Source: Candidatus Scalindua japonica
GTDB taxonomy: Bacteria; Planctomycetota; Brocadiia; Brocadiales; Scalinduaceae
Assembly: GCF_002443295.1 (NCBI RefSeq)
Contig: NZ_BAOS01000043.1
Span: forward strand, 1-64,000
DNA: 64,000 nucleotides
Direction: 5' to 3'
The notes under the pieces are model-generated. The model ran no database searches, had not been told where the DNA came from, and was given only the letters and a program-made list of their open reading frames with translations. A program made the position numbers and the translations under genes. Within the stretch, counting starts at the first letter, position 1. The number at the start of each line of letters is the position of its first letter. This document shows, piece by piece, positions 1 through 64,000 of the stretch.

Positions 1-369
1 GGGATAAAATACATTGAACTGTTTATTAAGAATGCTCCCGGTAGTAGTGGAAGCCCTGTTGTGAATTTAAAGGGTGAGGTGGTTGGTATTATATGGGGTG
101 GCTATAAAGACCTGGAAGCGGCGGAGGCTGTTCATGTGGAAGAGTTGCGTGAAATAGTTGGTTTGCCGGTTAATGATATGCCAGAGAATAAAAACATGCC
201 TGCTCCAGATCCCTGGAGTGGAGCAGTCTACTCAACAAGCTATTCCCGTTTATTCCACCGTCCGGATTGCAACACGCTTATCATCAGCTCTGATGAATTG
301 ATAGAGTTTCTATCGAAAGATAACGCAAAAACTAATGGTGGAATACCCTGCCCAGAGTGTAATCCTTAG
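1..369 (+). CDS. C-terminal end of a trypsin-like serine protease with Ada-like Cys tail (partial)
   Basis: The reading frame is open from the first base, so the start lies outside the window. Near the left edge it reads GSSGSPVVN followed by a VVGIIWGG strand. This matches the catalytic-serine loop of trypsin/HtrA-like proteases (family pattern GNSGGP), with the serine in GSSGSP. The last ~45 residues read YSTSYSRLFHRPDC and then GGIPCPECNP. That spacing resembles the metal-binding fold at the start of Ada-type proteins, where Cys residues bind zinc. The likely role is an extracytoplasmic or regulatory protease with an appended zinc or DNA-binding-like module; substrate is unknown. The His and Asp of the triad cannot be checked. 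Confidence 0.7.
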   Translation, partial: GIKYIELFIKNAPGSSGSPVVNLKGEVVGIIWGGYKDLEAAEAVHVEELREIVGLPVNDMPENKNMPAPDPWSGAVYSTSYSRLFHRPDCNTLIISSDELIEFLSKDNAKTNGGIPCPECNP

Positions 370-411
370 TCTCTTAGAAAAAACATTTTAACGGATTTTT
401 GTAAAAAATTT

Positions 412-504
412 GAATATTGAAATTAGAAACAAATACATAATCCAATTGCAAAATTTTAAACGTTCAGTATTGAACATGTTTTTTTAGAACATTTGTTTCT
501 TTGA
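412..504. repeat. Dispersed ~90-bp repeat, copy 1
   Basis: This stretch closely matches the segment at 29852-29960. Shared blocks include an AGAAACAAATACA-like start, TTAAAC.TTCAGT.TT, and AGAACATTTGTTTCTTTGACA at the end. It lies between the protease gene and the wzy-like gene and supplies the last codons and stop of the latter. It looks like a small non-coding repeat family rather than a gene. Confidence 0.7.
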
Positions 505-3015
505 CAAGAGCTCCAGTATCTCTTTTGCATATTGGTTGTACGTGTTGTTTGTGTGTTCTGCCAACTCTAAAATGTCATTACACAATTTTCGCGTATCGTC
601 GTACCTTTCAAGTTTAAAATTAGCCATGGTTGCATACTTATGTGCTTCCAGGTTTTTCCGGTCGATTTGAATTATATTCATTGATTGGTCCAGGACTTTT
701 TCCCATTTTGTTGTCTTGGCGTAGACAAAACATAAGAGTCTGTAAATATCGATTATCTTTTTATCAGGGTTTCTTTCAGTGAATTTGAGTAGGACCGCTT
801 CCGCTTCTTCATATCGTTTTCCGTCATCTATAAATACATTGGCAAGGTTTAAGCAGGGAGCATGGTTGGCAGGCGAAATATTTATTGCCTCTTTTAATTC
901 ATTAATTGCATTTTGATATTGGCCTTTTTCCGTGTAAAGCCGCGCAAGTTTATTCCGTAGCTCAAATTTAAAAGGGTGTAGAGTGGTCGCTTTGATATAA
1001 TATTTAATTGCTTCCTTACTCATATCTTCGTTAGTTATTCTGTCCAGAATATGATAGGCTTGTCCAAGGGTAAAGGCGGAATGGTAATCTCCCGGATAGA
1101 GTTTTCGTACTTGTTTTGCTCCGTTAATTGCTTTTGTAAACCACGCTGATGTCTGTTTACTTGAATAAATGCCAGGCAAGTCTTTCGTAATTTCTTTACT
1201 CTCTTTATTTACACATGATTCTGCCATCTTCAGATAGATACCATTCAGTACATTACGATAGTTTAATGTTAAAGGGTTATACTTTACAGCTGTTTCATAG
1301 CTCAGGATTGCCTCTCTTAACTCATTCTTGTTAAGCGACCTCCGCCCATGTTCAAAGTAGAGGTCTGCCTTATAGCGAAATAGACTGAGGGTGGTAAACA
1401 GGGCCATTAAACATACAATAAAGCTGCAGAAAATATTTTTCCCGCATGTCCTGACATTGAGACGGCCAATCCACCTGGTTGATTCTGGTTTATGTGTTTC
1501 TGGATTTTCCCCGTCCGCCCGCCTGAATGACGCAGTCGGGCAGGTACGGGCACGGACGGGGATCTCATGAGGCAGGGAATATCCAGTACGAGATGCAACA
1601 ACCGACATCGCAATAAGAAACCAGAATAGAGTAAGTATGGGAACATGTCCAAAACTGAACTGGTTTTGTATAAAGTATGCAATGCAGCTGGCGCAAAGGC
1701 CTATTATGAGTATCTTATCAGGCGTATCGGCTTTCCTGCACCCCTTCCAGACCATTCTTGCATAGGCAAAGATAAACCACAAATAGATTCCCAGTCCTGT
1801 CAAACCTCTGGAGACAGCTATGTCTAAAAAATCGTTGTGAATTCTGTTCTGGTTTTTGAATGCACGATGCTCACCTGTTTCACGGTAAACCTTTGAAAGA
1901 TATTGAGGGTAAATCATGCCCAATGTTTCCGGTCCGATTCCCAGGATGGGATAGTCCTGAATAATCTTAATACCGCTCATATATTGAAAAGCCCTCAAAA
2001 ACATTGTACCCTTCAATTTGCCTGCAATGCCGATATCCTTATAAGAATCTTCCGTAAAGAGAGAGGTGTCCTTACTATCTAAAGCTGATATGGCGGGTTC
2101 TACATCGTCTATGAACCTACCGACAACCGATGTTCTATCACTGATATTAAAGAAAATGGAAATACCTGTTATAATGGTTATGGTAACAATCGTTTTTGTC
2201 TTGTTTGCCAAAAGGTTATTTTTCCCAATAAGAGAAAAGAAAAATATATTTGAGATAAGAAGGCCAAGAAAAGAGGCCCGTGTCTTTGTGTAATAAAACG
2301 CAACGATAAGCAGTGTAAGGATTCCCATATAGAGAACTGTGGAATACCGGAAAACTGAATTTGAAAAAATTTTAATAAGAATAAGAGGTGTGACCATAAT
2401 AATAAATGTAGAAAAGAACGCTGGGTGTCCAAAAGTAGCGGAAACCCTGATTCCAAAACCAAAGGATGTACTCCATTTATACAAATCAAAACCAAAATGT
2501 TGTAAGACTCCATATATAGAGGCAAGAGATGCCGTTAAGATTATTATGTTACAAAGCGAGTTCAACCTCTTTTTATCTATGAAACGTATAATTGCACAAA
2601 AGAGTGAGATATAAACAATAGTTGATAACAAACCGTCATATCGTTTGTAAGTACCTGCTAAACTTAAAAACGGATTTATGGAAAATACCGTGGCAAATCC
2701 GGTGATAAACAGGGAAGCTAAAACTGGCAGCATCAATGGTTGCTGTAAGAGTTGTAAAACGTGGATATCTTCAAACTTGGCAGTGAATTTAGACTCTCTT
2801 GTTATCATGGTTTTTATAGACCATGTTGCCAGTATGGAAAAGGTCAAGATATAAAGAATTGTAATCTTGCTCAGATCGAAGACGCTGTGAATATGAATAT
2901 CAAAGAAGAGTGGAACAGCGATGATGATGACTAACAGCATTGCTATTATTATTTGATCACAGTAAGGAATTGTTCCCGTTCCTGTTGGTCTCGCTGCAAG
3001 AGGTTCTTTATTCAT
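484..3015 (-). CDS. O-antigen ligase/Wzy-type membrane protein with C-terminal TPR repeats
   Basis: An 843-residue polytopic inner-membrane protein. The first ~480 residues hold about ten or more hydrophobic segments and the Wzy_C/O-antigen ligase signature around GIGPETLGMIYPQYL and RIHNDFLDIAVSRG, in the large periplasmic loop. After a last membrane segment (near residue 535), residues ~560-830 form TPR-like helical repeats, such as LREAILSYETAVKYNPL and NAINELKEAINISPANHAP. This family polymerises or ligates surface polysaccharide, or glycosylates proteins; the TPR domain probably recruits partners. A GC-rich palindrome is embedded in frame at about residues 485-503. The final residues and stop come from a dispersed repeat, so the natural C-terminus may have been altered. 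Acceptor and glycan are unknown. Confidence 0.85.
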   Translation of the reverse strand: MNKEPLAARPTGTGTIPYCDQIIIAMLLVIIIAVPLFFDIHIHSVFDLSKITILYILTFSILATWSIKTMITRESKFTAKFEDIHVLQLLQQPLMLPVLASLFITGFATVFSINPFLSLAGTYKRYDGLLSTIVYISLFCAIIRFIDKKRLNSLCNIIILTASLASIYGVLQHFGFDLYKWSTSFGFGIRVSATFGHPAFFSTFIIMVTPLILIKIFSNSVFRYSTVLYMGILTLLIVAFYYTKTRASFLGLLISNIFFFSLIGKNNLLANKTKTIVTITIITGISIFFNISDRTSVVGRFIDDVEPAISALDSKDTSLFTEDSYKDIGIAGKLKGTMFLRAFQYMSGIKIIQDYPILGIGPETLGMIYPQYLSKVYRETGEHRAFKNQNRIHNDFLDIAVSRGLTGLGIYLWFIFAYARMVWKGCRKADTPDKILIIGLCASCIAYFIQNQFSFGHVPILTLFWFLIAMSVVASRTGYSLPHEIPVRARTCPTASFRRADGENPETHKPESTRWIGRLNVRTCGKNIFCSFIVCLMALFTTLSLFRYKADLYFEHGRRSLNKNELREAILSYETAVKYNPLTLNYRNVLNGIYLKMAESCVNKESKEITKDLPGIYSSKQTSAWFTKAINGAKQVRKLYPGDYHSAFTLGQAYHILDRITNEDMSKEAIKYYIKATTLHPFKFELRNKLARLYTEKGQYQNAINELKEAINISPANHAPCLNLANVFIDDGKRYEEAEAVLLKFTERNPDKKIIDIYRLLCFVYAKTTKWEKVLDQSMNIIQIDRKNLEAHKYATMANFKLERYDDTRKLCNDILELAEHTNNTYNQYAKEILELLSKKQMF
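1509..1561. repeat. GC-rich palindrome embedded in the wzy-like gene
   Basis: CCCCGTCCG at 1509-1517 pairs perfectly with CGGACGGGG at 1553-1561. Inside, CCCG and CCTG pair with CAGG and CGGG, and GACGCAGTC makes a short inner hairpin. The element is much richer in G+C than its surroundings and is read through in frame between the membrane part and the rest of the protein, adding an Arg/Pro-rich linker (residues ~485-503). Confidence 0.75.
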
Positions 3016-3116
3016 ACAAATTTCTTAACAAAAGACTAGTGGTAAAATCAAAAAAGGTTTCTTTTTTTTTCAGATAGACAAGGCTTAGTGCTTGTAAGAT
3101 CAAACACAATAAACGC

Positions 3117-3146
3117 TTGACACAAGTGTTTTTGCAAAGCTATAAT
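3117..3146 (+). promoter_or_regulatory. Sigma-70-type promoter
   Basis: A perfect TTGACA (3117-3122) and a perfect TATAAT (3141-3146) are separated by 18 bases. It fires rightward toward the ATG at 3283, which has a purine-rich AGGAAGGGG just upstream. It probably drove the pseudopilin gene before the mobile element split it. Confidence 0.7.
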
Positions 3147-3282
3147 CCCCCCAAATACATAGCTAATTTGTAAATGCTTACCTTAATGCTTGCATGAACC
3201 AAATACAATGTAAAAATTATTCCTTGATAATATAAAATAAACACTTGTTTGTAACACATAACTAGGAAGGGGATGTGTATTG

Positions 3283-3309
3283 ATGAAAATATTAAAATCT
3301 AACGAATAA
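3283..3309 (+). pseudogene. Detached 5' end of a type II pseudopilin gene
   Basis: ATG with an upstream AGGAAGGGG opens an eight-codon frame, MKILKSNE, then a stop. Pseudopilins of this class start with a short Lys/Asn-rich leader followed by [11 protein letters not shown]. That exact continuation (SNKGFTLIE) occurs at ~5725, on the far side of the IS91-family element. I infer that the two pieces were one gene. The join cannot be proven from one allele. Confidence 0.45.
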
Positions 3310-3313
3310 GGTT

Positions 3314-3341
3314 AGATTGTGTGAGGGACGAACCACAATCT
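3314..3341. repeat. Hairpin near the left end of the IS91-family element
   Basis: AGATTGTG (3314-3321) and CACAATCT (3334-3341) form a perfect 8-bp stem with a 12-base loop, followed directly by GAAC. IS91-family elements carry subterminal hairpins and use GAAC-like targets, so this may be an origin or terminus end. The assignment is inference. Confidence 0.45.
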
Positions 3342-3592
3342 GAACCGTTTGTTGGACAAGCCCGTTGTTTGGGTGCTAAACATTGTATAAGAAAATATCT
3401 TATGAAGATTGCTTCTCTTTTTTACCGCAGAAGCTATGAAGCCAAAGAAGTGGATTTTTCAATTGCTGTCGTCATGCTTTAGGAGCTACAGAACATGGTT
3501 TTTCGGCCATTTTACCTCAAATTTGGGCAAACGGGGGCCATCTCGACCCGATAATGCCGTTTTTGCAAATCTTAGATGCATAGCGGATTCGA

Positions 3593-4727
3593 TTACATAA
3601 CCAGAACAGCCTCCTCTTTTGTTAACTTGTAGGGGAAAGACCTGGATTTGTGTGATGGAGGTATCATCGTTTTTATGATCTTCATTATTCCTCCACAGCA
3701 TTTGCACGTAAGCTTTGGACGCTCTCTGAACCAGGCTGACGACTTATTCGGGTTGATACCGGTAAGGTACTGAAGCAATGCAATCAAGCGTTTGCTATTA
3801 GGGTGGAGGAAACCAAAGTTCCGTGTTCGCCTGAAACCTTTGGGTAGAACATGCTGGAGAATCAACCTGAGAAACTGCGGGCCGGGAAGTGTTCTTGTGA
3901 GCATTTTTTTGCTCTTACTATCCTGGTAACGAAAGGTCACCTGACCATCTTTGCACGTAATAATATCTTTCTCTTGAATGACCCCTTTGTAGAGATAACG
4001 ACCAAGATAGACCAGTGCCTTTTCACCGTTGCCGACAAATTTGCAATCGAGACCCAAGGTTTAGGGGATAATTAACTGGAAGCGTAAGAGCCGCTTTGTT
4101 CACGGCATCGAGCATTTTTGCTCGAAACACTTTAGCCAGCGCTTTGTGATTGAAAAGGTACCGCGTCTTTCCTTCGCTTTTTTTGAAGCTCCAAAGCTTT
4201 TTCTTCTGATTGATGGCCCCGGCTGGCATTACCAGATGGATATGCGGGTGGTAATCGAGAGAGCGAGAGTGGGTGTGCAAAACAGTGATGGCTCCAGCGT
4301 TTCCTTGTAATACGCTGTCATTTTGGACAAAGGTTTTTACGGTTTCCCAACAACACTGTATCATTATCGAGTAAAGCAAGCGTTGATGCTGCCATGCTAA
4401 TGATCGAAGCTCTTTGGGTATAGTAAAGGTGAGCATAAAATAGTCAGCAGGCACTTCTTTTTTCAGTTGACGCTCCAACCACTGCTGACACTCATGACTC
4501 TGACAATGAGGACAATTGCGGTTACCGCAGGAGTGCGGTACAAAAACCTGTTTTTCACAGTCATTACATTGGACCAGCATGACGCGGCTTTGCGTAGTGC
4601 GACAATCCTTCATGGCTGCCAGGGCTTTGAATTGACTTGGCAGGATCGAACCATGATAAAGAGTGATAAAGTCAGCAATGAAGGTCTCAATTATAGAGGA
4701 GAGAGATATCATATAACATTCCCCCAT
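3593..4727 (-). pseudogene. IS91-family Y2/HUH transposase, frameshifted
   Basis: The first part (4727 to ~4023) has the N-terminal zinc-binding CGNRNCPHCQ cluster and the HPHIH metal-binding motif of HUH rolling-circle enzymes. The second part (~4057 to 3593) has YLGRYLYKG, the tyrosine motif, and a late Cys-x-Cys-Cys cluster. The two halves are in different frames with a stop at the break near 4050, where the sequence expected for this family (a YP.PW.VDCK-like stretch) is scrambled. More than one indel seems needed to repair it. The start overlaps the end of the upstream integrase, implying co-translation in the parent element. Confidence 0.8.
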
Positions 4728-5616
4728 TCTATGGAAAAACCATTCATCAAATCATTAATTAATTGCAAGGCATTACGATTTGTATGAGAGGTCAGGTGGG
4801 TATATTTGGCAGTGGTTAAAATACTGTGGTGGCCGAGGATTTTTTGTACTTCAAGCAGATCAACACCCGCCTCAATCAGATGGGTTGCGTAGCTGTGTCG
4901 CAGACTGTGTGGTGTAATTTTTTTTTAATTCCACACTCCCGGGCTACCTTACGCAGAGTGGCCTGAACGCCATTTCTATTCAGAGGTGTTTTTGCCAGGT
5001 GGGCTGATTTCAAGCCACCATGACGGCCTGGAAATAGAAAGACAGGATTGCGATGAACAAGCCAAAAACGGCGTAAGAGATTCAGGGTTACCTTTGGCAG
5101 GGGTACGAAACGGTCTTTATTGCCTTTGCTATCGCGGATATGCACCCGCATTCGCTGAGGGTCGACATCGCTAACCTCAAGACGTAGTCCTTCACCCAGG
5201 CGGAGACCAAGACTGTAAAGAACAAAGTAGAAGGCCCGGTAACTGAGTTTTCTCGTCACCTGGAAAAGTTGGTGGGCTTCATTAATGGTGACAATATCGG
5301 GCAAACGTTGCGTTTTGGGTGGTTTAATAAGATTTACTTGCTCCCAACGCTTATGAAGCACATGAGTGTAGAAAAACTTTAGTCCGTAGAGGTCTAATTT
5401 GACTGCGCTCCATGAATGGGTATTGAGGAGATTGGAAAAATAGTCAAGTAGTTGCTGTTCAGATAGATCGTGTATCTGATTGTCAAAATAATCACCGATC
5501 CGTCGGATGGCACGTGAATAAGCCTCGATTGTTTTTGGCCGGAGTCCTTTCAAGCGTAGGTGCTTTAGATGCGTTTGGTAATTTTTGTTGAAATCGGATT
5601 GAGATAATGTTTTCAT
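4709..5616 (-). pseudogene. IS91-associated tyrosine recombinase, -1 frameshift at an A9 run
   Basis: The N-terminal SAM-like core-binding domain (residues ~10-95) and the first catalytic Arg (LRLGEGLRLEV) are in one frame. The rest lies in the -1 frame after a run of nine A on the coding strand (4918-4926): [14 protein letters not shown] (HxxR), LGHHS and the nucleophile Tyr in AKYTHLTS. All catalytic residues are therefore present but split. Reading -1 at the A run gives a full ~300-residue recombinase ending at 4709, overlapping the transposase start. Programmed slippage, true decay or a homopolymer miscall are all possible. Confidence 0.8.
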
Positions 5617-5697
5617 AGACCTGTAACCTCCTATTTGTTAATAGATTCACCCTCCCGTTGAGGGTGTGAGGTTACATTATATAATAAATTTCCGATT

Positions 5698-6402
5698 TTG
5701 TTCTCCGCGATAGCGGCTTCGTCCAACAAAGGTTTCACACTTATTGAACTATTAGTTGTAATTGCAATTATCGGTATTCTTGCCGGAATATTACTCCCTG
5801 TATTGAGCAGGGCACGGGAATCAGCTCGGAGGACGCAATGTGCCAGTAATGTGAAACAGATAGGTATGGGGTTAATCATGTTTGCAAATGAAAATAATGA
5901 GAATTTCCCATCGTCTACTGCTGGCTCTCAAATCTCAATGAGATCTCTCAATTTGCTTTGGCCGGATTATGTTTCAGATCCACGTACGTTTAACTGCCCC
6001 AGCGATAAATTTGTTACTACTGCAACTAATGCTGGTATTACTGCAAATGATCCTTTTGAAAAGGACGAATGTAGCTATGGATATGATCGCTTTCATACAC
6101 AGGCTGATGATGCCGATGTGGCCCTTGTCGCAGACCGTCCTTCAAATACAAACGCCAATGTGCCTGCAATTCCAAGTACCAATTCACCAAACCATGGTGG
6201 TACTGTAAAACCGGCAAATGCAGCAGACGTTGCCGGCAGAGGACAAAACGTAGTTTATGTGGATGGGCACGTAGAATTTGTTATTTCACAAAATGCAGGT
6301 TGGTATGCGGCTGATGGTATTACGAGAGATGATATTTATGGAGATGATGCAGCTACTGCAGGTGGAACTGATACCTATATAACTCAAGACAGTACTCAAT
6401 AA
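5698..6402 (+). pseudogene. DUF1559-type pseudopilin (type II secretion-like), displaced from its start
   Basis: The frame carries the prepilin cleavage and methylation motif [20 protein letters not shown], then a globular domain, and ends with a [12 protein letters not shown] segment. This is the H-x9-DG-type C-terminus typical of planctomycete DUF1559 proteins. Such proteins are processed by prepilin peptidase and anchored at the membrane or a pseudopilus. There is no good start codon or ribosome site immediately upstream; the only in-frame option is a TTG at 5698, just inside the mobile element. The likely original start is at 3283. It is followed by a strong terminator. Confidence 0.75.
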
Positions 6403-6434
6403 TTATTAGTTTTAGAAATAACAGAATATTTTAT

Positions 6435-6480
6435 AAAAAGAGGGACTTACGTTGTTTAAACGTTAAGTTCCTCTTTTTTT
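6435..6480 (+). terminator. Rho-independent terminator after the pseudopilin gene
   Basis: AAAAAGAGGGACTTACGTT pairs with AACGTTAAGTTCCTCTTTTT across a short loop and ends in a run of seven T. It lies 33 bases after the pseudopilin stop. The 6481-6703 gap to the next gene shows no other feature. Confidence 0.85.
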
Positions 6481-6703
6481 ATAAGACAGCATCTTATACC
6501 TTCCTTTAAATGCTCATTCATTTATTACTTAAAAATCCCCCTCTCTTGTCTGTAATAATTAATTTGATAGTAGGATAGGGTGGGCATTGTCCACTCTTAA
6601 GATTCTCTTCAAAGTCCGCTTAAGCCGAGAAGTTTTCTATCTTGATTTCCTATTATTATATTTATAGAATGATAGTTTACTATTAAATAGCAGGCTAACT
6701 AAA

Positions 6704-7135
6704 ATGTTAGAATATGATTTTAAGGAAAATATTGGTTATTCCGTAGCGATGGCATATCGGGCTTTAAGAAAAGCCTTAAATGCTGAATTGGCGCACTATG
6801 GGACCACTTTCAGTCAATGGCAGGTTCTTTCATGCCTTGCCATGGAGGGAGAAATCTCTCAGGTTAAACTGGCAGAACTGATTGGTGTTGAGGGTCCCAC
6901 AATGGTACGGATACTTGATAGAATGGAGAAAAAGGGCTGGATTAGACGTAAAGTATCTCCTCGTGACCGTAGACAGAAATTAATTTCTCCAACAAAGAAG
7001 GTAGAAGATGTATGGAAGAAAATGACTGAATGTGCTCATGGTGTGAGAGGCGAGGCAGTTAAAGCGATTTCAACGAAGGATGTTGCAAATCTTCAAAAGA
7101 TTTTGAAAAAAATACGGGAGAATCTGAATGGATAA
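6704..7135 (+). CDS. MarR-family transcriptional regulator
   Basis: A 143-residue winged-helix protein. The DNA-binding core is at residues ~30-95: FSQWQVLSCLAMEGEISQ, then a recognition helix around GVEGPTMVRILDRMEKKGW, and a wing with SPRDRRQKLI. The DxRxxK/R wing is characteristic of MarR. It overlaps the start of the membrane fusion protein gene by 8 bases, so the three efflux genes form an operon that it probably represses, released by a small lipophilic or phenolic ligand as in other MarR regulators. The ligand cannot be inferred. Confidence 0.9.
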   Translation: MLEYDFKENIGYSVAMAYRALRKALNAELAHYGTTFSQWQVLSCLAMEGEISQVKLAELIGVEGPTMVRILDRMEKKGWIRRKVSPRDRRQKLISPTKKVEDVWKKMTECAHGVRGEAVKAISTKDVANLQKILKKIRENLNG

Positions 7136-8249
7136 TTCGGGGTGGAAAACTATATATAATAGCAAAAAGAAAAGAGATAATATGTCATTATATTTGGTAA
7201 TAGTAGTTTTTTGCACACTTTTTTTGTTTATTATTTCTAACAAAAGTCTGGCGCAGGGACAAGTGCACAAAGCCCCTGTAGTTGTATCACGCATTGTCCG
7301 GAAGGATGTGCGCAAACCGGTTACAATGGTGAGTACTGTCTTTCCGCTCAGGGAAAGTATTGTAGCCGGTGAGGTAGAAGGATTGGTGGTGGAATTTCCC
7401 GCAAAAAGAGGTGATTATGTAACGAAGGGGCAGGTGTTGGCGAAACTCAGAACAACTACTCTGGAAATCCAGCTTAAAGGAGCAAAGGCGGATGAACATC
7501 TTGCACGTATTAAGTATCAACGTGCCATGGAGCTTTATGAGGGTAAGACGATTTCACATCAGGAACTTGACGAGTTTGAGACCAGGTTGGTAGCACAGGA
7601 GGCAGTGGTAGAAGCTATTGAGGATGATATTGGTAAGTGTACAATTGCGGCACCATTTGATGGCAGGATTACTGAAGAGAGTACTGAAGTTGGTCAATGG
7701 CTTAAAAAGGGTGATAGCGTTGTTTCCATGTTGCAGATGAACTCTGTGAAAGTCAGGGTCCCGGTCCCGGAAAAGTATATTCAAGGCTTGAGTGTTGGTG
7801 ATGAGAGTAATGTCAGATTCCCGGCGTTGGGGGACCTGACAAGAGCCGGTCATATTGTCCACATCGTCCCCCAGGCAGACAAACGTGCCAGAACATTTCC
7901 GGTTTTTGTTAAAATAGATAACAAAGATGAGGCCATTAAAAGTGGCATGTTTGCGGAGGCGACATTTGAGATAGGATCTTTATTATCCGCAACAATGATC
8001 TTGAAAGATGGTGTCGTGAGACGTGGAGGTGGGGAGTTTATTTACTTGGCAGTGGATGGAAAGGTTAGAGAGGTTCCCGTTAAGACCGGTATTGCTTACA
8101 AAAATCTAATTCAGATTACGGGAGATGTTAAGCCGGGAGTTGATGTGATTGTAAGGGGTAATGAGCGTGTACGTAATACCCAAGACATTCAGGTGATCGG
8201 AAGGATGGATATTGGTGAGATTGACGATAGAGAAGATCTGGTAAATTAA
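7128..8249 (+). CDS. RND efflux periplasmic adaptor (membrane fusion protein)
   Basis: A 373-residue HlyD/AcrA-type adaptor. A hydrophobic N-terminal segment (SLYLVIVVFCTLFLFIISN) anchors or exports it. Next come a biotinyl-lipoyl half motif (AGEVEGLVVEFPAKRGDYV), a short helical hairpin, the second lipoyl half (CTIAAPFDGRITE), beta-barrel and membrane-proximal domains. It links the inner-membrane RND pump to an outer-membrane channel. No outer-membrane channel gene is nearby. An internal ATG at 7182 would give a more standard signal peptide and may be the true start; the upstream ATG overlaps the marR stop. Confidence 0.9.
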   Translation: MDNSGWKTIYNSKKKRDNMSLYLVIVVFCTLFLFIISNKSLAQGQVHKAPVVVSRIVRKDVRKPVTMVSTVFPLRESIVAGEVEGLVVEFPAKRGDYVTKGQVLAKLRTTTLEIQLKGAKADEHLARIKYQRAMELYEGKTISHQELDEFETRLVAQEAVVEAIEDDIGKCTIAAPFDGRITEESTEVGQWLKKGDSVVSMLQMNSVKVRVPVPEKYIQGLSVGDESNVRFPALGDLTRAGHIVHIVPQADKRARTFPVFVKIDNKDEAIKSGMFAEATFEIGSLLSATMILKDGVVRRGGGEFIYLAVDGKVREVPVKTGIAYKNLIQITGDVKPGVDVIVRGNERVRNTQDIQVIGRMDIGEIDDREDLVN

Positions 8250-8393
8250 GAAGGATAAAAGAAGAGGGATTATGGAAGAGAGAAAAAGGGTGGTGGGGTT
8301 AAAAGTGTGAGAGGTTTAGAGGTTGATAGTTTCGCTTTCTATTATCCGTCGTCTTTCATCCTGCATGCATCGTATGTCGTCCATCGTTAAATT

Positions 8394-11300
8394 ATGAAAA
8401 TTATAGAATATTCAACACACAATCCGGTTAAGGTGGCAGTGGGGTCGATATTTGTATTACTCTTTGGCCTTCTTGCTCTATTCCGTATTCCTGTTCAACT
8501 CGTTCCCGATGTAGAAAAACCCCAGATAACAGTAGTGACCCGTTGGATTGGGGCGAGTCCTGAGGAAGTTGAGCAGGAGATTATTCATGAACAGGAGGAG
8601 ATGCTGAAAAGTGTTGAAAACCTGAGAAAATTAACATCTAAGAGTTTTAATGGGCGTGGTGAGATTTTACTGGAATTTGTGGTTGGAGTGGATAAAAATG
8701 CGGCACTTCTGGATGTTGCTAATAAGCTGGACCAGGTGCAGGAATATCCTGAGAATGTGGACGAACCGGTTATCAGTGCGGTAAATACCGGTGACCGTCC
8801 TATTGCGTGGTTTACGTTACGAACTCTTCCGGGAAACGATATTGATATTAATAAGTTGCGGGATTTTGCCAAAGACCATATCGAATCAAGGTTTGAAAGA
8901 GTGCCGGGGGTTGCAAACAGTAATATCTATGGTGGCGCGGAGAGGGAGATGCAGGTTGTTATAGACCCACATGCGTTGGCCAGTAGTCAGCTTACAATCT
9001 TAGACGTACGCAAGGCCCTTATTTCTACAAATATAAATATAAGTGGAGGAGATATAGATGAGGGTAAAAACAGGTTTACGGTAAGGACTTTGGGGCAGTT
9101 TAAGTCCGTTGAAGATATAGAGGACATGGTCATTACAAGGCGTGATGATATCCCCGTTTATATCAGGGACATAGCAGAAGTAAAGCTTGGATACAAAAAG
9201 CTAGAAGCATTTGTCAGACAGAAGAATGAACCGTCAGTTGCTGTAAACGCACAGAGGGAGGTGGGGGCTAATGTTCTGATAGTTATGGAGGGATTACGAG
9301 AGGCGTGCAGTGAGTTAAATGAAGACTTGTTGAGAGACAGGGGGTTAGCGCTGGAACAGGTTTATGATGAGACTGAATATATAAAGTCATCGATCGGCCT
9401 TGTGAAGCAGAATGTTGTTGTCGGTGGTCTCCTGGCGGTAATGGTGCTCCTTTTATTCCTCAGAAGCTGGCGTAGTACACTTGTTATTGGTCTGGCAATA
9501 CCGATCAGCGCAATAGGTACTTTTCTCATGGTTACCCTCCTGGGACGTTCACTGAATGTGGTTAGCCTGGCTGGGATAGCTTTTGCTGTCGGAATGGTGG
9601 TTGATAGTGCTATTGTAGTCCTGGAAAATATATTTCGCCACTGGCAGTCAGGTGAGGGGCCTTTTGATGCGGCTTACAAAGGGACCACTGAGGTATGGGG
9701 AGCCGTATTGGCGTCCACGTTGACTACAATCGGAGTATTTATTCCTGTGATCCTTGTTGAACAGGAAGTCGGACAACTGTTCAGGGATATAGCGCTGGCA
9801 ATAAGCTTTGCGGTAGGTTTATCACTCATTGTTGCCATCACGGTAATACCGACTACGGCGGCAAGAATTCTTTCCCACAGAAAGAAGGATGGGTCTCTCG
9901 GTAAGACTGATTCATCAAGCAATAATCGACTGGTTTTATTTGGACGTAATTTAACTGATAAGATTGTAGGAGTTGTAGTTTATTTAACGAATACATTAAG
10001 TAGACGTTTGATCACGATTGTTGTTTTGATTGTTATTTCAATATTTCTCACATGGTGGATGGTTCCGGAAATGGAGTATTTGCCTGAAGGTAATCGGAAC
10101 TTGATTCTGGCTATCATGTTGCCTCCTCCTGGTTATAGCCTGGAAGAACAGAAATCTATCGGGTTAGTCCTGGAAAAGGAACTGAGTCCTTACTGGTCTG
10201 CCAAAGTTGGAACAAAAGAGGCTGAAATGCTGGATGGGCCGCCTATCAAGCACGGGTTTTATGTTTCCCGTGGGAGAATGGTCTTCATGGGTATGATATC
10301 TGCTGAACCTGAAAGGGCGGCGGAGCTTATCCCCATTCTGAGGCGGGTATGTGGGAATATACCAGGCATGATAACGATTGTACAACAGTCAAGTCTGTTT
10401 GAACGCGGATTGAGTGGAGGCCGTACAATAGATATTGAACTTTCCGGGCCTGATCTGGACCGTCTTATATATTATGGTTTCCAGGTGTTTGAGCAGGTGA
10501 AACAGGTGTTTCCTCCCGGTACACAGGCCCGTCCTGTACCCAGCCTTGAGCTTGGGAGTCCGGAACTGCAGATCAGGCCTCGGCTGGAACATGCGATTGA
10601 ACTGGGATTGACCTCTGCTGATATTGGATATATTACAGACGCTCTGGTTGACGGGGCTTATGCCGGTGATTACTGGCACCAGGGAGATAAAATAGATCTT
10701 GTGATATTCGGACAGAGCAAATATATTGAACGAACTCAGGACCTGGAGCAGATATTCATTTATACTCCTTCAGGTGATTATGTACCTTTGAGTACTGTTG
10801 CGGATATACAGTTAGGAGTAGGGCCGGAAGAGATAGACCATATTGAGAGGGAGCGCTCTATCGTAATACAGGTAATCCCTCCGCGTATAGTTCCGCTGGA
10901 AAGAGCGCTTGACATAATAGATACGAAAATAATTACACCAATGGTGAAGAAAGGTTTACTGGGAGGCCTTTATAAAGCTAATCTGGCTGGTACTGCTGAC
11001 AAGCTTCAGGAGGCGCGCAGAGCGTTACAGTGGAACCTGGTCCTGGCTATTGCGATTGCATATCTGCTAATGGCCGCGCTCTTTGAGTCATTCCTGTATC
11101 CGATAGTCATAATGTTCAGTGTTCCTCTAGCTGCTGTTGGAGGATTTGCTGGCCTTGCCTTCCTGAACCTGTTTACATTACAGGTGATGGATGTTCTAAC
11201 TATGCTTGGATTTGTCATATTAATAGGGACGGTGATAAATAATGCTATCCTGATAGTGCATCAGGCACTTAATAACATACGGGATGAGAAGATGGAAGCC

Positions 11301-11549
11301 CGTCAGGCACTTATAGAGAGTGTGAGGACACGTATCCGTCCAATATTTATGAGCGTAACAACAACCGTTTTCGGGATGTTGCCGTTGGTTATATTCCCGG
11401 GTGCAGGAAGTGAACTTTATCGCGGTCTTGGCAGTGTAGTATTAGGAGGTCTGATCGTTTCTACTGTCTTTACACTCCTTCTGATCCCGGCAGTGTTCAG
11501 TCTGGTTATGGATATTAAAGTGGGTTTAGGATGGGGTAAGGCCGTATAG
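8394..11549 (+). CDS. RND-family efflux transporter permease
   Basis: A full-length 1051-residue inner-membrane pump of the AcrB/HAE superfamily, with 12 predicted membrane helices and two large periplasmic loops. The N-terminal helix is followed by EEVEQEI and porter-domain repeats. TM4 reads VGMVVDSAIVVLENI and TM10 reads GTVINNAILIVHQ. Relative to AcrB, the first proton-relay Asp is kept but the second Asp is Ser and the TM10 Lys is Asn, a pattern seen in other RND clades. It is the third gene of the marR-adaptor-pump operon, 144 bases after the adaptor. It probably exports lipophilic compounds or lipids by proton antiport. Confidence 0.92.
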   Translation: MKIIEYSTHNPVKVAVGSIFVLLFGLLALFRIPVQLVPDVEKPQITVVTRWIGASPEEVEQEIIHEQEEMLKSVENLRKLTSKSFNGRGEILLEFVVGVDKNAALLDVANKLDQVQEYPENVDEPVISAVNTGDRPIAWFTLRTLPGNDIDINKLRDFAKDHIESRFERVPGVANSNIYGGAEREMQVVIDPHALASSQLTILDVRKALISTNINISGGDIDEGKNRFTVRTLGQFKSVEDIEDMVITRRDDIPVYIRDIAEVKLGYKKLEAFVRQKNEPSVAVNAQREVGANVLIVMEGLREACSELNEDLLRDRGLALEQVYDETEYIKSSIGLVKQNVVVGGLLAVMVLLLFLRSWRSTLVIGLAIPISAIGTFLMVTLLGRSLNVVSLAGIAFAVGMVVDSAIVVLENIFRHWQSGEGPFDAAYKGTTEVWGAVLASTLTTIGVFIPVILVEQEVGQLFRDIALAISFAVGLSLIVAITVIPTTAARILSHRKKDGSLGKTDSSSNNRLVLFGRNLTDKIVGVVVYLTNTLSRRLITIVVLIVISIFLTWWMVPEMEYLPEGNRNLILAIMLPPPGYSLEEQKSIGLVLEKELSPYWSAKVGTKEAEMLDGPPIKHGFYVSRGRMVFMGMISAEPERAAELIPILRRVCGNIPGMITIVQQSSLFERGLSGGRTIDIELSGPDLDRLIYYGFQVFEQVKQVFPPGTQARPVPSLELGSPELQIRPRLEHAIELGLTSADIGYITDALVDGAYAGDYWHQGDKIDLVIFGQSKYIERTQDLEQIFIYTPSGDYVPLSTVADIQLGVGPEEIDHIERERSIVIQVIPPRIVPLERALDIIDTKIITPMVKKGLLGGLYKANLAGTADKLQEARRALQWNLVLAIAIAYLLMAALFESFLYPIVIMFSVPLAAVGGFAGLAFLNLFTLQVMDVLTMLGFVILIGTVINNAILIVHQALNNIRDEKMEARQALIESVRTRIRPIFMSVTTTVFGMLPLVIFPGAGSELYRGLGSVVLGGLIVSTVFTLLLIPAVFSLVMDIKVGLGWGKAV

Positions 11550-11614
11550 AGATTCACGGACAAATGAATTTGTCCATACCACCCTGGAAAAGTTGTCACT
11601 TCGTTAATTGTATA

Positions 11615-12205
11615 CTACTCATTATCTTCTGTTTTTTCTCTCATTTTTGCCAGCAAGCCTTCAATACCGACTTTATTAATCATATGGTTGTACTGAGAAC
11701 GATACGATCGAAGCATGCTGACACCTTCGACTTCAAAATCATAAATCTTCCAGCCATTTCTGGTTTTGTACATCCTGTACAGCATCAAATATTTTTCCCC
11801 TTTTGATATTAAAACCGTTGGTATCCAGACTTTCTTCTTTTCTACAAGAGTGGCGGGTTGAAAAATAACTTTTTCATCACTGAAAAGGTCCAGTTTGTAA
11901 ACGTAAAAGCTCTGAAACGATTGAGTAAAGAGATCTAAAAACTCGGTTCTCTGTTCAGCATTGAATCGGGACCAATGTGTCTTACCTAAAGATAATTTTG
12001 CCATTAGGGAAAAGCTAAAGACTGAATTGGTAACCTTGATAACTTTACTTTTCTTCTGATCTGTTGATAGCTCTTTATCAGACAGGACGGTAAATACTTT
12101 ATCCACTGATCTTTTCAGTAATTTTTCGGCTTCAGATTCGACACCAGCAACCGTAACCTGAGAAAACATAAGAATAACTAACAATAAACAGGCAATTTTT
12201 TTCAT
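11615..12205 (-). CDS. MlaC/Ttg2D-type phospholipid-binding periplasmic protein
   Basis: A 196-residue protein with a clear signal peptide (MKKIACLLLVILMFSQVTVA). The fold has the MlaC pattern: helices with FSLMAKLSLGKTHW and AEQRTEFLDLFTQSFQSFYVYKL, then a beta region ending in DFEVEGVSMLRSYRSQ and a helical tail. MlaC shuttles phospholipids between the outer-membrane MlaA complex and the inner-membrane MlaFEDB ABC transporter. No other mla gene is adjacent. It lies 21 bases downstream of radC on the same strand and is convergent with the RND operon. Confidence 0.88.
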   Translation of the reverse strand: MKKIACLLLVILMFSQVTVAGVESEAEKLLKRSVDKVFTVLSDKELSTDQKKSKVIKVTNSVFSFSLMAKLSLGKTHWSRFNAEQRTEFLDLFTQSFQSFYVYKLDLFSDEKVIFQPATLVEKKKVWIPTVLISKGEKYLMLYRMYKTRNGWKIYDFEVEGVSMLRSYRSQYNHMINKVGIEGLLAKMREKTEDNE

Positions 12206-12226
12206 AACTTTCCTTTCTATCTTTTT

Positions 12227-12988
12227 TTATCCGTGTCCAGACAAACTTAATTTTTTCATATCAAAATTTGTATTATAACGTTTTATCAACCCTTCATCGG
12301 CAAAACTGAAATATTTTTGCTCACCAATTATTATATGATCTAACACCTTTATTTTCATAATCCTGCCGGCAAAGACAAGCTCTTCAGTGATATCTTTGTC
12401 TTCATTACTTGGCTTTGGTTCACCGGATGGATGGTTATGTGCAAAGATCATGGCTGCCGCTCCAAACTTATTTGCCAGGTTGATAATCTCTCTCACATAC
12501 ACATTACTCATCGTTACCGTGCCCTCATGGGCAGTAACGACATCTATGACCTGGTTCTGACTATTAAGAAACACCACTTTGAAAACCTCTTTTTTAAGGT
12601 CCCTCATCCTCGGGAAGAGTAGGTCATATGCTTTTCTGGATGATGAGGCGACTCCTTCAACCTTTCTAGACTCCTCAATAATCCTTTTGCCCAACTCTAC
12701 AGATGCTTTTATTTGTGCTATTTTTGCGTGACTCAGTCCCTTAATGCTGTACAAATCTTTCGGTTCCAGCCTGTCCAGCCCTCTCAGACCATTCGCCTCC
12801 CTGATTATCTGTCTCGCCAGATCAACCGCACTCTTCCCTTTAACCCCGACTCGCAGTAATATCGCAAGTAACTCTGCATTTGTTAAGGCATGCGCGCCTG
12901 ACTTTAACAACCTTTCTCTTGGTCTCTCCTCTTCAGGCCAATTGGTTATTGAGTCTTCATAAATTTTTTCTTCTGACCTCCCTGTCAT
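12227..12988 (-). CDS. radC: RadC-family JAB/MPN domain protein
   Basis: A 253-residue protein of normal RadC length. The N-terminal part (residues ~20-100) carries helix-hairpin-helix-like segments (LTNAELLAILLRVGVKG and LYSIKGLSHAKIAQIKA). The C-terminal MPN/JAB domain carries the complete metal motif HNHPSGEPKPSNED. The family was named for DNA repair, but a repair function is not well supported. The conserved JAMM site suggests a metallo-isopeptidase or related hydrolase. Confidence 0.92.
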   Translation of the reverse strand: MTGRSEEKIYEDSITNWPEEERPRERLLKSGAHALTNAELLAILLRVGVKGKSAVDLARQIIREANGLRGLDRLEPKDLYSIKGLSHAKIAQIKASVELGKRIIEESRKVEGVASSSRKAYDLLFPRMRDLKKEVFKVVFLNSQNQVIDVVTAHEGTVTMSNVYVREIINLANKFGAAAMIFAHNHPSGEPKPSNEDKDITEELVFAGRIMKIKVLDHIIIGEQKYFSFADEGLIKRYNTNFDMKKLSLSGHG

Positions 12989-13407
12989 AGTATTTATTGC
13001 CCTATTAAATCTTATGAACCTCTCGCTAAGCCGCAGAATGATAAGAAAACAAAAGAAAATAGTTTTGCCGTTTTTGCTCTTCGCGTGAATATTTTGTGAA
13101 CGCTATATTTAGCAAGATGGTTCTTTAATTTACTTCCATGTAAAAATAAACTTAATTATGCATGCGTATCCATAATCCATTGGAGTATCTAATCTGTGAG
13201 ATTATGAAACACAGTAGTCAATACAGATACCTGGATTATATTAGTCTGGTTGCTTATGAAAAGCAATAGGAAAAAGTGATAGTATGATTATTATACGCTA
13301 AGGAAGTGTCAAGGTGTGTTCTGGCAAGTCCAGGAAGCTCTTAAATTACATTATTAATATTGTTTGATACTACAAAATATGATAAGGTGCATTTCACGGA
13401 GATTGTA
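12989..13407. other. Intergenic region without recognisable gene
   Basis: This 419-base divergent spacer lies between radC and the small lipoprotein gene. ATAATCCA near 13170 and TGGATTAT near 13232 are complementary, but the spacing is wide. A purine-rich site ending at 13403 serves the lipoprotein start at 13408. I see no RNA gene or conserved frame here. Confidence 0.5.
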
Positions 13408-13758
13408 ATGAAGAAAATCATCATATTATTTGCTATACTTTTACTTACTGGATGTGCCACATTAAAACCTGCAACGCGAGAGACACCGGTAACCTCAATC
13501 GAAAAAATGTCTACATATGATTTGCAGAATGAATATCTTGAGATAGAACACAAAATAAGCGAACTGGAAGAAAAAATCAATGAGCGTAAATCTTCACATA
13601 TTAATGTCACAAACATAGACTTTACCGGTAATCCCGCAATATTTTTGGTCATTGCGCTAAATGCATATACTATGGAGAATATGACAACAAAAATAGAACA
13701 GTATAAGTTAAGACTTTCGGATATTACAACGGAATTGTCAAATAGAGGATTATACTGA
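13408..13758 (+). CDS. Small lipoprotein with coiled-coil segment, unknown function
   Basis: Starting at the ATG at 13408 gives MKKIIILFAILLLTGCATL, a textbook lipoprotein signal with an LTGC lipobox; CACGGAGAT lies just upstream. The mature ~100 residues contain a charged heptad-like stretch (YLEIEHKISELEEKINERK), a hydrophobic patch (NPAIFLVIALNAY) and a second helical stretch. It is probably anchored to the inner leaflet of the outer membrane or the periplasmic face of the inner membrane. No functional family is recognised. Confidence 0.75.
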   Translation: MKKIIILFAILLLTGCATLKPATRETPVTSIEKMSTYDLQNEYLEIEHKISELEEKINERKSSHINVTNIDFTGNPAIFLVIALNAYTMENMTTKIEQYKLRLSDITTELSNRGLY

Positions 13759-13775
13759 CCTCCTATGTTCGGGCT

Positions 13776-14837
13776 TCAGGAACTATATTCTCTGATGTAG
13801 ATCGGATTGGTAAACACCCAGGGGCGATTTTCTATGTATGCCTCCACCCTGTATACACCTTTCTCGGTACTTGAAAATTCTAAGAAGTCGCCTTCTAATT
13901 CCTTAAGAATTTTTCCATTTCTAAGGAGTTTAATATTGGCATAGTGAGGAGATTTGATGTAAAAACGAAGCTCTTTTTGAACATCGCAGACCTCATCTCC
14001 CATAAAATAAATATTGCCTCCTGATTCAGCAGTAAAGCTAAAGCCTGTTGCATCTACCAGTAAATCAAATGATACATAGCACCTTCCCTCTTTATGCGCA
14101 TCACAGACTAATCGAACAGCATCATCAGACTTTGATAGTTCATGTTCAACAAGAATATGAGTACGAATTGTCTTGAAGAGTTCTTCATATGTGAAGAGTG
14201 GCTTCTTTATAATCGGGATTTCTCTGTAATGAGCATCAAGCCCGGATATTCCAACTACCTTCCTTTCCTGCCCCAACTTGTCCCATATAGACAGTAATTC
14301 CGGGTCTGGTCCTTTTATCTGCAGGTTTGGATTTTTATAGAAGTGCCATAGGTTTGATAGTTTAAGGTCATCGATCCAGTCATGCATGTAAGTCCATATC
14401 TCAATACCCGCAAATCCGGTATGTTCCCAATTGCGCCATGCCTCAACATTTACAACAAATGACCATTTTTTTTTACCAAGGGGATGTACAGGATACACGG
14501 AGCCTCCACTGACAAGAACTTCTTCAATGCATTCTACGGACGGCATATTTATGTAATTCTTAATATCAATGTACTTGCTGTCAGCTAACGGCTTAGAGTC
14601 AAGTGTCAGGAAATGTCCGTCATGAATTGGAGAAACCTCCATTCCTATTACAACCAGCAGGTTATCATGCCAACCTTCCCATCCATCCGACTTTGGCAGA
14701 AAAGTATTGTGGTCTGATAGTATCACAAAGTCCAGACCTGCAGCTTGCGCGCTTGTTATGACATCGGGTATTTGAATGCTCGTATCATCAGAATACTCTG
14801 TATGTATATGACAGGCACCTTTATAGTCTTTTAACAT
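13776..14837 (-). CDS. PHP-domain metal-dependent hydrolase (CehA/McbA-like)
   Basis: A 353-residue protein with the PHP metal motifs in order: CHIHTEYSDD (H-x-H plus Asp), ILSDHNTFLP, a VYPVHPLG histidine and GLDAH. These ligate a two- or three-metal centre used for phosphoester or carbamate hydrolysis. The C-terminal ~80 residues look like an all-beta domain (GVYRVEAYIENRPWVFTNPIYI). It overlaps the dehydratase-like gene upstream by 7 bases, so the two are translationally coupled. A coding A9 run (GKKKW, near 14466) is in frame here, a useful control for other homopolymer breaks. Substrate unknown. Confidence 0.85.
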   Translation of the reverse strand: MLKDYKGACHIHTEYSDDTSIQIPDVITSAQAAGLDFVILSDHNTFLPKSDGWEGWHDNLLVVIGMEVSPIHDGHFLTLDSKPLADSKYIDIKNYINMPSVECIEEVLVSGGSVYPVHPLGKKKWSFVVNVEAWRNWEHTGFAGIEIWTYMHDWIDDLKLSNLWHFYKNPNLQIKGPDPELLSIWDKLGQERKVVGISGLDAHYREIPIIKKPLFTYEELFKTIRTHILVEHELSKSDDAVRLVCDAHKEGRCYVSFDLLVDATGFSFTAESGGNIYFMGDEVCDVQKELRFYIKSPHYANIKLLRNGKILKELEGDFLEFSSTEKGVYRVEAYIENRPWVFTNPIYIREYSS

Positions 14838-15928
14838 TTGGTATTTTTAAGCATTTCAACAAATGCCTCAATCCTTGTTCGCATGGACCCGCTTAATCTA
14901 CCGGGGCGGTCACAATCAAGTGTTAACACGGGAGTATCTATATATTGACGAATAAGCCTGTCAAATATCTGCCTGTGGCAGAAGCTCTGTACATAATGAA
15001 TAATTCCATCAATTTTCCTCGTTGCAACCTGCTTCTTTATGTCATCAATATGATAGCGCATATCATAGGGATATGTGTAACTGGTATATTGATCTATTAA
15101 AGTCTTGGTTTGATACGGCATGCTAAACTGTCTCTGTACTTCATTAAAAACGACATGTACTCTCAACTCATTTAGAAAAGAGTACAGGTTACAGCAGATC
15201 GGAGGTACACCAATATACCCAAGTCTTACTTCAGGGTCAAAAGCCGGTCGTTTTTCAGCTTCCTCAAGAAAGTCTGAAGCTTTTTTTTCAAAAAGTACAT
15301 AGTCTCCCATCAAGTCACTGGTAGAGACATTCCAGATATGATTTTCATCACCTGTGACCCTGTTTTCCTCCCACGTCAGACGATCAATTTCATGAACGGA
15401 TTTTCTCACTCCATCCAATACAAGTTTCATCTGATGTGCCTTATCAAGATCGATCCCCAGAGAATTGGCGAGAAAATCTAATTGTTTATAAAGTAAATCC
15501 CTGTTTCTATCGTGAGGATATGAAAAAGGAATTACATCAATACCTTCATTTCTCAGGATTTCGATTAAGGCGTGATTGTTGCTACAATCTCCCTGGACAA
15601 CCCCTATGATTTTCTTTATTCCAGTCTTCTTTGTTGCTGAATATATACCCTTTATCCATGCACACGTATTTCTGGGCAATCCTTTAATTTCAGCAAAATC
15701 AACAAGCGCATCTGAGTCGTCGTTACAGATAAAGATATTGTTCAGATCGATAGGCACATATCCAGCGGCATAAACAATTTCAATTGGCACAGTTGTCGTG
15801 ATCCCAATCGCTTTATCAACAGAAATTCGGTAAGACATTGGGAAAGACATACCGACATTAACCAGATTTGCAGAATTCATAAGTGACATTATCACGGAAA
15901 ATAGTTGAATATGCAACACAAACATCAT
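14831..15928 (-). CDS. 2-hydroxyacyl-CoA dehydratase subunit-like protein (HgdB/BcrC family)
   Basis: The protein begins its family match at IGITTTVPIEIVYAAGYVPIDL. It contains Cys residues expected to hold a [4Fe-4S] cluster (CAWIKG, PPICCNLY and QSFCHRQIFDR) and ends with the typical DCDRPGRLSGSMRTRIEAF. The family makes D-subunits of radical 2-hydroxyacyl-CoA dehydratases and benzoyl-CoA-reductase-like enzymes, which need an ATP-driven activator and a second subunit. Neither is nearby, so a stand-alone function is likely, as in many anaerobes. The first ~25 residues are poorly supported; a later Met near residue 14 or 27 may be the true start. Confidence 0.82.
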   Translation of the reverse strand: MMFVLHIQLFSVIMSLMNSANLVNVGMSFPMSYRISVDKAIGITTTVPIEIVYAAGYVPIDLNNIFICNDDSDALVDFAEIKGLPRNTCAWIKGIYSATKKTGIKKIIGVVQGDCSNNHALIEILRNEGIDVIPFSYPHDRNRDLLYKQLDFLANSLGIDLDKAHQMKLVLDGVRKSVHEIDRLTWEENRVTGDENHIWNVSTSDLMGDYVLFEKKASDFLEEAEKRPAFDPEVRLGYIGVPPICCNLYSFLNELRVHVVFNEVQRQFSMPYQTKTLIDQYTSYTYPYDMRYHIDDIKKQVATRKIDGIIHYVQSFCHRQIFDRLIRQYIDTPVLTLDCDRPGRLSGSMRTRIEAFVEMLKNTKC

Positions 15929-16090
15929 AATATAATGAACATGAAACTAAAGATTGCTTTATGTCAGCTTTTCAGAGACAAAAAATACTGAAATCTGTTT
16001 CTGTTTTAGAATTTAGAAACAATGTAAAAAATCGTTCGCTGGTCAAGACAGGGTAAAAGAATGGTTATGGTTTATCGTGGATGACCGGTA

Positions 16091-16222
16091 ATGGATCTGG
16101 GGCCAATTCAAAATAATATCGTTGATAAGGACTGTCTATTTCTTCAACTTGACGGTATTGCGATTGGAGAAAAGAAATTTTCAACTAACCGGCAAATGGA
16201 TGAGATTTTTTATAGACAATAA
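16091..16222 (+). CDS. Possible 43-residue peptide upstream of the acyl-CoA synthetase
   Basis: An ATG at 16091 opens a 43-codon frame with ordinary composition (MDLGPIQNNIVDKDCLFLQ and onward), ending 23 bases before the synthetase start. There is no convincing ribosome site, so it may be chance. The rest of the 15929-16245 spacer shows nothing else. Confidence 0.2.
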   Translation: MDLGPIQNNIVDKDCLFLQLDGIAIGEKKFSTNRQMDEIFYRQ

Positions 16223-16245
16223 CATATCATTTTGGAGATTACACT

Positions 16246-17973
16246 ATGGAATATAAAGAGACAATTTATAAAACTCCCGTCAAGCACGGATTAGTAAATT
16301 ATGAGAAAACCTATAAAAATTTTAACTGGGATGATATCAACAGATGTTTTGATCACTTCTCTGATGATGGAGTAAATATTGCTCACGAGGCAATCGACAG
16401 GCATGCTGAAAATGGCTGCAAGGATAAGATAGCCATGTACTGGGAGGACGAAGATAACGTTGAGAAACGGTTCTCCTTTTCAGATATAAAAAGGCAATCT
16501 TCTAAATTAGCCAACGTATTAAGAAATCTGGGTGTAGAGAAAGGAGACAGGGTTTTTCTGTTTTTACCCAGGACACATGAACTATATGTAAGCATCATTG
16601 CAATAGCAAAGCTTGGCGCCATTGCAGGGCCAATGTTTTCCGCGTTTGGACCCGAAGCGGTAAAAGATCGTCTTCATGACAGTGAAGCAACCGTACTTAT
16701 AACTACACCTGAGTTAAGTCAGAGAATAGACGAAATAAAAGAAGAGTTGCCTGCGCTTAAACACACTATACTGGTAAATGCTGAAAAAAATCTTGATGAG
16801 GATGAACACAGTTATGAATCAGAAACAAATAAAGCATCAGAGTCATTTAAAATAAGATGGGTAGACCCGGAAGATGATCTATTCGTTCTGTATACATCAG
16901 GGACTACCGGAAAGCCAAAGGGAGTTACTCACGTCCATAATGATATGATTTCCCATTATATTACTACTAAGTGGGCTTTGGACTTGAGAGATGATGATGT
17001 GTATTGGTGTACAGCAGATCCCGGATGGGTGACTGGGACTGTTTACGGTATATGGGGTCCGTGGTTAAATAAAGTTTCGCAAGTAGTATACAACGGCAGG
17101 TATGATGCGGATAAATGGTACTCAATTATAGAGAAATATAAAGTAACCGTATGGTACACTGCTCCAACTGCTTTAAGGATGCTTATGAAGGCAGGCAATG
17201 AGATTATTAAAAAGTATGATTTAAGCAGCCTTAGATATATATGTAGTGTGGGAGAGCCACTCAATCCGGAAGTTATTAAATGGGGACTTCAGGTTTATAA
17301 TCTGCCTATTCACGATAACTGGTGGCAAACGGAGACCGGTTCAATAATGATAGCCAATTTTCCAAGTCTTCCAATTAAACCCGGTTCGATGGGTAAACCG
17401 TTTCCGGGTATCAGCGCGAAGATTATTAATTCAAAAGGCAAAGTACTGGCCCCCGGGAAACATGGCCTTTTGGGTTTAAAGAGCGGCTGGCCATCCATGC
17501 TGAGAAAGGTATGGGCAAATGAGGAAAAATATAATGAATATTTTAAAATATCCGGATGGTACACCACAGGAGATACGGCTTATATGGATAATGACGGTTA
17601 TTTCTGGTTTGTGGGAAGAGCGGATGACGTCATCAATACTGCCGGTCATCGCGTAGGACCGTTTGAGGTAGAAAGTGCTTTAGTTGAGCATAAAGCAATC
17701 GCTGAAGCAGGTGTTATTGGAATACCTGATACAGAAAGAAGTGAAATCATAAAAGCATTTATTGTTCTCAATCGGGGATACAAACCATCACCGACGCTTA
17801 AGAAGGAGATACAGGGATTTATAAAAAAACGGTTGGCTGCTCATGCGTACCCCAGAGAAATTGAATTTACAAAAGATGTTCCTAAAACAAGAAGTGGTAA
17901 AATAATGAGGAGATTATTGAAGGCAAGAGAATTAGGACTACCTACAGGAGATTTATCTACATTAGAAGAGTAA
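16246..17973 (+). CDS. AMP-forming acetyl-/acyl-CoA synthetase
   Basis: A 575-residue adenylate-forming enzyme. It has the P-loop motif YTSGTTGKPKGVTH (~residue 223), the W-W-Q-T-E-T-G motif (HDNWWQTETGSIM), GWYTTGD, the hinge region GRADDVINTAGHRVGP and the C-terminal catalytic Lys region KTRSGKIMRR. It converts a carboxylate (probably acetate or another short acid) plus ATP and CoA to acyl-CoA and AMP. The length is between acetyl-CoA synthetase (~650) and medium-chain enzymes (~550). A GGAG sits 9 bases before the ATG. It stands alone on this strand. Confidence 0.9.
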   Translation: MEYKETIYKTPVKHGLVNYEKTYKNFNWDDINRCFDHFSDDGVNIAHEAIDRHAENGCKDKIAMYWEDEDNVEKRFSFSDIKRQSSKLANVLRNLGVEKGDRVFLFLPRTHELYVSIIAIAKLGAIAGPMFSAFGPEAVKDRLHDSEATVLITTPELSQRIDEIKEELPALKHTILVNAEKNLDEDEHSYESETNKASESFKIRWVDPEDDLFVLYTSGTTGKPKGVTHVHNDMISHYITTKWALDLRDDDVYWCTADPGWVTGTVYGIWGPWLNKVSQVVYNGRYDADKWYSIIEKYKVTVWYTAPTALRMLMKAGNEIIKKYDLSSLRYICSVGEPLNPEVIKWGLQVYNLPIHDNWWQTETGSIMIANFPSLPIKPGSMGKPFPGISAKIINSKGKVLAPGKHGLLGLKSGWPSMLRKVWANEEKYNEYFKISGWYTTGDTAYMDNDGYFWFVGRADDVINTAGHRVGPFEVESALVEHKAIAEAGVIGIPDTERSEIIKAFIVLNRGYKPSPTLKKEIQGFIKKRLAAHAYPREIEFTKDVPKTRSGKIMRRLLKARELGLPTGDLSTLEE

Positions 17974-17998
17974 TAAGCTACTGATATTAATTAAGCAC

Positions 17999-18199
17999 TC
18001 AAGCAGGAACCATCTCCTGACGGAAATCGCCAACGGGAGTTGATTCCTGCCAGATTCTAAAATCCTTATACTCAGAGTTACAGTCTACTGGCGCTATCCA
18101 TGTCAGTCCGACAGGCGAATGTCCTGGGATCTGGGCCTGGGTGTAGTGTAACTCATACCTGAAGGTTTGAACTGTCCAGCCGATTTTAAACTTCCTCAT
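17999..18199 (-). CDS. Hypothetical 66-residue protein
   Basis: A short frame starting just 7 bases after the UDP-glucose dehydrogenase stop, on the same strand. It is rich in aromatic and polar residues (RYELHYTQAQIPGHSP) with no signal, membrane segment or known motif, and has no clear ribosome site. It could be a small distal gene or chance; I do not recognise it. Confidence 0.3.
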   Translation of the reverse strand: MRKFKIGWTVQTFRYELHYTQAQIPGHSPVGLTWIAPVDCNSEYKDFRIWQESTPVGDFRQEMVPA

Positions 18200-18206
18200 A
18201 TTATTA

Positions 18207-19583
18207 TCAGAAATGACTTAACTCCGGCATGCCAAGCGGAATAACATTAAACCCAATTTCAAAAAGATCTTTGTGTGGTAAAGTATTCCTGCCGTCAAAA
18301 ATGAATGTCGGTTTTTCCATTGATTCAAAAATCTTCTTATAATCTAAAGACTTATAGCACTCCCATTCAGTTAATACCGCAATTGCGTGAGCATTCTTCG
18401 CGGCTTCATATGGGTCTGGGCAATATTCAACATTTCCATCAAATTCTTTCAGTTCAATTTTTGCATTCTCAAGTGCTTTTGGATCTGTAATCACGACATT
18501 AGCCATTTCATTTAATAGTTTCTTTGCAACATAAATTGCAGGAGATTCTCTTGTATCGCCGGTATTTGCTTTAAAAGCAAAACCGAATAGCGCAATTTTT
18601 TTCCCGGCGATGGTATTAAACATTGACTTCAACATTTTCAGGACAAAGCGTTCCACCTGATATTCATTCATTTTTACAACGCTTTCCCAATAATCAGCTA
18701 CTTCATCCAATCCATAATGTCTGCAAAGATAAACAAGATTAAAGATATCCTTTTTAAAACAAGAGCCTCCAAATCCAACGCTTGCATTTAAAAATTTGGG
18801 GCCTATCCTGCTGTCAGTGCCAACTGCATGTGCCACTTCATGTACATTGGCTCCTGTTTCTTCACAAAGTGCAGCAATACTGTTGATTGATGAAATGCGT
18901 TGTGCCAAAAAAGCATTCGCAGTCAACTTTGATAATTCTGTACTCCACACATTTGACGTTAGTATCTTTTCCTTACCAATCCATGAAGAATATAACTGAA
19001 CAATTTTATTGCGTGCTCTTAATCCTGATTCGGTTTCTCTGGATCCGACTAACACCCTGTCAGGGTCTTCAAGGTCTTTAATCGCGGTACCTTCTGCAAG
19101 AAACTCCGGGTTAGACAACACGTCAAAAATAATACCCTTTTCATTCGAATTAAGTATTCTTTCCATGGCTTCTGCGGTTTTAACAGGCAGGGTACTTTTT
19201 TCCACAATTATTTTACTAGCATCAGACAACTTCAGTATTTGTCGGGCCGTCTTCTCCCAGTATTGTAAATCTGCGGCATACCCTTCTCCATAACCAAACA
19301 TTTTTGTAGGAGTATTAACACTCACAAATATTATATGAGCTTCTTTGATACTGTTTTCTACATCAGTACTGAAGAACAGATTTTTATCACGCACATTGTG
19401 CACAACTTCCAATAACCCAGGTTCGTATATAGGGAGTTCTTCAGAATTCCATGCATCTATTCGTTTGCTATTAATATCAACGACTATCACCTTGTAATCA
19501 GGATTTTTCAAGGCAATCATCGCCATCGTTGGCCCACCGACATAACCCGCGCCAATACACAAAATAGTTTTTTCATTACCCAT
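18207..19583 (-). CDS. UDP-glucose 6-dehydrogenase, eukaryote-like subtype
   Basis: A 458-residue enzyme oxidising UDP-glucose to UDP-glucuronate with two NAD+. It has the NAD-binding IGAGYVGGPT (residues ~10-19), SNPEFLAEGTAI, NAFLAQRISSINS and the catalytic Cys275 in FGGSCFKKD. Segments such as RIDAWNSEELPIYEPGL, SVNTPTK and ENSIKEA resemble animal and plant UGDH much more than the short bacterial Ugd/TuaD type. UDP-glucuronate feeds capsule or exopolysaccharide synthesis, consistent with the phosphohexomutase across the oriC region. Transfer from, or shared ancestry with, the eukaryotic clade is inference. Confidence 0.93.
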   Translation of the reverse strand: MGNEKTILCIGAGYVGGPTMAMIALKNPDYKVIVVDINSKRIDAWNSEELPIYEPGLLEVVHNVRDKNLFFSTDVENSIKEAHIIFVSVNTPTKMFGYGEGYAADLQYWEKTARQILKLSDASKIIVEKSTLPVKTAEAMERILNSNEKGIIFDVLSNPEFLAEGTAIKDLEDPDRVLVGSRETESGLRARNKIVQLYSSWIGKEKILTSNVWSTELSKLTANAFLAQRISSINSIAALCEETGANVHEVAHAVGTDSRIGPKFLNASVGFGGSCFKKDIFNLVYLCRHYGLDEVADYWESVVKMNEYQVERFVLKMLKSMFNTIAGKKIALFGFAFKANTGDTRESPAIYVAKKLLNEMANVVITDPKALENAKIELKEFDGNVEYCPDPYEAAKNAHAIAVLTEWECYKSLDYKKIFESMEKPTFIFDGRNTLPHKDLFEIGFNVIPLGMPELSHF

Positions 19584-19837
19584 TAATTAATATCTCTTTT
19601 ACTTTTATTAAATCCACAAAGTGGTATATAACAATATACAATCCGTATATTACAGATTAATCACTGTACAATTATGCATAATTGTTGTCAACTTATAAAT
19701 TACAGGAAATAATTGAAGTGTGAGTCGGAGAAAAATTAATATTAATACTAACAAAACCTATCTGGGAAAATCTCATAAATTTAGGTTTGATAATTTTTAT
19801 TAATTTAAATTGGAGTAGAAAACAGAGGAATTGGAAA

Positions 19838-21193
19838 TTATTGTTTCTTTGCCATTCTAATCAGATTTTCTATGTGTGATTGGAACTCAGCACAGCTCTT
19901 ACTTTTTTCCTTTATCTTTTTAATGGCAAAAATAACGGTAGTATGCCTTTTGTTCCCAAAATATTTTCCTATTTCCTGATACGAGAAGTCTGTAAGTTTT
20001 TTTGCCAGGTACATACATATCTGGCGGGCAAGCGCGATATTCTTTGATTTGTTGCCGGATTGAATATCATTTCGTGAAACGTTATAATGACTGATCACTA
20101 CTCCCTCTATATCCTTTAAAGTAATGCATTTTTTATTATTGTACAGTTCGCTGAGGGTTTCAGTAGCCAGCTTGAGATCAATCTTTACCTTATTTATGTT
20201 CGCGTAAGCCATTACCGTGGTTATTGCGCTCTCCATTGACCTGACGCTATCATTGAACTTTTCAGAAATAAATTCAAGGACGTTATCAGGAATCCTTCTT
20301 TTCGTTTTCTCCGTCTTAGATCGTAAAATCTGTATTGAGGTATTAAACCCGGGCTGTTCAATTTTCGCAATCATCCCTGACATAAACCTGCTGACAAGAC
20401 TCTCTTTAAGTTGATTCATAAATCTTGGATGCGCGTCGCTTGCAAATACTATTCTCTTGGATAATCCGTGTAAGGTGTTAAAGGTATGAAGAAATTCTTC
20501 CTGAACTCCATTTTTATTGGCAAGGAAATGAACATCATCAACAAGGAATATATCTACACCCCTGTATTTTTTTCTGAATGATTCAAGCCTGCCGCCTTTA
20601 AGAGCATAAACAAATTCATTTGTCCAATTCTCAGCAGGCATATAAACAGCACTTACGGAACCGGATTCTGTTTTTAATCGGTTCCAAATACCCTGAAGGA
20701 GGTGGGTCTTTCCTACACCAATAGACCCATGTATGAAAAGCGTATTAAAAGCTACAGGTCCAGGTTTTGAAATCTCAAGCGCTGCGGCATAAGCCAACCT
20801 GTTACACCCGCCAACTACATAGTTGTCTAACAACAGCTTATTGTTACTTATAAAACCGTTGTCTTGATTTAATGGTTTTTCAAATTTAATATTGCCGGTA
20901 ACTGCTTTGGTACTTTTCTCAGAATGGCAGTTGTCTTTTACATGAAGATTAATTGAGGGATTAATTTCAGTAATATTCTCTATCAAATCTTTTATCAGAG
21001 GTTCATAGTTTTCACTAATCTTTGTCAGGACAAATTGATTTGGCACTCCTATATTTAAAGACCCATTATCGAATGAGATTACGTGGGTATTTTTAAACCA
21101 CAGATTAAATTGCCTTATGCCAACCTTTGCCTTGATTGCATCAAGAACATTTTGCCAGAGATCCGTAGACTTTTTTGTTGTAGAACAGTTCAT
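19838..21193 (-). CDS. dnaA: Chromosomal replication initiator DnaA
   Basis: A 451-residue AAA+ protein. Domain I (residues ~10-80) is recognisable by LWQNVLDAIKAKVG and FNLWFKN. Walker A is GSIGVGKTH (~156-164), Walker B is IFLVDDVHFL, and sensor regions follow. Domain IV holds the DnaA signature near LARQICMYLAKKLTDFSYQE and KRHTTVIFA, which reads DnaA boxes in the origin. The gene is not next to dnaN or recF; its neighbours are UDP-glucose dehydrogenase and a phosphohexomutase. It is transcribed away from the AT-rich region that holds DnaA boxes. Confidence 0.97.
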   Translation of the reverse strand: MNCSTTKKSTDLWQNVLDAIKAKVGIRQFNLWFKNTHVISFDNGSLNIGVPNQFVLTKISENYEPLIKDLIENITEINPSINLHVKDNCHSEKSTKAVTGNIKFEKPLNQDNGFISNNKLLLDNYVVGGCNRLAYAAALEISKPGPVAFNTLFIHGSIGVGKTHLLQGIWNRLKTESGSVSAVYMPAENWTNEFVYALKGGRLESFRKKYRGVDIFLVDDVHFLANKNGVQEEFLHTFNTLHGLSKRIVFASDAHPRFMNQLKESLVSRFMSGMIAKIEQPGFNTSIQILRSKTEKTKRRIPDNVLEFISEKFNDSVRSMESAITTVMAYANINKVKIDLKLATETLSELYNNKKCITLKDIEGVVISHYNVSRNDIQSGNKSKNIALARQICMYLAKKLTDFSYQEIGKYFGNKRHTTVIFAIKKIKEKSKSCAEFQSHIENLIRMAKKQ

Positions 21194-21974
21194 GAAAAGT
21201 GGGTAACGTCGGAACAGTACAAATTGAGAATGAAAAACTAAAAAATAAAAATAGAGAATTTTTAATTTTTTGAAGCCTTAATGAAACGAAATATTATCAA
21301 AATCAAACTTTGTGTCAAACTTAAAAAGATAATATTTCATTATATTTCTTTGGTAAATAATTTCAAAATCCATAAGGCTTTTGATATCAATAAGATTGAG
21401 GTTTAATCTTCAATGAAATAACTTTTTTTAAATTTTATTGAAATATTTACTATTTAAAAACATTATGTATAAAAAAATAAACTTCTTTTTTGCAGATTTT
21501 GTTATTTTAAATATGAACAACATAACATGTTTACACAAGCGTATTTATATAAACTGCTCTCCATGTCTATAGGTGCTCCTCCTTATAATCTTCATGTTTT
21601 TTGATTGTGGATAACTTGTGGATAACTTGTGAATTTAAAAATGCGATTATTTCGAACCTATAAAATTATCAAGATTATTTAAATACTAAATAAATTAATA
21701 ATTTAACCTGAGAGTAAAGATATTTGTAATCCTGACCGAAAACCATTAAACGTTTTTATACAAAAAGTAATTAATATAATCGGCTAATAAACAACAGTAG
21801 TTATCTGGATCGCAAATTTTACTGACATGCTCAGATTTTGTCTATTGTGGAAAACCCTTTGTCAAATACAAAGTAAATATTCTGTTACTCATTTTTACTT
21901 TACATATTTGAAAAGTTTTTTTACCATTAGCACCTGATAATTATTTCATACAGCATTTATTTTTTTATGAGGTT
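21194..21974. other. Probable chromosomal origin region (oriC)
   Basis: This 781-base gene-free, very AT-rich stretch lies upstream of dnaA. Two perfect DnaA boxes, TGTGGATAA, lie at 21606-21614 and 21617-21625, spaced exactly 11 bases in tandem, followed by a degenerate third (TGTGAATTT, 21628). A near box, TGTGGAAAA, is at ~21846. Long A/T tracts (21230-21520 and 21640-21790) could serve as unwinding elements. The dnaA promoter must also lie here. Function is inferred; GC-skew would test it. Confidence 0.7.
21606..21636 (-). promoter_or_regulatory. Tandem DnaA boxes
   Basis: Three tandem 11-base units on the minus strand relative to TTATCCACA: two perfect and one degenerate. The helical-turn-like spacing would place DnaA monomers on the same DNA face, as in origin arrays. 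Confidence 0.75.
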
Positions 21975-23546
21975 ATGGCAAAATATTTTGTAAAACGTAA
22001 ACTCCAGTGCCCTGGTGACGGTTATGAGATCAGTATGTCTGTCTGTAGAGGCAGGCAGAGAGTACTTTATCCTAAATGTCCTGTTTGTCGCCATAGAGAT
22101 AAGTCTATTAGTACATCTACAGAAGAGGTGGAGGAGTATACGCCCATGGACACCGGTACAAGGAAGATTTTGCAATTATCTACGAATCAGGATGAGGCAA
22201 TCAACCGTTTGATATTTAAATGTTATGATATACGAGGTAAATATCCGGAACAATTGGACGAATATACTTCTGAGAAGATAGGAATAGCAACAGTGCTTTT
22301 CTTAAAAAGCATAAAAGAGGATATTAATAACATTGTAGTGGCAAGAGACATCAGGCTCTCATCGAATGCATTAGCAAGCTCCCTGATGAAAGGTATTACT
22401 AAAGCAGGAGTAAATGTCATTGATATTGGAGAGGTGTCTACAGATACTACTTATTTTGCTGTAGGCAGTTGTAATTACGATGCTGGAATTATGGTTACTG
22501 CGTCAAATAATCCATCAAATTATAACGGATTCAAACTATGCCATGAGCAGGCTATGCCCATCAGCTTTGATACAGGTTTATCTACTATATCAGAAATAGC
22601 AAGACAAACTGACTTACCTGTCTCTGAACATCACGGTAATATTATTGAGAAAGATATAATTAATGAATACAAAAAATTTATCCTTAGCTTTGCCACACAT
22701 CTGAAACCATTAAAATTAGTGATAGATGCGGGAAATGGGATGGCGGGAAAGATGATACCTATCATCTTCAAAGATCTTCCTTGCAAAATAGTACCGTTAT
22801 TTTTCAAACCTGACGGGTCATTCCCAAACCACGAGCCAAACCCTTTAGATAGCAGAAACCTGAGTGATTTACAGTCCAAGGTACGTGAAACCGGAAGCAA
22901 CCTTGGCGTAGCATTTGATGGTGATGCGGACAGATGTGTCTTTGTAGATGAAAACGGCCGGGAAATAGGATGTGATATAATTGCGGCTATAATAGCGCGG
23001 AAACTTCTGCAGAAGGAAAAAGGGGCTACAATTTTATATGACCTGAGATCAAGCAGGATTTTGCCTGAAGAGATCAAAAAGGCTGGTGGAAATCCGTACC
23101 GGGAAAGAGTCGGTCATTCTCACATAAAGGCGATCATGAGGGAACAAAATGCCGTTTTTGGAGGCGACTTATCCGGACATTACTATTTCAGAAAAAACTA
23201 CTTTGCGGACTCTGCACTAATTGCATTGATAGAAGTTTTAAACATTTTGAGTGGTAGAAATGTGCCAATGTCTAACCTGATTGCGCCTCTGAGAAAATAT
23301 TGCTCAACTGGAGAAATAAATTTTAAGGTTGAGGATAAGGATAAAAAGATAGAACAGATTGCCCAACACTTTAAAGATGGCAAGGTTGATTATCTGGATG
23401 GAGTTACTATTGAATATAGTGATTGGTGGCTTAATGTAAGAAAATCTAATACTGAACCGTTACTCAGATTGAATCTGGAAGGAAAGACAAAGGAAATAAT
23501 GGAACATAGGAAGAAACAGGTGATAGATATTATTGAGAGAGAATAA
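21975..23546 (+). CDS. Phosphomannomutase/phosphoglucomutase with N-terminal zinc-ribbon-like extension
   Basis: A 523-residue alpha-D-phosphohexomutase interconverting hexose 6- and 1-phosphates for sugar-nucleotide synthesis. The phosphoserine loop reads VTASNNPSNYNGFK (Ser177), with Asn replacing the usual His of TASHNP. The metal loop is GDADRC, the sugar-binding loop GGDLSGHYYF, and the phosphate-binding site SNTEPLLRLN. The first ~60 residues are extra relative to the family and carry four Cys (12, 24, 35, 38; YPKCPVCRHR) that could bind zinc. The ATG has a GAGG only two bases upstream; a later start at Met21 or Met58 would remove part or all of the extension. Confidence 0.9.
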   Translation: MAKYFVKRKLQCPGDGYEISMSVCRGRQRVLYPKCPVCRHRDKSISTSTEEVEEYTPMDTGTRKILQLSTNQDEAINRLIFKCYDIRGKYPEQLDEYTSEKIGIATVLFLKSIKEDINNIVVARDIRLSSNALASSLMKGITKAGVNVIDIGEVSTDTTYFAVGSCNYDAGIMVTASNNPSNYNGFKLCHEQAMPISFDTGLSTISEIARQTDLPVSEHHGNIIEKDIINEYKKFILSFATHLKPLKLVIDAGNGMAGKMIPIIFKDLPCKIVPLFFKPDGSFPNHEPNPLDSRNLSDLQSKVRETGSNLGVAFDGDADRCVFVDENGREIGCDIIAAIIARKLLQKEKGATILYDLRSSRILPEEIKKAGGNPYRERVGHSHIKAIMREQNAVFGGDLSGHYYFRKNYFADSALIALIEVLNILSGRNVPMSNLIAPLRKYCSTGEINFKVEDKDKKIEQIAQHFKDGKVDYLDGVTIEYSDWWLNVRKSNTEPLLRLNLEGKTKEIMEHRKKQVIDIIERE

Positions 23547-23678
23547 ACACCAAAGAAACAAACTCCAGTCTTTTGATCGTTATTTTCAGGTGTGTATGGG
23601 GCGAACAGAAGACAAAAACCTGCCGATTATACTAACGGGTTTAGATTTGTTTGTAATTGTGAGTTATTACAAAGGGTT

Positions 23679-24572
23679 TTACGCCCTTGGATGAAACTTC
23701 TGATGTGTGGACTTAAGATGTTTCCGGTCGATGTGTGTGTAAATCTGGGTAGTAGAGATATTGGAATGCCCGAGCATCTCCTGTACTGATCGCAAATCCG
23801 CTCCTCCTTCCAGCAGATGTGTCGCGAACGAATGTCTTAATGTGTGTGGAGAAATGTTTGAACGAATCCCTGCCTTCATGGCATACTTCTTCACGATGCT
23901 CCATATGTTCTCGCGCCTCAACTTTTTACCTGTTCTGGACAGAAACAGTATAGGTTCATCGTTTTCTATTTTTGAAAGTACGGGGCGCACCTCCTGCAGG
24001 TATCTTTTGATCGCCTTTGCCGCTTCCGAACCCATAGGTACGATACGTTGTTTAGAACCCTTCCCCTGACACCTGATAAAGCCATAATCAAGGTTTATCC
24101 AACTCACTTTAATTGACGCGACTTCAGAAACCCTCGCACCTGTGGCGTACATAAGCTCCAACATCGCCTTATCCCGTATTCCGAGCTTATCATTACCGTC
24201 CGGTGCCTGAAGCATCTGCTCTATCGCGTTATAATGAAGCACTTCCGGCAGATGTTTCCGGAGTTTAAGTGTACTGACAGATGACATTGGATTTACAGAG
24301 ATCTTTCCTTCCATAACCAGATATTTATAGAACATTTTTATAGTAACGAGACATCTTGAGATAGAATTTTCAGTAAGTCCTCTCTGTTTCTCGCTTTCTA
24401 TAAAGCCTACTATCATTTTTGCGTGTAAATCCTGAAAATGTTTAACATTCGCATCCTGTAGATAGTTTGAGAAATTGTGCAGGTCTCCCTTATACCCCTT
24501 AATTGTATTTTCAGAAAGACCGCATTCAACGATGAGATAATTTAGAAATGATTCTACTAGTGGTTCATCTAT
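23679..24572 (-). CDS. Site-specific tyrosine recombinase XerC/XerD
   Basis: A chromosome-dimer-type recombinase. Starting at ATG 24572 gives a 297-residue protein of normal Xer length: MIDEPLVESFLNYL. The core-binding domain spans residues ~1-95. The catalytic domain has ATGARVSEVASI (first Arg), the Lys turn, HTLRHSFATHLLEGG (HxxR), LGHSNISTT (His/Trp position) and the Tyr in TQIYTHIDR. Xer proteins resolve chromosome dimers at dif near the terminus. The gene overlaps the 3' end of glyS by 8 bases, so it is co-transcribed. C versus D cannot be decided from sequence alone. Confidence 0.92.
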   Translation of the reverse strand: MDEPLVESFLNYLIVECGLSENTIKGYKGDLHNFSNYLQDANVKHFQDLHAKMIVGFIESEKQRGLTENSISRCLVTIKMFYKYLVMEGKISVNPMSSVSTLKLRKHLPEVLHYNAIEQMLQAPDGNDKLGIRDKAMLELMYATGARVSEVASIKVSWINLDYGFIRCQGKGSKQRIVPMGSEAAKAIKRYLQEVRPVLSKIENDEPILFLSRTGKKLRRENIWSIVKKYAMKAGIRSNISPHTLRHSFATHLLEGGADLRSVQEMLGHSNISTTQIYTHIDRKHLKSTHQKFHPRA

Positions 24573-26658
24573 CATTTTCAACGATAAACGCCAGATTTGC
24601 AATGTTTTCAACATAGAGTTCGTTCACTTTTTTGACTAACAAGAGTCTGTTATTCTTTATATTTTCATCCTCTACATTTACAAAAACCTTTTCAAAGAAA
24701 TCATGGATCGGTTTTGCAAATGCCTCATTATATGCAAGTGAAAACTCTTCATATTTCCCTGTAGGGAAATACGCAAGCAGGTTCTCTTTTTCCTTATTAT
24801 ATACAGCCCACAATTTACGCTCTTCTTCCTCTTCCAGCAGATCTTCATTTACTTCTCCGTGGATTGTACAATTTTTCCCTATATTGAATGTTCTCTCTAC
24901 AACTGCCACAAGCTTTTGCCAGATGGTAGTTTTGGAAATCTTTGTGATAACCTCTAATCTACATAAGAGATCAGATATATTGTCAAAACCCGACTTCATT
25001 GCGGATTCAATGATGTCGTAACGATAGCCTCTCTCAAGATAGGTGTTATTTATCCTGTCCTTAAGAAAATCTATTATCTGTCCATAAACCTTACTACTGT
25101 CGCCATCAGGGCATACGTTAGTCAGGTTTGACAATGATTTCTCAAAAATATCTTTTAATGATAAACAGAGACTTTTCTTTTCCAGGATACGTATAATTCC
25201 CTGTGATTGCCTTCTGAGCCCGTAAGGATCTTGAGAGCCTGTAGGAATCAGACCTGCCGCGAAACATCCGGCAATAAGGTCAAATTTGTCAGCCAGGCTG
25301 AGTACGGTGCCAATCTCGGTCTCCGGCAGTATATCATCGGCATATCGTGGTAAGTAATGTTCTGCAATCGACTGGGCCACTTCTTCATCCTCACCATGTT
25401 CAAAAGCATATTCACGACCCATAATTCCCTGTAACTTGGGAAACTCACCTACCATCTCTGTCAAAAGGTCTGTTTTACATAAACTTGACGCACGTTTGAC
25501 CAACGCCAACTTGTCAGAAGAAAAACCCAGCGTCTCAGCAATAAAACATGCCAGGTCGCCAATCCTTTTACTTCTGTCCAGATAACTTCCCATATCTTCA
25601 TGAAATACAACCCCTTCCAGATCCTTAAGCCTGTCATGAAGAGTTATCTTCTTGTCCTCATTCCAGAAAAAGTTTGCATCTGCAAGTCTTGCCCGTAAAA
25701 CACGCTCATTGCCCTTTTTGATAATCTCGCCATCAGCAGAATCTCTGTCGGTAATTACAATAAACTCAGGTAACAGCTTACCGTCTTTATCCTTAACAGG
25801 AAAATACCGTTGATGGTCCTTCATCGAGGTTACAACAACTTCTGATGGGATTGCCAGGAACTCATCTTCGAAACCACACTTTACCGCACCAGGAAACTCA
25901 ACAAGGTTTGTTACCTCGTTAAGTAATTCTTCATCTTTCATAGTAGTGTTGTAAACGGAAAGAAGAGAGTTTATCTCTTTCCTGATAATCTCTCTTCTTT
26001 CCTCGATCTCAACTATTACCTTTTCGCTCTTTAACCTCTCTTTATATTTTTCATAATCGGCGCAGGGAATCTCTATAACATTGTCAGACAGAAACTGATG
26101 GCCGTTTGTACTACGTCCTGCTTTTATACCGTTTAATTCGAGGTTGACTATGTCTTTATCAAAAAGTGCCATAATTGTGCGTATCGGTCGTGCAAAATAT
26201 AATTTATCAGATTTCCATCTCATAGATTTTGGAAAGTTGATTGATGTTATGATAGATGTTAACATTTCCGGTAGTAGATCAAATATTTTCTTCCCCTCTA
26301 TCTCTTTAACGGCAAAGCAATATTCCCCTTTGGATGTGTCCTTAACTATCATATCTTCAGCTTTTACACCCTGTGAACTCGCAAAGCCGACAGCCGCTTT
26401 CGTTGGCACTCCTGATTCATCAAAAGCAACTTTTGCTGAAGGTCCCTTTATCTCCTGAACAATATCCTCCTGGTTCTGTGGTAAACCGCTGGCAAATAAC
26501 ACCAGGCGTCTAGGTGTACCGGTAGTATGTATAGTGTCAAAACACAGACGGTTCTTCTTAACCTGCTCCGCAAACAACTCTTCCATTTGTTTAAGAGCAG
26601 GAACGATATAACCTGCCGGTATCTCTTCAGTTCCTATTTCTAATAACAGATTTGACAT
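24565..26658 (-). CDS. glyS: Glycyl-tRNA synthetase beta subunit
   Basis: A 697-residue protein matching the bacterial tetrameric (alpha2beta2) GlyRS beta chain. The N-terminus MSNLLLEIGTEEIPAGYIVPALKQ is diagnostic, followed by TGTPRRLVLFASGLP and the SMKDHQRYFPV segment. A central HD-like part has ADANFFWNEDKK, and the C-terminal tRNA-binding DALR-like region is present. It charges tRNA-Gly together with the alpha subunit GlyQ, which is not in the window; normally the two are adjacent. It precedes xer in the same transcript and follows a cyclophilin-like gene by 6 bases. Confidence 0.96.
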   Translation of the reverse strand: MSNLLLEIGTEEIPAGYIVPALKQMEELFAEQVKKNRLCFDTIHTTGTPRRLVLFASGLPQNQEDIVQEIKGPSAKVAFDESGVPTKAAVGFASSQGVKAEDMIVKDTSKGEYCFAVKEIEGKKIFDLLPEMLTSIITSINFPKSMRWKSDKLYFARPIRTIMALFDKDIVNLELNGIKAGRSTNGHQFLSDNVIEIPCADYEKYKERLKSEKVIVEIEERREIIRKEINSLLSVYNTTMKDEELLNEVTNLVEFPGAVKCGFEDEFLAIPSEVVVTSMKDHQRYFPVKDKDGKLLPEFIVITDRDSADGEIIKKGNERVLRARLADANFFWNEDKKITLHDRLKDLEGVVFHEDMGSYLDRSKRIGDLACFIAETLGFSSDKLALVKRASSLCKTDLLTEMVGEFPKLQGIMGREYAFEHGEDEEVAQSIAEHYLPRYADDILPETEIGTVLSLADKFDLIAGCFAAGLIPTGSQDPYGLRRQSQGIIRILEKKSLCLSLKDIFEKSLSNLTNVCPDGDSSKVYGQIIDFLKDRINNTYLERGYRYDIIESAMKSGFDNISDLLCRLEVITKISKTTIWQKLVAVVERTFNIGKNCTIHGEVNEDLLEEEEERKLWAVYNKEKENLLAYFPTGKYEEFSLAYNEAFAKPIHDFFEKVFVNVEDENIKNNRLLLVKKVNELYVENIANLAFIVENDR

Positions 26659-26664
26659 AATATT

Positions 26665-27036
26665 TTAAACTCTTTCTAATTTTATACTCGTACCATCCCG
26701 CACACTCTTAAATATATCAACATCACCTTCAACCTTGCCAACAATATTAACAGCACTGGCAGGACGTATCTCATCACCCTGACTGGCCGGTGTCGGGCCA
26801 AAGAATATACAGAAGGCCTTTCCCGTTGGCCAGTAACCCAAATCACCTTTTTCAACTACCTCTTTTGCTGTTTCATCTAGCGGTGAATCTACTGGAATGT
26901 CAAAATATATTTCATCTCCCCATGTATTTACACTGTTCTCAATGGGTAAAGCATCCCAGATAGCGTCAGACGTATTACTGCTTGAAAGCCCTGCGACGGC
27001 AGAAACGTCACATGTAATTATCCTGATCTTTCTCAT
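26665..27036 (-). CDS. Cyclophilin-like TM1367-family protein
   Basis: A 123-residue protein with the recognisable pattern ALPIENSVNTWGDEIYFDIP, DLGYWPTGKAFCIFFGPTPA and IRPASAVNIVGKVEGD. This family has a cyclophilin-like beta-barrel fold, but the prolyl-isomerase residues are not conserved; its function is unknown and a small-molecule-binding role has been proposed. It overlaps the upstream small membrane protein by 4 bases (ATGA) and sits directly before glyS, so all four minus-strand genes form one operon. Confidence 0.88.
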   Translation of the reverse strand: MRKIRIITCDVSAVAGLSSSNTSDAIWDALPIENSVNTWGDEIYFDIPVDSPLDETAKEVVEKGDLGYWPTGKAFCIFFGPTPASQGDEIRPASAVNIVGKVEGDVDIFKSVRDGTSIKLERV

Positions 27037-27305
27037 TGCCGTCTCATGTTTTTAATAAAAAAGAATATTGCTGCAGCAAATAGCATAGAAAACGTAATTG
27101 TATTACGCTTCGAATATTCTATAGTACCAGTAAAATTAAAAATTATCAATGTTAAGGACAACGCCATCAAAACACCGGCCATCAGCATTAACAACCTGTT
27201 TCTATTATTCAGTATATCCAACGCGCTTACCCTCCCAAATTCTTGATGTTTTTTAAAATCGCCCCACTTATCCGAAATAACCCATAAGCTGTCATCCCTG
27301 AACAC
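27033..27305 (-). CDS. Small two-helix membrane protein, unknown function
   Basis: A 90-residue protein with a charged N-terminal ~40 residues and two hydrophobic helices (LLMLMAGVLMALSLTLIIF and TITFSMLFAAAIFFFI), ending with a basic tail. This topology leaves both ends on the same side of the membrane, probably the cytoplasm. It is the first gene of the cyclophilin-like/glyS/xer operon by a 4-base overlap. No family recognised. Confidence 0.7.
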   Translation of the reverse strand: MFRDDSLWVISDKWGDFKKHQEFGRVSALDILNNRNRLLMLMAGVLMALSLTLIIFNFTGTIEYSKRNTITFSMLFAAAIFFFIKNMRRQ

Positions 27306-27524
27306 TCAAATCTCTAATCAGAGGTTATAGCCGTTAATTATAGTTTTTCTGGAAACACCTGATCAATCTATCATAAGTTAAAAACCATTACAAGGAATAT
27401 CGTTTATATAGGTTTAATCTGAATTGAGCAATCCTGAAACATTATCAGGTAAGTGGTTAAAAGTAGCGTTTGTTTCCCAAAAGAGCTACAGAAAAAGACT
27501 GCCTGGTAAATATGCGACTTTTTT

Positions 27525-28223
27525 TTGATGAATGACCGTCCAATTAAATTAACGTATATGAATGTCAAAGTTGGAGACGTTGAGATCCTTCGGTTGTTAC
27601 TTCCTCAGAATGACATGCTGACTTGTCATTCTAATGTAGCAAAGTGGAATGAAGAATTTATCTTTGAGAATAATACCAAAAAGTACTTGAGTTTTATGGA
27701 CTATTTTACTACTCATACAACCATTAAAAAAATTCTCTCTTCAAAGAAAACAGAATTTGGATTAGAAGTTCTGAGGAGAACACCTATCCATTTTATTATT
27801 TGCTTAGACTTTGACGGAATAAAAGACTCTCCTGAAATAGATTATGGTTGGAAATTATTGTCTAAGACTCTTGAAACGATGAAAAATTATGCCGGTAAAG
27901 CGGGCGCAGAACTCTATGTTGTTTTTATTCCGTTTGAGTTTCAGAGTTCAAACATACTTTATGAAAGATTTACAAGAAAATACGGTAAGGATCCGTCAAG
28001 TATTGATTTAGAAAAACCAAACAGGCGATTAGCTCAACTATGTGAACGCTTCGATATCGCCTGTCTTGACCTGTTGCCCGCAGTGAAAAATGCTGTATCT
28101 AAGGGTAATCAACTCTATTTTATCCGTGACGGACACTTGAATGTTGATGGTCATAATTTTATTTACCGAATTTTGATACCTGAAAAGGTTTTTAGAAAAG
28201 AAAAGGTGCTGAATGCTTTTTAA
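27525..28223 (+). CDS. SGNH-hydrolase-like protein lacking its N-terminal catalytic block (probably truncated)
   Basis: A 232-residue frame. The C-terminal half resembles SGNH/AlgX-AlgJ-type acyl esterases found beside MBOAT acyltransferases: an AELYVVFIPFEF strand, DIACLDLLPAVKNA and a terminal RDGHLNVDGHNF block with the catalytic Asp-His pair. The N-terminal GDS(L) serine block is missing. The first ~45 residues are encoded largely by a dispersed palindromic repeat (27583-27662), so the original 5' end seems to have been replaced. It overlaps the following MBOAT gene by 11 bases. Probably non-functional as an esterase. Confidence 0.6.
   Translation: MMNDRPIKLTYMNVKVGDVEILRLLLPQNDMLTCHSNVAKWNEEFIFENNTKKYLSFMDYFTTHTTIKKILSSKKTEFGLEVLRRTPIHFIICLDFDGIKDSPEIDYGWKLLSKTLETMKNYAGKAGAELYVVFIPFEFQSSNILYERFTRKYGKDPSSIDLEKPNRRLAQLCERFDIACLDLLPAVKNAVSKGNQLYFIRDGHLNVDGHNFIYRILIPEKVFRKEKVLNAF
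27583..27662. repeat. Palindromic dispersed repeat forming part of a reading frame
   Basis: It contains TCAGAATGACATGC and GTCATTCTAATG as an inverted pair (AGAATGAC/GTCATTCT) and matches 36931-37037 closely: GGTTGTT.CTTCCTCAGAATGAC.TGC, then ATTCT, AGC.AAG and GAATGA. The same family as the common AGATTCTTCGCT...TCAGAATGAC bacterial palindromes. It is read through in frame. Confidence 0.75.
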
Positions 28224-29702
28224 CTCTCTTCATTTTATATTCTTTTTTCCAATAGTGGTATTGCTGTATTATTCTATACCGCAGCGTTGGAGGTGGGTGC
28301 TTCTTCTACTGGCAAGCTACTATTTTTATACCCGCTGGAAAGTTAATTACGCAATTTTGCTTGTAGCTTCCACAATAGTGGATTATATAGCGGGTCTACT
28401 CATGGTCAGGTTTCCTGAGGGTGGGATAGAAAGAAAGGGTTTATTAGCCACAAGTCTGGTGACCAATTTAGGGCTGTTATTTACGTTCAAATATTACAAT
28501 TTTTTGAATGCAAGTTTGCAGGGATTATGTGACAAGTTTGATATTATCTACAATGTACCCCAATTGGATATTCTTCTGCCTTTAGGTATATCATTTTATA
28601 CATTTCAAACCATTAACTATACCATAGACGTGTACCGTGGTCACATTGAACCGGAGAAACATCTGGGACGTTTTGCAGTTTATGTGGCATTTTTCCCGCA
28701 GCTGGTAGCTGGTCCTATTGAAAGGCCTCGCATTTAATTCCCCAATTTCTGCAAGACCATCAATTTAATTACCAGCGCCTTGTCAGTGGGTTCAGAATAA
28801 TGCTTTGGGGGTTTTTTCTGAAAGTAGTTGTGGCTGATCGTTTAGCTGTCTATGTCGACTCTGTTTACAGTGCTCCGCATCAATTTTATAGAGCACCGCT
28901 CTTGCTGGCTACTTACTTCTTTGCTTTTCAGATATATGCTGATATTGCCGGATATTCTGCGATTGCGATCAGCTCTGCAAAGATAATGGGTTTCGATCTT
29001 ATGGAAAATTTCCATTATCCTTATTTAGCTGCTTCAGTCTCTGAATTCTGGAAAAGATGGCATATTTTACTATCCACCTGGTTTCGGGATTATGTATATA
29101 AGCCTTTGGGCGGCAATCGTGTATCTAAATCTCGCTGGATATATAATATTATGGCTGTATTCCTTATCAGCGGGATGTGGCATGGCGTGAACTGGACATT
29201 TCTGGTTTGGGGAGCAATACATGGCCTCTATTTGATAATATATATGCGAACAAAAAAACTACAGGCTAAAATATTGAATATTATTGGTATAGAAAACTCT
29301 CCCGGATTAAAAAAATAGTAGCTGTATTTCTTACCTTCCACCTGGTACTTGTAGCGTGGATTTTTTTCAGGGCTAATTCTATTAGAGATGCGGGTATTAT
29401 CCTCTCAAATATGTTTAGCGGTCTCCCTTATGACATCTATAGGATTCTGACAATGGATTTGAGAGGTGTTTGTAAGATTCACTCATACTCATAAATATAA
29501 CCGGATTTGAATGTTGTCTTAGTCTGGCGCTCATATTGATTGTAATGATGCATGATACTATGCGCGGCATATTACGCTTACACCAGAAACTGGGGCAGAA
29601 CACAAGGTATTATCTCCGTATGGCCTATTACGATGGATTGATAATTGCGTTGATACTTTTGGGTGTATATGGGAAAAAACAATTTATCTATTTTCAGTTT
29701 TA
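28213..29702 (+). pseudogene. MBOAT (AlgI-like) O-acyltransferase, multiply frameshifted
   Basis: Translating the three frames together gives a ~495-residue AlgI-type membrane O-acyltransferase. The N-terminal part has SLHFIFFFPIVVLLYY and LLPLGISFYTFQTINYTID. The middle part has VSEFWKRWHILLSTWFRDYVY and the catalytic GMWHGVNWTFLVWGAIHGLY. The C-terminal part has HLVLVAWIFFRANS and ends with KKQFIYFQF. The frame breaks at ~28733 (one base lost after RPR), at an A7 run at 29309-29315 (one A short), and again near 29470. MBOAT proteins O-acetylate exopolysaccharide with an SGNH partner, which here precedes and is itself truncated. The pair looks dead. Confidence 0.8.
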
Positions 29703-29851
29703 AAACTTGTGTTGCAAAACGGTTTTTTGCCAGATTATTCTTTAGAGATCGCATCAATAATAATCAAGAATTGTCAAACTTAGTCTCTTAACAAAAATAT
29801 TTTGATCAATTATGGCAAAGAAAATCGAATTTCCCTGCCCTACAGATTGGG

Positions 29852-29960
29852 ATATCGGAAATTCGAAATAAATACAAAACCCAAATGCTAAAATCTTAAA
29901 CATTCAGTGTTAAACATATTTTTTGTTTAGAACATTTGTTTCTTTGACATTCGGATTTCT
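29852..29960. repeat. Dispersed ~90-bp repeat, copy 2
   Basis: Homologous to 412-504, sharing TTAAAC.TTCAGTGTT and AGAACATTTGTTTCTTTGACA in the same order and spacing. It lies in the gene-free stretch after the dead MBOAT gene (29703-30069); I see no gene in the rest of that stretch. Confidence 0.7.
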
Positions 29961-30069
29961 AGTTTTCCAGTTTATCTGGTTAGGTTGTAGTAACATTACG
30001 ATAGAAAAACAGAATATAACAGGAGAGAACTATCAATAAGCCAGGCGTGAATAGAAATAAGGGAATAAA

Positions 30070-30143
30070 TGGGCCCACTAGGACTCGAACCTAGGACACA
30101 CGGATTATGAGTCCGTTGCTCTAACCAACTGAGCTATGGGCCC
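30070..30143 (-). tRNA. tRNA with CAU anticodon (Met, or Ile2 if lysidine-modified)
   Basis: A complete cloverleaf of 74 bases. The acceptor GGGCCCA pairs with TGGGCCC, the D arm reads AGCTCAGTTGGTTAGAGC, the anticodon stem is ACGGA/TCCGT with loop CTCATAA, and the T loop is GGTTCGAGTCC. No CCA is encoded. The CAU anticodon fits elongator Met or the AUA-reading Ile tRNA; the GGGCCCATAGCTC start resembles Ile tRNAs. It is not an initiator, because the acceptor's first pair is matched. Confidence 0.93.
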
Positions 30144-30573
30144 CGAAATGATCAGTACTCTTAATACTCAAGTATCTTGTAACAAAAAAACTACAATACA
30201 AGAGTATGAGTTTATCAATTTTTCGGTCTGGTTTCAAGTGTTTTGTTTTTCTTAAGTTATGCTGGAAGTCGAGAGGGCTTTTTCTCTTTTTTACTGTCTG
30301 GATCTTTAGTTCTCTTATAGGTGTATTATTTGCTTTGATTTTCATTCTGATCTTTCTGATTTGAGAAGTAAATCTGGGTTTTCTTACCAATCAACGTATA
30401 TTCAAACAATTGCATCCTGCATATAATTAAAAGCAGGCATCAGCTCTCTTCTTTAGTAAGGCAGTTGGTAGAACTAAGCATGTTTTCCCTGGTTTGCTTC
30501 CTCTTTAGCCCCCTATATAATGGGGAGAAAAAGTTCCTAATTTGATAGTATAAATACCAGAAAGGGGCCAGAA
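30144..30573. other. Intergenic region without recognisable gene
   Basis: This 430-base stretch lies between the tRNA and the IS3-type element. The left end of the IS should lie within it, probably near 30500-30560, but I could not match it to the right end. No convincing gene or structured RNA seen. Confidence 0.4.
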
Positions 30574-30849
30574 ATGCAGAGACGTTTATTAAAGAGTTAT
30601 AGTGAAGAGCAGAAAGAACAAGTAGTAAAAGAATGTATTGAAACTAATAATTATGGTGCGGTATCCAGTAAGCATGATATACCGGTAACGACGATTTATG
30701 GATGGATCAGGAGGTATAAGAACAAGTAGAAAAAAGAGAGCAAGAGAAACGTAAAAGAGTTGGAAACCGAACTAAAGGGTGTGAAATTAGAAAATGAGAT
30801 ATTGAAGGAACTTTTAAAAAAAAGCCACCAACTCTGGCTGAAAGATTAG
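30574..30849 (+). pseudogene. IS3-family OrfA with in-frame TAG
   Basis: The frame starts MQRRLLKSYSEEQKEQVV and contains a helix-turn-helix ending IPVTTIYGWIRRYKNK. It is then stopped by TAG at 30727-30729. The same frame continues after the stop with a leucine-zipper-like stretch (KELETELKGVKLENEILK) up to 30849. OrfA normally binds the IS ends and dimerises through that zipper, so the amber codon separates its two functions. Confidence 0.75.
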
Positions 30850-31769
30850 TAGTCAGTAAGATATTTATAGATGGAGGAAATAAAACTCAGCAGGTAATAA
30901 AGTACAGTGGAGTACCAAACGCAACCTGGTACAATCACGTAAATAAGAAAGGAACGGATAAGAGACAGGAGAGCAGAGGACGTCCTCTGCCAGGATATTC
31001 ATTTAATCAAAAAGGAGAAAGAGTATACGATGAAGCAATACTATGTGCTTTGAAGGCTTACAGAAGTAAGATTGAGTTTGTCAATGCCGGAGGTTATCAC
31101 AAACTAAGTCATTATTTGTGGAGAGATTATGGTTACATAGTGAATCACAAGAAGGTATACCGTTTATGCAAAGAGAACAAATTATTGTTGCCCAGAAGAA
31201 AGAAGGTGTCAAAGGTAAAAGGTAGGCGTATATGCCAGAACCGTACGATAAGTAAGCCGGATGAGCTATGGGAATTGGATTTGAAATATGGATATATACA
31301 TGGTGAAGAGAGATTTTATTTCATATTAATAATAATAGATGTATTTGTACGCTATGTAGTGAATTACCACATAGGTCTGAGTTGTACAGGCAAAGACCTG
31401 GTACTGGCATTAAACATAGCTGTAGAGAAGCATAAATTAGATACAAACCAACTGATAATAAGGAGCGATAATGGAAGCCAGATGACCTCAAAGGTGTTTA
31501 TAAAGAACATGGAAAGTTATAACAATGAGGTAATACATGAATTAATACCACCTGCAACACCAAACAAGAATGCCCATGTGGAGGCATTTAATTCAATATT
31601 GGAAATTGAGTTTATGCAGGTGAGATATTTTCATAGTTATGGTCAGGCATATGATGAGACAATAGAGTTTATTGACAAATACAATACTGAGAGAATACAT
31701 GGGTTGTTGAACTGGAACACGCCAATAGAAGCCCGTAAGGCGTATTTAAACGGTGGCAACCTGGGTTAA
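30822..31769 (+). CDS. IS3-family OrfB, DDE (rve) transposase
   Basis: The frame is open from the A8 run (30816-30823) to 31769 with no good independent ATG early on, as expected if it is made by -1 frameshifting from OrfA. The helix-rich N-terminal part is followed by an rve integrase core with catalytic residues in LWELDLKYGY, IIRSDNGSQM and NAHVEAFNS (D-D-E), ending with the NTERIHGLLNWNTPIEA tail typical of IS3 OrfB. The catalytic domain itself looks intact. Confidence 0.85.
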   Translation, partial: KPPTLAERLVVSKIFIDGGNKTQQVIKYSGVPNATWYNHVNKKGTDKRQESRGRPLPGYSFNQKGERVYDEAILCALKAYRSKIEFVNAGGYHKLSHYLWRDYGYIVNHKKVYRLCKENKLLLPRRKKVSKVKGRRICQNRTISKPDELWELDLKYGYIHGEERFYFILIIIDVFVRYVVNYHIGLSCTGKDLVLALNIAVEKHKLDTNQLIIRSDNGSQMTSKVFIKNMESYNNEVIHELIPPATPNKNAHVEAFNSILEIEFMQVRYFHSYGQAYDETIEFIDKYNTERIHGLLNWNTPIEARKAYLNGGNLG

Positions 31770-31787
31770 ATGTGATGTCCTCTTTCA

Positions 31788-32228
31788 TTAAGCACGTCCA
31801 TGTGTTGGTATGACAAGGACCGGACAAGAAGAGCCGTGCAATACTCCCTCACTTACACTACCAATTATCAAGTTATGTACAGTGCCATGGCCGTGGGAAC
31901 CAACTACTATCATATCAATTTTTAATTTATTAGATTCACGCAAAATAACTTCAACCGTTGCACCTTGAACACAAAGAGATGTTGTATCAATTCCGGATGC
32001 GCGAAAATTATCTACCTCTTTTTGCAGTTTCTCTCGTTCTTCGTGTAATTCCTGTGCAATTTGATCACGAACGGTCTGTGGCCCAGGCTTATAACCAACA
32101 AAATCAGGTTCGGGTTCAGCAACATGCAGTATCCATACTTTTGCGGAAAAAGCCAAGGCCATAGTTTTTACCTTAGACAACACCTTTTGCGAAGCACTGG
32201 ATAAATCAACTGCAACTAAAATGTTCAT
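31788..32228 (-). CDS. Universal stress protein, UspA family
   Basis: A 146-residue single-domain Usp. It begins NILVAVDLSSASQKVL and carries the ATP-binding pattern VVGSHGHGTVHNLIIGSVSEGVLHGSSCPVLVI (G-x2-G-x9-G-S/T type). Such proteins bind ATP and support survival under stress or energy limitation, usually as cytoplasmic dimers. The gene ends 18 bases from the IS3 OrfB stop and is convergent with it, so the insertion has landed right at its 3' end and may have removed its terminator. Confidence 0.93.
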   Translation of the reverse strand: MNILVAVDLSSASQKVLSKVKTMALAFSAKVWILHVAEPEPDFVGYKPGPQTVRDQIAQELHEEREKLQKEVDNFRASGIDTTSLCVQGATVEVILRESNKLKIDMIVVGSHGHGTVHNLIIGSVSEGVLHGSSCPVLVIPTHGRA

Positions 32229-32277
32229 TTACCTTCTCCGGTTTGTCAAAAAAGTCTATTAATTATATTAATAGATA

Positions 32278-32375
32278 CACAACGACGCACATAGGGATTT
32301 TGCAAACGATTCATCCCTGGTCATGTTCCACTCTCGAAGCGGTGCCACAACGACGCACATAGGGATTTTGCAAAC
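32278..32375 (-). CRISPR. Minimal CRISPR-like unit: two 30-base repeats, one 38-base spacer
   Basis: Identical 30-base repeats lie at 32278-32307 and 32346-32375, separated by a unique 38-base spacer (32308-32345). Read on the minus strand the repeat begins GTTTGCAAAATCCC and ends GTCGTTGTG, which has the GTTTG-type start and size range of CRISPR repeats. No third repeat, leader or cas gene is visible. It may be a relic or orphan array; a simple duplicated intergenic repeat remains possible. Confidence 0.5.
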
Positions 32376-32426
32376 CCCACGAAATTCACAAAAAATACTT
32401 TAATGTATTTCGTGATTTTCGTGGGG
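32375..32426 (-). terminator. Long hairpin downstream of the LsrF-like gene
   Basis: CCCCACGAAATTCAC (32375-32389) pairs with GTGATTTTCGTGGGG (32412-32426) with one mismatch and a 22-base loop. It lies just after the aldolase stop and abuts the CRISPR-like repeat. There is no U-run, so termination is only a guess; it could also be a repeat element. Confidence 0.45.
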
Positions 32427-32445
32427 AATCGCTAGTTATTAGGTA

Positions 32446-33234
32446 TTATCCATTCTTTGTATCGTTGAATATGTCGTTGGCTTCCTGAGGATTTGCACCT
32501 TTATGGATAATTGCATGCAGGGCCTTAGCCATCGCTACAGGATGCTTATGCTGCCAGATGTTTCTCCCAAGGTTTAAACCGATGGCTCCCTTTGTCATTC
32601 CGTCATGGACGAACTCAAACACCGGAAGTTCAGTATCAAACTTTGGTCCGCCTGCTATAACTATTGGAACAGGACAGCCTTCAGTAACTTTTTCAAACTC
32701 TTCACACCAGTAGGTTTTAACTACCTTGGCGCCAATTTCTGCAGCGATTCGACAGCATAGTGCAAGGTATCTAGCGTCACGTTTTTCCAGCTCTTTTCCG
32801 ACAGCAGTAACTGCCATTACCGGAATACCGTACTCTTCGCACTCGTCTACGAGTTTTCCAAGATTAAGAAGTGTCTGGCGCTCGTAATCGCTTCCAATAA
32901 AGACAGACAGACCTACACCGGAGACATTGAGCCTGACAGCGTCTTTTATCGAAGTAGTAAGCCCCTCGTTTGCCAGATCTCCTCCAACCACGCTGGTACC
33001 TCCGGATACTCGAAGGATGATCGGTTTGCTGTCATCCGGGTTTATGGCTGCACGCAAAACTCCTCTTGTGACAAAAAGCGCGTCGCAGTATTCAATAATC
33101 GGTTTAATGGTCTCTCCGGGTTTCTCCAGATTATTTGTGGGTCCCAGGAAATACCCATGATCTATAGGCATGAACATACATTTGCCGTCAGATCCCATTA
33201 TCGAAGAGAGCCTGTTTTTCATTCCCCAATCCAT
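32446..33234 (-). CDS. LsrF/DhnA-type class I aldolase-thiolase
   Basis: A 262-residue TIM-barrel protein closely resembling LsrF. Matching segments are MDWGMKNRLSSIM, MPIDHGYFLGPTNNLE, FVTRGVLRAA, TMAVTGVGK-like PVMAVTAVGKEL, GAKVVKTYW with the Schiff-base Lys, and CPVPIVIAGGPK. LsrF thiolyses the AI-2 breakdown product; relatives are archaeal-type FBP aldolases and ADH synthase. No lsr genes accompany it, and it lacks ~35 N-terminal residues of enteric LsrF, so a different sugar-phosphate substrate is likely. Confidence 0.85.
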   Translation of the reverse strand: MDWGMKNRLSSIMGSDGKCMFMPIDHGYFLGPTNNLEKPGETIKPIIEYCDALFVTRGVLRAAINPDDSKPIILRVSGGTSVVGGDLANEGLTTSIKDAVRLNVSGVGLSVFIGSDYERQTLLNLGKLVDECEEYGIPVMAVTAVGKELEKRDARYLALCCRIAAEIGAKVVKTYWCEEFEKVTEGCPVPIVIAGGPKFDTELPVFEFVHDGMTKGAIGLNLGRNIWQHKHPVAMAKALHAIIHKGANPQEANDIFNDTKNG

Positions 33235-33303
33235 TTCTTCACCTCCATAATTAAAATGTTATTTCGTATATTTATCAATTTAATGTATAAGATTCAGTGT
33301 TGA

Positions 33304-33395
33304 TAACGCTTCTACTATGCTCAGTGTGACGTCGTTCAGAACTCACAGTGTGACGTCATCCTGAGCGGAGTCGAAGGAAGTTTTCATTGTACTCG
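33304..33395. repeat. Degenerate palindromic-repeat fragments
   Basis: The segment contains two GTGTGACGTC blocks and GTCATCCTGAGCGGAGTCGAAGGAAG, recognisable as part of the widespread GTCAT.CTGAGCG.AG.CGAAG bacterial palindrome family. It lies in the 603-base gene-free spacer 33235-33837. Confidence 0.6.
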
Positions 33396-33527
33396 ATATC
33401 TAGTTCGTTTCTTAAGCTTTACTCAGAAAAAACTTCCTTTTTCATATAAGACGGAGTGATAGCATAGGAAATTCAATTTGTTCTGTCAACGGAAAACCCA
33501 TCATATTATAATACCTCAAAAGGAAAA

Positions 33528-33634
33528 AATTTTCACGTAGAGCCGCAAAGAACGCAAAGAGAAAAAAAGGCTTTTATCTTACAATTTCTTTTATTGTGAT
33601 TTTTTGGTGATCTCTGTGGCTTGGCGTGAGAAAT
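33528..33634. repeat. MITE-like element with imperfect inverted ends
   Basis: The left arm TTTTCACGTAGAGCCGCAAAG (33530-33550) is the imperfect inverse of the right arm around TGGCTTGGCGTGAGAAA (33617-33633). Between them is an A/T-rich core of about 60 bases. CACGTAGAGCCGCAAAGAACGC-type sequences recur in many AT-rich bacterial genomes as non-coding repeats. Confidence 0.55.
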
Positions 33635-33837
33635 AAAGAGGGAAATATAGAAATGAAGACTTCATTTTTCTGAACTTACTCGTCAGGGTATATTGTTTGC
33701 TTTATATCGAGTAACTTATTATTAACAAATAATTTAAACATGGCAAGTACAGGGATTATGACAATTCCATCTTTGCAGGATAACTATGCATAACATATTA
33801 GTGTAGTGAGGTTTATCTCTATACAGGAGGGTTGGAA

Positions 33838-34350
33838 ATGAGTCGTTTTTTGTCCGGCAGAATATATATAGTAATACTGATAAGCATTGTAATGGTGGTT
33901 GTTTTTGCAACAATTAACCGGAAATATGTTCTTGCCGGTAAAGCAGAGCACTCATTCTATCTTCCCAGTGTTTTTAAGGAAGGCAGTGATGTGCGATCAA
34001 GAGAAATACTGTTTACAGCAGAATATCCAGGTGATATTGAGGCTGATGCTTCCTGGGAACCGGAGTATAAAGCATTGACTATAACTCTCTATAACCAGGA
34101 AGGGAAATCTCTTGTAAGTAAAAAAGGTAAGAGTCCTGTCCATCTGGTTTACACTTATACTCAAGAGCATTTTAATAAAGCAAAAATTCTGGGCAATTCC
34201 TTCAGGGTAGGGATATCACAATCTCCTTTTAAGACGATAAACGGAAGAGTTAAGATTACCACACCGAACAAAAAAGCACTGGAAGAGCATGATTCTATTA
34301 ACATTCGAGGTCCTTACGGGACTTTTATAGAAGAAGAGGCAGGAGAATAA
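33838..34350 (+). CDS. Hypothetical membrane-anchored or exported protein
   Basis: ATG at 33838 is preceded by a perfect AGGAGG with 7-base spacing. The product (170 residues) starts MSRFLSGRIYIVILISIVMVVVFATI, an N-terminal membrane anchor or signal segment. The rest is a soluble, probably all-beta domain with repeated aromatic and charged strands (HSFYLPSVFKEGSDVR and ALTITLYNQEGKSLV). No family recognised. Its 3' end overlaps the convergent radical SAM gene by 37 bases. Confidence 0.75.
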   Translation: MSRFLSGRIYIVILISIVMVVVFATINRKYVLAGKAEHSFYLPSVFKEGSDVRSREILFTAEYPGDIEADASWEPEYKALTITLYNQEGKSLVSKKGKSPVHLVYTYTQEHFNKAKILGNSFRVGISQSPFKTINGRVKITTPNKKALEEHDSINIRGPYGTFIEEEAGE

Positions 34351-35249
34351 AAATTATCCTGCCTGATTGAACTAAAGAACTTCCATCGCTCTTTTTTGTT
34401 TTTTGGCGGATCTCTTTGAACAGGAGGCTGGAGTCTCAGTGGTTCGTCACACTGTTGGCAGAGTGGAAAGGGCATAGGGCCTCTCAGGATATTCCGCTTC
34501 CTTTCGGCAATAACAGAAACATCATCATTGCTCAGGTTACCGATACTTGTAGCACCGGTCAGGTCGTGACAACACGCCAGTACTTCACCTTCCCATGTTA
34601 CAAAAGTGTGAAATTGAAACAAGCCGCACTTTCCGGAGTCCAACCCAATAGTTTCCGGTTTGTATATTTCCAGGTTCTTCAGGTTTCCTCCTCGTCCGTG
34701 ACATGCGGTTATATCAGCTCTTATATCCCGCTTTTTCCAGAAACAGAGATAATCTTCCGGCTCATCACTGTTTATTTCAGTCGTTATGCCCGACACTCTC
34801 AAACCCGCATTACCACGAGATAGGGCAGCCAATCCCAGTGTCCGTTCTAAAGCATCTTCAAAAGATATCTTTGGGCAAAGTTTTTCAAATACCACTTTTT
34901 TTATGCTTGGAAATGAAACGGTAATTGAGTTTGGTCGGGACTCAATAAGCTTGTGTGAGATTTTCTTATTTAATGATTCAGGGTTTATCACTATTCCCAC
35001 ATCACAATTGTTTTCACGTATGCCAGATATCCATTCGAAAACCTCAGGATGAGAAAGAGGATCACCAATACCTGAAAAAGTAATCAGGCTTCCTTCTCTG
35101 ACAAGCTTCTCTGAAACGACATTGAACACACTTTCTGACATCATGCCTTTCGGTCTGGTGATATCATCTCGCGGACACATTAGACATTCGCTTACGCACC
35201 GGTTGGTAAGTTCGATGTCTACAGATACAAATGTCCAGTCAGAAGGCAT
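34314..35249 (-). CDS. Radical SAM protein with C-terminal SPASM-like Cys cluster
   Basis: Starting at ATG 35249 gives a ~311-residue protein whose first strand is WTFVSVDIELTNRC. The SAM-cluster motif is CVSECLMC (Cx3Cx2C), followed by the GGE-like FSGIGDPLSHPE. The C-terminal part has Cys residues in KCGLFQFHT, EVLACCHD and LCQQC, resembling a SPASM/twitch auxiliary cluster. Such enzymes generate a 5'-deoxyadenosyl radical to modify peptides, sugars or cofactors. The start overlaps the GH99-like gene's stop by 11 bases, so the two are coupled, suggesting work on a glycan or cell-surface precursor. Confidence 0.85.
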   Translation of the reverse strand: MPSDWTFVSVDIELTNRCVSECLMCPRDDITRPKGMMSESVFNVVSEKLVREGSLITFSGIGDPLSHPEVFEWISGIRENNCDVGIVINPESLNKKISHKLIESRPNSITVSFPSIKKVVFEKLCPKISFEDALERTLGLAALSRGNAGLRVSGITTEINSDEPEDYLCFWKKRDIRADITACHGRGGNLKNLEIYKPETIGLDSGKCGLFQFHTFVTWEGEVLACCHDLTGATSIGNLSNDDVSVIAERKRNILRGPMPFPLCQQCDEPLRLQPPVQRDPPKNKKERWKFFSSIRQDNFYSPASSSIKVP

Positions 35250-36348
35250 CCTGTTTTGCCTTCCTGACCGCTTCAAGCCAGGCAGTACCATAACGCTTGT
35301 CCGGTTCCAGATAATGTCCTTCACTCCATTCGTTCCAGGACGCAATGAAGGAGAGTTGTGGTTTATTGAATTTCATTGTATAGTTTATTGCGTGGCCAAG
35401 AAAATTGGAAAAGAGTGCGGGATTTTCGTTTACCACAACAGGCCACCAGGGATAGCGTTCAGGTTTATGGTAGCCTTTTATTGCGGCACGAGGTGTGGCA
35501 TCCCAACCGGGTGATACAGATGGAAAGTATGTAAGTCCTGATTTATCAGCAAAGCCTTTCCATTCACGGCTTCGTTTTTTTACCAATTCTGCATAATCCT
35601 GCTGGTATTTACCCTTCCAGTCAGGAAGCCAGACATAGTGGCTGATACTGTCAAATCCTGCCTTTTTAAACTCACCAATTTTAGCAGGCGCCGGATTTAT
35701 TGCCATAAGATGAAGTCCGGGATATCCTTTTTTTCTAAGATAGTCTTTCGCCTTATGGATTGCCAGGGACGCGAGCCCTTCTCCCAACTGTCGTAGAAAA
35801 AAAGTACTGTCAAAGATGGAGAACATGGGCATTTCGTTTACACGAAGATAGTTTGGTCTTGAGAAGTATTTTTTCTCAAGATATTTAATCAATTCCACAA
35901 AATCATCCGGGTCTGTGTAAACAAGTCTGCCCGGACCAATTTCGGGACTGGAATTGTGTTTAACCGGAAGAATTCCACGTGGCATACGATTTGCCCACAT
36001 CAGGGTAAAAGGAAAGTTGTCACCACTATCCATACCGAGAAATCCCTTATCCAATGCGGCGTCGAAAACACGTTTTCCTCGAGACCAGAAAAAACCATAT
36101 ACAAAGAAGTCCACACCGTATTTACGGGCAAGTCCTACCTGTTTCTGAACGGTAGAGGGGACTGAATCATCGTAAGGCCCATCTGCAGGTAATCGCGGCT
36201 GGTTGTGACCAGGAAAACGTTCCGGCGCTTTCAAGACAAGGTCCCACTCACTCCAGCCCGGTTGGAATTTGCTGTCCCGTTCATCACATGCGTGCCAGCC
36301 CGGATATACATACGCGCCGATTTTTGTATTATTTATTGAATAGTTCAA
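35239..36348 (-). CDS. GH99-like (WbsX-type) glycan-related protein
   Basis: A ~369-residue protein with the GH99-like/WbsX fold: IGAYVYPGWHACDE at the start, EWDLVLKAPERFPGH, VDFFVYGFFWSRGK, LMWANRM, and the C-terminal SWNEWSEGHYLEPD motif. Relatives occur in O-antigen and S-layer glycan clusters, either as glycosidases (endo-alpha-mannosidase-like) or linked to glycosyltransferases. No ATG exists near the start; TTG at 36348 with AAAGGA upstream fits best, and TTG at 36378 is an alternative. No signal peptide, so it is probably cytoplasmic. It is the first gene of a pair with the radical SAM protein. Confidence 0.85.
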   Translation of the reverse strand: MNYSINNTKIGAYVYPGWHACDERDSKFQPGWSEWDLVLKAPERFPGHNQPRLPADGPYDDSVPSTVQKQVGLARKYGVDFFVYGFFWSRGKRVFDAALDKGFLGMDSGDNFPFTLMWANRMPRGILPVKHNSSPEIGPGRLVYTDPDDFVELIKYLEKKYFSRPNYLRVNEMPMFSIFDSTFFLRQLGEGLASLAIHKAKDYLRKKGYPGLHLMAINPAPAKIGEFKKAGFDSISHYVWLPDWKGKYQQDYAELVKKRSREWKGFADKSGLTYFPSVSPGWDATPRAAIKGYHKPERYPWWPVVVNENPALFSNFLGHAINYTMKFNKPQLSFIASWNEWSEGHYLEPDKRYGTAWLEAVRKAKQDAF

Positions 36349-36506
36349 CCTTTTATATCCTTTCAGACTAAAATGCAAAGTTCAAATGTCGATATTGCAT
36401 ATAGTTTTAATTTGTATCATTTTCTTCTCAATTATTCCATTTTTTTTCAGTCGTGTCGGGTTAGGTTTTTGCGGATACCATTTTTATCATATCAGAATTC
36501 CTTTAT

Positions 36507-36542
36507 CGGGTATCCGGGTGGTTCGTTCAATCTGGATACCCG
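36507..36542. repeat. Palindromic repeat (CGGGTATCC...GGATACCCG)
   Basis: CGGGTATCC (36507-36515) and GGATACCCG (36534-36542) form a perfect 9-bp stem. It is followed by CTTAAAGCATGCC and further G/C-rich inverted fragments to ~36615, typical of intergenic palindromic repeats. It is much richer in G+C than the flanks. Confidence 0.6.
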
Positions 36543-36800
36543 CTTAAAGCATGCCTCCCGGAATAGGTACCCGTTCACGTCCGAACGGATTGCCGACCTG
36601 ACTGCCGGGCTGGAATGAAAATTTTGGAGCATTAATTTGTAATACGCAAAAATCTAACCGGATGTTTCTGAGGTAAACTGACTCATTTTTTCATGGTTGA
36701 CAAATAAAGAGGTAGTAAATAAAATAACAGGGATTGCAATGCTTTGTGCTTGCAAGGGCAAACATTATTAAATGATTAACTCTGGTCTTGTCATATAACG

Positions 36801-36888
36801 GGGGTGTTGGTGTCGGGGAAAAGCCTTGACAGTAAATTACCCAGTTTTGGGCTTATCTGGGTAGCTTCGCCACCGAACACCCCTTTTT
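36801..36888 (+). terminator. Structured element ending in a terminator-like hairpin, no gene upstream
   Basis: GGGGTGTTGGTG (36801-36812) pairs with CACCGAACACCCC (36871-36883) with one bulge, followed by TTTTT. Inside is a second stem, ACCCAG/CTGGGT. It resembles a rho-independent terminator on the plus strand, but no plus-strand gene precedes it within the 36379-37134 spacer. It may terminate a small RNA, or be a MITE. Confidence 0.45.
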
Positions 36889-36930
36889 GTTCGCTCGTTT
36901 TTGAGTTCATAGTATTGGAAATTCAAAAGT

Positions 36931-37037
36931 AAAGATTCTTCCCCGCCTGCCATTAGTCTGGCAGAGGTTGTTCCTTCCTCAGAATGACTTGCAGTAAGTA
37001 TAATTCTGAATAGAGCGAAGCAGAATGAAAAATCTTA
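36931..37037. repeat. Palindromic dispersed repeat, second copy
   Basis: It shares GGTTGTTCCTTCCTCAGAA, TGAC.TGC, ATTCT, AGCGAAG and GAATGA in order with 27583-27662. It also holds an internal CCCGCCTGCC...GGCAGAGG hairpin (36942-36966) absent from the other copy, which looks like a nested repeat. Confidence 0.75.
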
Positions 37038-37134
37038 TTTATCAATATATTTTGTATATTATCAAATCTTTAACCACTCTTTAAAAGGCACTGTTTGTAT
37101 TTTAAAAGTGCTTCACTACTTGTAGAAACTTCTC

Positions 37135-37865
37135 GTGAATAATATTAAACTCATTATCGAGTATGACGGTACGAATTATGCTGGTTGGCAGCAGCAGATG
37201 AACGGAATTACAATCCATGAGAAACTCAGAAAGGCTATTGAGAGAGTTGTTAACGAAGAGATAGATCTTCATGGCTCTGGTAGGACGGATGCCGGTACCC
37301 ATGCTATTGGCCAGGTTGCCAATTTTAAAACGAAATCAAATATTACCATCTATAATTTAGTACAGGCTATCAATACTTATCTTCCGAAAGATATCGTAGT
37401 CAAATCAGCGAAAAAAGTTCCTGATAAATTTCATTCCCGGTATAGCGCAAAATCCAAAATTTACCGTTACACTATTTTAAACAGGAAAAACAGAAATGCT
37501 ATTGGCAGGGATTATTGTCTTCATTACAGTATGCATTTAGATGCTGAGAAGATGCAGAAAGCATCAAAGGCCCTGATAGGCAAGCATGATTTCAGCGCAT
37601 TTAAATCAAAATCAGAAGCTATCAGTAGTGTAAGGACTATAATAAGGCTGGAGATAAAAAAAAGGGAAACTTTTTGACGTTTACTATAGAGGCCGACGGG
37701 TTTCTATACAAAATGGTCAGGTCAATTGTTGGCACGTTGATTGAAGTTGGCAGGGGGAAGATGACGCTAACAGAGTTTAAGAAGATCGTAAAATCCGGGG
37801 TCAGGGCAAAGGCGGGGAATACTGTTTCGGCAAATGGTTTGTGCCTTTTGAAGGTCAAGTATTAG
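37135..37865 (+). pseudogene. truA: tRNA pseudouridine synthase A, frameshifted at an A8 run
   Basis: TruA isomerises uridines 38-40 of the tRNA anticodon arm. The first 180 codons carry YDGTNYAGWQ, the catalytic Asp52 in GSGRTDAGTHA and FHSRYSAKSKIYRY. At the A8 run 37656-37663 the frame stops within a few codons. The -1 frame then continues perfectly with GNFLTFTIEADGFLYKMVRSIVG and the rest of the C-terminal domain to 37865. The complete protein would be ~243 residues, normal for TruA. One missing A, ribosomal or transcriptional slippage, or a consensus error would explain it. The start is a GTG with a weak ribosome site. Confidence 0.88.
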
Positions 37866-37971
37866 CGGTACTGTTTGGGATACAGTTTTAGCTTGCTAAT
37901 CAAGAAAGACATCTGTTAGAATCGATGGCCAATCAAAAAGTGAATCTTAATGGCGTTACAGTGAGGATAAT

Positions 37972-38295
37972 ATGACAATTAGTATTCAGGATTTTTCTGA
38001 AATAGACTTAAGGGTAGCAGTGATAAAAGCGGTAGAAGAACACCCTAATGCGGACAAGCTATTGGTATTAAGGGTTGACGCAGGGGATGGAGAGAAGCAG
38101 CTGGTGGCAGGCATAAAGAACCATTACAGTATGGAAGAACTTGTTGGCAGGAAAATAGTTGTTGTCAATAATCTTGCACCTGCTGTTTTAAGAGGTGTTG
38201 AAAGCCAGGGTATGCTCCTTGCCGCAAGGGATGGTGATGATGTAGTACTGCTCACTACAGAGAAAGATGTTGGGCCCGGTTCCAGGGTCCAGTAA
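37972..38295 (+). CDS. Stand-alone tRNA-binding OB-fold protein (MetRS beta/CsaA type)
   Basis: A 107-residue EMAP/Tyr-RS-like tRNA-binding domain: FSEIDLRVAVIKAVEEHPNA, KLLVLRVDAGDGEKQLVAGI, KIVVVNNLAPAVLRGVES and QGMLLAA. It is identical in plan to the C-terminal dimerisation and tRNA-binding domain of methionyl-tRNA synthetase, which in some organisms is a separate subunit. CsaA, a chaperone-like protein, has the same fold. Its neighbours (truA, rluB) are also RNA-related. metG itself is not in the window. Confidence 0.88.
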   Translation: MTISIQDFSEIDLRVAVIKAVEEHPNADKLLVLRVDAGDGEKQLVAGIKNHYSMEELVGRKIVVVNNLAPAVLRGVESQGMLLAARDGDDVVLLTTEKDVGPGSRVQ

Positions 38296-38343
38296 AATAA
38301 CTAGAATAGTGCGTATATTCTTAAGTTTTCTATATAATAAATC

Positions 38344-39066
38344 ATGGAAAGACTCCATAAATTCCTGGCACAGGCAGGTCTGGGTTCCAGGCGTAAATGT
38401 GAAAGCTTAATAGAATCAGGTCGAGTATCAATTGATGGTAAACGAGTAACAAAGCTTGGTCATATGATAGACCCGGGCAGGGACAATGTCTATTGTGACG
38501 GAGAACTCATAAAAAAGCAGAAAAAGATATATTTTCTTCTCAATAAACCACGGGGATATGTTTGTACAAATGTGGCGAAATCCAGAGATCCCAGGGCTAT
38601 TGATTTGTTAAATCATATAGAGCAAAGGGTATATACAGTAGGCAGGCTGGATAAAGATAGTGAAGGGCTTATCATAATAACTAACGATGGTGAACTGGCG
38701 AATCTGCTTTCCCATCCGAGGTATGGAATAGAGAAAACATATCAGGTAGTAGTAAAAGGAAGGGTTTCAGATCCGGCAATACGGGTTCTTAAACGAGGTG
38801 TCTGGATTTCTGAGGGTAAGGCAATGCCTGCCAGGGTGAAAATTATTTCCAGAAGATACAAGCACAGTGCTTTGGAGATAGTGCTAAGAGAAGGTAAGAA
38901 CAGAGAAATCAGACGTATTCTTGCTAAAATAGACCATCCGGTGATTTCACTGAAAAGAATTAAAATCGGGCCTTTGAAAATGCATTATAGTCTAAGGGTT
39001 GGAAAATACAGGGCATTAAGCAAAGAAGAGGTTAAGAGTTTGTACTCGCTTGCGGTTGTTAATTAG
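38344..39066 (+). CDS. 23S rRNA/pseudouridine synthase of the RluB/RsuA family
   Basis: A 240-residue enzyme with an N-terminal S4 RNA-binding domain (LHKFLAQAGLGSRRKCESLI, residues ~3-60). The RsuA-type catalytic domain follows, with the active-site Asp in VGRLDKDSEGLIIITNDGEL. The late motif KNREIRRILAKIDHPVISL is typical of RluB/RluE/RluF. It probably modifies U2605 of 23S rRNA (RluB) on family similarity. It follows the tRNA-binding protein by 48 bases in a run of RNA-related genes. Confidence 0.9.
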   Translation: MERLHKFLAQAGLGSRRKCESLIESGRVSIDGKRVTKLGHMIDPGRDNVYCDGELIKKQKKIYFLLNKPRGYVCTNVAKSRDPRAIDLLNHIEQRVYTVGRLDKDSEGLIIITNDGELANLLSHPRYGIEKTYQVVVKGRVSDPAIRVLKRGVWISEGKAMPARVKIISRRYKHSALEIVLREGKNREIRRILAKIDHPVISLKRIKIGPLKMHYSLRVGKYRALSKEEVKSLYSLAVVN

Positions 39067-39168
39067 CACTTTAAGCGAACATTAATGATATGTCTGTAGG
39101 GTGTGCACTGCCCAGCGTACAGTCAGTTGATTAGTTTCTGTTACAAAAAGAAAAACGGAGAAATATAA

Positions 39169-40452
39169 ATGACGCAGTTGAAGCAGGCAAGGTTAAACAA
39201 AATCACGCCTGAGATGGAGAGGGTTGCACAGCTTGAAGACTGCGATGTCGAAACTTTAAGGTCAAACATAGCTGATGGAAAAGCCGTGATTCCATGCAAT
39301 AAGAAGCATTCGATTAAGAAAATCTGTGGTGTCGGCAAAGACCTCAGAACTAAAGTAAACGCAAACATAGGCACATCGGCTGACTATCACGGAGTGGAAG
39401 AAGAGCTGGAAAAACTTCGTGCTGCTGAAGACGCACAGGCAGACACAGTTATGGACCTCAGCACGGGGGGTAATCTTCGTGAAATCAGACAGGAAATAAT
39501 GAGAAACTGTTCGATTACCATAGGTAGCGTTCCGATATATGAAGCTGCGGTTGATGCTGTTAAACAGAAAAACTCTGTCAGAGATATGACCGCTACAAGT
39601 ATGATTGATGCGATAAAGCGCCATTGCGAGGATGGAATTGACTATATTACAGTCCATTGCGGCGTCACACAGGGTGTTTTAAAACATCTGGTAGACGATA
39701 AAAGAATCTGTGGCGTCGTTAGCAGGGGTGGTTCTTTTCTTGTAGATTGGATATCTTCTCATAAGAAAGAGAATCCTCTTTATGAACAGTTTGATGAAAT
39801 ATTGGCAATTGCGTATGAATACGATGTAACCTTGAGCCTGGGTGACGCGTTGAGACCCGGTGCTTTAGCGGACGCGTTTGACAGAGCACAGGTATATGAA
39901 TTAAACGTATTGGCGGAGCTTACTCAAAGAGCGTGGGATGCGGATGTGCAGGTGATAGTAGAAGGTCCCGGGCATGTTCCCCTGAATCAGATCCAATCTC
40001 AGATCCAGTTGCAGAAAGAACTTTGTAAAGGAGCACCATTTTACGTTCTTGGACCAATTGTAACAGATATCGCTCCGGGATACGATCATATCACCTCTGC
40101 AATAGGGGGGGCTATCGCGGCATCCGCTGGAGCTGATTTTCTATGTTATGTAACACCAACAGAGCATCTGGGGCTGCCAAAGCCTGAAGATGTGCATGAT
40201 GGTGTGATTGCGGCGCGTATTGCAGCACATGCTGCTGATATTGCAAAAGGGATAAAATCTGCCTGGGAATGGGACAGGACGATGTCTCAACTAAGGAGAA
40301 AGCGTGACTGGGAAGGGCAATTTTCAACGTGTATTGATCCTGCACATGCAAGGAAAATAAGAGAAAAAGGCACGCCACAGAATATCGACGTATGTTCAAT
40401 GTGTGCTGAATTCTGTGTTTTTAAAGTGGCAGATGAAAGTCCAGATAATTAA
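39169..40452 (+). CDS. thiC: Phosphomethylpyrimidine synthase ThiC
   Basis: A 427-residue short-form ThiC lacking the long N-terminal domain of proteobacterial enzymes. It converts 5-aminoimidazole ribotide to HMP-phosphate for thiamine, using a radical SAM mechanism. Motifs are MDLSTGGNLREIR, TVHCGVTQG, SRGGSFLVDW, EGPGHVPLNQI, ITSAIGGAIAA and the C-terminal cluster CSMCAEFC (Cx2Cx3C, one residue tighter than the Cx2Cx4C of the long form). A GGAG lies upstream of the ATG. I see no TPP riboswitch in the 102-base leader. Its 3' end overlaps the amidotransferase gene. Confidence 0.96.
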   Translation: MTQLKQARLNKITPEMERVAQLEDCDVETLRSNIADGKAVIPCNKKHSIKKICGVGKDLRTKVNANIGTSADYHGVEEELEKLRAAEDAQADTVMDLSTGGNLREIRQEIMRNCSITIGSVPIYEAAVDAVKQKNSVRDMTATSMIDAIKRHCEDGIDYITVHCGVTQGVLKHLVDDKRICGVVSRGGSFLVDWISSHKKENPLYEQFDEILAIAYEYDVTLSLGDALRPGALADAFDRAQVYELNVLAELTQRAWDADVQVIVEGPGHVPLNQIQSQIQLQKELCKGAPFYVLGPIVTDIAPGYDHITSAIGGAIAASAGADFLCYVTPTEHLGLPKPEDVHDGVIAARIAAHAADIAKGIKSAWEWDRTMSQLRRKRDWEGQFSTCIDPAHARKIREKGTPQNIDVCSMCAEFCVFKVADESPDN

Positions 40453-41134
40453 ACATATTGATATTGAGGGGCCTGGAACTATAGGCGAATTCTTAAATGA
40501 CGACGGCATCTCTTATGACGTAATAGACGTTTTCAACGGAGAAGCTTTACCGGATTCTCTTTCTGATACCTCTGCAGTTATTGTACTTGGTGGACCTATG
40601 AACGTATATGAAGAGGATAAACATCCGTTTCTAAAACAAGAAAATGAATATTTAAAAGAGGTTATAGAAAATAAGTTACCGGCGTTAGGTTTTTGTCTTG
40701 GTGCTCAACTAATCGCAAAAGCAACGGGCGCATCAGTAAAGAAAAATCCTCAAAAAGAGATCGGTTGGTTTAACGTATCTTTGACTGAGAGTGGTTTCGG
40801 TGACCCTCTGTTTCAAGGCTTTCATGGAGTGTTTGACGTATTTCAGTGGCATGGCGACACGTTTGATATTCCTGACGGGGCTGTTAGACTTGCCGAGTCA
40901 GATCTTTGTCCAAATCAGGCATACAGGGTAGGTAGTAACATTTATGGCCTGCAGTTTCACGTTGAAGTCACTGACGAAATGATTTATCAATGGATTGATG
41001 CTTATAGAGATGAGGTCGATTCATTAAAAGGTATTGTTGATCCTGACCGGATTATTGCTGATACAAAAATAAAATCTGAGAGTTACAAGGCACAGGCAAG
41101 GCTGTTTTGCTCAAACTTCGTTAAAATGATATAG
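40433..41134 (+). CDS. Class I glutamine amidotransferase domain protein (GuaA-like)
   Basis: Starting at ATG 40433 (overlapping thiC by 20 bases) gives 233 residues beginning MKVQIIKHIDIEGPGTIGEF. The triad is visible: Cys in LGFCLGAQL, and His in YGLQFHVEV followed by the downstream acid. It matches the stand-alone GMP-synthase-like GATase family, which hydrolyses glutamine or related gamma-glutamyl substrates; a partner synthase is not adjacent. The overlap with thiC suggests co-expression but not necessarily thiamine synthesis. Confidence 0.88.
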   Translation: MKVQIIKHIDIEGPGTIGEFLNDDGISYDVIDVFNGEALPDSLSDTSAVIVLGGPMNVYEEDKHPFLKQENEYLKEVIENKLPALGFCLGAQLIAKATGASVKKNPQKEIGWFNVSLTESGFGDPLFQGFHGVFDVFQWHGDTFDIPDGAVRLAESDLCPNQAYRVGSNIYGLQFHVEVTDEMIYQWIDAYRDEVDSLKGIVDPDRIIADTKIKSESYKAQARLFCSNFVKMI

Positions 41135-41424
41135 TTTATTAGTAACTATTCGGTTTCAACCATTTTCCACTTGCTTTTAATATCCAACATTTCTACTATA
41201 AGCTGTTGTGTATATATTGTTTGCCGTACTATACAATTATGCGCATCGTTAGCCATTAAATAAAATCAGTACTCTTTCATTAATCTACAAATAATAAACC
41301 GTTGCTGAAATAGTGATGGATTTCATAAGGGTTGTTAACTGTTTTTATGATAACTCGATACCGGCAATATTTAAGACAAGACACCTTGTTCTTTTTCTAA
41401 TGATAATATAAGGAAGATCTATTT

Positions 41425-42624
41425 GTGGAAACTATACGAAATCTAGTGTTGAGCTGTCTGGATGAATTTTCTATTGATGATGATAAGCTTATCGCTGAGC
41501 TTAATTGCATTATCGACAAATTTGGCGACGAGGTGTGTCCGGTTATTTTCAGTGTATTAACACATCTCGATTTAACGCCTGATCAGGCAAAAGATTATTG
41601 GAAACAGGTTGTCTCTCATAGAAAAAGCATGAGTGAATCACTGGGTTGGGGTGTCAACTTGAGAACCGCAATTTGTGACTACTTTTGCACAATTAATAAA
41701 TCCATGAAAAATCCTATAATAATTGAGATATGCGTCCTGGAAGATGCGCTATATTCTTTGAGATACGATAGCCTTACGGGTCTTCATTCCCGACGTACTT
41801 TTGATGAAATATTTTTGCGTGAAACGGAACGTGCTAATCGGTATGGACAGGAGTTATCAATTTTGTTTTTTGATATTGATGATTTTAAAAAAGTAAATGA
41901 TGCCTTTGGGCATTTGGCAGGTGATAGTGCCCTGGAGCATGTTGCGCGGATAGTTATTGGAGGAATACGAGCTATAGATATTGCCGCACGATATGGGGGT
42001 GAAGAAATTGTAGTTATTCTTCCACAAACAGGAAAAGCTGATGCTTTTGTAGTGGGAGAGAGGATCCGTGAGAAGGTGGAAAATACAAAATTTGACTATA
42101 AAGGCCAGTTAATCAATTTGACAATTAGTGGAGGTGTGGCAACATTGCCAATAGATGCAACTGATGCAGAATGTCTATTGAAAAATGCTGATATTGCTGT
42201 TTATAAAGCGAAAGAAGCAGGTAAGAATAACGTTGTAATTTACTCAGAGAACAGGCGACGTTTCATTCGAGTGGATTTTATCACTGACCTTCGCGTTAAG
42301 GAAGTCTATTCTGAAGAGAACATCGTTGCCGGTGAAACAAAAAGTTCAGACCTGAGTGCTGGAGGGCTTCTTTTTAAATCGGACTATTCTATAGATATAG
42401 GCACTAAAGTACAACTTCAGATACCCACTGGTATATCTGATAACCCACTTTTAATTATCGGGACAGTTGTCCGTGTTGAGAAATTCAATTCCAATCAATT
42501 AGATATTGGGATTTCATTCATCGAAGTTGATAATGCCGTTAAGAACGATCTTTCAAAATATATCCGGAAATGTATATGTGAGAAAAAAACATTAGACAAA
42601 AAAGTCAATAATAAGCAATTATAA
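41425..42624 (+). CDS. Diguanylate cyclase with C-terminal PilZ domain
   Basis: A 399-residue cytoplasmic protein starting at GTG with AAGGAAG upstream. The N-terminal ~105 residues are helical and unrecognised. The GGDEF domain (~115-280) has DSLTGLHSRR-like YDSLTGLHSRRTF, FDIDDFKKVNDAFGH and the active motif RYGGEEIVVILPQ; GGEEI is catalytically competent. An inhibitory RxxD (RAID) sits five residues before it. The C-terminal PilZ domain has RRRFIRVDF and DLSAGGLLF, which bind c-di-GMP. The enzyme probably makes c-di-GMP and senses its own product. Confidence 0.92.
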   Translation: METIRNLVLSCLDEFSIDDDKLIAELNCIIDKFGDEVCPVIFSVLTHLDLTPDQAKDYWKQVVSHRKSMSESLGWGVNLRTAICDYFCTINKSMKNPIIIEICVLEDALYSLRYDSLTGLHSRRTFDEIFLRETERANRYGQELSILFFDIDDFKKVNDAFGHLAGDSALEHVARIVIGGIRAIDIAARYGGEEIVVILPQTGKADAFVVGERIREKVENTKFDYKGQLINLTISGGVATLPIDATDAECLLKNADIAVYKAKEAGKNNVVIYSENRRRFIRVDFITDLRVKEVYSEENIVAGETKSSDLSAGGLLFKSDYSIDIGTKVQLQIPTGISDNPLLIIGTVVRVEKFNSNQLDIGISFIEVDNAVKNDLSKYIRKCICEKKTLDKKVNNKQL

Positions 42625-42821
42625 TCATTGACATTATGACTTGTCACATTTAGTATATTTGTGCAAAACATACACATTTTTGTGATTGACGATAATATAA
42701 TTACAACATTAAGAGATTTATTGATATATAAATGATGTTTAAATAAATAAGAGGAAAGAATTATCACAAATACAATTTGATGGTACTATTTTAACTTAAT
42801 AAAGCATATCAGGAGGTTAAA

Positions 42822-43058
42822 ATGCCGTATGACAAAGAATTGGATAAATGTGTTTTCGCAAAATCCTGGGAAAATGATCAAGAGAGATTGACTGCAAGTA
42901 TTTTTTCCTATAATAAGGGAACCAAAAAACTGCAGCTTACCAGAGAGAACAAAAACAGTCAGGGGCAGCTCAGATTCGCTAAATTGGGGAGATTAACGAA
43001 AGATGAGATTGAAGCTCTTCTCCCATTAATTAATGAAGCCGCCAGTCATATGGATTAG
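42822..43058 (+). CDS. Small conserved-looking protein, unknown function
   Basis: A 78-residue acidic/basic mixed protein with a strong AGGAGG ribosome site 6 bases before the ATG. Sequence features include CVFAKSWENDQERLTASIFSY, KKLQLTREN and LGRLTKDEIEALLPLINEA; the last suggests a C-terminal helix. No signal or membrane segment. The strong translation signal and ordinary codon use argue that it is real and well expressed. It might pair with the upstream diguanylate cyclase, but there is no direct sign. Confidence 0.75.
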   Translation: MPYDKELDKCVFAKSWENDQERLTASIFSYNKGTKKLQLTRENKNSQGQLRFAKLGRLTKDEIEALLPLINEAASHMD

Positions 43059-43475
43059 ATCTGAAAATTGATTAGCAAATTATTTACTAAAAAGCTTTAC
43101 CTTGTCAAGGTCGGTTTATAGTGATAATCCATTAATGTGGTCATCTGGCAGGGGTAAAGTGTGACGGCGTTTAAACAGAGTTCTATTAAAGCCTTATTTG
43201 TTCTTCCCGTCAGTAGCGCAAGATGCTTGCCCGAAAAGTTACCTCGTCTGAACCAGAATGATTGTCGCCTGTCAGTGTTGGGTATGTCGGGGCAGGTAAT
43301 CAAACTTATCATATCCAGGCAGATTTAACCTCGCTGATAGTGTTATAAACAAAATAAGCCAGGTGAAAAATATCACCATTTGCCGGGAGTTGTCCGGTTC
43401 TGTAATATACAAAGAGGATAATTTTTTTTCTTACATAAATTGCCTATAAATTTCTGATTAAGTGAAAACTGAAAG
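43059..43475. other. Intergenic region without recognisable gene
   Basis: This 417-base spacer precedes miaB. It holds moderately G/C-rich patches (43140-43300) but I could not identify any gene, RNA or repeat family shared with the rest of the window. Confidence 0.4.
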
Positions 43476-44873
43476 ATGATTAGTGATCCAGAAGCTTTAA
43501 AAAACAATTTGCCGAGAGTGTTTATCAAGACCTTTGGCTGCCAGATGAATAAGCTGGACACGGAGTTGTCAATAAGTTCTCTTGTAAAAAAAGGTTACTC
43601 TTTTGCCGAAGATGAGAACGACGCGGATGTTATCCTCTTGAATACATGCAGTGTACGTGATAAGGCTGAACATAAAGTATACTCACAACTGGGAAGTTTG
43701 AGAGACCAAAAGGAAAAGAACCCGGCATTGATCCTGGGTGTCCTTGGCTGTATGGCTCAAAACGAGGGAGACAGGATTTTCAAACGTATGCCTCATGTTG
43801 ACCTTGTTTGCGGAACCAGGATGTTTTCCAGACTCCCAGAGTTACTTGGAGAAATCAGTGGAAACAACAGACAAATTCTGGCTATTGATGAAGACGGAGA
43901 GGTGAATTTCGACAGGTTGGTTACTCAGAGACAAAATCAACACAACGCTTTTGTATCCATTATGAGGGGCTGTGATAATTACTGCTCTTATTGTATCGTA
44001 CCGTACGTCAGAGGGCGAGAGTTTAGCCGGTCCGTTACAGACATTGTTGACGAGGTTAAGAAACTTGCAGATGATGGATGTAAAGAGATTACGCTATTGG
44101 GCCAGAATGTAAACTCATATGGAAAAGGTTTGAAAGGGAAAGTTACTTTAGCTAGCCTGCTGAGAGAACTTGACCCAATAGATGGTATAGAAAGAGTTCG
44201 TTTTGTTACCTCACATCCGAAGGACATGACTAAAGAGATTATAGAATCGGTTGGAGAGTTATCCACAGTTTGTGAATATTTACATATGCCGGTACAGTCA
44301 GGTTCAGATAAAATATTAAAAAAAATGAGACGGCAGTACTCTTCAGCACATTATAAAGGGCTTGTTGATATGGCAAAGTCAATGGTGCCCGGTATTAAGA
44401 TTGCAAGTGATTTTATTGTAGGGTTTCCAGGTGAAACGGAAGAAGATTTTGAAGATACAGTGAGACTGTTTCATGATGTTCGTTTTCAAAACAGTTTTAT
44501 TTTCAAATACTCACCGAGGACAGGAACGGCAGCAACAGAATTGATTGATAGCGTGGATGAAGAAATAAAAAAGAGAAGAAATCATATATTGTTAGATTTA
44601 CAGAAAAAAATAAGTACTGAAGAAAACAGAAAGATGCATGGAAAGTTTGTTGAGGTTATGGTGGAGGGCGGTAGTAAAACGAACGCGGGCAGATTAAGCG
44701 GAAGGACAAGGCAGAACCAGATTGTTGTATTTAACCTGCCTGAAGGAACTAAGCAAGCTGATGTCTCTGCTTCCCTGTCGGGAAAACTTGTCAATATTGA
44801 AATTGAAGATTCAACGGATTTAACTCTTTTTGGTGTTTTAAGAGATAGTCCCTTCAATAAAATGACTCATTAA
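43476..44873 (+). CDS. miaB: tRNA-2-methylthio-N6-dimethylallyladenosine synthase MiaB
   Basis: A 465-residue radical SAM methylthiotransferase that adds a methylthio group to A37 of tRNAs reading U-starting codons. The N-terminal UPF0004 domain has FIKTFGCQMNKLD, LLNTCSVRDKAEHKV and GVLGCMAQ, whose three Cys hold one cluster. The radical SAM motif is MRGCDNYCSYCIVPYVRGRE. A C-terminal TRAM domain follows (KFVEVMVEG and onward). A coding A8 run (near 44320) is in frame here. Its last 36 bases overlap the convergent apgM gene. Confidence 0.96.
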   Translation: MISDPEALKNNLPRVFIKTFGCQMNKLDTELSISSLVKKGYSFAEDENDADVILLNTCSVRDKAEHKVYSQLGSLRDQKEKNPALILGVLGCMAQNEGDRIFKRMPHVDLVCGTRMFSRLPELLGEISGNNRQILAIDEDGEVNFDRLVTQRQNQHNAFVSIMRGCDNYCSYCIVPYVRGREFSRSVTDIVDEVKKLADDGCKEITLLGQNVNSYGKGLKGKVTLASLLRELDPIDGIERVRFVTSHPKDMTKEIIESVGELSTVCEYLHMPVQSGSDKILKKMRRQYSSAHYKGLVDMAKSMVPGIKIASDFIVGFPGETEEDFEDTVRLFHDVRFQNSFIFKYSPRTGTAATELIDSVDEEIKKRRNHILLDLQKKISTEENRKMHGKFVEVMVEGGSKTNAGRLSGRTRQNQIVVFNLPEGTKQADVSASLSGKLVNIEIEDSTDLTLFGVLRDSPFNKMTH

Positions 44874-46034
44874 TTGATACCCTTTTTTTACCCTCAATCC
44901 GGTCTGTTCCGCGTTTGATTCAGAGAATGTCAGTTTACTTTTGTTACCTGAAATAGAGCCATAAATGGCAAAAGGTACCGGCTCTGAAGTGTGGGTGCGC
45001 TTGCTTATTGGTGTATAATGGTCTGGGAGGACTAGAATTCGAAAGTCATCATGCTTCTTCAGTGCGTCTAGAACAGGACCGACGATTTTTTTATCAATAT
45101 TTTCAATTGCCCGGATCTTTTCATGAGTATTTCCTTCGTGTCCCGCTTCATCCGGTGCTTCAATATGTATTAAAACCAGATCATGTGTCTCTATCGCTTT
45201 GATCGCATATTGTGCTTTCGCGTCATAGTCTGTGTCTAAATATGCAGTGGCTCCAGGCACATCTATAATGTTCCAACCAATATAATTCGCCATGCCTTTT
45301 AATAAATCTACACCTGTTATGACTGCGCCAGAGATTCCATGTAACTCCTCAAAAGTTGCTAATGATGGACGCCGCCCCTGTCCCCACAACCAGATCATAT
45401 TTGCCGGGTTTTCCCCGAGATCAATCCTGACTTTATTTACCTTATGATTTTCAAGTAACTGGTAAGAATTCTGCATTAAGTCCAGTAATACTTCACTACC
45501 CTTACCCTTCGGTAAATTTTGTGTTATTGGTTTACCTATGATATCGTGAGGGGGGGTGCAGTCAGCTTCTAGCTCAACATCTCCGCTATAAACCATTAAA
45601 TTTCTATAACTCTTTCCTGCATAGAATCTTACGTTTTTTCCTGTTGAGCTTTCATTAAGTATAGAGATGATAAGTTTTGCCTCATTGTCCGAAATATGAC
45701 CAGCACTGAAGTCTTCCAGAATACCATCATTTGCCGTGATCAGGTTACAACGAACGGCCCAATCCTTTTCCCCCAGTTCGATACCCAGGCTTGCAGACTC
45801 AAGCGGTGCTCTACCCGTATAATAGACTTCCGGGTTGTAACCTAATACCGAAAGGCAAGCGATATCACTGCCTGGTTTAAATTTTTCAGGTACGGTATTA
45901 ACGACACCTAAAATTCCATTAGATGATAAATCATCCATATTTGGTGTTCTAGCCGCTTCCAGAGGAGTTCTTCCATTGAGTCTCTCCAATTTATAATCGG
46001 CCATTCCATCCGGGATGATGATACAATATTTCAT
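44838..46034 (-). CDS. apgM: Cofactor-independent phosphoglycerate mutase, archaeal type
   Basis: A 398-residue alkaline-phosphatase-superfamily enzyme interconverting 3- and 2-phosphoglycerate. It has IPDGMADY, GRTPLEAARTPNMD, the nucleophile Ser in KPGSDIACLSVLGY, DIIGKPITQ, IHIEAPDEAGHEGN and VLPDHYTPISKRTH, which ligate two metals. This ApgM class is typical of archaea and some deep or anaerobic bacteria, and differs from GpmI. The gene stands alone on the minus strand and overlaps miaB tail to tail. Confidence 0.93.
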   Translation of the reverse strand: MKYCIIIPDGMADYKLERLNGRTPLEAARTPNMDDLSSNGILGVVNTVPEKFKPGSDIACLSVLGYNPEVYYTGRAPLESASLGIELGEKDWAVRCNLITANDGILEDFSAGHISDNEAKLIISILNESSTGKNVRFYAGKSYRNLMVYSGDVELEADCTPPHDIIGKPITQNLPKGKGSEVLLDLMQNSYQLLENHKVNKVRIDLGENPANMIWLWGQGRRPSLATFEELHGISGAVITGVDLLKGMANYIGWNIIDVPGATAYLDTDYDAKAQYAIKAIETHDLVLIHIEAPDEAGHEGNTHEKIRAIENIDKKIVGPVLDALKKHDDFRILVLPDHYTPISKRTHTSEPVPFAIYGSISGNKSKLTFSESNAEQTGLRVKKGYQLMSHFIEGTIS

Positions 46035-46234
46035 TAAATTTAACCTTTCTACATCCTTATTATTCTAAGATATTCAATATAACAGACACCAGATATTATA
46101 TCAATACAATTTGAGTGTAAATAACGGTAAAAACACTACTTGCCATTACCATTCATATGTTTTTTCCTTGTCATGTTAAATCCTCTCTGATAATATCAGG
46201 AGTTAAATATAAGCCAACAGGTTAATACCGAAGA

Positions 46235-47161
46235 ATGATAAGCTTAAAAGACAAAGATATAATCTCGATATTAGACTTTACGAAAGAAGAGATATTATAT
46301 ATTTTGGAAATATCAGGGAAGATGGAAAAAGAAGATCGCCATGGTATTTTAAGTGGAAAGATACTTGCAAACTTGTTCTTTGAACCTTCTACACGGACGA
46401 GACTCAGTTTTGAAGCGGCAATGAAACGGCTGGGAGGAGAAGTTATAGGGTTTGATGATTTAGGTACTACGTCTACCGTAAAAGGTGAATCGTTAAGGGA
46501 TTCCGTTAAAATTATTGAGGGTTATTGTGATATTATTGTTTTAAGGCATTTTCTTGAGGGTGCTTCACGGCTTACGGCAGACTCAGTAAATATACCTGTT
46601 ATTAATGCCGGTGATGGGGCGAGCCAGCATCCGACCCAAACATTTGTAGATCTTTATACTATACAGAAATCAAAAGGTGAGATTGAGAATCTGTCGATTG
46701 GATTTCTGGGTGACCTGAAATATGGCAGAACTGCTCACTCGCTGGCGTATGCTCTCGCTCATTTTAATGCTGATATGTACTTTATTTCACCTCCAAGTCT
46801 CAGAATGCCTAAAGACTATCTGGAGGAGTTGGAATTGAAGAAAGTTTCGTTTCAGGAAGTCAATTCTATATCTGAAGTCAGCGATAAGCTTGATATTCTC
46901 TATTGTACAAGGATACAGAAAGAGCGATTTGCTGAACCTGTGGAGTATGAGAAGGTAAGAGGACTTTATAAGCTCAGCAAATCAGTTATGGATGAGCTTA
47001 ATGTTAAAGACGGCCTTAAAATACTTCATCCGTTGCCGAGAGTGGATGAGATGGATGAAAGCCTTGATTCCACAGAGTACGCGGTATATTTTCAACAGGC
47101 CCATAGTGGAGTTCCGGTAAGAGAAGCGCTTTTAGCCTCAGTACTAGGTGTTATACAATGA
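46235..47161 (+). CDS. pyrB: Aspartate carbamoyltransferase catalytic subunit
   Basis: A 308-residue ATCase that condenses carbamoyl phosphate with aspartate in de novo pyrimidine synthesis. Motifs are FFEPSTRTRLSFEAAMKRLGG (carbamoyl phosphate loop), KGESLRDSV, GDGASQHPTQTFVDLYTI and LHPLPRVDEM. Normal family length. It overlaps pyrI by 4 bases (ATGA), giving a coupled pyrBI operon and a regulated dodecamer like that of E. coli. Confidence 0.97.
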   Translation: MISLKDKDIISILDFTKEEILYILEISGKMEKEDRHGILSGKILANLFFEPSTRTRLSFEAAMKRLGGEVIGFDDLGTTSTVKGESLRDSVKIIEGYCDIIVLRHFLEGASRLTADSVNIPVINAGDGASQHPTQTFVDLYTIQKSKGEIENLSIGFLGDLKYGRTAHSLAYALAHFNADMYFISPPSLRMPKDYLEELELKKVSFQEVNSISEVSDKLDILYCTRIQKERFAEPVEYEKVRGLYKLSKSVMDELNVKDGLKILHPLPRVDEMDESLDSTEYAVYFQQAHSGVPVREALLASVLGVIQ

Positions 47162-47607
47162 AAAAACTAGAGGTTTCAGCAATTGAAGAAGGTACTGTAA
47201 TTGACCAGATCGCAAATAAAAGCACATTCAAGGTTGCCAATATTTTGAACATCCAGAAAATAGAGCAGGTAGTGCTGATTGGTTTTAATTTGTCCAGCAA
47301 GAAGTTAGGTAAAAAAGGTATTATAAAAATCGGCGGTAAGCTACTTACACAGGAGGAGGTAAATAAGATATCACTGATAGCGCCGGATGCTACAGTAAAT
47401 ATCATCAAGGGTTCGGAAGTTGTAAAGAAATTTACTGTTGATATTCCGGACTCTATAGAGGAATTTATGAAATGTTTTAATCCTAATTGTGTAAGTAATC
47501 ATCAGAAGATACTAAGTAGATTCCATGTAATAAACAAAAATCCTATAAGGATAAGATGTCACTATTGTGAACGTCATATGTGTGTGGATGATATTGAGTT
47601 GGTTTGA
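47158..47607 (+). CDS. pyrI: Aspartate carbamoyltransferase regulatory subunit
   Basis: A 149-residue regulatory chain that binds CTP/ATP and transmits allosteric control to PyrB. The nucleotide domain has IEEGTVIDQI, NILNIQ and GIIKIGGK. The C-terminal zinc domain has CFNPNCVSNH followed by CHYCERHM, giving the four-Cys site that contacts PyrB. Confidence 0.96.
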   Translation: MKKLEVSAIEEGTVIDQIANKSTFKVANILNIQKIEQVVLIGFNLSSKKLGKKGIIKIGGKLLTQEEVNKISLIAPDATVNIIKGSEVVKKFTVDIPDSIEEFMKCFNPNCVSNHQKILSRFHVINKNPIRIRCHYCERHMCVDDIELV

Positions 47608-47668
47608 CGTAAATAAAAAAGAGAAGAGAGTTAGAAATTAAATTTGGTTTGAGAATGGAGAGAAAGAG

Positions 47669-48280
47669 ATGGCAGAAACAATTGTTGAAAAGAGGCTTAA
47701 GAGTAATATTGCTAAAAAGAATTCGATAAGAAATGAAATTGAGAAATATATGAGTGCTGTTTCTCAATGGAAAGAGAAGCTTGCTGATCTGAAGAGTTTT
47801 CAGGAACAGACAAAATACGCGGCTTCAATTAAACGCTATGTTTTAAAGATAGAGTGTCTTCGTATAGAGCTAAACCAGATGAATGAAGAGATGGAGAAGC
47901 ATATCCGTGAGTTGGGAAAGTTTTCTGATTCAGAAGTAAAAGAGTTCTCTTCTAAAATCGAGGAGGAGATTAGTGGAATAGAGGCTGACAAAGAAGCGAA
48001 ACCGAAAAAGGCAAAGATACGGATAAAACCCGCTGGATCAAAGGGGAAGACAAAGGCAAATTCAAAAGGTAAAGGTAAAGGCGTAGGTAGTCTTGAACAG
48101 AAGATAGAGAAAATGCAGGGGAAAGTCAGCAAAGAGCTGGAAGAGGTAGAGCAGGTTGCAGGGAAGATAATAAAGCTGAATAGGCATATAAAGAAGGTTG
48201 CTGTAGGGACAGGGATCGCCTCAGAAGATTATACACAGGAACTCAAACGTATAGCGCGTGAGAAAGCTATTTATGGATAA
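47669..48280 (+). CDS. Lys-rich coiled-coil protein, unknown function
   Basis: A 203-residue highly charged protein. Residues ~1-105 form heptad-rich coiled coil (EIEKYMSAVSQWKEKLADLK and IECLRIELNQMNEEMEKHI). A flexible basic linker (~115-135, SKGKTKANSKGKGKG) resembles histone-H1 or AlgP tails. A second coiled coil (~138-175) follows. Role could be nucleoid, RNA or cytoskeletal; no family recognised. It lies 61 bases after pyrI. Confidence 0.75.
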   Translation: MAETIVEKRLKSNIAKKNSIRNEIEKYMSAVSQWKEKLADLKSFQEQTKYAASIKRYVLKIECLRIELNQMNEEMEKHIRELGKFSDSEVKEFSSKIEEEISGIEADKEAKPKKAKIRIKPAGSKGKTKANSKGKGKGVGSLEQKIEKMQGKVSKELEEVEQVAGKIIKLNRHIKKVAVGTGIASEDYTQELKRIAREKAIYG

Positions 48281-48378
48281 TATCTCACGCGGCAATTTCT
48301 GTGCGGGTGCAGTTAAATGGTGGCATGGACAAACTCGTTTGTCCGTGTCATTCGCTAGAAATTACAGCAGTATCTGAT

Positions 48379-48464
48379 TGGTGGGCGGAGAGGGAGTCGA
48401 ACCCTCACCCCCTTGCGGGGAAGGGATTTTAAGTCCCTCGTGTCTGCCATTCCACCACCCGCCC
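48379..48464 (-). tRNA. tRNA-Leu (anticodon UAA)
   Basis: An 86-base class II tRNA with a long variable arm (CCCCGCAAGGGG). The acceptor GGGCGGG pairs with TCCGCCC, the anticodon loop is CTTAAAA, the T loop is GGTTCGACTCC, and a CCA end is encoded. Confidence 0.95.
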
Positions 48465-48481
48465 AACAAATCATAAAAAAA

Positions 48482-48557
48482 TGGAGGCGGCACAGGGATT
48501 CGAACCCTGGATAATGGATTTGCAATCCACTGCCTTAGTCCACTTGGCCATGCCGCC
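48482..48557 (-). tRNA. tRNA-Cys (anticodon GCA)
   Basis: A 76-base cloverleaf. The acceptor GGCGGCA pairs with TGCCGCC, the anticodon stem TGGAT/ATCCA holds loop TGCAAATC-like with GCA, the T arm is CAGGGTTCGAATCCCTG, the discriminator is U and a CCA end is encoded. It is 17 bases upstream of tRNA-Leu on the same strand, so the two are probably one transcript. Confidence 0.95.
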
Positions 48558-48646
48558 TCTTAAATCGGTTGTTCTCTTATGTGCACTGTGATGATTTGTT
48601 AATCAATTCACACAGTTGTTGTCTCTTCTACTCACCACCGCATAAC

Positions 48647-48680
48647 ACAGTAAAAAGAAAAAGAGGACTCTTTTTACTGT
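48647..48680 (-). terminator. Terminator-like palindrome after the TPR gene
   Basis: ACAGTAAAAAGA (48647-48658) and TCTTTTTACTGT (48669-48680) form a perfect 12-bp stem with a 10-base loop. It lies downstream of the TPR gene and upstream of the tRNA pair on the minus strand, so it may end one transcript before the other. Confidence 0.6.
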
Positions 48681-48792
48681 AAAAAATGCGATAAATTTAA
48701 AGATGCGATTATATATGCTAAAGCATAAATTGCAAGAGGAATAATATTGATAGGAACATAATCTCATTTTTCCGACTTGTCAGGTCAGGTTC

Positions 48793-50901
48793 TTAATTTT
48801 TCTCCTCTGTCCGACTCAATTTGCCTTCAATTAATGTAACCATCTCCTTCACTTTTGATGTCTCTTTAAATCTTCCAGAAATTTTCAGGGAATTGTTAAA
48901 TTCATTTAAAGCGTTTTTGATATCACCGTTTTTATAATACGCCATTCCAAGATGGTACCGTATTGTTGGTCTGTTTGGACTTAATACACTTGCAGATTTC
49001 AGGTTTTCGATGGCTTTGTTATAATCGCCTTTTTTGAAGTATACCCAGCCCAATGTGTCAAGGATTGACGGTTCCTTTGGCGATAGCTTTGCTGCTTTCA
49101 GGGCATGTTCCAGTCCTTCATCAAGATTAGTTTCACTTTCAGCGTAGTGATACGCCAGTTCATTATGTCCAATAGGAGAGTCTGGTGCCAATGTAATAAA
49201 CTGTCTGTATTTTTCCAGGGCTTTATCGGTTTTCCCCTGTCTGGAATAGATATTTCCGAGCGATAGGTAGACTGACGCGTTTTTCGGGTCTAACTTTGTC
49301 AATTTATTGTATTCTTCAATAGATTTTTCTGTTTTGCCCATTATCAGATAAAGCCTTGCTAAATCATAGTGTGGAGATAAGAAGTCCGGATTTACTTCAA
49401 CTATTTTATTAAATTGTATAAATGCCTGACTGAAATCTTTCTTATCAATAAATGTTTTACCCTTTACATACAAAGTGACAGGATTATCCGGATGGATAAC
49501 TAATGCCGCGTCACACATCTTAATTGTCTTGTCATACCATTTATTCAGATAGAAGAAAATTGCCAGGTTTGTGTGGGCAAAGGATTTTGCTTTTTCTTCA
49601 TCAGATTTCAGATCAAGATTATTTGACTTGAATCCATTAATGAAATTATCGGAGATTTTTAAACTCTTTTCTGCCGATTTGTACTTCTCTAGTGAGAGGT
49701 AGAGGTTTGTTAAAAAAATGTTGATCATCGGTTGATGGATTTCCGGAGTAAGTTTCTGCGCTTTTTTCAGATAAACTTCTGCCTGATTATAATTACCTTC
49801 AATGTGATTGATCAGCGCCATGGCTATCATCATGTTGCCTCTTGTCGCATCTATTTTTTCGGTTTTCTCTATTGCGCTTTTTGCTGATTTAATATCTCCG
49901 CTTGCCAAATAAAAAGTGCTTAATAGATAATTCCCCTCAAAGCTAGTTTTCTGATTTTCTATAAACTTTTTAATACTTTTGACGGCATCATCAAAGTTGT
50001 CCAAATATGAAAAAGATCTGGCCAGAATCAGATATGCGGGTGCAATGTCTGCATTAATTTCAAGGATTTCGTTAGCTTGTTCGATTGCGTCCTGGAATTT
50101 CCCAAGTTGAAGATAAAGTGCGGCAAGGCTCTGACGCGCCCTGATAAAAGTGGGGACTTTTTTAATTACAAGTTTAAATTGTTCTATAGCGTTGTTATAG
50201 TTCTTCAACCCTATAAATATTGTTGCAAGGCCCATCCGCGCCATATGCTCATTCTGGTCAATTTCAAGGGCTTTGTTATAGTTTTTGAAGGACTCTTCTG
50301 CATTTCCCAGGAGCAGGTAGTTTACGCCAAGACCTGTGTAAGCCAAAGCAAGTTCCGGTTCACTCTCAACCGCTTTCCTGAAATATTCATCTGCTTTTTC
50401 AAACTCTTTCTTGTCTGAATATATCCTTCCGAGGTAATAGAGTGCGAGGGGGTTGTCTTTGTCTAAGTTTATAGATTCCCGGCACTCTTCAATTGCTTTG
50501 TCAAATTTCTTCTGAGAAAGCAGGATTATACCTTTGGAGAGATGTGCAAGCGATAGATTACTTGAAACATCTTTTAATGAATCAATCAACTCCTGTGCCC
50601 TGTCAACGTTACCGATACTGGCATACGCGACTTGAAGTAGCTCATAGGCGAGAATACTCTTTTTGTTGATTGTCAGTAATTCTTCACAGTTCTTGAAAAC
50701 CTCAACATATTTTCCTCTTCTTAAGTTATAAAATGCCAGGTTCTGGAGTTCGATTACTGAAGGTTCAACTCTCAATACAGAAACAGCAGAGGACGGAGTG
50801 CTTTTCTGTACTAAAATAAGGCAAATTATTGAAATAATCAAAAGCTTGCTGACAGGTAAAAATGGAAACTGTTTTGTGTCTGATAAAAGTTTAATTTTCA
50901 T
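48793..50901 (-). CDS. Large TPR-repeat protein, envelope-anchored
   Basis: A 702-residue protein. A hydrophobic segment near the start (LPVSKLLIISIICLILVQ, residues ~16-33) directs export or anchors it. The rest is about 16-18 tandem TPR units, such as AIEECRESINLDKDNPLALYYL and ALNEFNNSLKISGR. These form a superhelical scaffold for protein assembly. Similar TPR proteins (PrsT-like) accompany PEP-CTERM/exopolysaccharide systems, and a PEP-CTERM protein lies at 59.4 kb, but a link is inference. It starts 1 base after the purN stop and is last in a four-gene operon. Confidence 0.85.
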   Translation of the reverse strand: MKIKLLSDTKQFPFLPVSKLLIISIICLILVQKSTPSSAVSVLRVEPSVIELQNLAFYNLRRGKYVEVFKNCEELLTINKKSILAYELLQVAYASIGNVDRAQELIDSLKDVSSNLSLAHLSKGIILLSQKKFDKAIEECRESINLDKDNPLALYYLGRIYSDKKEFEKADEYFRKAVESEPELALAYTGLGVNYLLLGNAEESFKNYNKALEIDQNEHMARMGLATIFIGLKNYNNAIEQFKLVIKKVPTFIRARQSLAALYLQLGKFQDAIEQANEILEINADIAPAYLILARSFSYLDNFDDAVKSIKKFIENQKTSFEGNYLLSTFYLASGDIKSAKSAIEKTEKIDATRGNMMIAMALINHIEGNYNQAEVYLKKAQKLTPEIHQPMINIFLTNLYLSLEKYKSAEKSLKISDNFINGFKSNNLDLKSDEEKAKSFAHTNLAIFFYLNKWYDKTIKMCDAALVIHPDNPVTLYVKGKTFIDKKDFSQAFIQFNKIVEVNPDFLSPHYDLARLYLIMGKTEKSIEEYNKLTKLDPKNASVYLSLGNIYSRQGKTDKALEKYRQFITLAPDSPIGHNELAYHYAESETNLDEGLEHALKAAKLSPKEPSILDTLGWVYFKKGDYNKAIENLKSASVLSPNRPTIRYHLGMAYYKNGDIKNALNEFNNSLKISGRFKETSKVKEMVTLIEGKLSRTEEKN

Positions 50902-50902
50902 A

Positions 50903-51601
50903 TTATTGGTTTAAAACCCTGACCTTTCTTCCCTCAATTTTTAATCTTCCTTCGGCAAAGAGGCGTATTGCTTCAGGATACGCTAAACACTCTTCTTTAA
51001 AGACTTTTTGTGCAAGTGTGTCCGGAGTGTCATCTGCGTGAACATTTACTGTTTTCTGGATAATTATTGGCCCACGATCATATTCGTTATCAACGAAATG
51101 GACTGTACAACCTGAGATTTTGACACCACTTTCAATTGCGGCTTTATGGACATGATGACCATAATATCCTTTACCGCAGAAAGCAGGAATTAATCCAGGG
51201 TGAATGTTCATCACCTTGCCGGTGTAAGCATCTGGTATTTTGAAAAGATGCAGAAAACCGGCAAGTATTATCAGATCTACTGGATATTTTTCAATCTCTT
51301 CTATTATTTTGTTACTGAAAGTTTCAGACTGGTTATAATCTTTGTAATGAACTATAGCCGCAGGAATACCGTTTTGTTCCGCTCTCTTTATGCCATAGAC
51401 ATCAGGAGAACTGCTTACGACAATCCGGATTATGGCATTAAGTGTGTTATTAACTATTTTATCAATAAGGTTCTGAAGTGTTGTGCCGCTACCGGATACA
51501 AGTACTGCCAGATTAATGGTTTGGGATACAGGTAAATTACCTGGTGTATTGGGATTCAATGTTCTCTTTTGTCGAGATATCGGCCTGTTTTTGTATTGCA
51601 C
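50903..51601 (-). CDS. purN: Phosphoribosylglycinamide formyltransferase
   Basis: A 232-residue folate-dependent transformylase of purine synthesis (GAR to FGAR). Motifs are LAVLVSGSGTTLQNLID, the IIRIVVSSSPDVYG segment, LIILAGFLHLF, NIHPGLIPAF (catalytic Asn-x-His) and GCTVHFVDNEYDRGPIIIQ (catalytic Asp). The ~27 residues before the glycine-rich loop are extra, and the GTG start lies 7 bases after the upstream gene's stop; a later start is possible. It is separated from purL and purQ, which are 5-10 kb away. Confidence 0.94.
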   Translation of the reverse strand: MQYKNRPISRQKRTLNPNTPGNLPVSQTINLAVLVSGSGTTLQNLIDKIVNNTLNAIIRIVVSSSPDVYGIKRAEQNGIPAAIVHYKDYNQSETFSNKIIEEIEKYPVDLIILAGFLHLFKIPDAYTGKVMNIHPGLIPAFCGKGYYGHHVHKAAIESGVKISGCTVHFVDNEYDRGPIIIQKTVNVHADDTPDTLAQKVFKEECLAYPEAIRLFAEGRLKIEGRKVRVLNQ

Positions 51602-51608
51602 TCTGGTC

Positions 51609-52130
51609 CTATTTTATTCCCTTATGTTGGGTAACTTTAATCCAAACAGGAGTGTCAGATAGGGACTCCTCCTGAACATGTTTGATGATTTCTGTTGTCT
51701 GTTCAATAATTAATTCTCTTTTGGAATTTGACGGAAAGAAATGTAGAATTTCTGTTTCGATCTCACATCCTTCTTCCGCGTGAGCTTTGTCCGGGATAAT
51801 ATCTGTTGAATAGTCCAGAGGTATTATTCCACGGTATTTGCGGAGCAGTTCATCATAGTCATTATAAAAATTCTGTATGAGAATCCTCAAATCTTCTGTT
51901 TCGTGATGTTCTTTCTCAAGGATTCTTTTGTGTAAATCAATCAGATACTCACGTTCTTTACCAAATTGTGTATAATTTTGTTCGTATGTACATGAACTGG
52001 TTTCTTCATAGGATTCTTTGATAGATACAATATTTTCAAATTTACTTCTGAACCAATCTTCGAAATTTTTCTGTAACTGATTAAAATTGAAGCTGATTCT
52101 TTTAGCAATATCTAATAAAATCTCTCTCAT
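51609..52130 (-). CDS. Hypothetical soluble protein
   Basis: A 173-residue acidic protein, largely helical (ISFNFNQLQKNFEDWFRSKF and LIDLHKRILEKEHHETEDLR) with a C-terminal alpha/beta part. No signal, membrane segment or known motif. It sits between a secreted hypothetical protein and purN in a tight operon (8-28-base gaps). Function unknown. Confidence 0.7.
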   Translation of the reverse strand: MREILLDIAKRISFNFNQLQKNFEDWFRSKFENIVSIKESYEETSSCTYEQNYTQFGKEREYLIDLHKRILEKEHHETEDLRILIQNFYNDYDELLRKYRGIIPLDYSTDIIPDKAHAEEGCEIETEILHFFPSNSKRELIIEQTTEIIKHVQEESLSDTPVWIKVTQHKGIK

Positions 52131-52158
52131 AATGTTATCCTTAATTTAATAAATCGAT

Positions 52159-52683
52159 TTAAGTACTACTTTTTTTCAGGTTTAGGAGGACTTTCCAGAA
52201 GCCGCCTTCATTTACCAAAGTAAAAGTTCCTCTCTCTTTAATCATTGGTACGTTGCCCTTTTTCAGGAACTGTTTTAGCAGGTTTCTTGCCGCATTCTGA
52301 GTGTTTTTCATATTTTTCGGGCCTTGAAAAGGCCCAAATATCTCTCCATAAACTTTAGACATGTCCGGAGAAGTAACTGTGATTCTAACTGTCGCATAAT
52401 TACAATTAATTACTGTTTCATTTATTTTGTACTTACGCAACGATGAGACGGTTTTGGCAATATCCTGAATAAAAGGGTCTTCAAGGCTATTCTGTTTGAT
52501 AAATTCATTTTTGCTTATTATATTTTTGTCTGCTTTTGATAGATAGCTGTATGTTTCTTTCGGGTTATTTGAATAGAGAGATTTCAGGTATTTTATCACT
52601 ATTCGATCAGGCGTTTTCTTCCCAAAGCCAAAGAACGGACTGGAAATCAGAAGAATCAAGATAATCGTCGTAAGTTTTCTCAT
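52159..52683 (-). CDS. Secreted NTF2-like hypothetical protein
   Basis: A 174-residue protein with an N-terminal signal (RKLTTIILILLISSPFFGFG). The mature part starts PDRIVIKYLKSLYSNNPKETYSYLS, the pattern of NTF2/DUF4878-like domains, and ends with FTLVNEGGFWKVLLNLKK. Such domains bind small ligands or act as accessory folds in secreted proteins. First gene of the operon with purN and the TPR gene. Confidence 0.75.
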   Translation of the reverse strand: MRKLTTIILILLISSPFFGFGKKTPDRIVIKYLKSLYSNNPKETYSYLSKADKNIISKNEFIKQNSLEDPFIQDIAKTVSSLRKYKINETVINCNYATVRITVTSPDMSKVYGEIFGPFQGPKNMKNTQNAARNLLKQFLKKGNVPMIKERGTFTLVNEGGFWKVLLNLKKSST

Positions 52684-52882
52684 TAATTTCTTACTTTTCC
52701 TGGCTTTATCACCTGGATGCTACTGATTTTTCTCATACTTAATACTATCTATTATGGGATTTTGAGATATACAATCAAGCAAAATATGTTTTGTTCTTCT
52801 CGTTTCTTTTTGAATGTAAGCTTAGTTATGTGTGCTTTTTCTCTTTTTTGAGCTCATCAATCATCACTTCCTGAGTATCCAG

Positions 52883-53402
52883 TTACGACTTTGTTACAAA
52901 TTCGACAAATGAGGCCATGTCCCCTCGATCTGCCATGCCTAATGTTTCAAGATAAATCTGACTTTCCTCATTCTTAATCACAGCAGGAGGGTAGGTTTTC
53001 TTCATAAGGATTAGATTCATCAATATCCGTGCGCATCTGCCGTTGCCGTCATCAAAAGGATGGATTCTTACAAAATTATAGTGGGTAATTGTTTCAGTTA
53101 TTACTTCAAGTAGAAAACCTATGGCCTCGTGGTGGTTTTTTGCTTCCAGGAAGTACTTAAAAGGTTTGCCTTGCACTGTAAGCCCCTCTTTCAGGAAGAA
53201 AGCAGTTTTTTCTCTGGTTTAAAGTGTTTCCTTCAATGGCGTTAGAATTATAAGTCCAGTCCAGACGTAATTTTTCTTGAATAGTTTCCCATATATTCTC
53301 AGCGAAAGGTCGGTAGCGTTCTGTTTCTGTTTTCAAGCTCTCTACCTCCTTAAGCAGATTACTTAATACCGATGTCTGCTGAATAGCATAGGATTTGGCC
53401 AT
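52883..53402 (-). pseudogene. Fic/DOC family protein, frameshifted
   Basis: The first part (53402 to ~53160) contains an inhibitory-type motif SNAIEGN, the (S/T)xxxE(G/N) helix that blocks ATP in class II Fic proteins. The second part has the active site HPFDDGNGRCAR and the flap region QGKPFKYFLEAKNHHEA. The frame breaks at an A6 run after NTLNQR (coding strand, near 53215). With one A fewer the sequence reads KTAFFLKEGLTVQGKPF, the normal Fic continuation. Fic proteins AMPylate targets and can act as toxins. The protein would be ~170 residues, short for the class, so its C-terminal winged helix is also missing. Confidence 0.82.
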
Positions 53403-53529
53403 ATCGGAAGGGTTGGTTTTCCTTGCCCGAATAATAATAAGTTGTTAAGGCGGGCAAAAAAATATTTCTTATAAAGGCTGTTTAGGTAGCAACTCATACA
53501 TAAAAACTAAATGTTCAGACTTCGGTTAG

Positions 53530-54486
53530 TTACTCTCCACCCAGAAAACTACCAATTTTCCTATATTTTTGATATCTTTTATCGACTAATTTGTCTATAG
53601 GTATCACCTGGAGTTCTTCTATATACCGGACTATTGTTTCTTTCAATATCCTACTCATCTCCTCCGGGTTATTGTGCGCCGCGCCTGTTGGTTCAGGGAT
53701 GACTTCGTCTACTATTTTCAACTTGTATAACTCCTTTGCCGTTAAATGCAGTGCATTTGCAGCTTCTTCTGTGCTATCTTTGCTTTTCCACAAAATAGCC
53801 GCACAACCTTCAGGTGAAATAACTGAGCAATAGGCGTATTCAAGGATAGAGAACTTATCACCCACGCCGATTCCCAGCGCGCCACCGCTTCCACCTTCCC
53901 CAATCACAATACAGATTATAGGAGTTCTCAGCTTGCTCATTTCCGCAATGTTAATGGCGATAGCATGTGCCTGACCACGCTCCTCTGCTCCTATATCAGG
54001 ATTTGCACCCGGTGTGTCGATTAGGGTAACTATAGGTAGCTTAAATTTCTCTGCCAGTTTCATTTTGTGTAATGCTTTTCTGTAACCTTCGGGATTGGGC
54101 ATCCCAAAATTACTGTCAATTCTCTCTTTTGTTGTTTTTCCTTTATGTTGACCTATAATCAGGGCCTTATTGCCTCCAATAGTACCAAAACCTGTGACTA
54201 TTGCGTTATCGTCCCCGTAATTGCGATCTCCGTGGAGCTCTATAAAATCATCAACTATCAGTTTAAGATGATCAGAGAAAGGTGGTCTTAAATGATGACG
54301 TGCAATTTTTACAATTTCGTATGGGGTAAGGTTGGAATACATTTTCTTCTGGAGGCTTAATCTCTGTTTTTCCAGTTGTTCTATTTGATCAGATGAGTTG
54401 TCTTGTTCTGTATCATCCTTGAGCTCTTGAATTCGTTGTTCTAATTCAAGAATTGTATCTTCGATTGTTTGAGTGCCTTTAGTCAT
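53530..54486 (-). CDS. accA: Acetyl-CoA carboxylase carboxyltransferase subunit alpha
   Basis: A 318-residue crotonase-fold subunit that, with AccD, transfers CO2 from biotin to acetyl-CoA in the first step of fatty-acid synthesis. Signatures are FSDHLKLIVDDFIELHGDR, GQHKGKTTKERIDSNFGMPN, PEGYRKALHKMKLAEKF, TLIDTPGANPDIGAEERGQ and IVIGEGGSGGALGIGVGD. Normal family length. accD is not nearby. Its transcription is independent of the broken Fic gene downstream. Confidence 0.97.
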   Translation of the reverse strand: MTKGTQTIEDTILELEQRIQELKDDTEQDNSSDQIEQLEKQRLSLQKKMYSNLTPYEIVKIARHHLRPPFSDHLKLIVDDFIELHGDRNYGDDNAIVTGFGTIGGNKALIIGQHKGKTTKERIDSNFGMPNPEGYRKALHKMKLAEKFKLPIVTLIDTPGANPDIGAEERGQAHAIAINIAEMSKLRTPIICIVIGEGGSGGALGIGVGDKFSILEYAYCSVISPEGCAAILWKSKDSTEEAANALHLTAKELYKLKIVDEVIPEPTGAAHNNPEEMSRILKETIVRYIEELQVIPIDKLVDKRYQKYRKIGSFLGGE

Positions 54487-54613
54487 ATATATAAATCTGT
54501 TTTTCTAAAAATTTTATAAGGTTTTGAATTATTTAACTGTTCATGTGAAACTCAGTTAATTTTAGCAGTTTTTTTATGCAAATCAAGGGAATATAGAGTT
54601 GTTAAAGTTGGTC

Positions 54614-55008
54614 CTACAACCACTCAACATTAACAAGCGTTTCGACAAGTCTGAATTCTTGATCACCTGTGTTGGTAGTTGCCTTTTCTTTGTATGCAGT
54701 AGCATCCGCAAAACAATCGGCATAAGAGATTTGGTATTCAGCTTTGTTTCTTGCTGATGCAATTACTTCCTGCAGTCTATTTCCAACGGTTATTTTGGGC
54801 AGTGATGGAAAAAAATATTCAAAAAGTATTCTGCTTTTTCCATACCTCGCCCCCTTTCAAGAATATAAAATGTTTCACCGATAGTTATTTCGTTCATTAA
54901 CATTTGCGTATTGTCTGAAGAAAGAGGATTTTTTACTTTTTCATAACTATTTTCCTCTTTTAGATATGCAAGAAGAGCGTATGTATCAAGCAAATATTTT
55001 TTCTTCAC
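54614..55008 (-). pseudogene. VapC-type PIN-domain toxin, frameshifted
   Basis: The PIN core starts YLLDTYALLAYLKEENS (first acidic residue) and MLMNEITIGETFYIL. After NIFF the frame stops at 54790. The -1 frame continues with PSLPKITVGNRLQEVIASAR and the second acidic cluster SYADCFADATAYKEKATTNT, ending at 54614. The break lies in a run of seven T on the coding strand (54808-54814), one base short. VapC toxins cleave tRNA or rRNA. The remaining 71-residue N-terminal piece cannot form the active site. It overlaps the antitoxin gene by 4 bases. Confidence 0.82.
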
Positions 55009-55235
55009 GCTTTTTGTCCTTGGTTCTTTGTTTTAACAATGCTGTTGTACGAGAAGTTCCTTCTTTTAAATATACCGCAAAAATAGTCTATAGGATTGCC
55101 AGGAATAGGTTCTATTTCTACATGGTTTTTTACTACCTTTAACAGTACTTTCTGTTTAGGTTTTATACCAATTTTATCTCTTATCTCTTTTGGTATTACC
55201 AATTGTCCTTTTCATGATACGACTGAAACAGGCAT
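55005..55235 (-). pseudogene. VapB/AbrB-type antitoxin with an in-frame TGA
   Basis: ATG at 55235, with GAGGT upstream, opens MPVSVVS, then TGA at 55212-55214, then KGQLVIPKEIRDKIGIKPKQ. The complete AbrB-type DNA-binding domain is visible on either side of the stop, where homologues have Ser, Ala or similar. A TTG 3 codons downstream (55202) could allow a shortened product lacking the first strand. The following VapC is frameshifted, so the module is dead or nearly so. Confidence 0.8.
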
Positions 55236-55469
55236 GTTTTACCTCGCAAAATGTGTTTTACGTACTGCGAGAGTGTAACAATATTCAAATGGTATGTCAA
55301 TGAGTCAATAAACCCAATCGATCATACCTATTTGTGAAAAATATTGAAATTAGTGTTTTCATTTCTACTTGAATGGTTAAGCGCTTTGTTATATTATACC
55401 TCGGCAGTTTCCCATAAATTTGTTATTTTTAAAATACAAGAAGTCCGCAAGTGAAAGGAGCTAAGTTCT

Positions 55470-56336
55470 GTGAACTTTGGAGTTGTTGCCATAGTTGGGG
55501 CGGGTTTAATAGGAGGTTCAATAGGACTTGGTCTGAAGGAGAGGGGTTTGGCAACTTCTGTCATAGGTGTTGGCCATCGTAAGACATCTATAGATAAAGC
55601 ACTTAAGATCAATGCAATAGATGAAGGTACACTTAAAGCTGAAGAAGCGGTAAAACAGGCTGACATTATAATATTAGCAACTTCTGTGAGTCTCATACCT
55701 GACTATGCTGAGAAAATAATTCCCTTGATGAAAAAATCGGCAATTCTTACTGATGTCGGGAGTACAAAAGATTATATAGTTTCTCAGATAAACGATAAGA
55801 TAAGGAGTCAATATGATGGGGTACCACCTGATTTCATAGGCGCTCATCCACTGGCCGGTTCGGAGCAGAGAGGTATCGAATCGGCAAGACCAGACCTTTT
55901 CGATGGTAGCGTCTGTGTGCTTACCCCGACAACTCTTAATATAAAAGAAAACATAAAAAAACTTTCAGATATGTGGCAGGCGCTGGGTGCTGAAGTCAGT
56001 ATTATGTCTCCATCTGAACATGATGAAATTCTGGCATTTGTCAGCCACCTGCCTCATTTTGTCGCATCTATTCTTGCCGGTGTTGTTAAAGAGAAGCATT
56101 GGAAGTTTGCCGCCAGCGGTTTGAGAGATACTACCAGGATCGCTTCAGGAGATCCTGAACTGTGGTTGAGCATCAGCAGGCAGAATAAGGAAAAAATAAT
56201 TGATGCGTTGAGATGCTTTTCTGAGGATGTAAAGTCTACTTTAGATGACCTGGAGCATGGAAATGATAATAATGTATTAGAAAAATTAATAAAGGCCAAG
56301 ACGGTACGTGATAAGAAAAAATGGAAACAAGAATAG
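55470..56336 (+). CDS. tyrA: Prephenate dehydrogenase
   Basis: A 288-residue NAD(P)-dependent enzyme converting prephenate (or arogenate) to the tyrosine precursor. It starts at GTG with AAAGGAG upstream. Motifs are VAIVGAGLIGGSIGLGLKE (nucleotide loop), DVGSTKDYIV, FIGAHPLAGSEQRGIESAR (catalytic His and Ser), SPSEHDEILAFVSHLPH and SGLRDTTRIASGDPELWLSI. Normal TyrA length with no chorismate mutase or ACT fusion. It overlaps purL by 16 bases, so the two are co-transcribed. Confidence 0.95.
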   Translation: MNFGVVAIVGAGLIGGSIGLGLKERGLATSVIGVGHRKTSIDKALKINAIDEGTLKAEEAVKQADIIILATSVSLIPDYAEKIIPLMKKSAILTDVGSTKDYIVSQINDKIRSQYDGVPPDFIGAHPLAGSEQRGIESARPDLFDGSVCVLTPTTLNIKENIKKLSDMWQALGAEVSIMSPSEHDEILAFVSHLPHFVASILAGVVKEKHWKFAASGLRDTTRIASGDPELWLSISRQNKEKIIDALRCFSEDVKSTLDDLEHGNDNNVLEKLIKAKTVRDKKKWKQE

Positions 56337-59227
56337 AGGTTTTTACTAAAGAAAACTTTCCTGATGCTATCGGGAATGAAATAGTTTCAGAGGTTGTCCA
56401 TATTGGGATTACATCTGTAGATGAAATCCGTATGGTACAGGTGTACCTGGTAGAGGGGGACCTGTCCAGAGGAGAGATCAGGAAAATCTGCAGTGAATTG
56501 TTGATAGACGGACTTACACAGGATTATATTTGCATTGATGGACCGTCTGATGATATACAGGCAGAAAAAGTCAAGATTGGCCGGAAATGGAGTAGTAATA
56601 ATATTCATACAATTGAGATAACCCGTAAACGAGGTGTGATGGACCCGGTGGAATCCACTGTGATCAAGGGAATCAAAGATCTGGGTTTGAGTGCAAGGTC
56701 TGTAAAAACTGCAAAGAGGTTTCTGATAACCGGTCAACTAACGACTGATCAACTTGAAACTATAGCAAATAAAGTGCTTGCTAACAAAATTATAGAAGAT
56801 GTTTTCATCGGCAAAGATAATCTGTTTTATGAAGATAAAAATAAAACAGTAGACTATGTTTTCAAAAAACAGACTCTTGCAATACTGGATGCGGATGATG
56901 AACAGCTTCTGGCGATTAGTGAGAAGGGACAGATGTATTTGACTGTTACTGAGATGAAGGCTGTCCAGAAGCATTTTGCCAAACTTGGTAGAAACCCGAC
57001 CGACGTTGAACTGGAGACAATTGCTCAGACGTGGTCTGAACATTGTATGCATAAAACGTTTAAGGGAATAATAGATTATAATGGAGAGTATATAGATGAT
57101 CTTCTTGCCAATACAATAGTAAAAGCTACTTCGGAATTGAATAAACCGTGGTGCGTTTCTGTATTTAAGGATAATGCCGGTATAATTGAATTTGATGAAA
57201 ATTATAATATCTGTTTCAAGGTTGAAACACATAACCATCCATCTGCAATTGAGCCTTATGGTGGCGCCAATACTGGAATCGGTGGCGTCATAAGGGATAC
57301 ATTGGGTACAGGACTGGGAGCCAAGCCCATTTTAAATACAGATGTTTTCTGCTTTGGACCGCTGGATATGCTTCATGGAAATATTCCGGAAGGGGTCCTT
57401 CATCCAAAAAGAGTGTTTAAAGGTGTTGTCTCGGGTGTCAGGGATTATGGTAATCGTATGGGGATCCCTACATCGAATGGAGCTATTTTTTTTGATGAAA
57501 GGTATACAGGCAATCCACTTGTTTATTGTGGTAACGCGGGGTTAATTGCAAAGGACAAGTGTGAAAAGGAGTCATATAAAGGTGACTTAATTTTGCTTGT
57601 GGGCGGCAGAACGGGAAGGGATGGTATTCACGGGGCAACCTTTTCATCGGTAGAATTGACTCATCAATCAGAGGTCGTATCCGGGGGCGCTGTCCAGATT
57701 GGTGATCCTATAATGGAGAGGAAAGTTGCGGACGCACTATTGATAGCACTGGACCGAGGGTTATACAATAATATTACCGATTGCGGTGCTGGAGGTCTCT
57801 CTTCAGCCGTGGGAGAGATGGGAGAATCGCTTGGCGCGGTTGTTGATCTTGAAAAAGTACCCCTTAAATATGAAGGACTCTCGTATTCAGAGATCTGGAT
57901 TTCCGAGGCCCAGGAAAGAATGGTGCTTTCCGTACCACCTGAAAACAGGGAAGAGATTAGAGATATCTTTGAACGAGAAGAAGTAGACGCTACATTTATT
58001 GGAGAGTTTACTGGAGATAGAAGACTGCACTTAAGATATAAGGGTGAGACTGTTGCTGATATTGAAATGGCCTTTCTGCATGATGGGCTCCCCAGGATTA
58101 CACGGAAGGCAACGTGGCATCTGCCGTCACATAAAGAGCCTGAGTTGAAGGAGAAAACGGATTATGGTGAAGATTTAAAAAGAATCCTCTCTTCATGGAA
58201 TGTCTGTAGCAAAGAGTGGGTAATCCGGCAATATGATCATGAAGTGCAGGGTGGAAGTGTTCTGAAGCCTCTGTTGGGAGTAGATAATGAGGGCCCGGGT
58301 GATGCGTGCATTGTCAGGCCGGTTTTAGACTCCAACAAAGGAATAATTGTATCAAATGGTATGAATCCTAAATATGGTGAAATAGATCCTTATCATATGG
58401 CTTCTTCGGCAATAGATGAGGCCCTGAGACAAGTTGTATCCGTGGGCGGCAGCCTGGAAAAAGTTGCCCTTCTGGACAACTTCAGTTGGGGCAACACAGA
58501 TAAACCTGAGTGTCTTGGAGGGCTTGTAAGGGCGTCAAAAGGGTGTTATGATACTGCTTTACATTATGAGGCCCCATTTATATCCGGCAAGGACAGCTTA
58601 AATAATGAGTTTAAGGCGGGAGACAAAACTATTGCTATACCACCGACACTACTGATCTCTGCCATATGTGTAATGCCTGACGTTACCAGGGCGATTTCAA
58701 TGGATGTGAAATCACCCGGTAATCTGATTTATATTGTTGGTATGACAAAAAATGAGCTTGGTGGTTCACACTATTATTTTACACACGGTTTTACAGGAAA
58801 TTCAGTCCCAAAAGTAGATACAGAGATTGCAAAGAAAACGATGGATCTACTTGCAAATGCGACAGGAAATGGCCTGGTAAGATCATGTCATGACTGTTCG
58901 GAAGGCGGGCTTGCTGTTGCTGCAGCAGAAATGAGCTTTGCTGGCGGATATGGAATGGAGCTTGATTTGTCACAAGTGCCTTTTGACACAGGGACAGTCA
59001 GGGACGATACTGTTCTTTTTTCGGAATCTAATACACGGTTCATTGTTGAAGTGCAGCCGGAAAAACAGAAAGAGTTTGAGGTGGCAATTAAAGGCGCTCC
59101 GTATGGCTGTATAGGAAAAGTTATGGATAATGATATTTTTACTATTCTTTCATTAAGCGGTGAAAAAGTGATCTCAGAAAAACTTTCTGATCTTAAAGAG
59201 GCATGGCAGGTAACGCTGAGGTTGTGA
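56321..59227 (+). CDS. purL: Phosphoribosylformylglycinamidine synthase, PurL with two N-terminal PurS-like repeats
   Basis: A 968-residue enzyme making FGAM from FGAR, ATP and the ammonia delivered by PurQ. Residues ~1-90 and ~95-180 each look like a PurS fold; the second reads TRKRGVMDPVESTVIKGIKDLG and LANKIIEDVFIG. The synthase part has TWSEHCMHKTFKG, VETHNHPSAIEPYGGANTGI, ITDCGAGGLSSAVGEMGE and the second AIRS-like half with SGKDSLNNEF and HDCSEGGLAVAAAEMSFAG. It thus resembles the large PurL without its fused glutaminase, which is supplied by purQ at 61307. Confidence 0.95.
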   Translation: METRIEVFTKENFPDAIGNEIVSEVVHIGITSVDEIRMVQVYLVEGDLSRGEIRKICSELLIDGLTQDYICIDGPSDDIQAEKVKIGRKWSSNNIHTIEITRKRGVMDPVESTVIKGIKDLGLSARSVKTAKRFLITGQLTTDQLETIANKVLANKIIEDVFIGKDNLFYEDKNKTVDYVFKKQTLAILDADDEQLLAISEKGQMYLTVTEMKAVQKHFAKLGRNPTDVELETIAQTWSEHCMHKTFKGIIDYNGEYIDDLLANTIVKATSELNKPWCVSVFKDNAGIIEFDENYNICFKVETHNHPSAIEPYGGANTGIGGVIRDTLGTGLGAKPILNTDVFCFGPLDMLHGNIPEGVLHPKRVFKGVVSGVRDYGNRMGIPTSNGAIFFDERYTGNPLVYCGNAGLIAKDKCEKESYKGDLILLVGGRTGRDGIHGATFSSVELTHQSEVVSGGAVQIGDPIMERKVADALLIALDRGLYNNITDCGAGGLSSAVGEMGESLGAVVDLEKVPLKYEGLSYSEIWISEAQERMVLSVPPENREEIRDIFEREEVDATFIGEFTGDRRLHLRYKGETVADIEMAFLHDGLPRITRKATWHLPSHKEPELKEKTDYGEDLKRILSSWNVCSKEWVIRQYDHEVQGGSVLKPLLGVDNEGPGDACIVRPVLDSNKGIIVSNGMNPKYGEIDPYHMASSAIDEALRQVVSVGGSLEKVALLDNFSWGNTDKPECLGGLVRASKGCYDTALHYEAPFISGKDSLNNEFKAGDKTIAIPPTLLISAICVMPDVTRAISMDVKSPGNLIYIVGMTKNELGGSHYYFTHGFTGNSVPKVDTEIAKKTMDLLANATGNGLVRSCHDCSEGGLAVAAAEMSFAGGYGMELDLSQVPFDTGTVRDDTVLFSESNTRFIVEVQPEKQKEFEVAIKGAPYGCIGKVMDNDIFTILSLSGEKVISEKLSDLKEAWQVTLRL

Positions 59228-59251
59228 TTTAAATGTAAAAAACGTAATCAG

Positions 59252-59299
59252 CCTCTCTTTCGAGAGGATTCCAGAATTGAACTCCTCTCGAAAGAGAGG
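59252..59299. repeat. 48-base palindrome, copy 1 (after purL)
   Basis: CCTCTCTTTCGAGAGG and CCTCTCGAAAGAGAGG are perfect 16-base inverse arms around a 16-base centre. Each arm is itself a small hairpin with a TTTC or GAAA loop. It matches 61200-61247 except in the central ~7 bases. It starts 25 bases after the purL stop. Confidence 0.85.
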
Positions 59300-59302
59300 A
59301 AA

Positions 59303-59337
59303 ACACCTACATCCCTGCTTATGAAGAATGTAGGTGT
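59303..59337. terminator. Inverted repeat after purL
   Basis: ACACCTACAT (59303-59312) pairs perfectly with ATGTAGGTGT (59328-59337). With the adjacent palindrome it could stop both purL (plus strand) and the PEP-CTERM gene (minus strand). There is only a weak T-rich tail. Confidence 0.5.
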
Positions 59338-59371
59338 CTTGTATAATTTAGCAATATTGTTAAAGAATTAC

Positions 59372-60208
59372 CTAGCTTTTTTCAGCTGCTTTCTTTTTAC
59401 ATCTGCGTTTTGCTTCTGCACCTGCAAGTCCGACTAGTCCGATGCCGAGTAGGGCTATGGTTGTAGGTTCGGGAATGGCTGGAGGAGTAACTACCTGTGT
59501 TATTCCCGCATATGTCACTTGGCTCTGAGAGAAATTATAGAAGCCAAAACTACCGGCACCAAATACGCCATTTATATCAAAAATATTTTCGTTATTATAT
59601 GTTCCCCCGTCAATGAATATCTGTATTCTATTCTGTTGATATATTAGTTCAAAGTCGTAATCAGTATTGTATGCCCAGCCTTTACCTGAACCTGTATCGG
59701 ATGCAAGGACAGTAAATTCGTCGTTTGCCTGTCCCTGGTCTACGTGGCTCCAAAAAGAATTTGAAACTCCTGTGGTGCTATGATTAATTACATTATCTGA
59801 AAAGTCACCTGAAACCCTTGTAAGATGAAATCCTTCAGTCGCAGAATCCTGATCCCCTTGTTTCCAATCGAAAAGTATGAAATCAAAGTCTGTATTTGCG
59901 TCTCCGTTAGCACTGAACGGTGCATTATAACCAAAAACAAAGCCTATAAAATCATTGTCACCTGATGAGCTATTAACGCTGATCGTACTTTCAAATGTAT
60001 TATTTAAAAATGGGTTATCACTTATGAAAAAGGTGGGTGTTGCAGAATTAACTGTTTGTAACACTGAGTTATTATCGGCAGCTACATTCCATGTACCCCC
60101 ACCTGGTCCTTCTTCAAGCCATGTTGAAAGATCAATGGGTGCTGCAAAGGTTTTTCCACATACTATTAATATTGCAGCCGCAACTAATGCTATTAATAAT
60201 TTCTTCAT
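59372..60208 (-). CDS. PEP-CTERM-sorted secreted protein
   Basis: ATG at 60208 follows AGGAGAA and begins MKKLLIALVAAAILIVCGKTF, a signal peptide. The mature ~210 residues are rich in Asn, Asp, Ser and Gly, with aromatic beta-strand-like repeats (FGFYNFSQSQVTYAGI), resembling a lectin-like or LamG-type fold. The C-terminus PEPTTIALLGIGLVGLAG, then a basic tail KRRCKKK, is a complete PEP-CTERM signal for exosortase cleavage and surface delivery. No exosortase gene is in the window. The gene lies inside a cassette between purL and purQ and points back toward purL. Confidence 0.88.
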   Translation of the reverse strand: MKKLLIALVAAAILIVCGKTFAAPIDLSTWLEEGPGGGTWNVAADNNSVLQTVNSATPTFFISDNPFLNNTFESTISVNSSSGDNDFIGFVFGYNAPFSANGDANTDFDFILFDWKQGDQDSATEGFHLTRVSGDFSDNVINHSTTGVSNSFWSHVDQGQANDEFTVLASDTGSGKGWAYNTDYDFELIYQQNRIQIFIDGGTYNNENIFDINGVFGAGSFGFYNFSQSQVTYAGITQVVTPPAIPEPTTIALLGIGLVGLAGAEAKRRCKKKAAEKS

Positions 60209-60466
60209 ACCTATTCTCCTTCCCTCTATTTTAAAAAATAACGCTACGTAAAACCTCAATATTTACTCTGTAGTTCCTAGAGATTGCTCTTGTCTAAATG
60301 CGTATTCTATATATATTAATGTATTGTACCATTATAATGTGAGTAATAAAAGCTTGCGCCAGAAGGTATTACATAAAACTACCCCTTTTAAAAAGAGACT
60401 TAATTATACCACAAACATTTATTTATATCAACAATTAAAACCACGTATATCAACTGCGTTGTATAA

Positions 60467-60607
60467 TTAGGAGCTAATTATGGAGATAAAAACTTTGAGA
60501 GTTTCTACAGATGGTTAGACACTCACGATCAGGGTATTCTATCAGATGAAATAGGGTACACTATAAGAAACTACATCAACCTGATTGAGAGAAAAAAACA
60601 GATATGA
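60467..60607 (+). pseudogene. Possible remnant of a coding region
   Basis: A 46-codon frame without ATG encodes a protein-like sequence (NYGDKNFESFYRWLDTHDQG and SDEIGYTIRNYINLIERKK), ending in TGA. It looks like the C-terminus of a lost gene but I cannot name it. It lies between the PEP-CTERM gene and the parD-like gene. Confidence 0.3.
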
Positions 60608-60728
60608 TTATCATACTTTGATACAAAATATCCTATTAAGTAATAAAGACAAAAAAGACACTTGACAAAGGTGAAATAACGCTGCATTTTCACACAATAA
60701 TTACATCACTTTTTTGGAGGTTAAAAAT

Positions 60729-61016
60729 ATGAGCAGAACAAGTATTTCATTTACCCCCCCCTATGACGAATGGATTAAATCCCAAATTAAGAGAGAAGAG
60801 TTTCGTAATAAAAGCGATGTTATAAACGATCTCATTCGCAAAGCTCGGAAAGAACTGGACGAAAGCGAATACATCAGCGCCAAACTGATTAAGTCAGAGA
60901 AAAGCGGCTTCCTTGACAAATTCCGTGACGAAATCCTTGCAGGGTTTAAAGACAGATTGCGTCATAATGGGGAATTATGTAGTTTTAAAACGGTTTGCAT
61001 TTACTTTATGAGATGA
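60729..61016 (+). CDS. ParD-family antitoxin without a ParE partner
   Basis: ATG at 60729 with TGGAGG upstream starts MSRTSISFTPPYDEWIKSQI, the ribbon-helix-helix DNA-binding part. NKSDVINDLIRKARKELDE follows, then KLIKSEKSGFLDKF and DEILAGFKDRLRHNGEL, the toxin-wrapping tail. Homologues end at about GEL, where parE starts by overlap. Here the frame runs on for 13 unrelated codons and no ParE-like frame follows, so the module is an orphan or relic. ParE toxins poison gyrase; the lone antitoxin might still repress its promoter. Confidence 0.75.
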   Translation: MSRTSISFTPPYDEWIKSQIKREEFRNKSDVINDLIRKARKELDESEYISAKLIKSEKSGFLDKFRDEILAGFKDRLRHNGELCSFKTVCIYFMR

Positions 61017-61306
61017 TTATAATTACTCAGTTCTTTTGTGTACGACTTATCTTATTCAATTCTCGCCCTTGTACTACTTATGCTTGGGAAGACGAGCGTG
61101 GGAAGATGAAAAAGATGTCTATTATACAGAACGAAAGGATAAATATCAGGCAACCCTTACTTTATAATTTATAAATATAAATATTAAATGCATAAACATC
61201 CTCTCTTTCGAGAGGATTCCAGTTGCGGACTCCTCTCGAAAGAGAGGAGATACTCCCGGTTTTTGCCGAGAGTCATGTCTGGACCTGAAATGGCTAAATT
61301 ATAACG
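61017..61306. other. Spacer before purQ with the second palindrome
   Basis: The region where parE would be expected (61017-61190) shows no toxin-like frame in my reading. The only clear structure is the palindrome at 61200-61247. The purQ start is 60 bases further on, with a weak ribosome site. Confidence 0.4.
61200..61247. repeat. 48-base palindrome, copy 2 (before purQ)
   Basis: The same arms as at 59252-59299 in the same order, with identical shoulders (AGAGGATTCCAG and CTCCTCTCG) and a different ~7-base centre (TTGCGGA instead of AATTGAA). With copy 1 it brackets the 1.9-kb cassette inserted between purL and purQ. Confidence 0.85.
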
Positions 61307-62128
61307 ATGGAAGTTAAAAATAATAATAAACCCAGAGCTTTAATCCTTCGTACGGCAGGAACAAATTGTGCTTATGAAACACAGTATGCACTTGAAAAAG
61401 CAGGCGCTGATGTTGATTTAGTTCATGTCAATCAATTAGTAAAGGAAAAGGGCCTCTTGGGCCCTTATCATATCTTTGTTTTGCCTGGTGGGTTTACTTA
61501 TGGGGATGATATTGCTGCAGGAAAGGTCCTGGCAAATCAGATCAGACATCATATACTGGATGAACTTAAAAGGTTTATCGACGATGGTAAACTGATAATC
61601 GGTATCTGTAATGGTTTCCAGGTTTTAATGAAAATGGGTTTGTTGCCCGGAGTGAATGGAAAAGAGGCATATTTAACCGGTAATAAACAACGGTATACTT
61701 TGACTTACAATGATTCAAACAAATTTGAGGATAGATGGGTATATTTAAAATCATCTTCAAATAAGTCTGTTTTTGTTGATGATGATAGTTTAATATATGT
61801 ACCAATAGCTCACGCAGAAGGTAAATTTGTCGCAGGGAACCGGGAAGATATAGATAAACTTGATAAATCCAGGCAAATAGTATTTAAATATGTTGATAAA
61901 GATGGTAATATAGCAAACTATCCATGGAATCCTAATGGTTCATCTAGTAATATTGCAGGGGTATGCGATTCTACGGGTAGGGTTCTTGGCATGATGCCAC
62001 ATCCTGAACGTCATATTGATCCAACTCAGCATCCCAGGTGGACGAGGGAAGGATTGAAATCAGAAGGCGATGGGATTGCCATATTCAGGAATGCCATAAA
62101 TTATATTCGCAGGACATTCAGTACGTGA
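61307..62128 (+). CDS. purQ: Phosphoribosylformylglycinamidine synthase glutaminase subunit PurQ
   Basis: A 273-residue class I amidotransferase that hydrolyses glutamine for PurL. Motifs are ALILRTAGTNCAYET, VLPGGFTYGDDIAAGKVLA, the nucleophile Cys in IIGICNGFQVLMKMGLLPG and the His-Glu pair in GMMPHPERHIDPTQHP. It is longer than the ~225-residue small PurQ and resembles the C-terminal glutaminase domain of the large PurL. That agrees with the large-type PurL upstream. The two genes are separated by a 2-kb insertion and are probably no longer in one transcript. Confidence 0.95.
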   Translation: MEVKNNNKPRALILRTAGTNCAYETQYALEKAGADVDLVHVNQLVKEKGLLGPYHIFVLPGGFTYGDDIAAGKVLANQIRHHILDELKRFIDDGKLIIGICNGFQVLMKMGLLPGVNGKEAYLTGNKQRYTLTYNDSNKFEDRWVYLKSSSNKSVFVDDDSLIYVPIAHAEGKFVAGNREDIDKLDKSRQIVFKYVDKDGNIANYPWNPNGSSSNIAGVCDSTGRVLGMMPHPERHIDPTQHPRWTREGLKSEGDGIAIFRNAINYIRRTFST

Positions 62129-62232
62129 TATTAAGTGGCTTATGTTTTATGATGCAAAATAATATTTAAACTAGTGACTGCCGGCCTAATGTATCTTTTG
62201 GCGGGAAAGTACTGATTTAATAAGGAGGAGAT

Positions 62233-62706
62233 GTGGGAGAGAAAACCGTAAATTTAAAGCCTGTGGCCAGGATAATTTCAGAATATAGCCATGATTATGA
62301 TTCTAACTTGATAGCAATTTTACAGAAAACTCAGGATGAATATGGATATTTGCCAAAATCTGTAATGAAGGAGATTTCAAAGGTAACGGATGTGCCATTA
62401 ACAAGGATCTTTGGAGTTGCAACATTTTATTCACAATTTACTCTGATACCGCGTGGTAAGCATGCGGTAAAAATTTGTACCGGTACTGCCTGCCATGTTA
62501 AGGGAGTGGAAGATGTCAAACAAAGAGTAAAGGAGCACTTAAACGTAGTCGAAGGACAGACTACGTCAGATTACCAATTCACTCTTGAGACAGTTGCCTG
62601 CATAGGAACATGCTTTCTTGCGCCTGTAATGATGGTAGATGACAGATATTTTGGTAAGTTGACGACAGATACAGTGACGGATATTGTTAAAGGATATTCA
62701 AACTAA
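62233..62706 (+). CDS. NuoE-like [2Fe-2S] electron-transfer subunit
   Basis: A 157-residue thioredoxin-like ferredoxin of the NuoE/HndA family. It starts at GTG with AGGAGG close upstream. The helical N-terminal domain has LIAILQKTQDEYGYLPKSVM. The cluster ligands are in CTGTACH (Cx4C) and ACIGTC (Cx3C). It partners with the NuoF-like FMN subunit 16 bases downstream. In complex I, or in soluble bifurcating hydrogenases and formate dehydrogenases, this pair oxidises or reduces NAD(P)H. Which complex cannot be decided within the window. Confidence 0.93.
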   Translation: MGEKTVNLKPVARIISEYSHDYDSNLIAILQKTQDEYGYLPKSVMKEISKVTDVPLTRIFGVATFYSQFTLIPRGKHAVKICTGTACHVKGVEDVKQRVKEHLNVVEGQTTSDYQFTLETVACIGTCFLAPVMMVDDRYFGKLTTDTVTDIVKGYSN

Positions 62707-62722
62707 TAGTTAGGGATAGAAA

Positions 62723-64000
62723 ATGCTGAAAAAATTAAATTCGTATGATGATCTTATTACTATGAAGAAATCAAGTGATAAGAAACGTAAGCAGGATAAG
62801 GTCAAAGTGTCCATTTGCATGACCGGCTGCAGGGCCCTGGGAGCTGAAGAAGTTTATGCAGAGTTCAGTAAGCAGATTAAAAAACAGAAATTACAGAACA
62901 AGGTCGAGGTTGTTGAGACAGGATGTCAGGGTCTCTGTGCAAGGGCACCGGTTATGACTATAGATCCTCCTGATGCACCTAGTATTTTTTACGGTAGGGT
63001 TACCGTTGATATTGTGCCTGATGTTATATCCGACACAATTTTAAAGGGTGAGGTAATAAAGAAACTATGTTATGCCGAAGCCGGTAAAAAAATACCTTAT
63101 CTGGAAGATATACCATTTTATAGCAAACAGAATAAGATTGTCTTGAGAAATTGTGGAATAATTGATCCAAACAGTATTGAGCAATATATAGAAAATAAAG
63201 GATATGATGCGTTTGCAAAAGCTCTTTTTGAACTTGATCCGGAAAAGATAATCAGTGTAATTACTTCTGCGGGTCTGAGAGGGCGTGGAGGTGCTGGTTT
63301 TCCCACTGGGCTTAAGTGGGGGTTTTGTAGAAAGGCACAAGGTGATACTAAGTATTTAATATGTAATGCCGATGAAGGTGATCCAGGGGCATTTATGGAT
63401 AGGGCCATTCTGGAGGGCGACCCTCATGCAGTCATTGAGGGGATGCTGATTGCCGCACGCGCAATTGGTTCTGAAAAAGGTTTTGTTTACGTTCGGGCTG
63501 AGTATCCAATTGCAGTCAACCATCTTAGAAATGCGATTTCGCAGGCCAGAAAACTGAATTTACTGGGTAATAATATTCTTGGTTCCGGTTTCAATTTTGA
63601 TCTGGAAATTAAAATGGGAGCAGGTGCTTTTGTCTGTGGTGAAGAAACCGCCCTGATTGCCTCAATTGAAGGTAAAAGAGGAATGCCGCGTCCTCGTCCA
63701 CCTTTCCCCGCAAATTCCGGATTGTGGAATATGCCAACTAATATTAATAACGTAGAGACCTTAGCTAATGTACCGATAATAATCGCTGAAGGCGCTACAT
63801 GGTATAAACAGCTTGGTACAAAGAACGGTGCGGGGACCAAAATATTTGCACTGGCAGGAAAGGTAAAGAATACCGGTCTGGTGGAGGTGCCAATGGGAAC
63901 AACCTTGAGAGAGATTGTTTTTGATATAGGAGGTGGTGTGCCGGGTCGTCATGGGTTTAAGGCGGCACAGATGGGAGGCCCTTCAGGCGGTTGTGTTCCT
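62723..64000 (+). CDS. NuoF/HndC-like NAD(P)H-binding flavoprotein, incomplete at the window edge
   Basis: The frame is open from ATG 62723 (AGGGATAG upstream) to the last base; 426 residues are visible. Residues ~28-115 are a thioredoxin-like [2Fe-2S] domain with Cys pairs in ICMTGCRALG and TGCQGLCARAP, fused to the front. This is the layout of HndC/HydB-type and bifurcating enzymes rather than classical NuoF. The FMN/NADH domain has GLRGRGGAGFPTGLKW, CNADEGDPGAFMDRA, YVRAEYP and AGAFVCGEETALIASIEG. The expected [4Fe-4S] C-terminal part and any following hydrogenase or dehydrogenase subunit lie beyond the window. Confidence 0.92.
   Translation, partial: MLKKLNSYDDLITMKKSSDKKRKQDKVKVSICMTGCRALGAEEVYAEFSKQIKKQKLQNKVEVVETGCQGLCARAPVMTIDPPDAPSIFYGRVTVDIVPDVISDTILKGEVIKKLCYAEAGKKIPYLEDIPFYSKQNKIVLRNCGIIDPNSIEQYIENKGYDAFAKALFELDPEKIISVITSAGLRGRGGAGFPTGLKWGFCRKAQGDTKYLICNADEGDPGAFMDRAILEGDPHAVIEGMLIAARAIGSEKGFVYVRAEYPIAVNHLRNAISQARKLNLLGNNILGSGFNFDLEIKMGAGAFVCGEETALIASIEGKRGMPRPRPPFPANSGLWNMPTNINNVETLANVPIIIAEGATWYKQLGTKNGAGTKIFALAGKVKNTGLVEVPMGTTLREIVFDIGGGVPGRHGFKAAQMGGPSGGCVP

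Follow-up and report, generated by a model that had tools for sequence, protein, structure and literature searches.

An argG-derived two-repeat unit in Candidatus Scalindua japonica: a probable off-target spacer integration by a resident type I-B CRISPR-Cas system

Introduction

A short CRISPR-like unit of Candidatus Scalindua japonica, made of two exact 30-nt repeats around a copy of part of the organism's own argG gene, very probably results from a single off-target (ectopic) spacer integration by the type I-B adaptation machinery of the same genome. Candidatus Scalindua is a marine ammonium-oxidising (anammox) bacterium, and the source genome is a draft metagenome-assembled genome (MAG) of 4.81 Mb in 47 contigs, with a contamination estimate of 2.88. 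Positions given without a contig refer to the window, the whole stretch of 64,000 nt that was analysed.

Units with only two repeats readily pass for false positives of CRISPR detection, although a simple recognition test can be put to them: is the spacer an exact copy of self DNA, and does the repeat have the length of that of a resident array? Here, one genome contains the unit, a donor that can be traced, and the presumed source array, whose lengths match those of the unit, which bears on the birth of isolated arrays, and on the extent to which adaptation samples the host chromosome.

Structure and surroundings of the unit

The unit (32278-32375) consists of two exact direct repeats on the minus strand, read here as the two copies of a putative 30-bp target-site duplication: a leader-side copy (32346..32375) and a distal copy (32278..32307), with a start-to-start distance of 68 nt and 38 nt between them. 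By simple arithmetic, an exact 30-nt repeat at such spacing lies far beyond chance. Read on the minus strand, the repeat is GTTTGCAAAATCCCTATGTGCGTCGTTGTG; the GTTTG start recognized in the preliminary description is confirmed, and this orientation agrees with that of the I-B repeat. The unit occupies the gap between two minus-strand genes, both named by eye, a class I aldolase-like gene (32446..33234, ORF of 262 aa) with homologues in Scalindua MAGs, and a uspA-like gene (31788..32228, ORF of 146 aa). In a protein search, the best matches of the aldolase-like protein (97%) came from Candidatus Scalindua MAGs.

The unit had been described as lacking cas genes or a longer array. This holds for its own contig, where no match was found to cas1 or a cas3-like gene, the families searched there, and no other unit of the two-repeat type was seen within the 64-kb window; CRISPR-Cas loci are nevertheless present on other contigs of the genome. 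Two further features of the window were recorded. The ORFs at 28213-28737 and 28800-29318 resemble, by eye, two halves of a single, apparently interrupted MBOAT-type O-acyltransferase gene. A palindromic unit of 74 nt containing CCTCTCTTTCGAGAGG is present twice, at 59227-59300 and 61175-61248 (1948 bp apart), the copies being 82% alike.

Origin of the insert

The insert (32308..32345, minus strand) had been taken for a unique sequence. While the exact repeats around it stand, its uniqueness does not: a search of the genome with the unit returned one other place, on contig C17, where 39/39 nt are identical when base 32307 is included (G000:C17:31063-31101). This match lies inside a minus-strand ORF of 424 aa that reads, by eye, as argininosuccinate synthase (argG), and the copied stretch starts at codon 145. 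In the GTTTG orientation, the insert corresponds to the argG sense strand. Beyond the insert, identity with argG covers one base of the repeat at one end and none at the other, so that the unit can be parsed as 30 + 38 or as 29 + 39.

In the six other genomes of the genus whose argG matched, the same 39 bases differ from the insert at 6, 6, 6, 6, 6, and 7 positions. As the insert is exact to the argG of its own genome, these sequences suggest that the donor was most likely the argG of the own lineage, and that, measured against this divergence, the event is a recent one. Neither the core of the insert nor those of three I-B spacers had a match in viral_contigs.

Such a copy could also have been made without Cas proteins, by templated insertion during break repair or by template switching, which could account both for 38 nt copied from a distant gene and for a duplicated target. 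Nevertheless, the junctions offer 1 nt and 0 nt of microhomology, and repair leaves unexplained why both lengths fit the I-B array and why the site resembles the I-B repeat (both described below), which makes this route very unlikely. An assembly chimera could be suspected in a draft of 47 contigs with a contamination estimate of 2.88, but such an artefact would not be expected to produce an insert of spacer length with a clean duplication of 30 nt on its two sides, in a place that resembles the repeat, and this explanation is extremely improbable.

Resident CRISPR-Cas systems

The genome holds two cas1 genes, both off the contig of the unit. The first belongs to a type I-B locus on contig C3 (L027 = G000:C3:64000-83999), with NCBIfam matches to cas6, cas7, cas5, cas3, cas4, cas1 (TIGR03641, I-B), and cas2; those to cas7, cas5, and the cas3 helicase fall below the curated cut-offs, while the others pass. 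A 673-aa ORF between cas6 and cas7, without NCBIfam match, is taken as cas8b by position only. The operon also contains, between cas7 and cas5 (L027:5534-5866), a MazF-like ORF, so named by eye and likewise without NCBIfam match. Beside cas4-cas1-cas2 lies an array whose 54 repeats are identical and 30 nt long (GTTTTTATATTACCTATGAGGAATTGAAAC), with 53 spacers of 35 nt (n=17), 36 nt (n=28), 37 nt (n=7), or 38 nt (n=1), the sole 38-nt spacer being the leader-proximal one.

The presumed target duplication of the unit therefore has exactly the length of the resident I-B repeat (30 nt), and its 38-nt insert is within the 35-38 nt range of the I-B spacers, at the top of that range (1/53). The adaptation genes that the proposed event would need, cas4, cas1, and cas2 of type I-B, are present in the same genome, in open frames and with matches above the NCBIfam cut-offs.

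The second locus, on contig C28 (L028 = G000:C28:397500-417499), comprises cas1, cas2, a separate reverse transcriptase, and type III-like genes (identified by eye, except for cas1), with two short arrays on either side. A REP-type transposase-like ORF was seen, also by eye, between the reverse transcriptase and a CARF-like gene. The arrays of this locus have 37-nt repeats and periods of 73-78 nt. This second system was rejected as the source, since the 30-nt repeat and 68-nt period of the unit fit the I-B system and not this one.

The cas3 gene of the I-B locus is frameshifted in the assembly (L027:6669-9238): the HD part and the first part of the helicase are in one frame, which stops near L027:8357, and the helicase goes on in another. 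No cas3-core match exceeded the curated cut-off in the whole genome. The frameshift may be genuine or a sequencing error; with cas3 split and cas4, cas1, and cas2 open, the system may perform adaptation without interference. Relatives of the I-B Cas1 were found in one genome of the same family (94%) and in one of the same order (90%). Among 12 other genomes of the genus, several of which are incomplete MAGs, no close relative was found, and three carry a distant Cas1 (23-26% identity).

Sampling of the chromosome by the I-B system

Spacer 12 of the I-B array is an exact 36-nt match to a helicase-like gene (by eye) on contig C28 of the same genome, which indicates that the I-B machinery samples its own chromosome. 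The target (G000:C28:227803-227843) shows PLD and DEAD domains by eye, and is found with 4 mismatches in a relative from the genus (G009). As regards a possible PAM, its 5' flank is AATC, compared with AATT for the argG donor, so that only AAT is common to the two.

The other spacers yielded no further protospacer. In a search with 51 of the 53 I-B spacers against 13 genomes of the genus (own genome included), leaving out the duplicate spacer 3, and spacer 12, for which a match was known already, only the array itself matched; in the own genome, 40/64 and 36/39 of the first-look candidates were scored, so that a miss is possible. Against phages, the I-B array gave three records, apparently due to the repeat or to chance. 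In addition, 27 of the 100 distinct spacers from the array of a related genome (G026), searched against 33 genomes, returned their own array and one 83% match. A separate observation concerns Paenibacillus phage Scottie (MH460825.1, 18653-18712; L216:580-640), in which the stretch from an amidase gene to a small ORF has two I-B-like repeat ends (ACCTA.TA/GAGGAATTGAAAC) at a distance of 39 bp; this intergenic pair looks like a phage-borne repeat unit.

Uniqueness of the repeat

Within 3 mismatches, the 30-nt repeat of the unit is found at two places in the genome, both in the unit. A search of genome_contigs (where own-genome records are possibly left out) with its 25-nt core found no match, the plasmid search gave none, and the phage search returned one 18-nt match (E 0.6). 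When 58 loci were scanned on both strands, no copy within 9 mismatches appeared besides the window's own. In the same genome, a full array with this repeat was looked for and none was found, the 54 copies of the I-B repeat within 3 mismatches all being in their own array.

These results bear on each of the three origins offered in the preliminary description. A dispersed repeat, or a transposon end, was rejected, as no copies within 3 mismatches were found beyond the two in the unit. Neither the stub of a lost array nor a transplanted unit is supported, given the confinement of the repeat to the unit, the lack of matches in genome_contigs and plasmids, the single short phage match, and a spacer that comes from the own argG. 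An array served by resident cas genes, whether as a stub or as an isolated array, was also discarded, the repeat not being common to any cas-adjacent array of the genome. As regards mechanism, the CRISPR-like label of the unit is retained.

A rival explanation would make the unit the stub, or a transplanted piece, of another, lost CRISPR system that had by chance gained a self spacer from argG. Repeat and spacer sizes are array-like, and arrays can hold self spacers, as shown by spacer 12 here and by a case reported in PMC8616872. Against it stand the absence of any further repeat copy in the genome and in the 58 loci, the outside searches, and the fact that a one-sided likeness to the resident I-B repeat, described next, would have to be a coincidence; we consider this origin unlikely.

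One-sided likeness to the I-B repeat

Placed in register, the repeat of the unit and the I-B repeat have 14/30 bases in common, all in the leader-side 20 nt: positions 1-4 (GTTT), 7, 9, 11, 13-18 (CCTATG), and 20. None of the last 10 positions is common. For the leader-side 20 nt, a cut picked after the alignment had been viewed, an equally good match is reached at 13 of 127,938 other positions in the window (shuffle 7.7e-5). For the whole 30-nt repeat, 14/30 is reached by 2500 of 127,938 window positions (shuffle 0.011), so that the overall resemblance is modest. In the reverse orientation, 5/20 bases match the leader side of the I-B repeat. The likeness extends to the preceding bases, as GG stands directly before GTTT at both the unit and the I-B array. 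The distal end of the repeat is without ATTGAAAC, which usually serves as the I-B crRNA handle.

A resemblance limited to one side (14/20 leader-side bases, with the cut chosen after the fact) is what off-target integration would be expected to give. In type II-A, according to PMC6895254, off-target sites match the leader-repeat junction and not the far end, with G favoured. A preference for G at +1 is likewise stated for the E. coli and Sulfolobus Cas1 in PMC4574026.

The palindrome beside the unit

The strong hairpin said to abut the unit is borne out, both as an inverted repeat (32375-32393 / 32408-32426, within 32375..32426) with 19-nt arms that are 89% complementary, and as an RNA fold of -27.4 kcal/mol (z = -4.46) for the palindrome with the adjoining repeat. 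The leader-end or terminator role suggested for it is not. The outermost base of the palindrome (32375) is also the first base of the repeat.

In a relative (G004), a copy of the palindrome family follows the orthologous aldolase gene, with other sequence beyond. As the family thus occurs at the same place in another Scalindua genome, comparison suggests that the palindrome probably predates the insertion, and it may have helped to attract it. Members of the family (...TTTCGTGGG) were seen at several places in some genomes of the genus and family, possibly as a REP-like element.

Some published results concern such structures. Integration near palindromes on plasmids is attributed to Nunez 2015 in PMC4574026, which also states that in E. 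coli, in vivo, a palindrome alone is insufficient for integration; for Sulfolobus, stem-loops near the leader end are pointed to in PMC9456107. The leader of the own I-B array ends in CCCGC-TTAAAAG-GCGG followed by the G of the repeat, a small palindrome that ends at the same base as the palindrome of the unit. Mimicry of this leader palindrome is a weak argument, since neither of the two nearest I-B leaders (G016 and G026) retains it.

Proposed course of the integration

The I-B Cas1-Cas2, with Cas4 beside it, would have captured a prespacer of ~38 bp from the own argG. The leader-repeat junction of the array would have been bypassed, and a chance look-alike (GGG followed by GTTT, minus strand) attacked in its place, between the aldolase and uspA-like genes and beside the palindrome. 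The two ends of the prespacer would then have been joined to opposite strands, with a stagger of one repeat length (30 bp), and gap filling would have turned the 30-bp target into two identical flanking copies. We infer both the integration event itself and the role of the palindrome.

An empty site was sought in several ways. BLAST of 232 bp against 58 other genomes and the own one gave none. Beside 11 uspA-like loci of 30 fetched (two of the 11 being own-genome paralogues), the gap sequence is not kept, the stretch viewed being the far side of the gene for minus-strand loci. Downstream of 13 of 80 aldolase loci, no empty site was seen either, the best 30-mers having 13-16 mismatches on the one strand considered, and the gap sequence was not recovered in 12 other genomes of the genus. 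Since no relative provided an empty site, we infer the duplication from one genome.

Once formed, the unit is probably inert: the half of the repeat that would supply the crRNA handle is unmatched, which makes a usable crRNA improbable, and the cas3 of the assembly carries a frameshift. No promoter-like site was found in 31700-32700, compared with a mean of 2.1 in shuffles.

In the opposite reading, the unit would be functional, and would act on argG as a minimal CRISPR-derived regulator, through natural CRISPR interference. The exact self match, the frameshift in cas3 (with which a bound effector might repress instead of destroy), and a position downstream of the same-strand aldolase gene all agree with it. 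Transcribed from the aldolase side, the unit would provide an RNA that is loaded in an I-B effector with broken Cas3 and tunes argG, a scenario to which we give very little credence; if true, arginine synthesis would have gained a natural CRISPR-interference switch from a chance integration. The reading as a whole is highly unlikely, given the distal 10 bases without likeness to the I-B repeat and hence without handle, the lack of a promoter-like site, and the absence of the unit from every relative examined. Furthermore, RNA in the GTTTG orientation would be argG sense, and so would not pair with argG mRNA. Known CRISPR-derived regulatory RNAs of the scaRNA and CreA/CreR type have partial complementarity and a diverged second repeat; this type was rejected for the unit, which has an exact 39-nt match and two identical repeats instead.

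Comparison with known systems

Off-target integration that creates CRISPR loci is already known, and the argG unit of the Scalindua genome, explained as a product of it, is a new natural example. In the titles and abstract openings of literature on Scalindua CRISPR and on ectopic or off-target integration, no report of this unit was found.

Nivala, Shipman, and Church reportedly described, in 2018, spontaneous CRISPR loci formed in E. coli by non-canonical spacer integration. These loci and the unit are alike in that an insert of spacer size lies outside any array, between the copies of a duplication as long as a repeat; they differ in that the former arose in E. coli with overexpressed type I-E Cas1-Cas2, whereas the latter lies in a natural type I-B genome and has a self donor. 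For natural genomes, Shmakov et al. are said to have reported, in 2020, isolated arrays that owe their formation to off-target integration. There too, a new unit arises where the sequence is similar to the resident repeat, while the present case has a single spacer, taken from argG, and a likeness to the leader half of the repeat only.

Integration into non-array regions upon Cas1-Cas2 overexpression is also mentioned in PMC11788318. In Pelobacter carbinolicus, a self-targeting spacer matches the housekeeping gene hisS, with a reported effect on expression (PMC8616872). The unit shares with that spacer a match to a housekeeping gene of its own genome, but it stands outside any array, with no sign of being expressed. 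Finally, the off-target half-sites of the S. thermophilus Cas1-Cas2 are, like the site of the unit, similar to the leader-repeat junction and start with G. According to PMC6895254, these sites were obtained in vitro, with a type II-A system and mostly as half-site products, whereas the unit described here belongs to a natural I-B genome.
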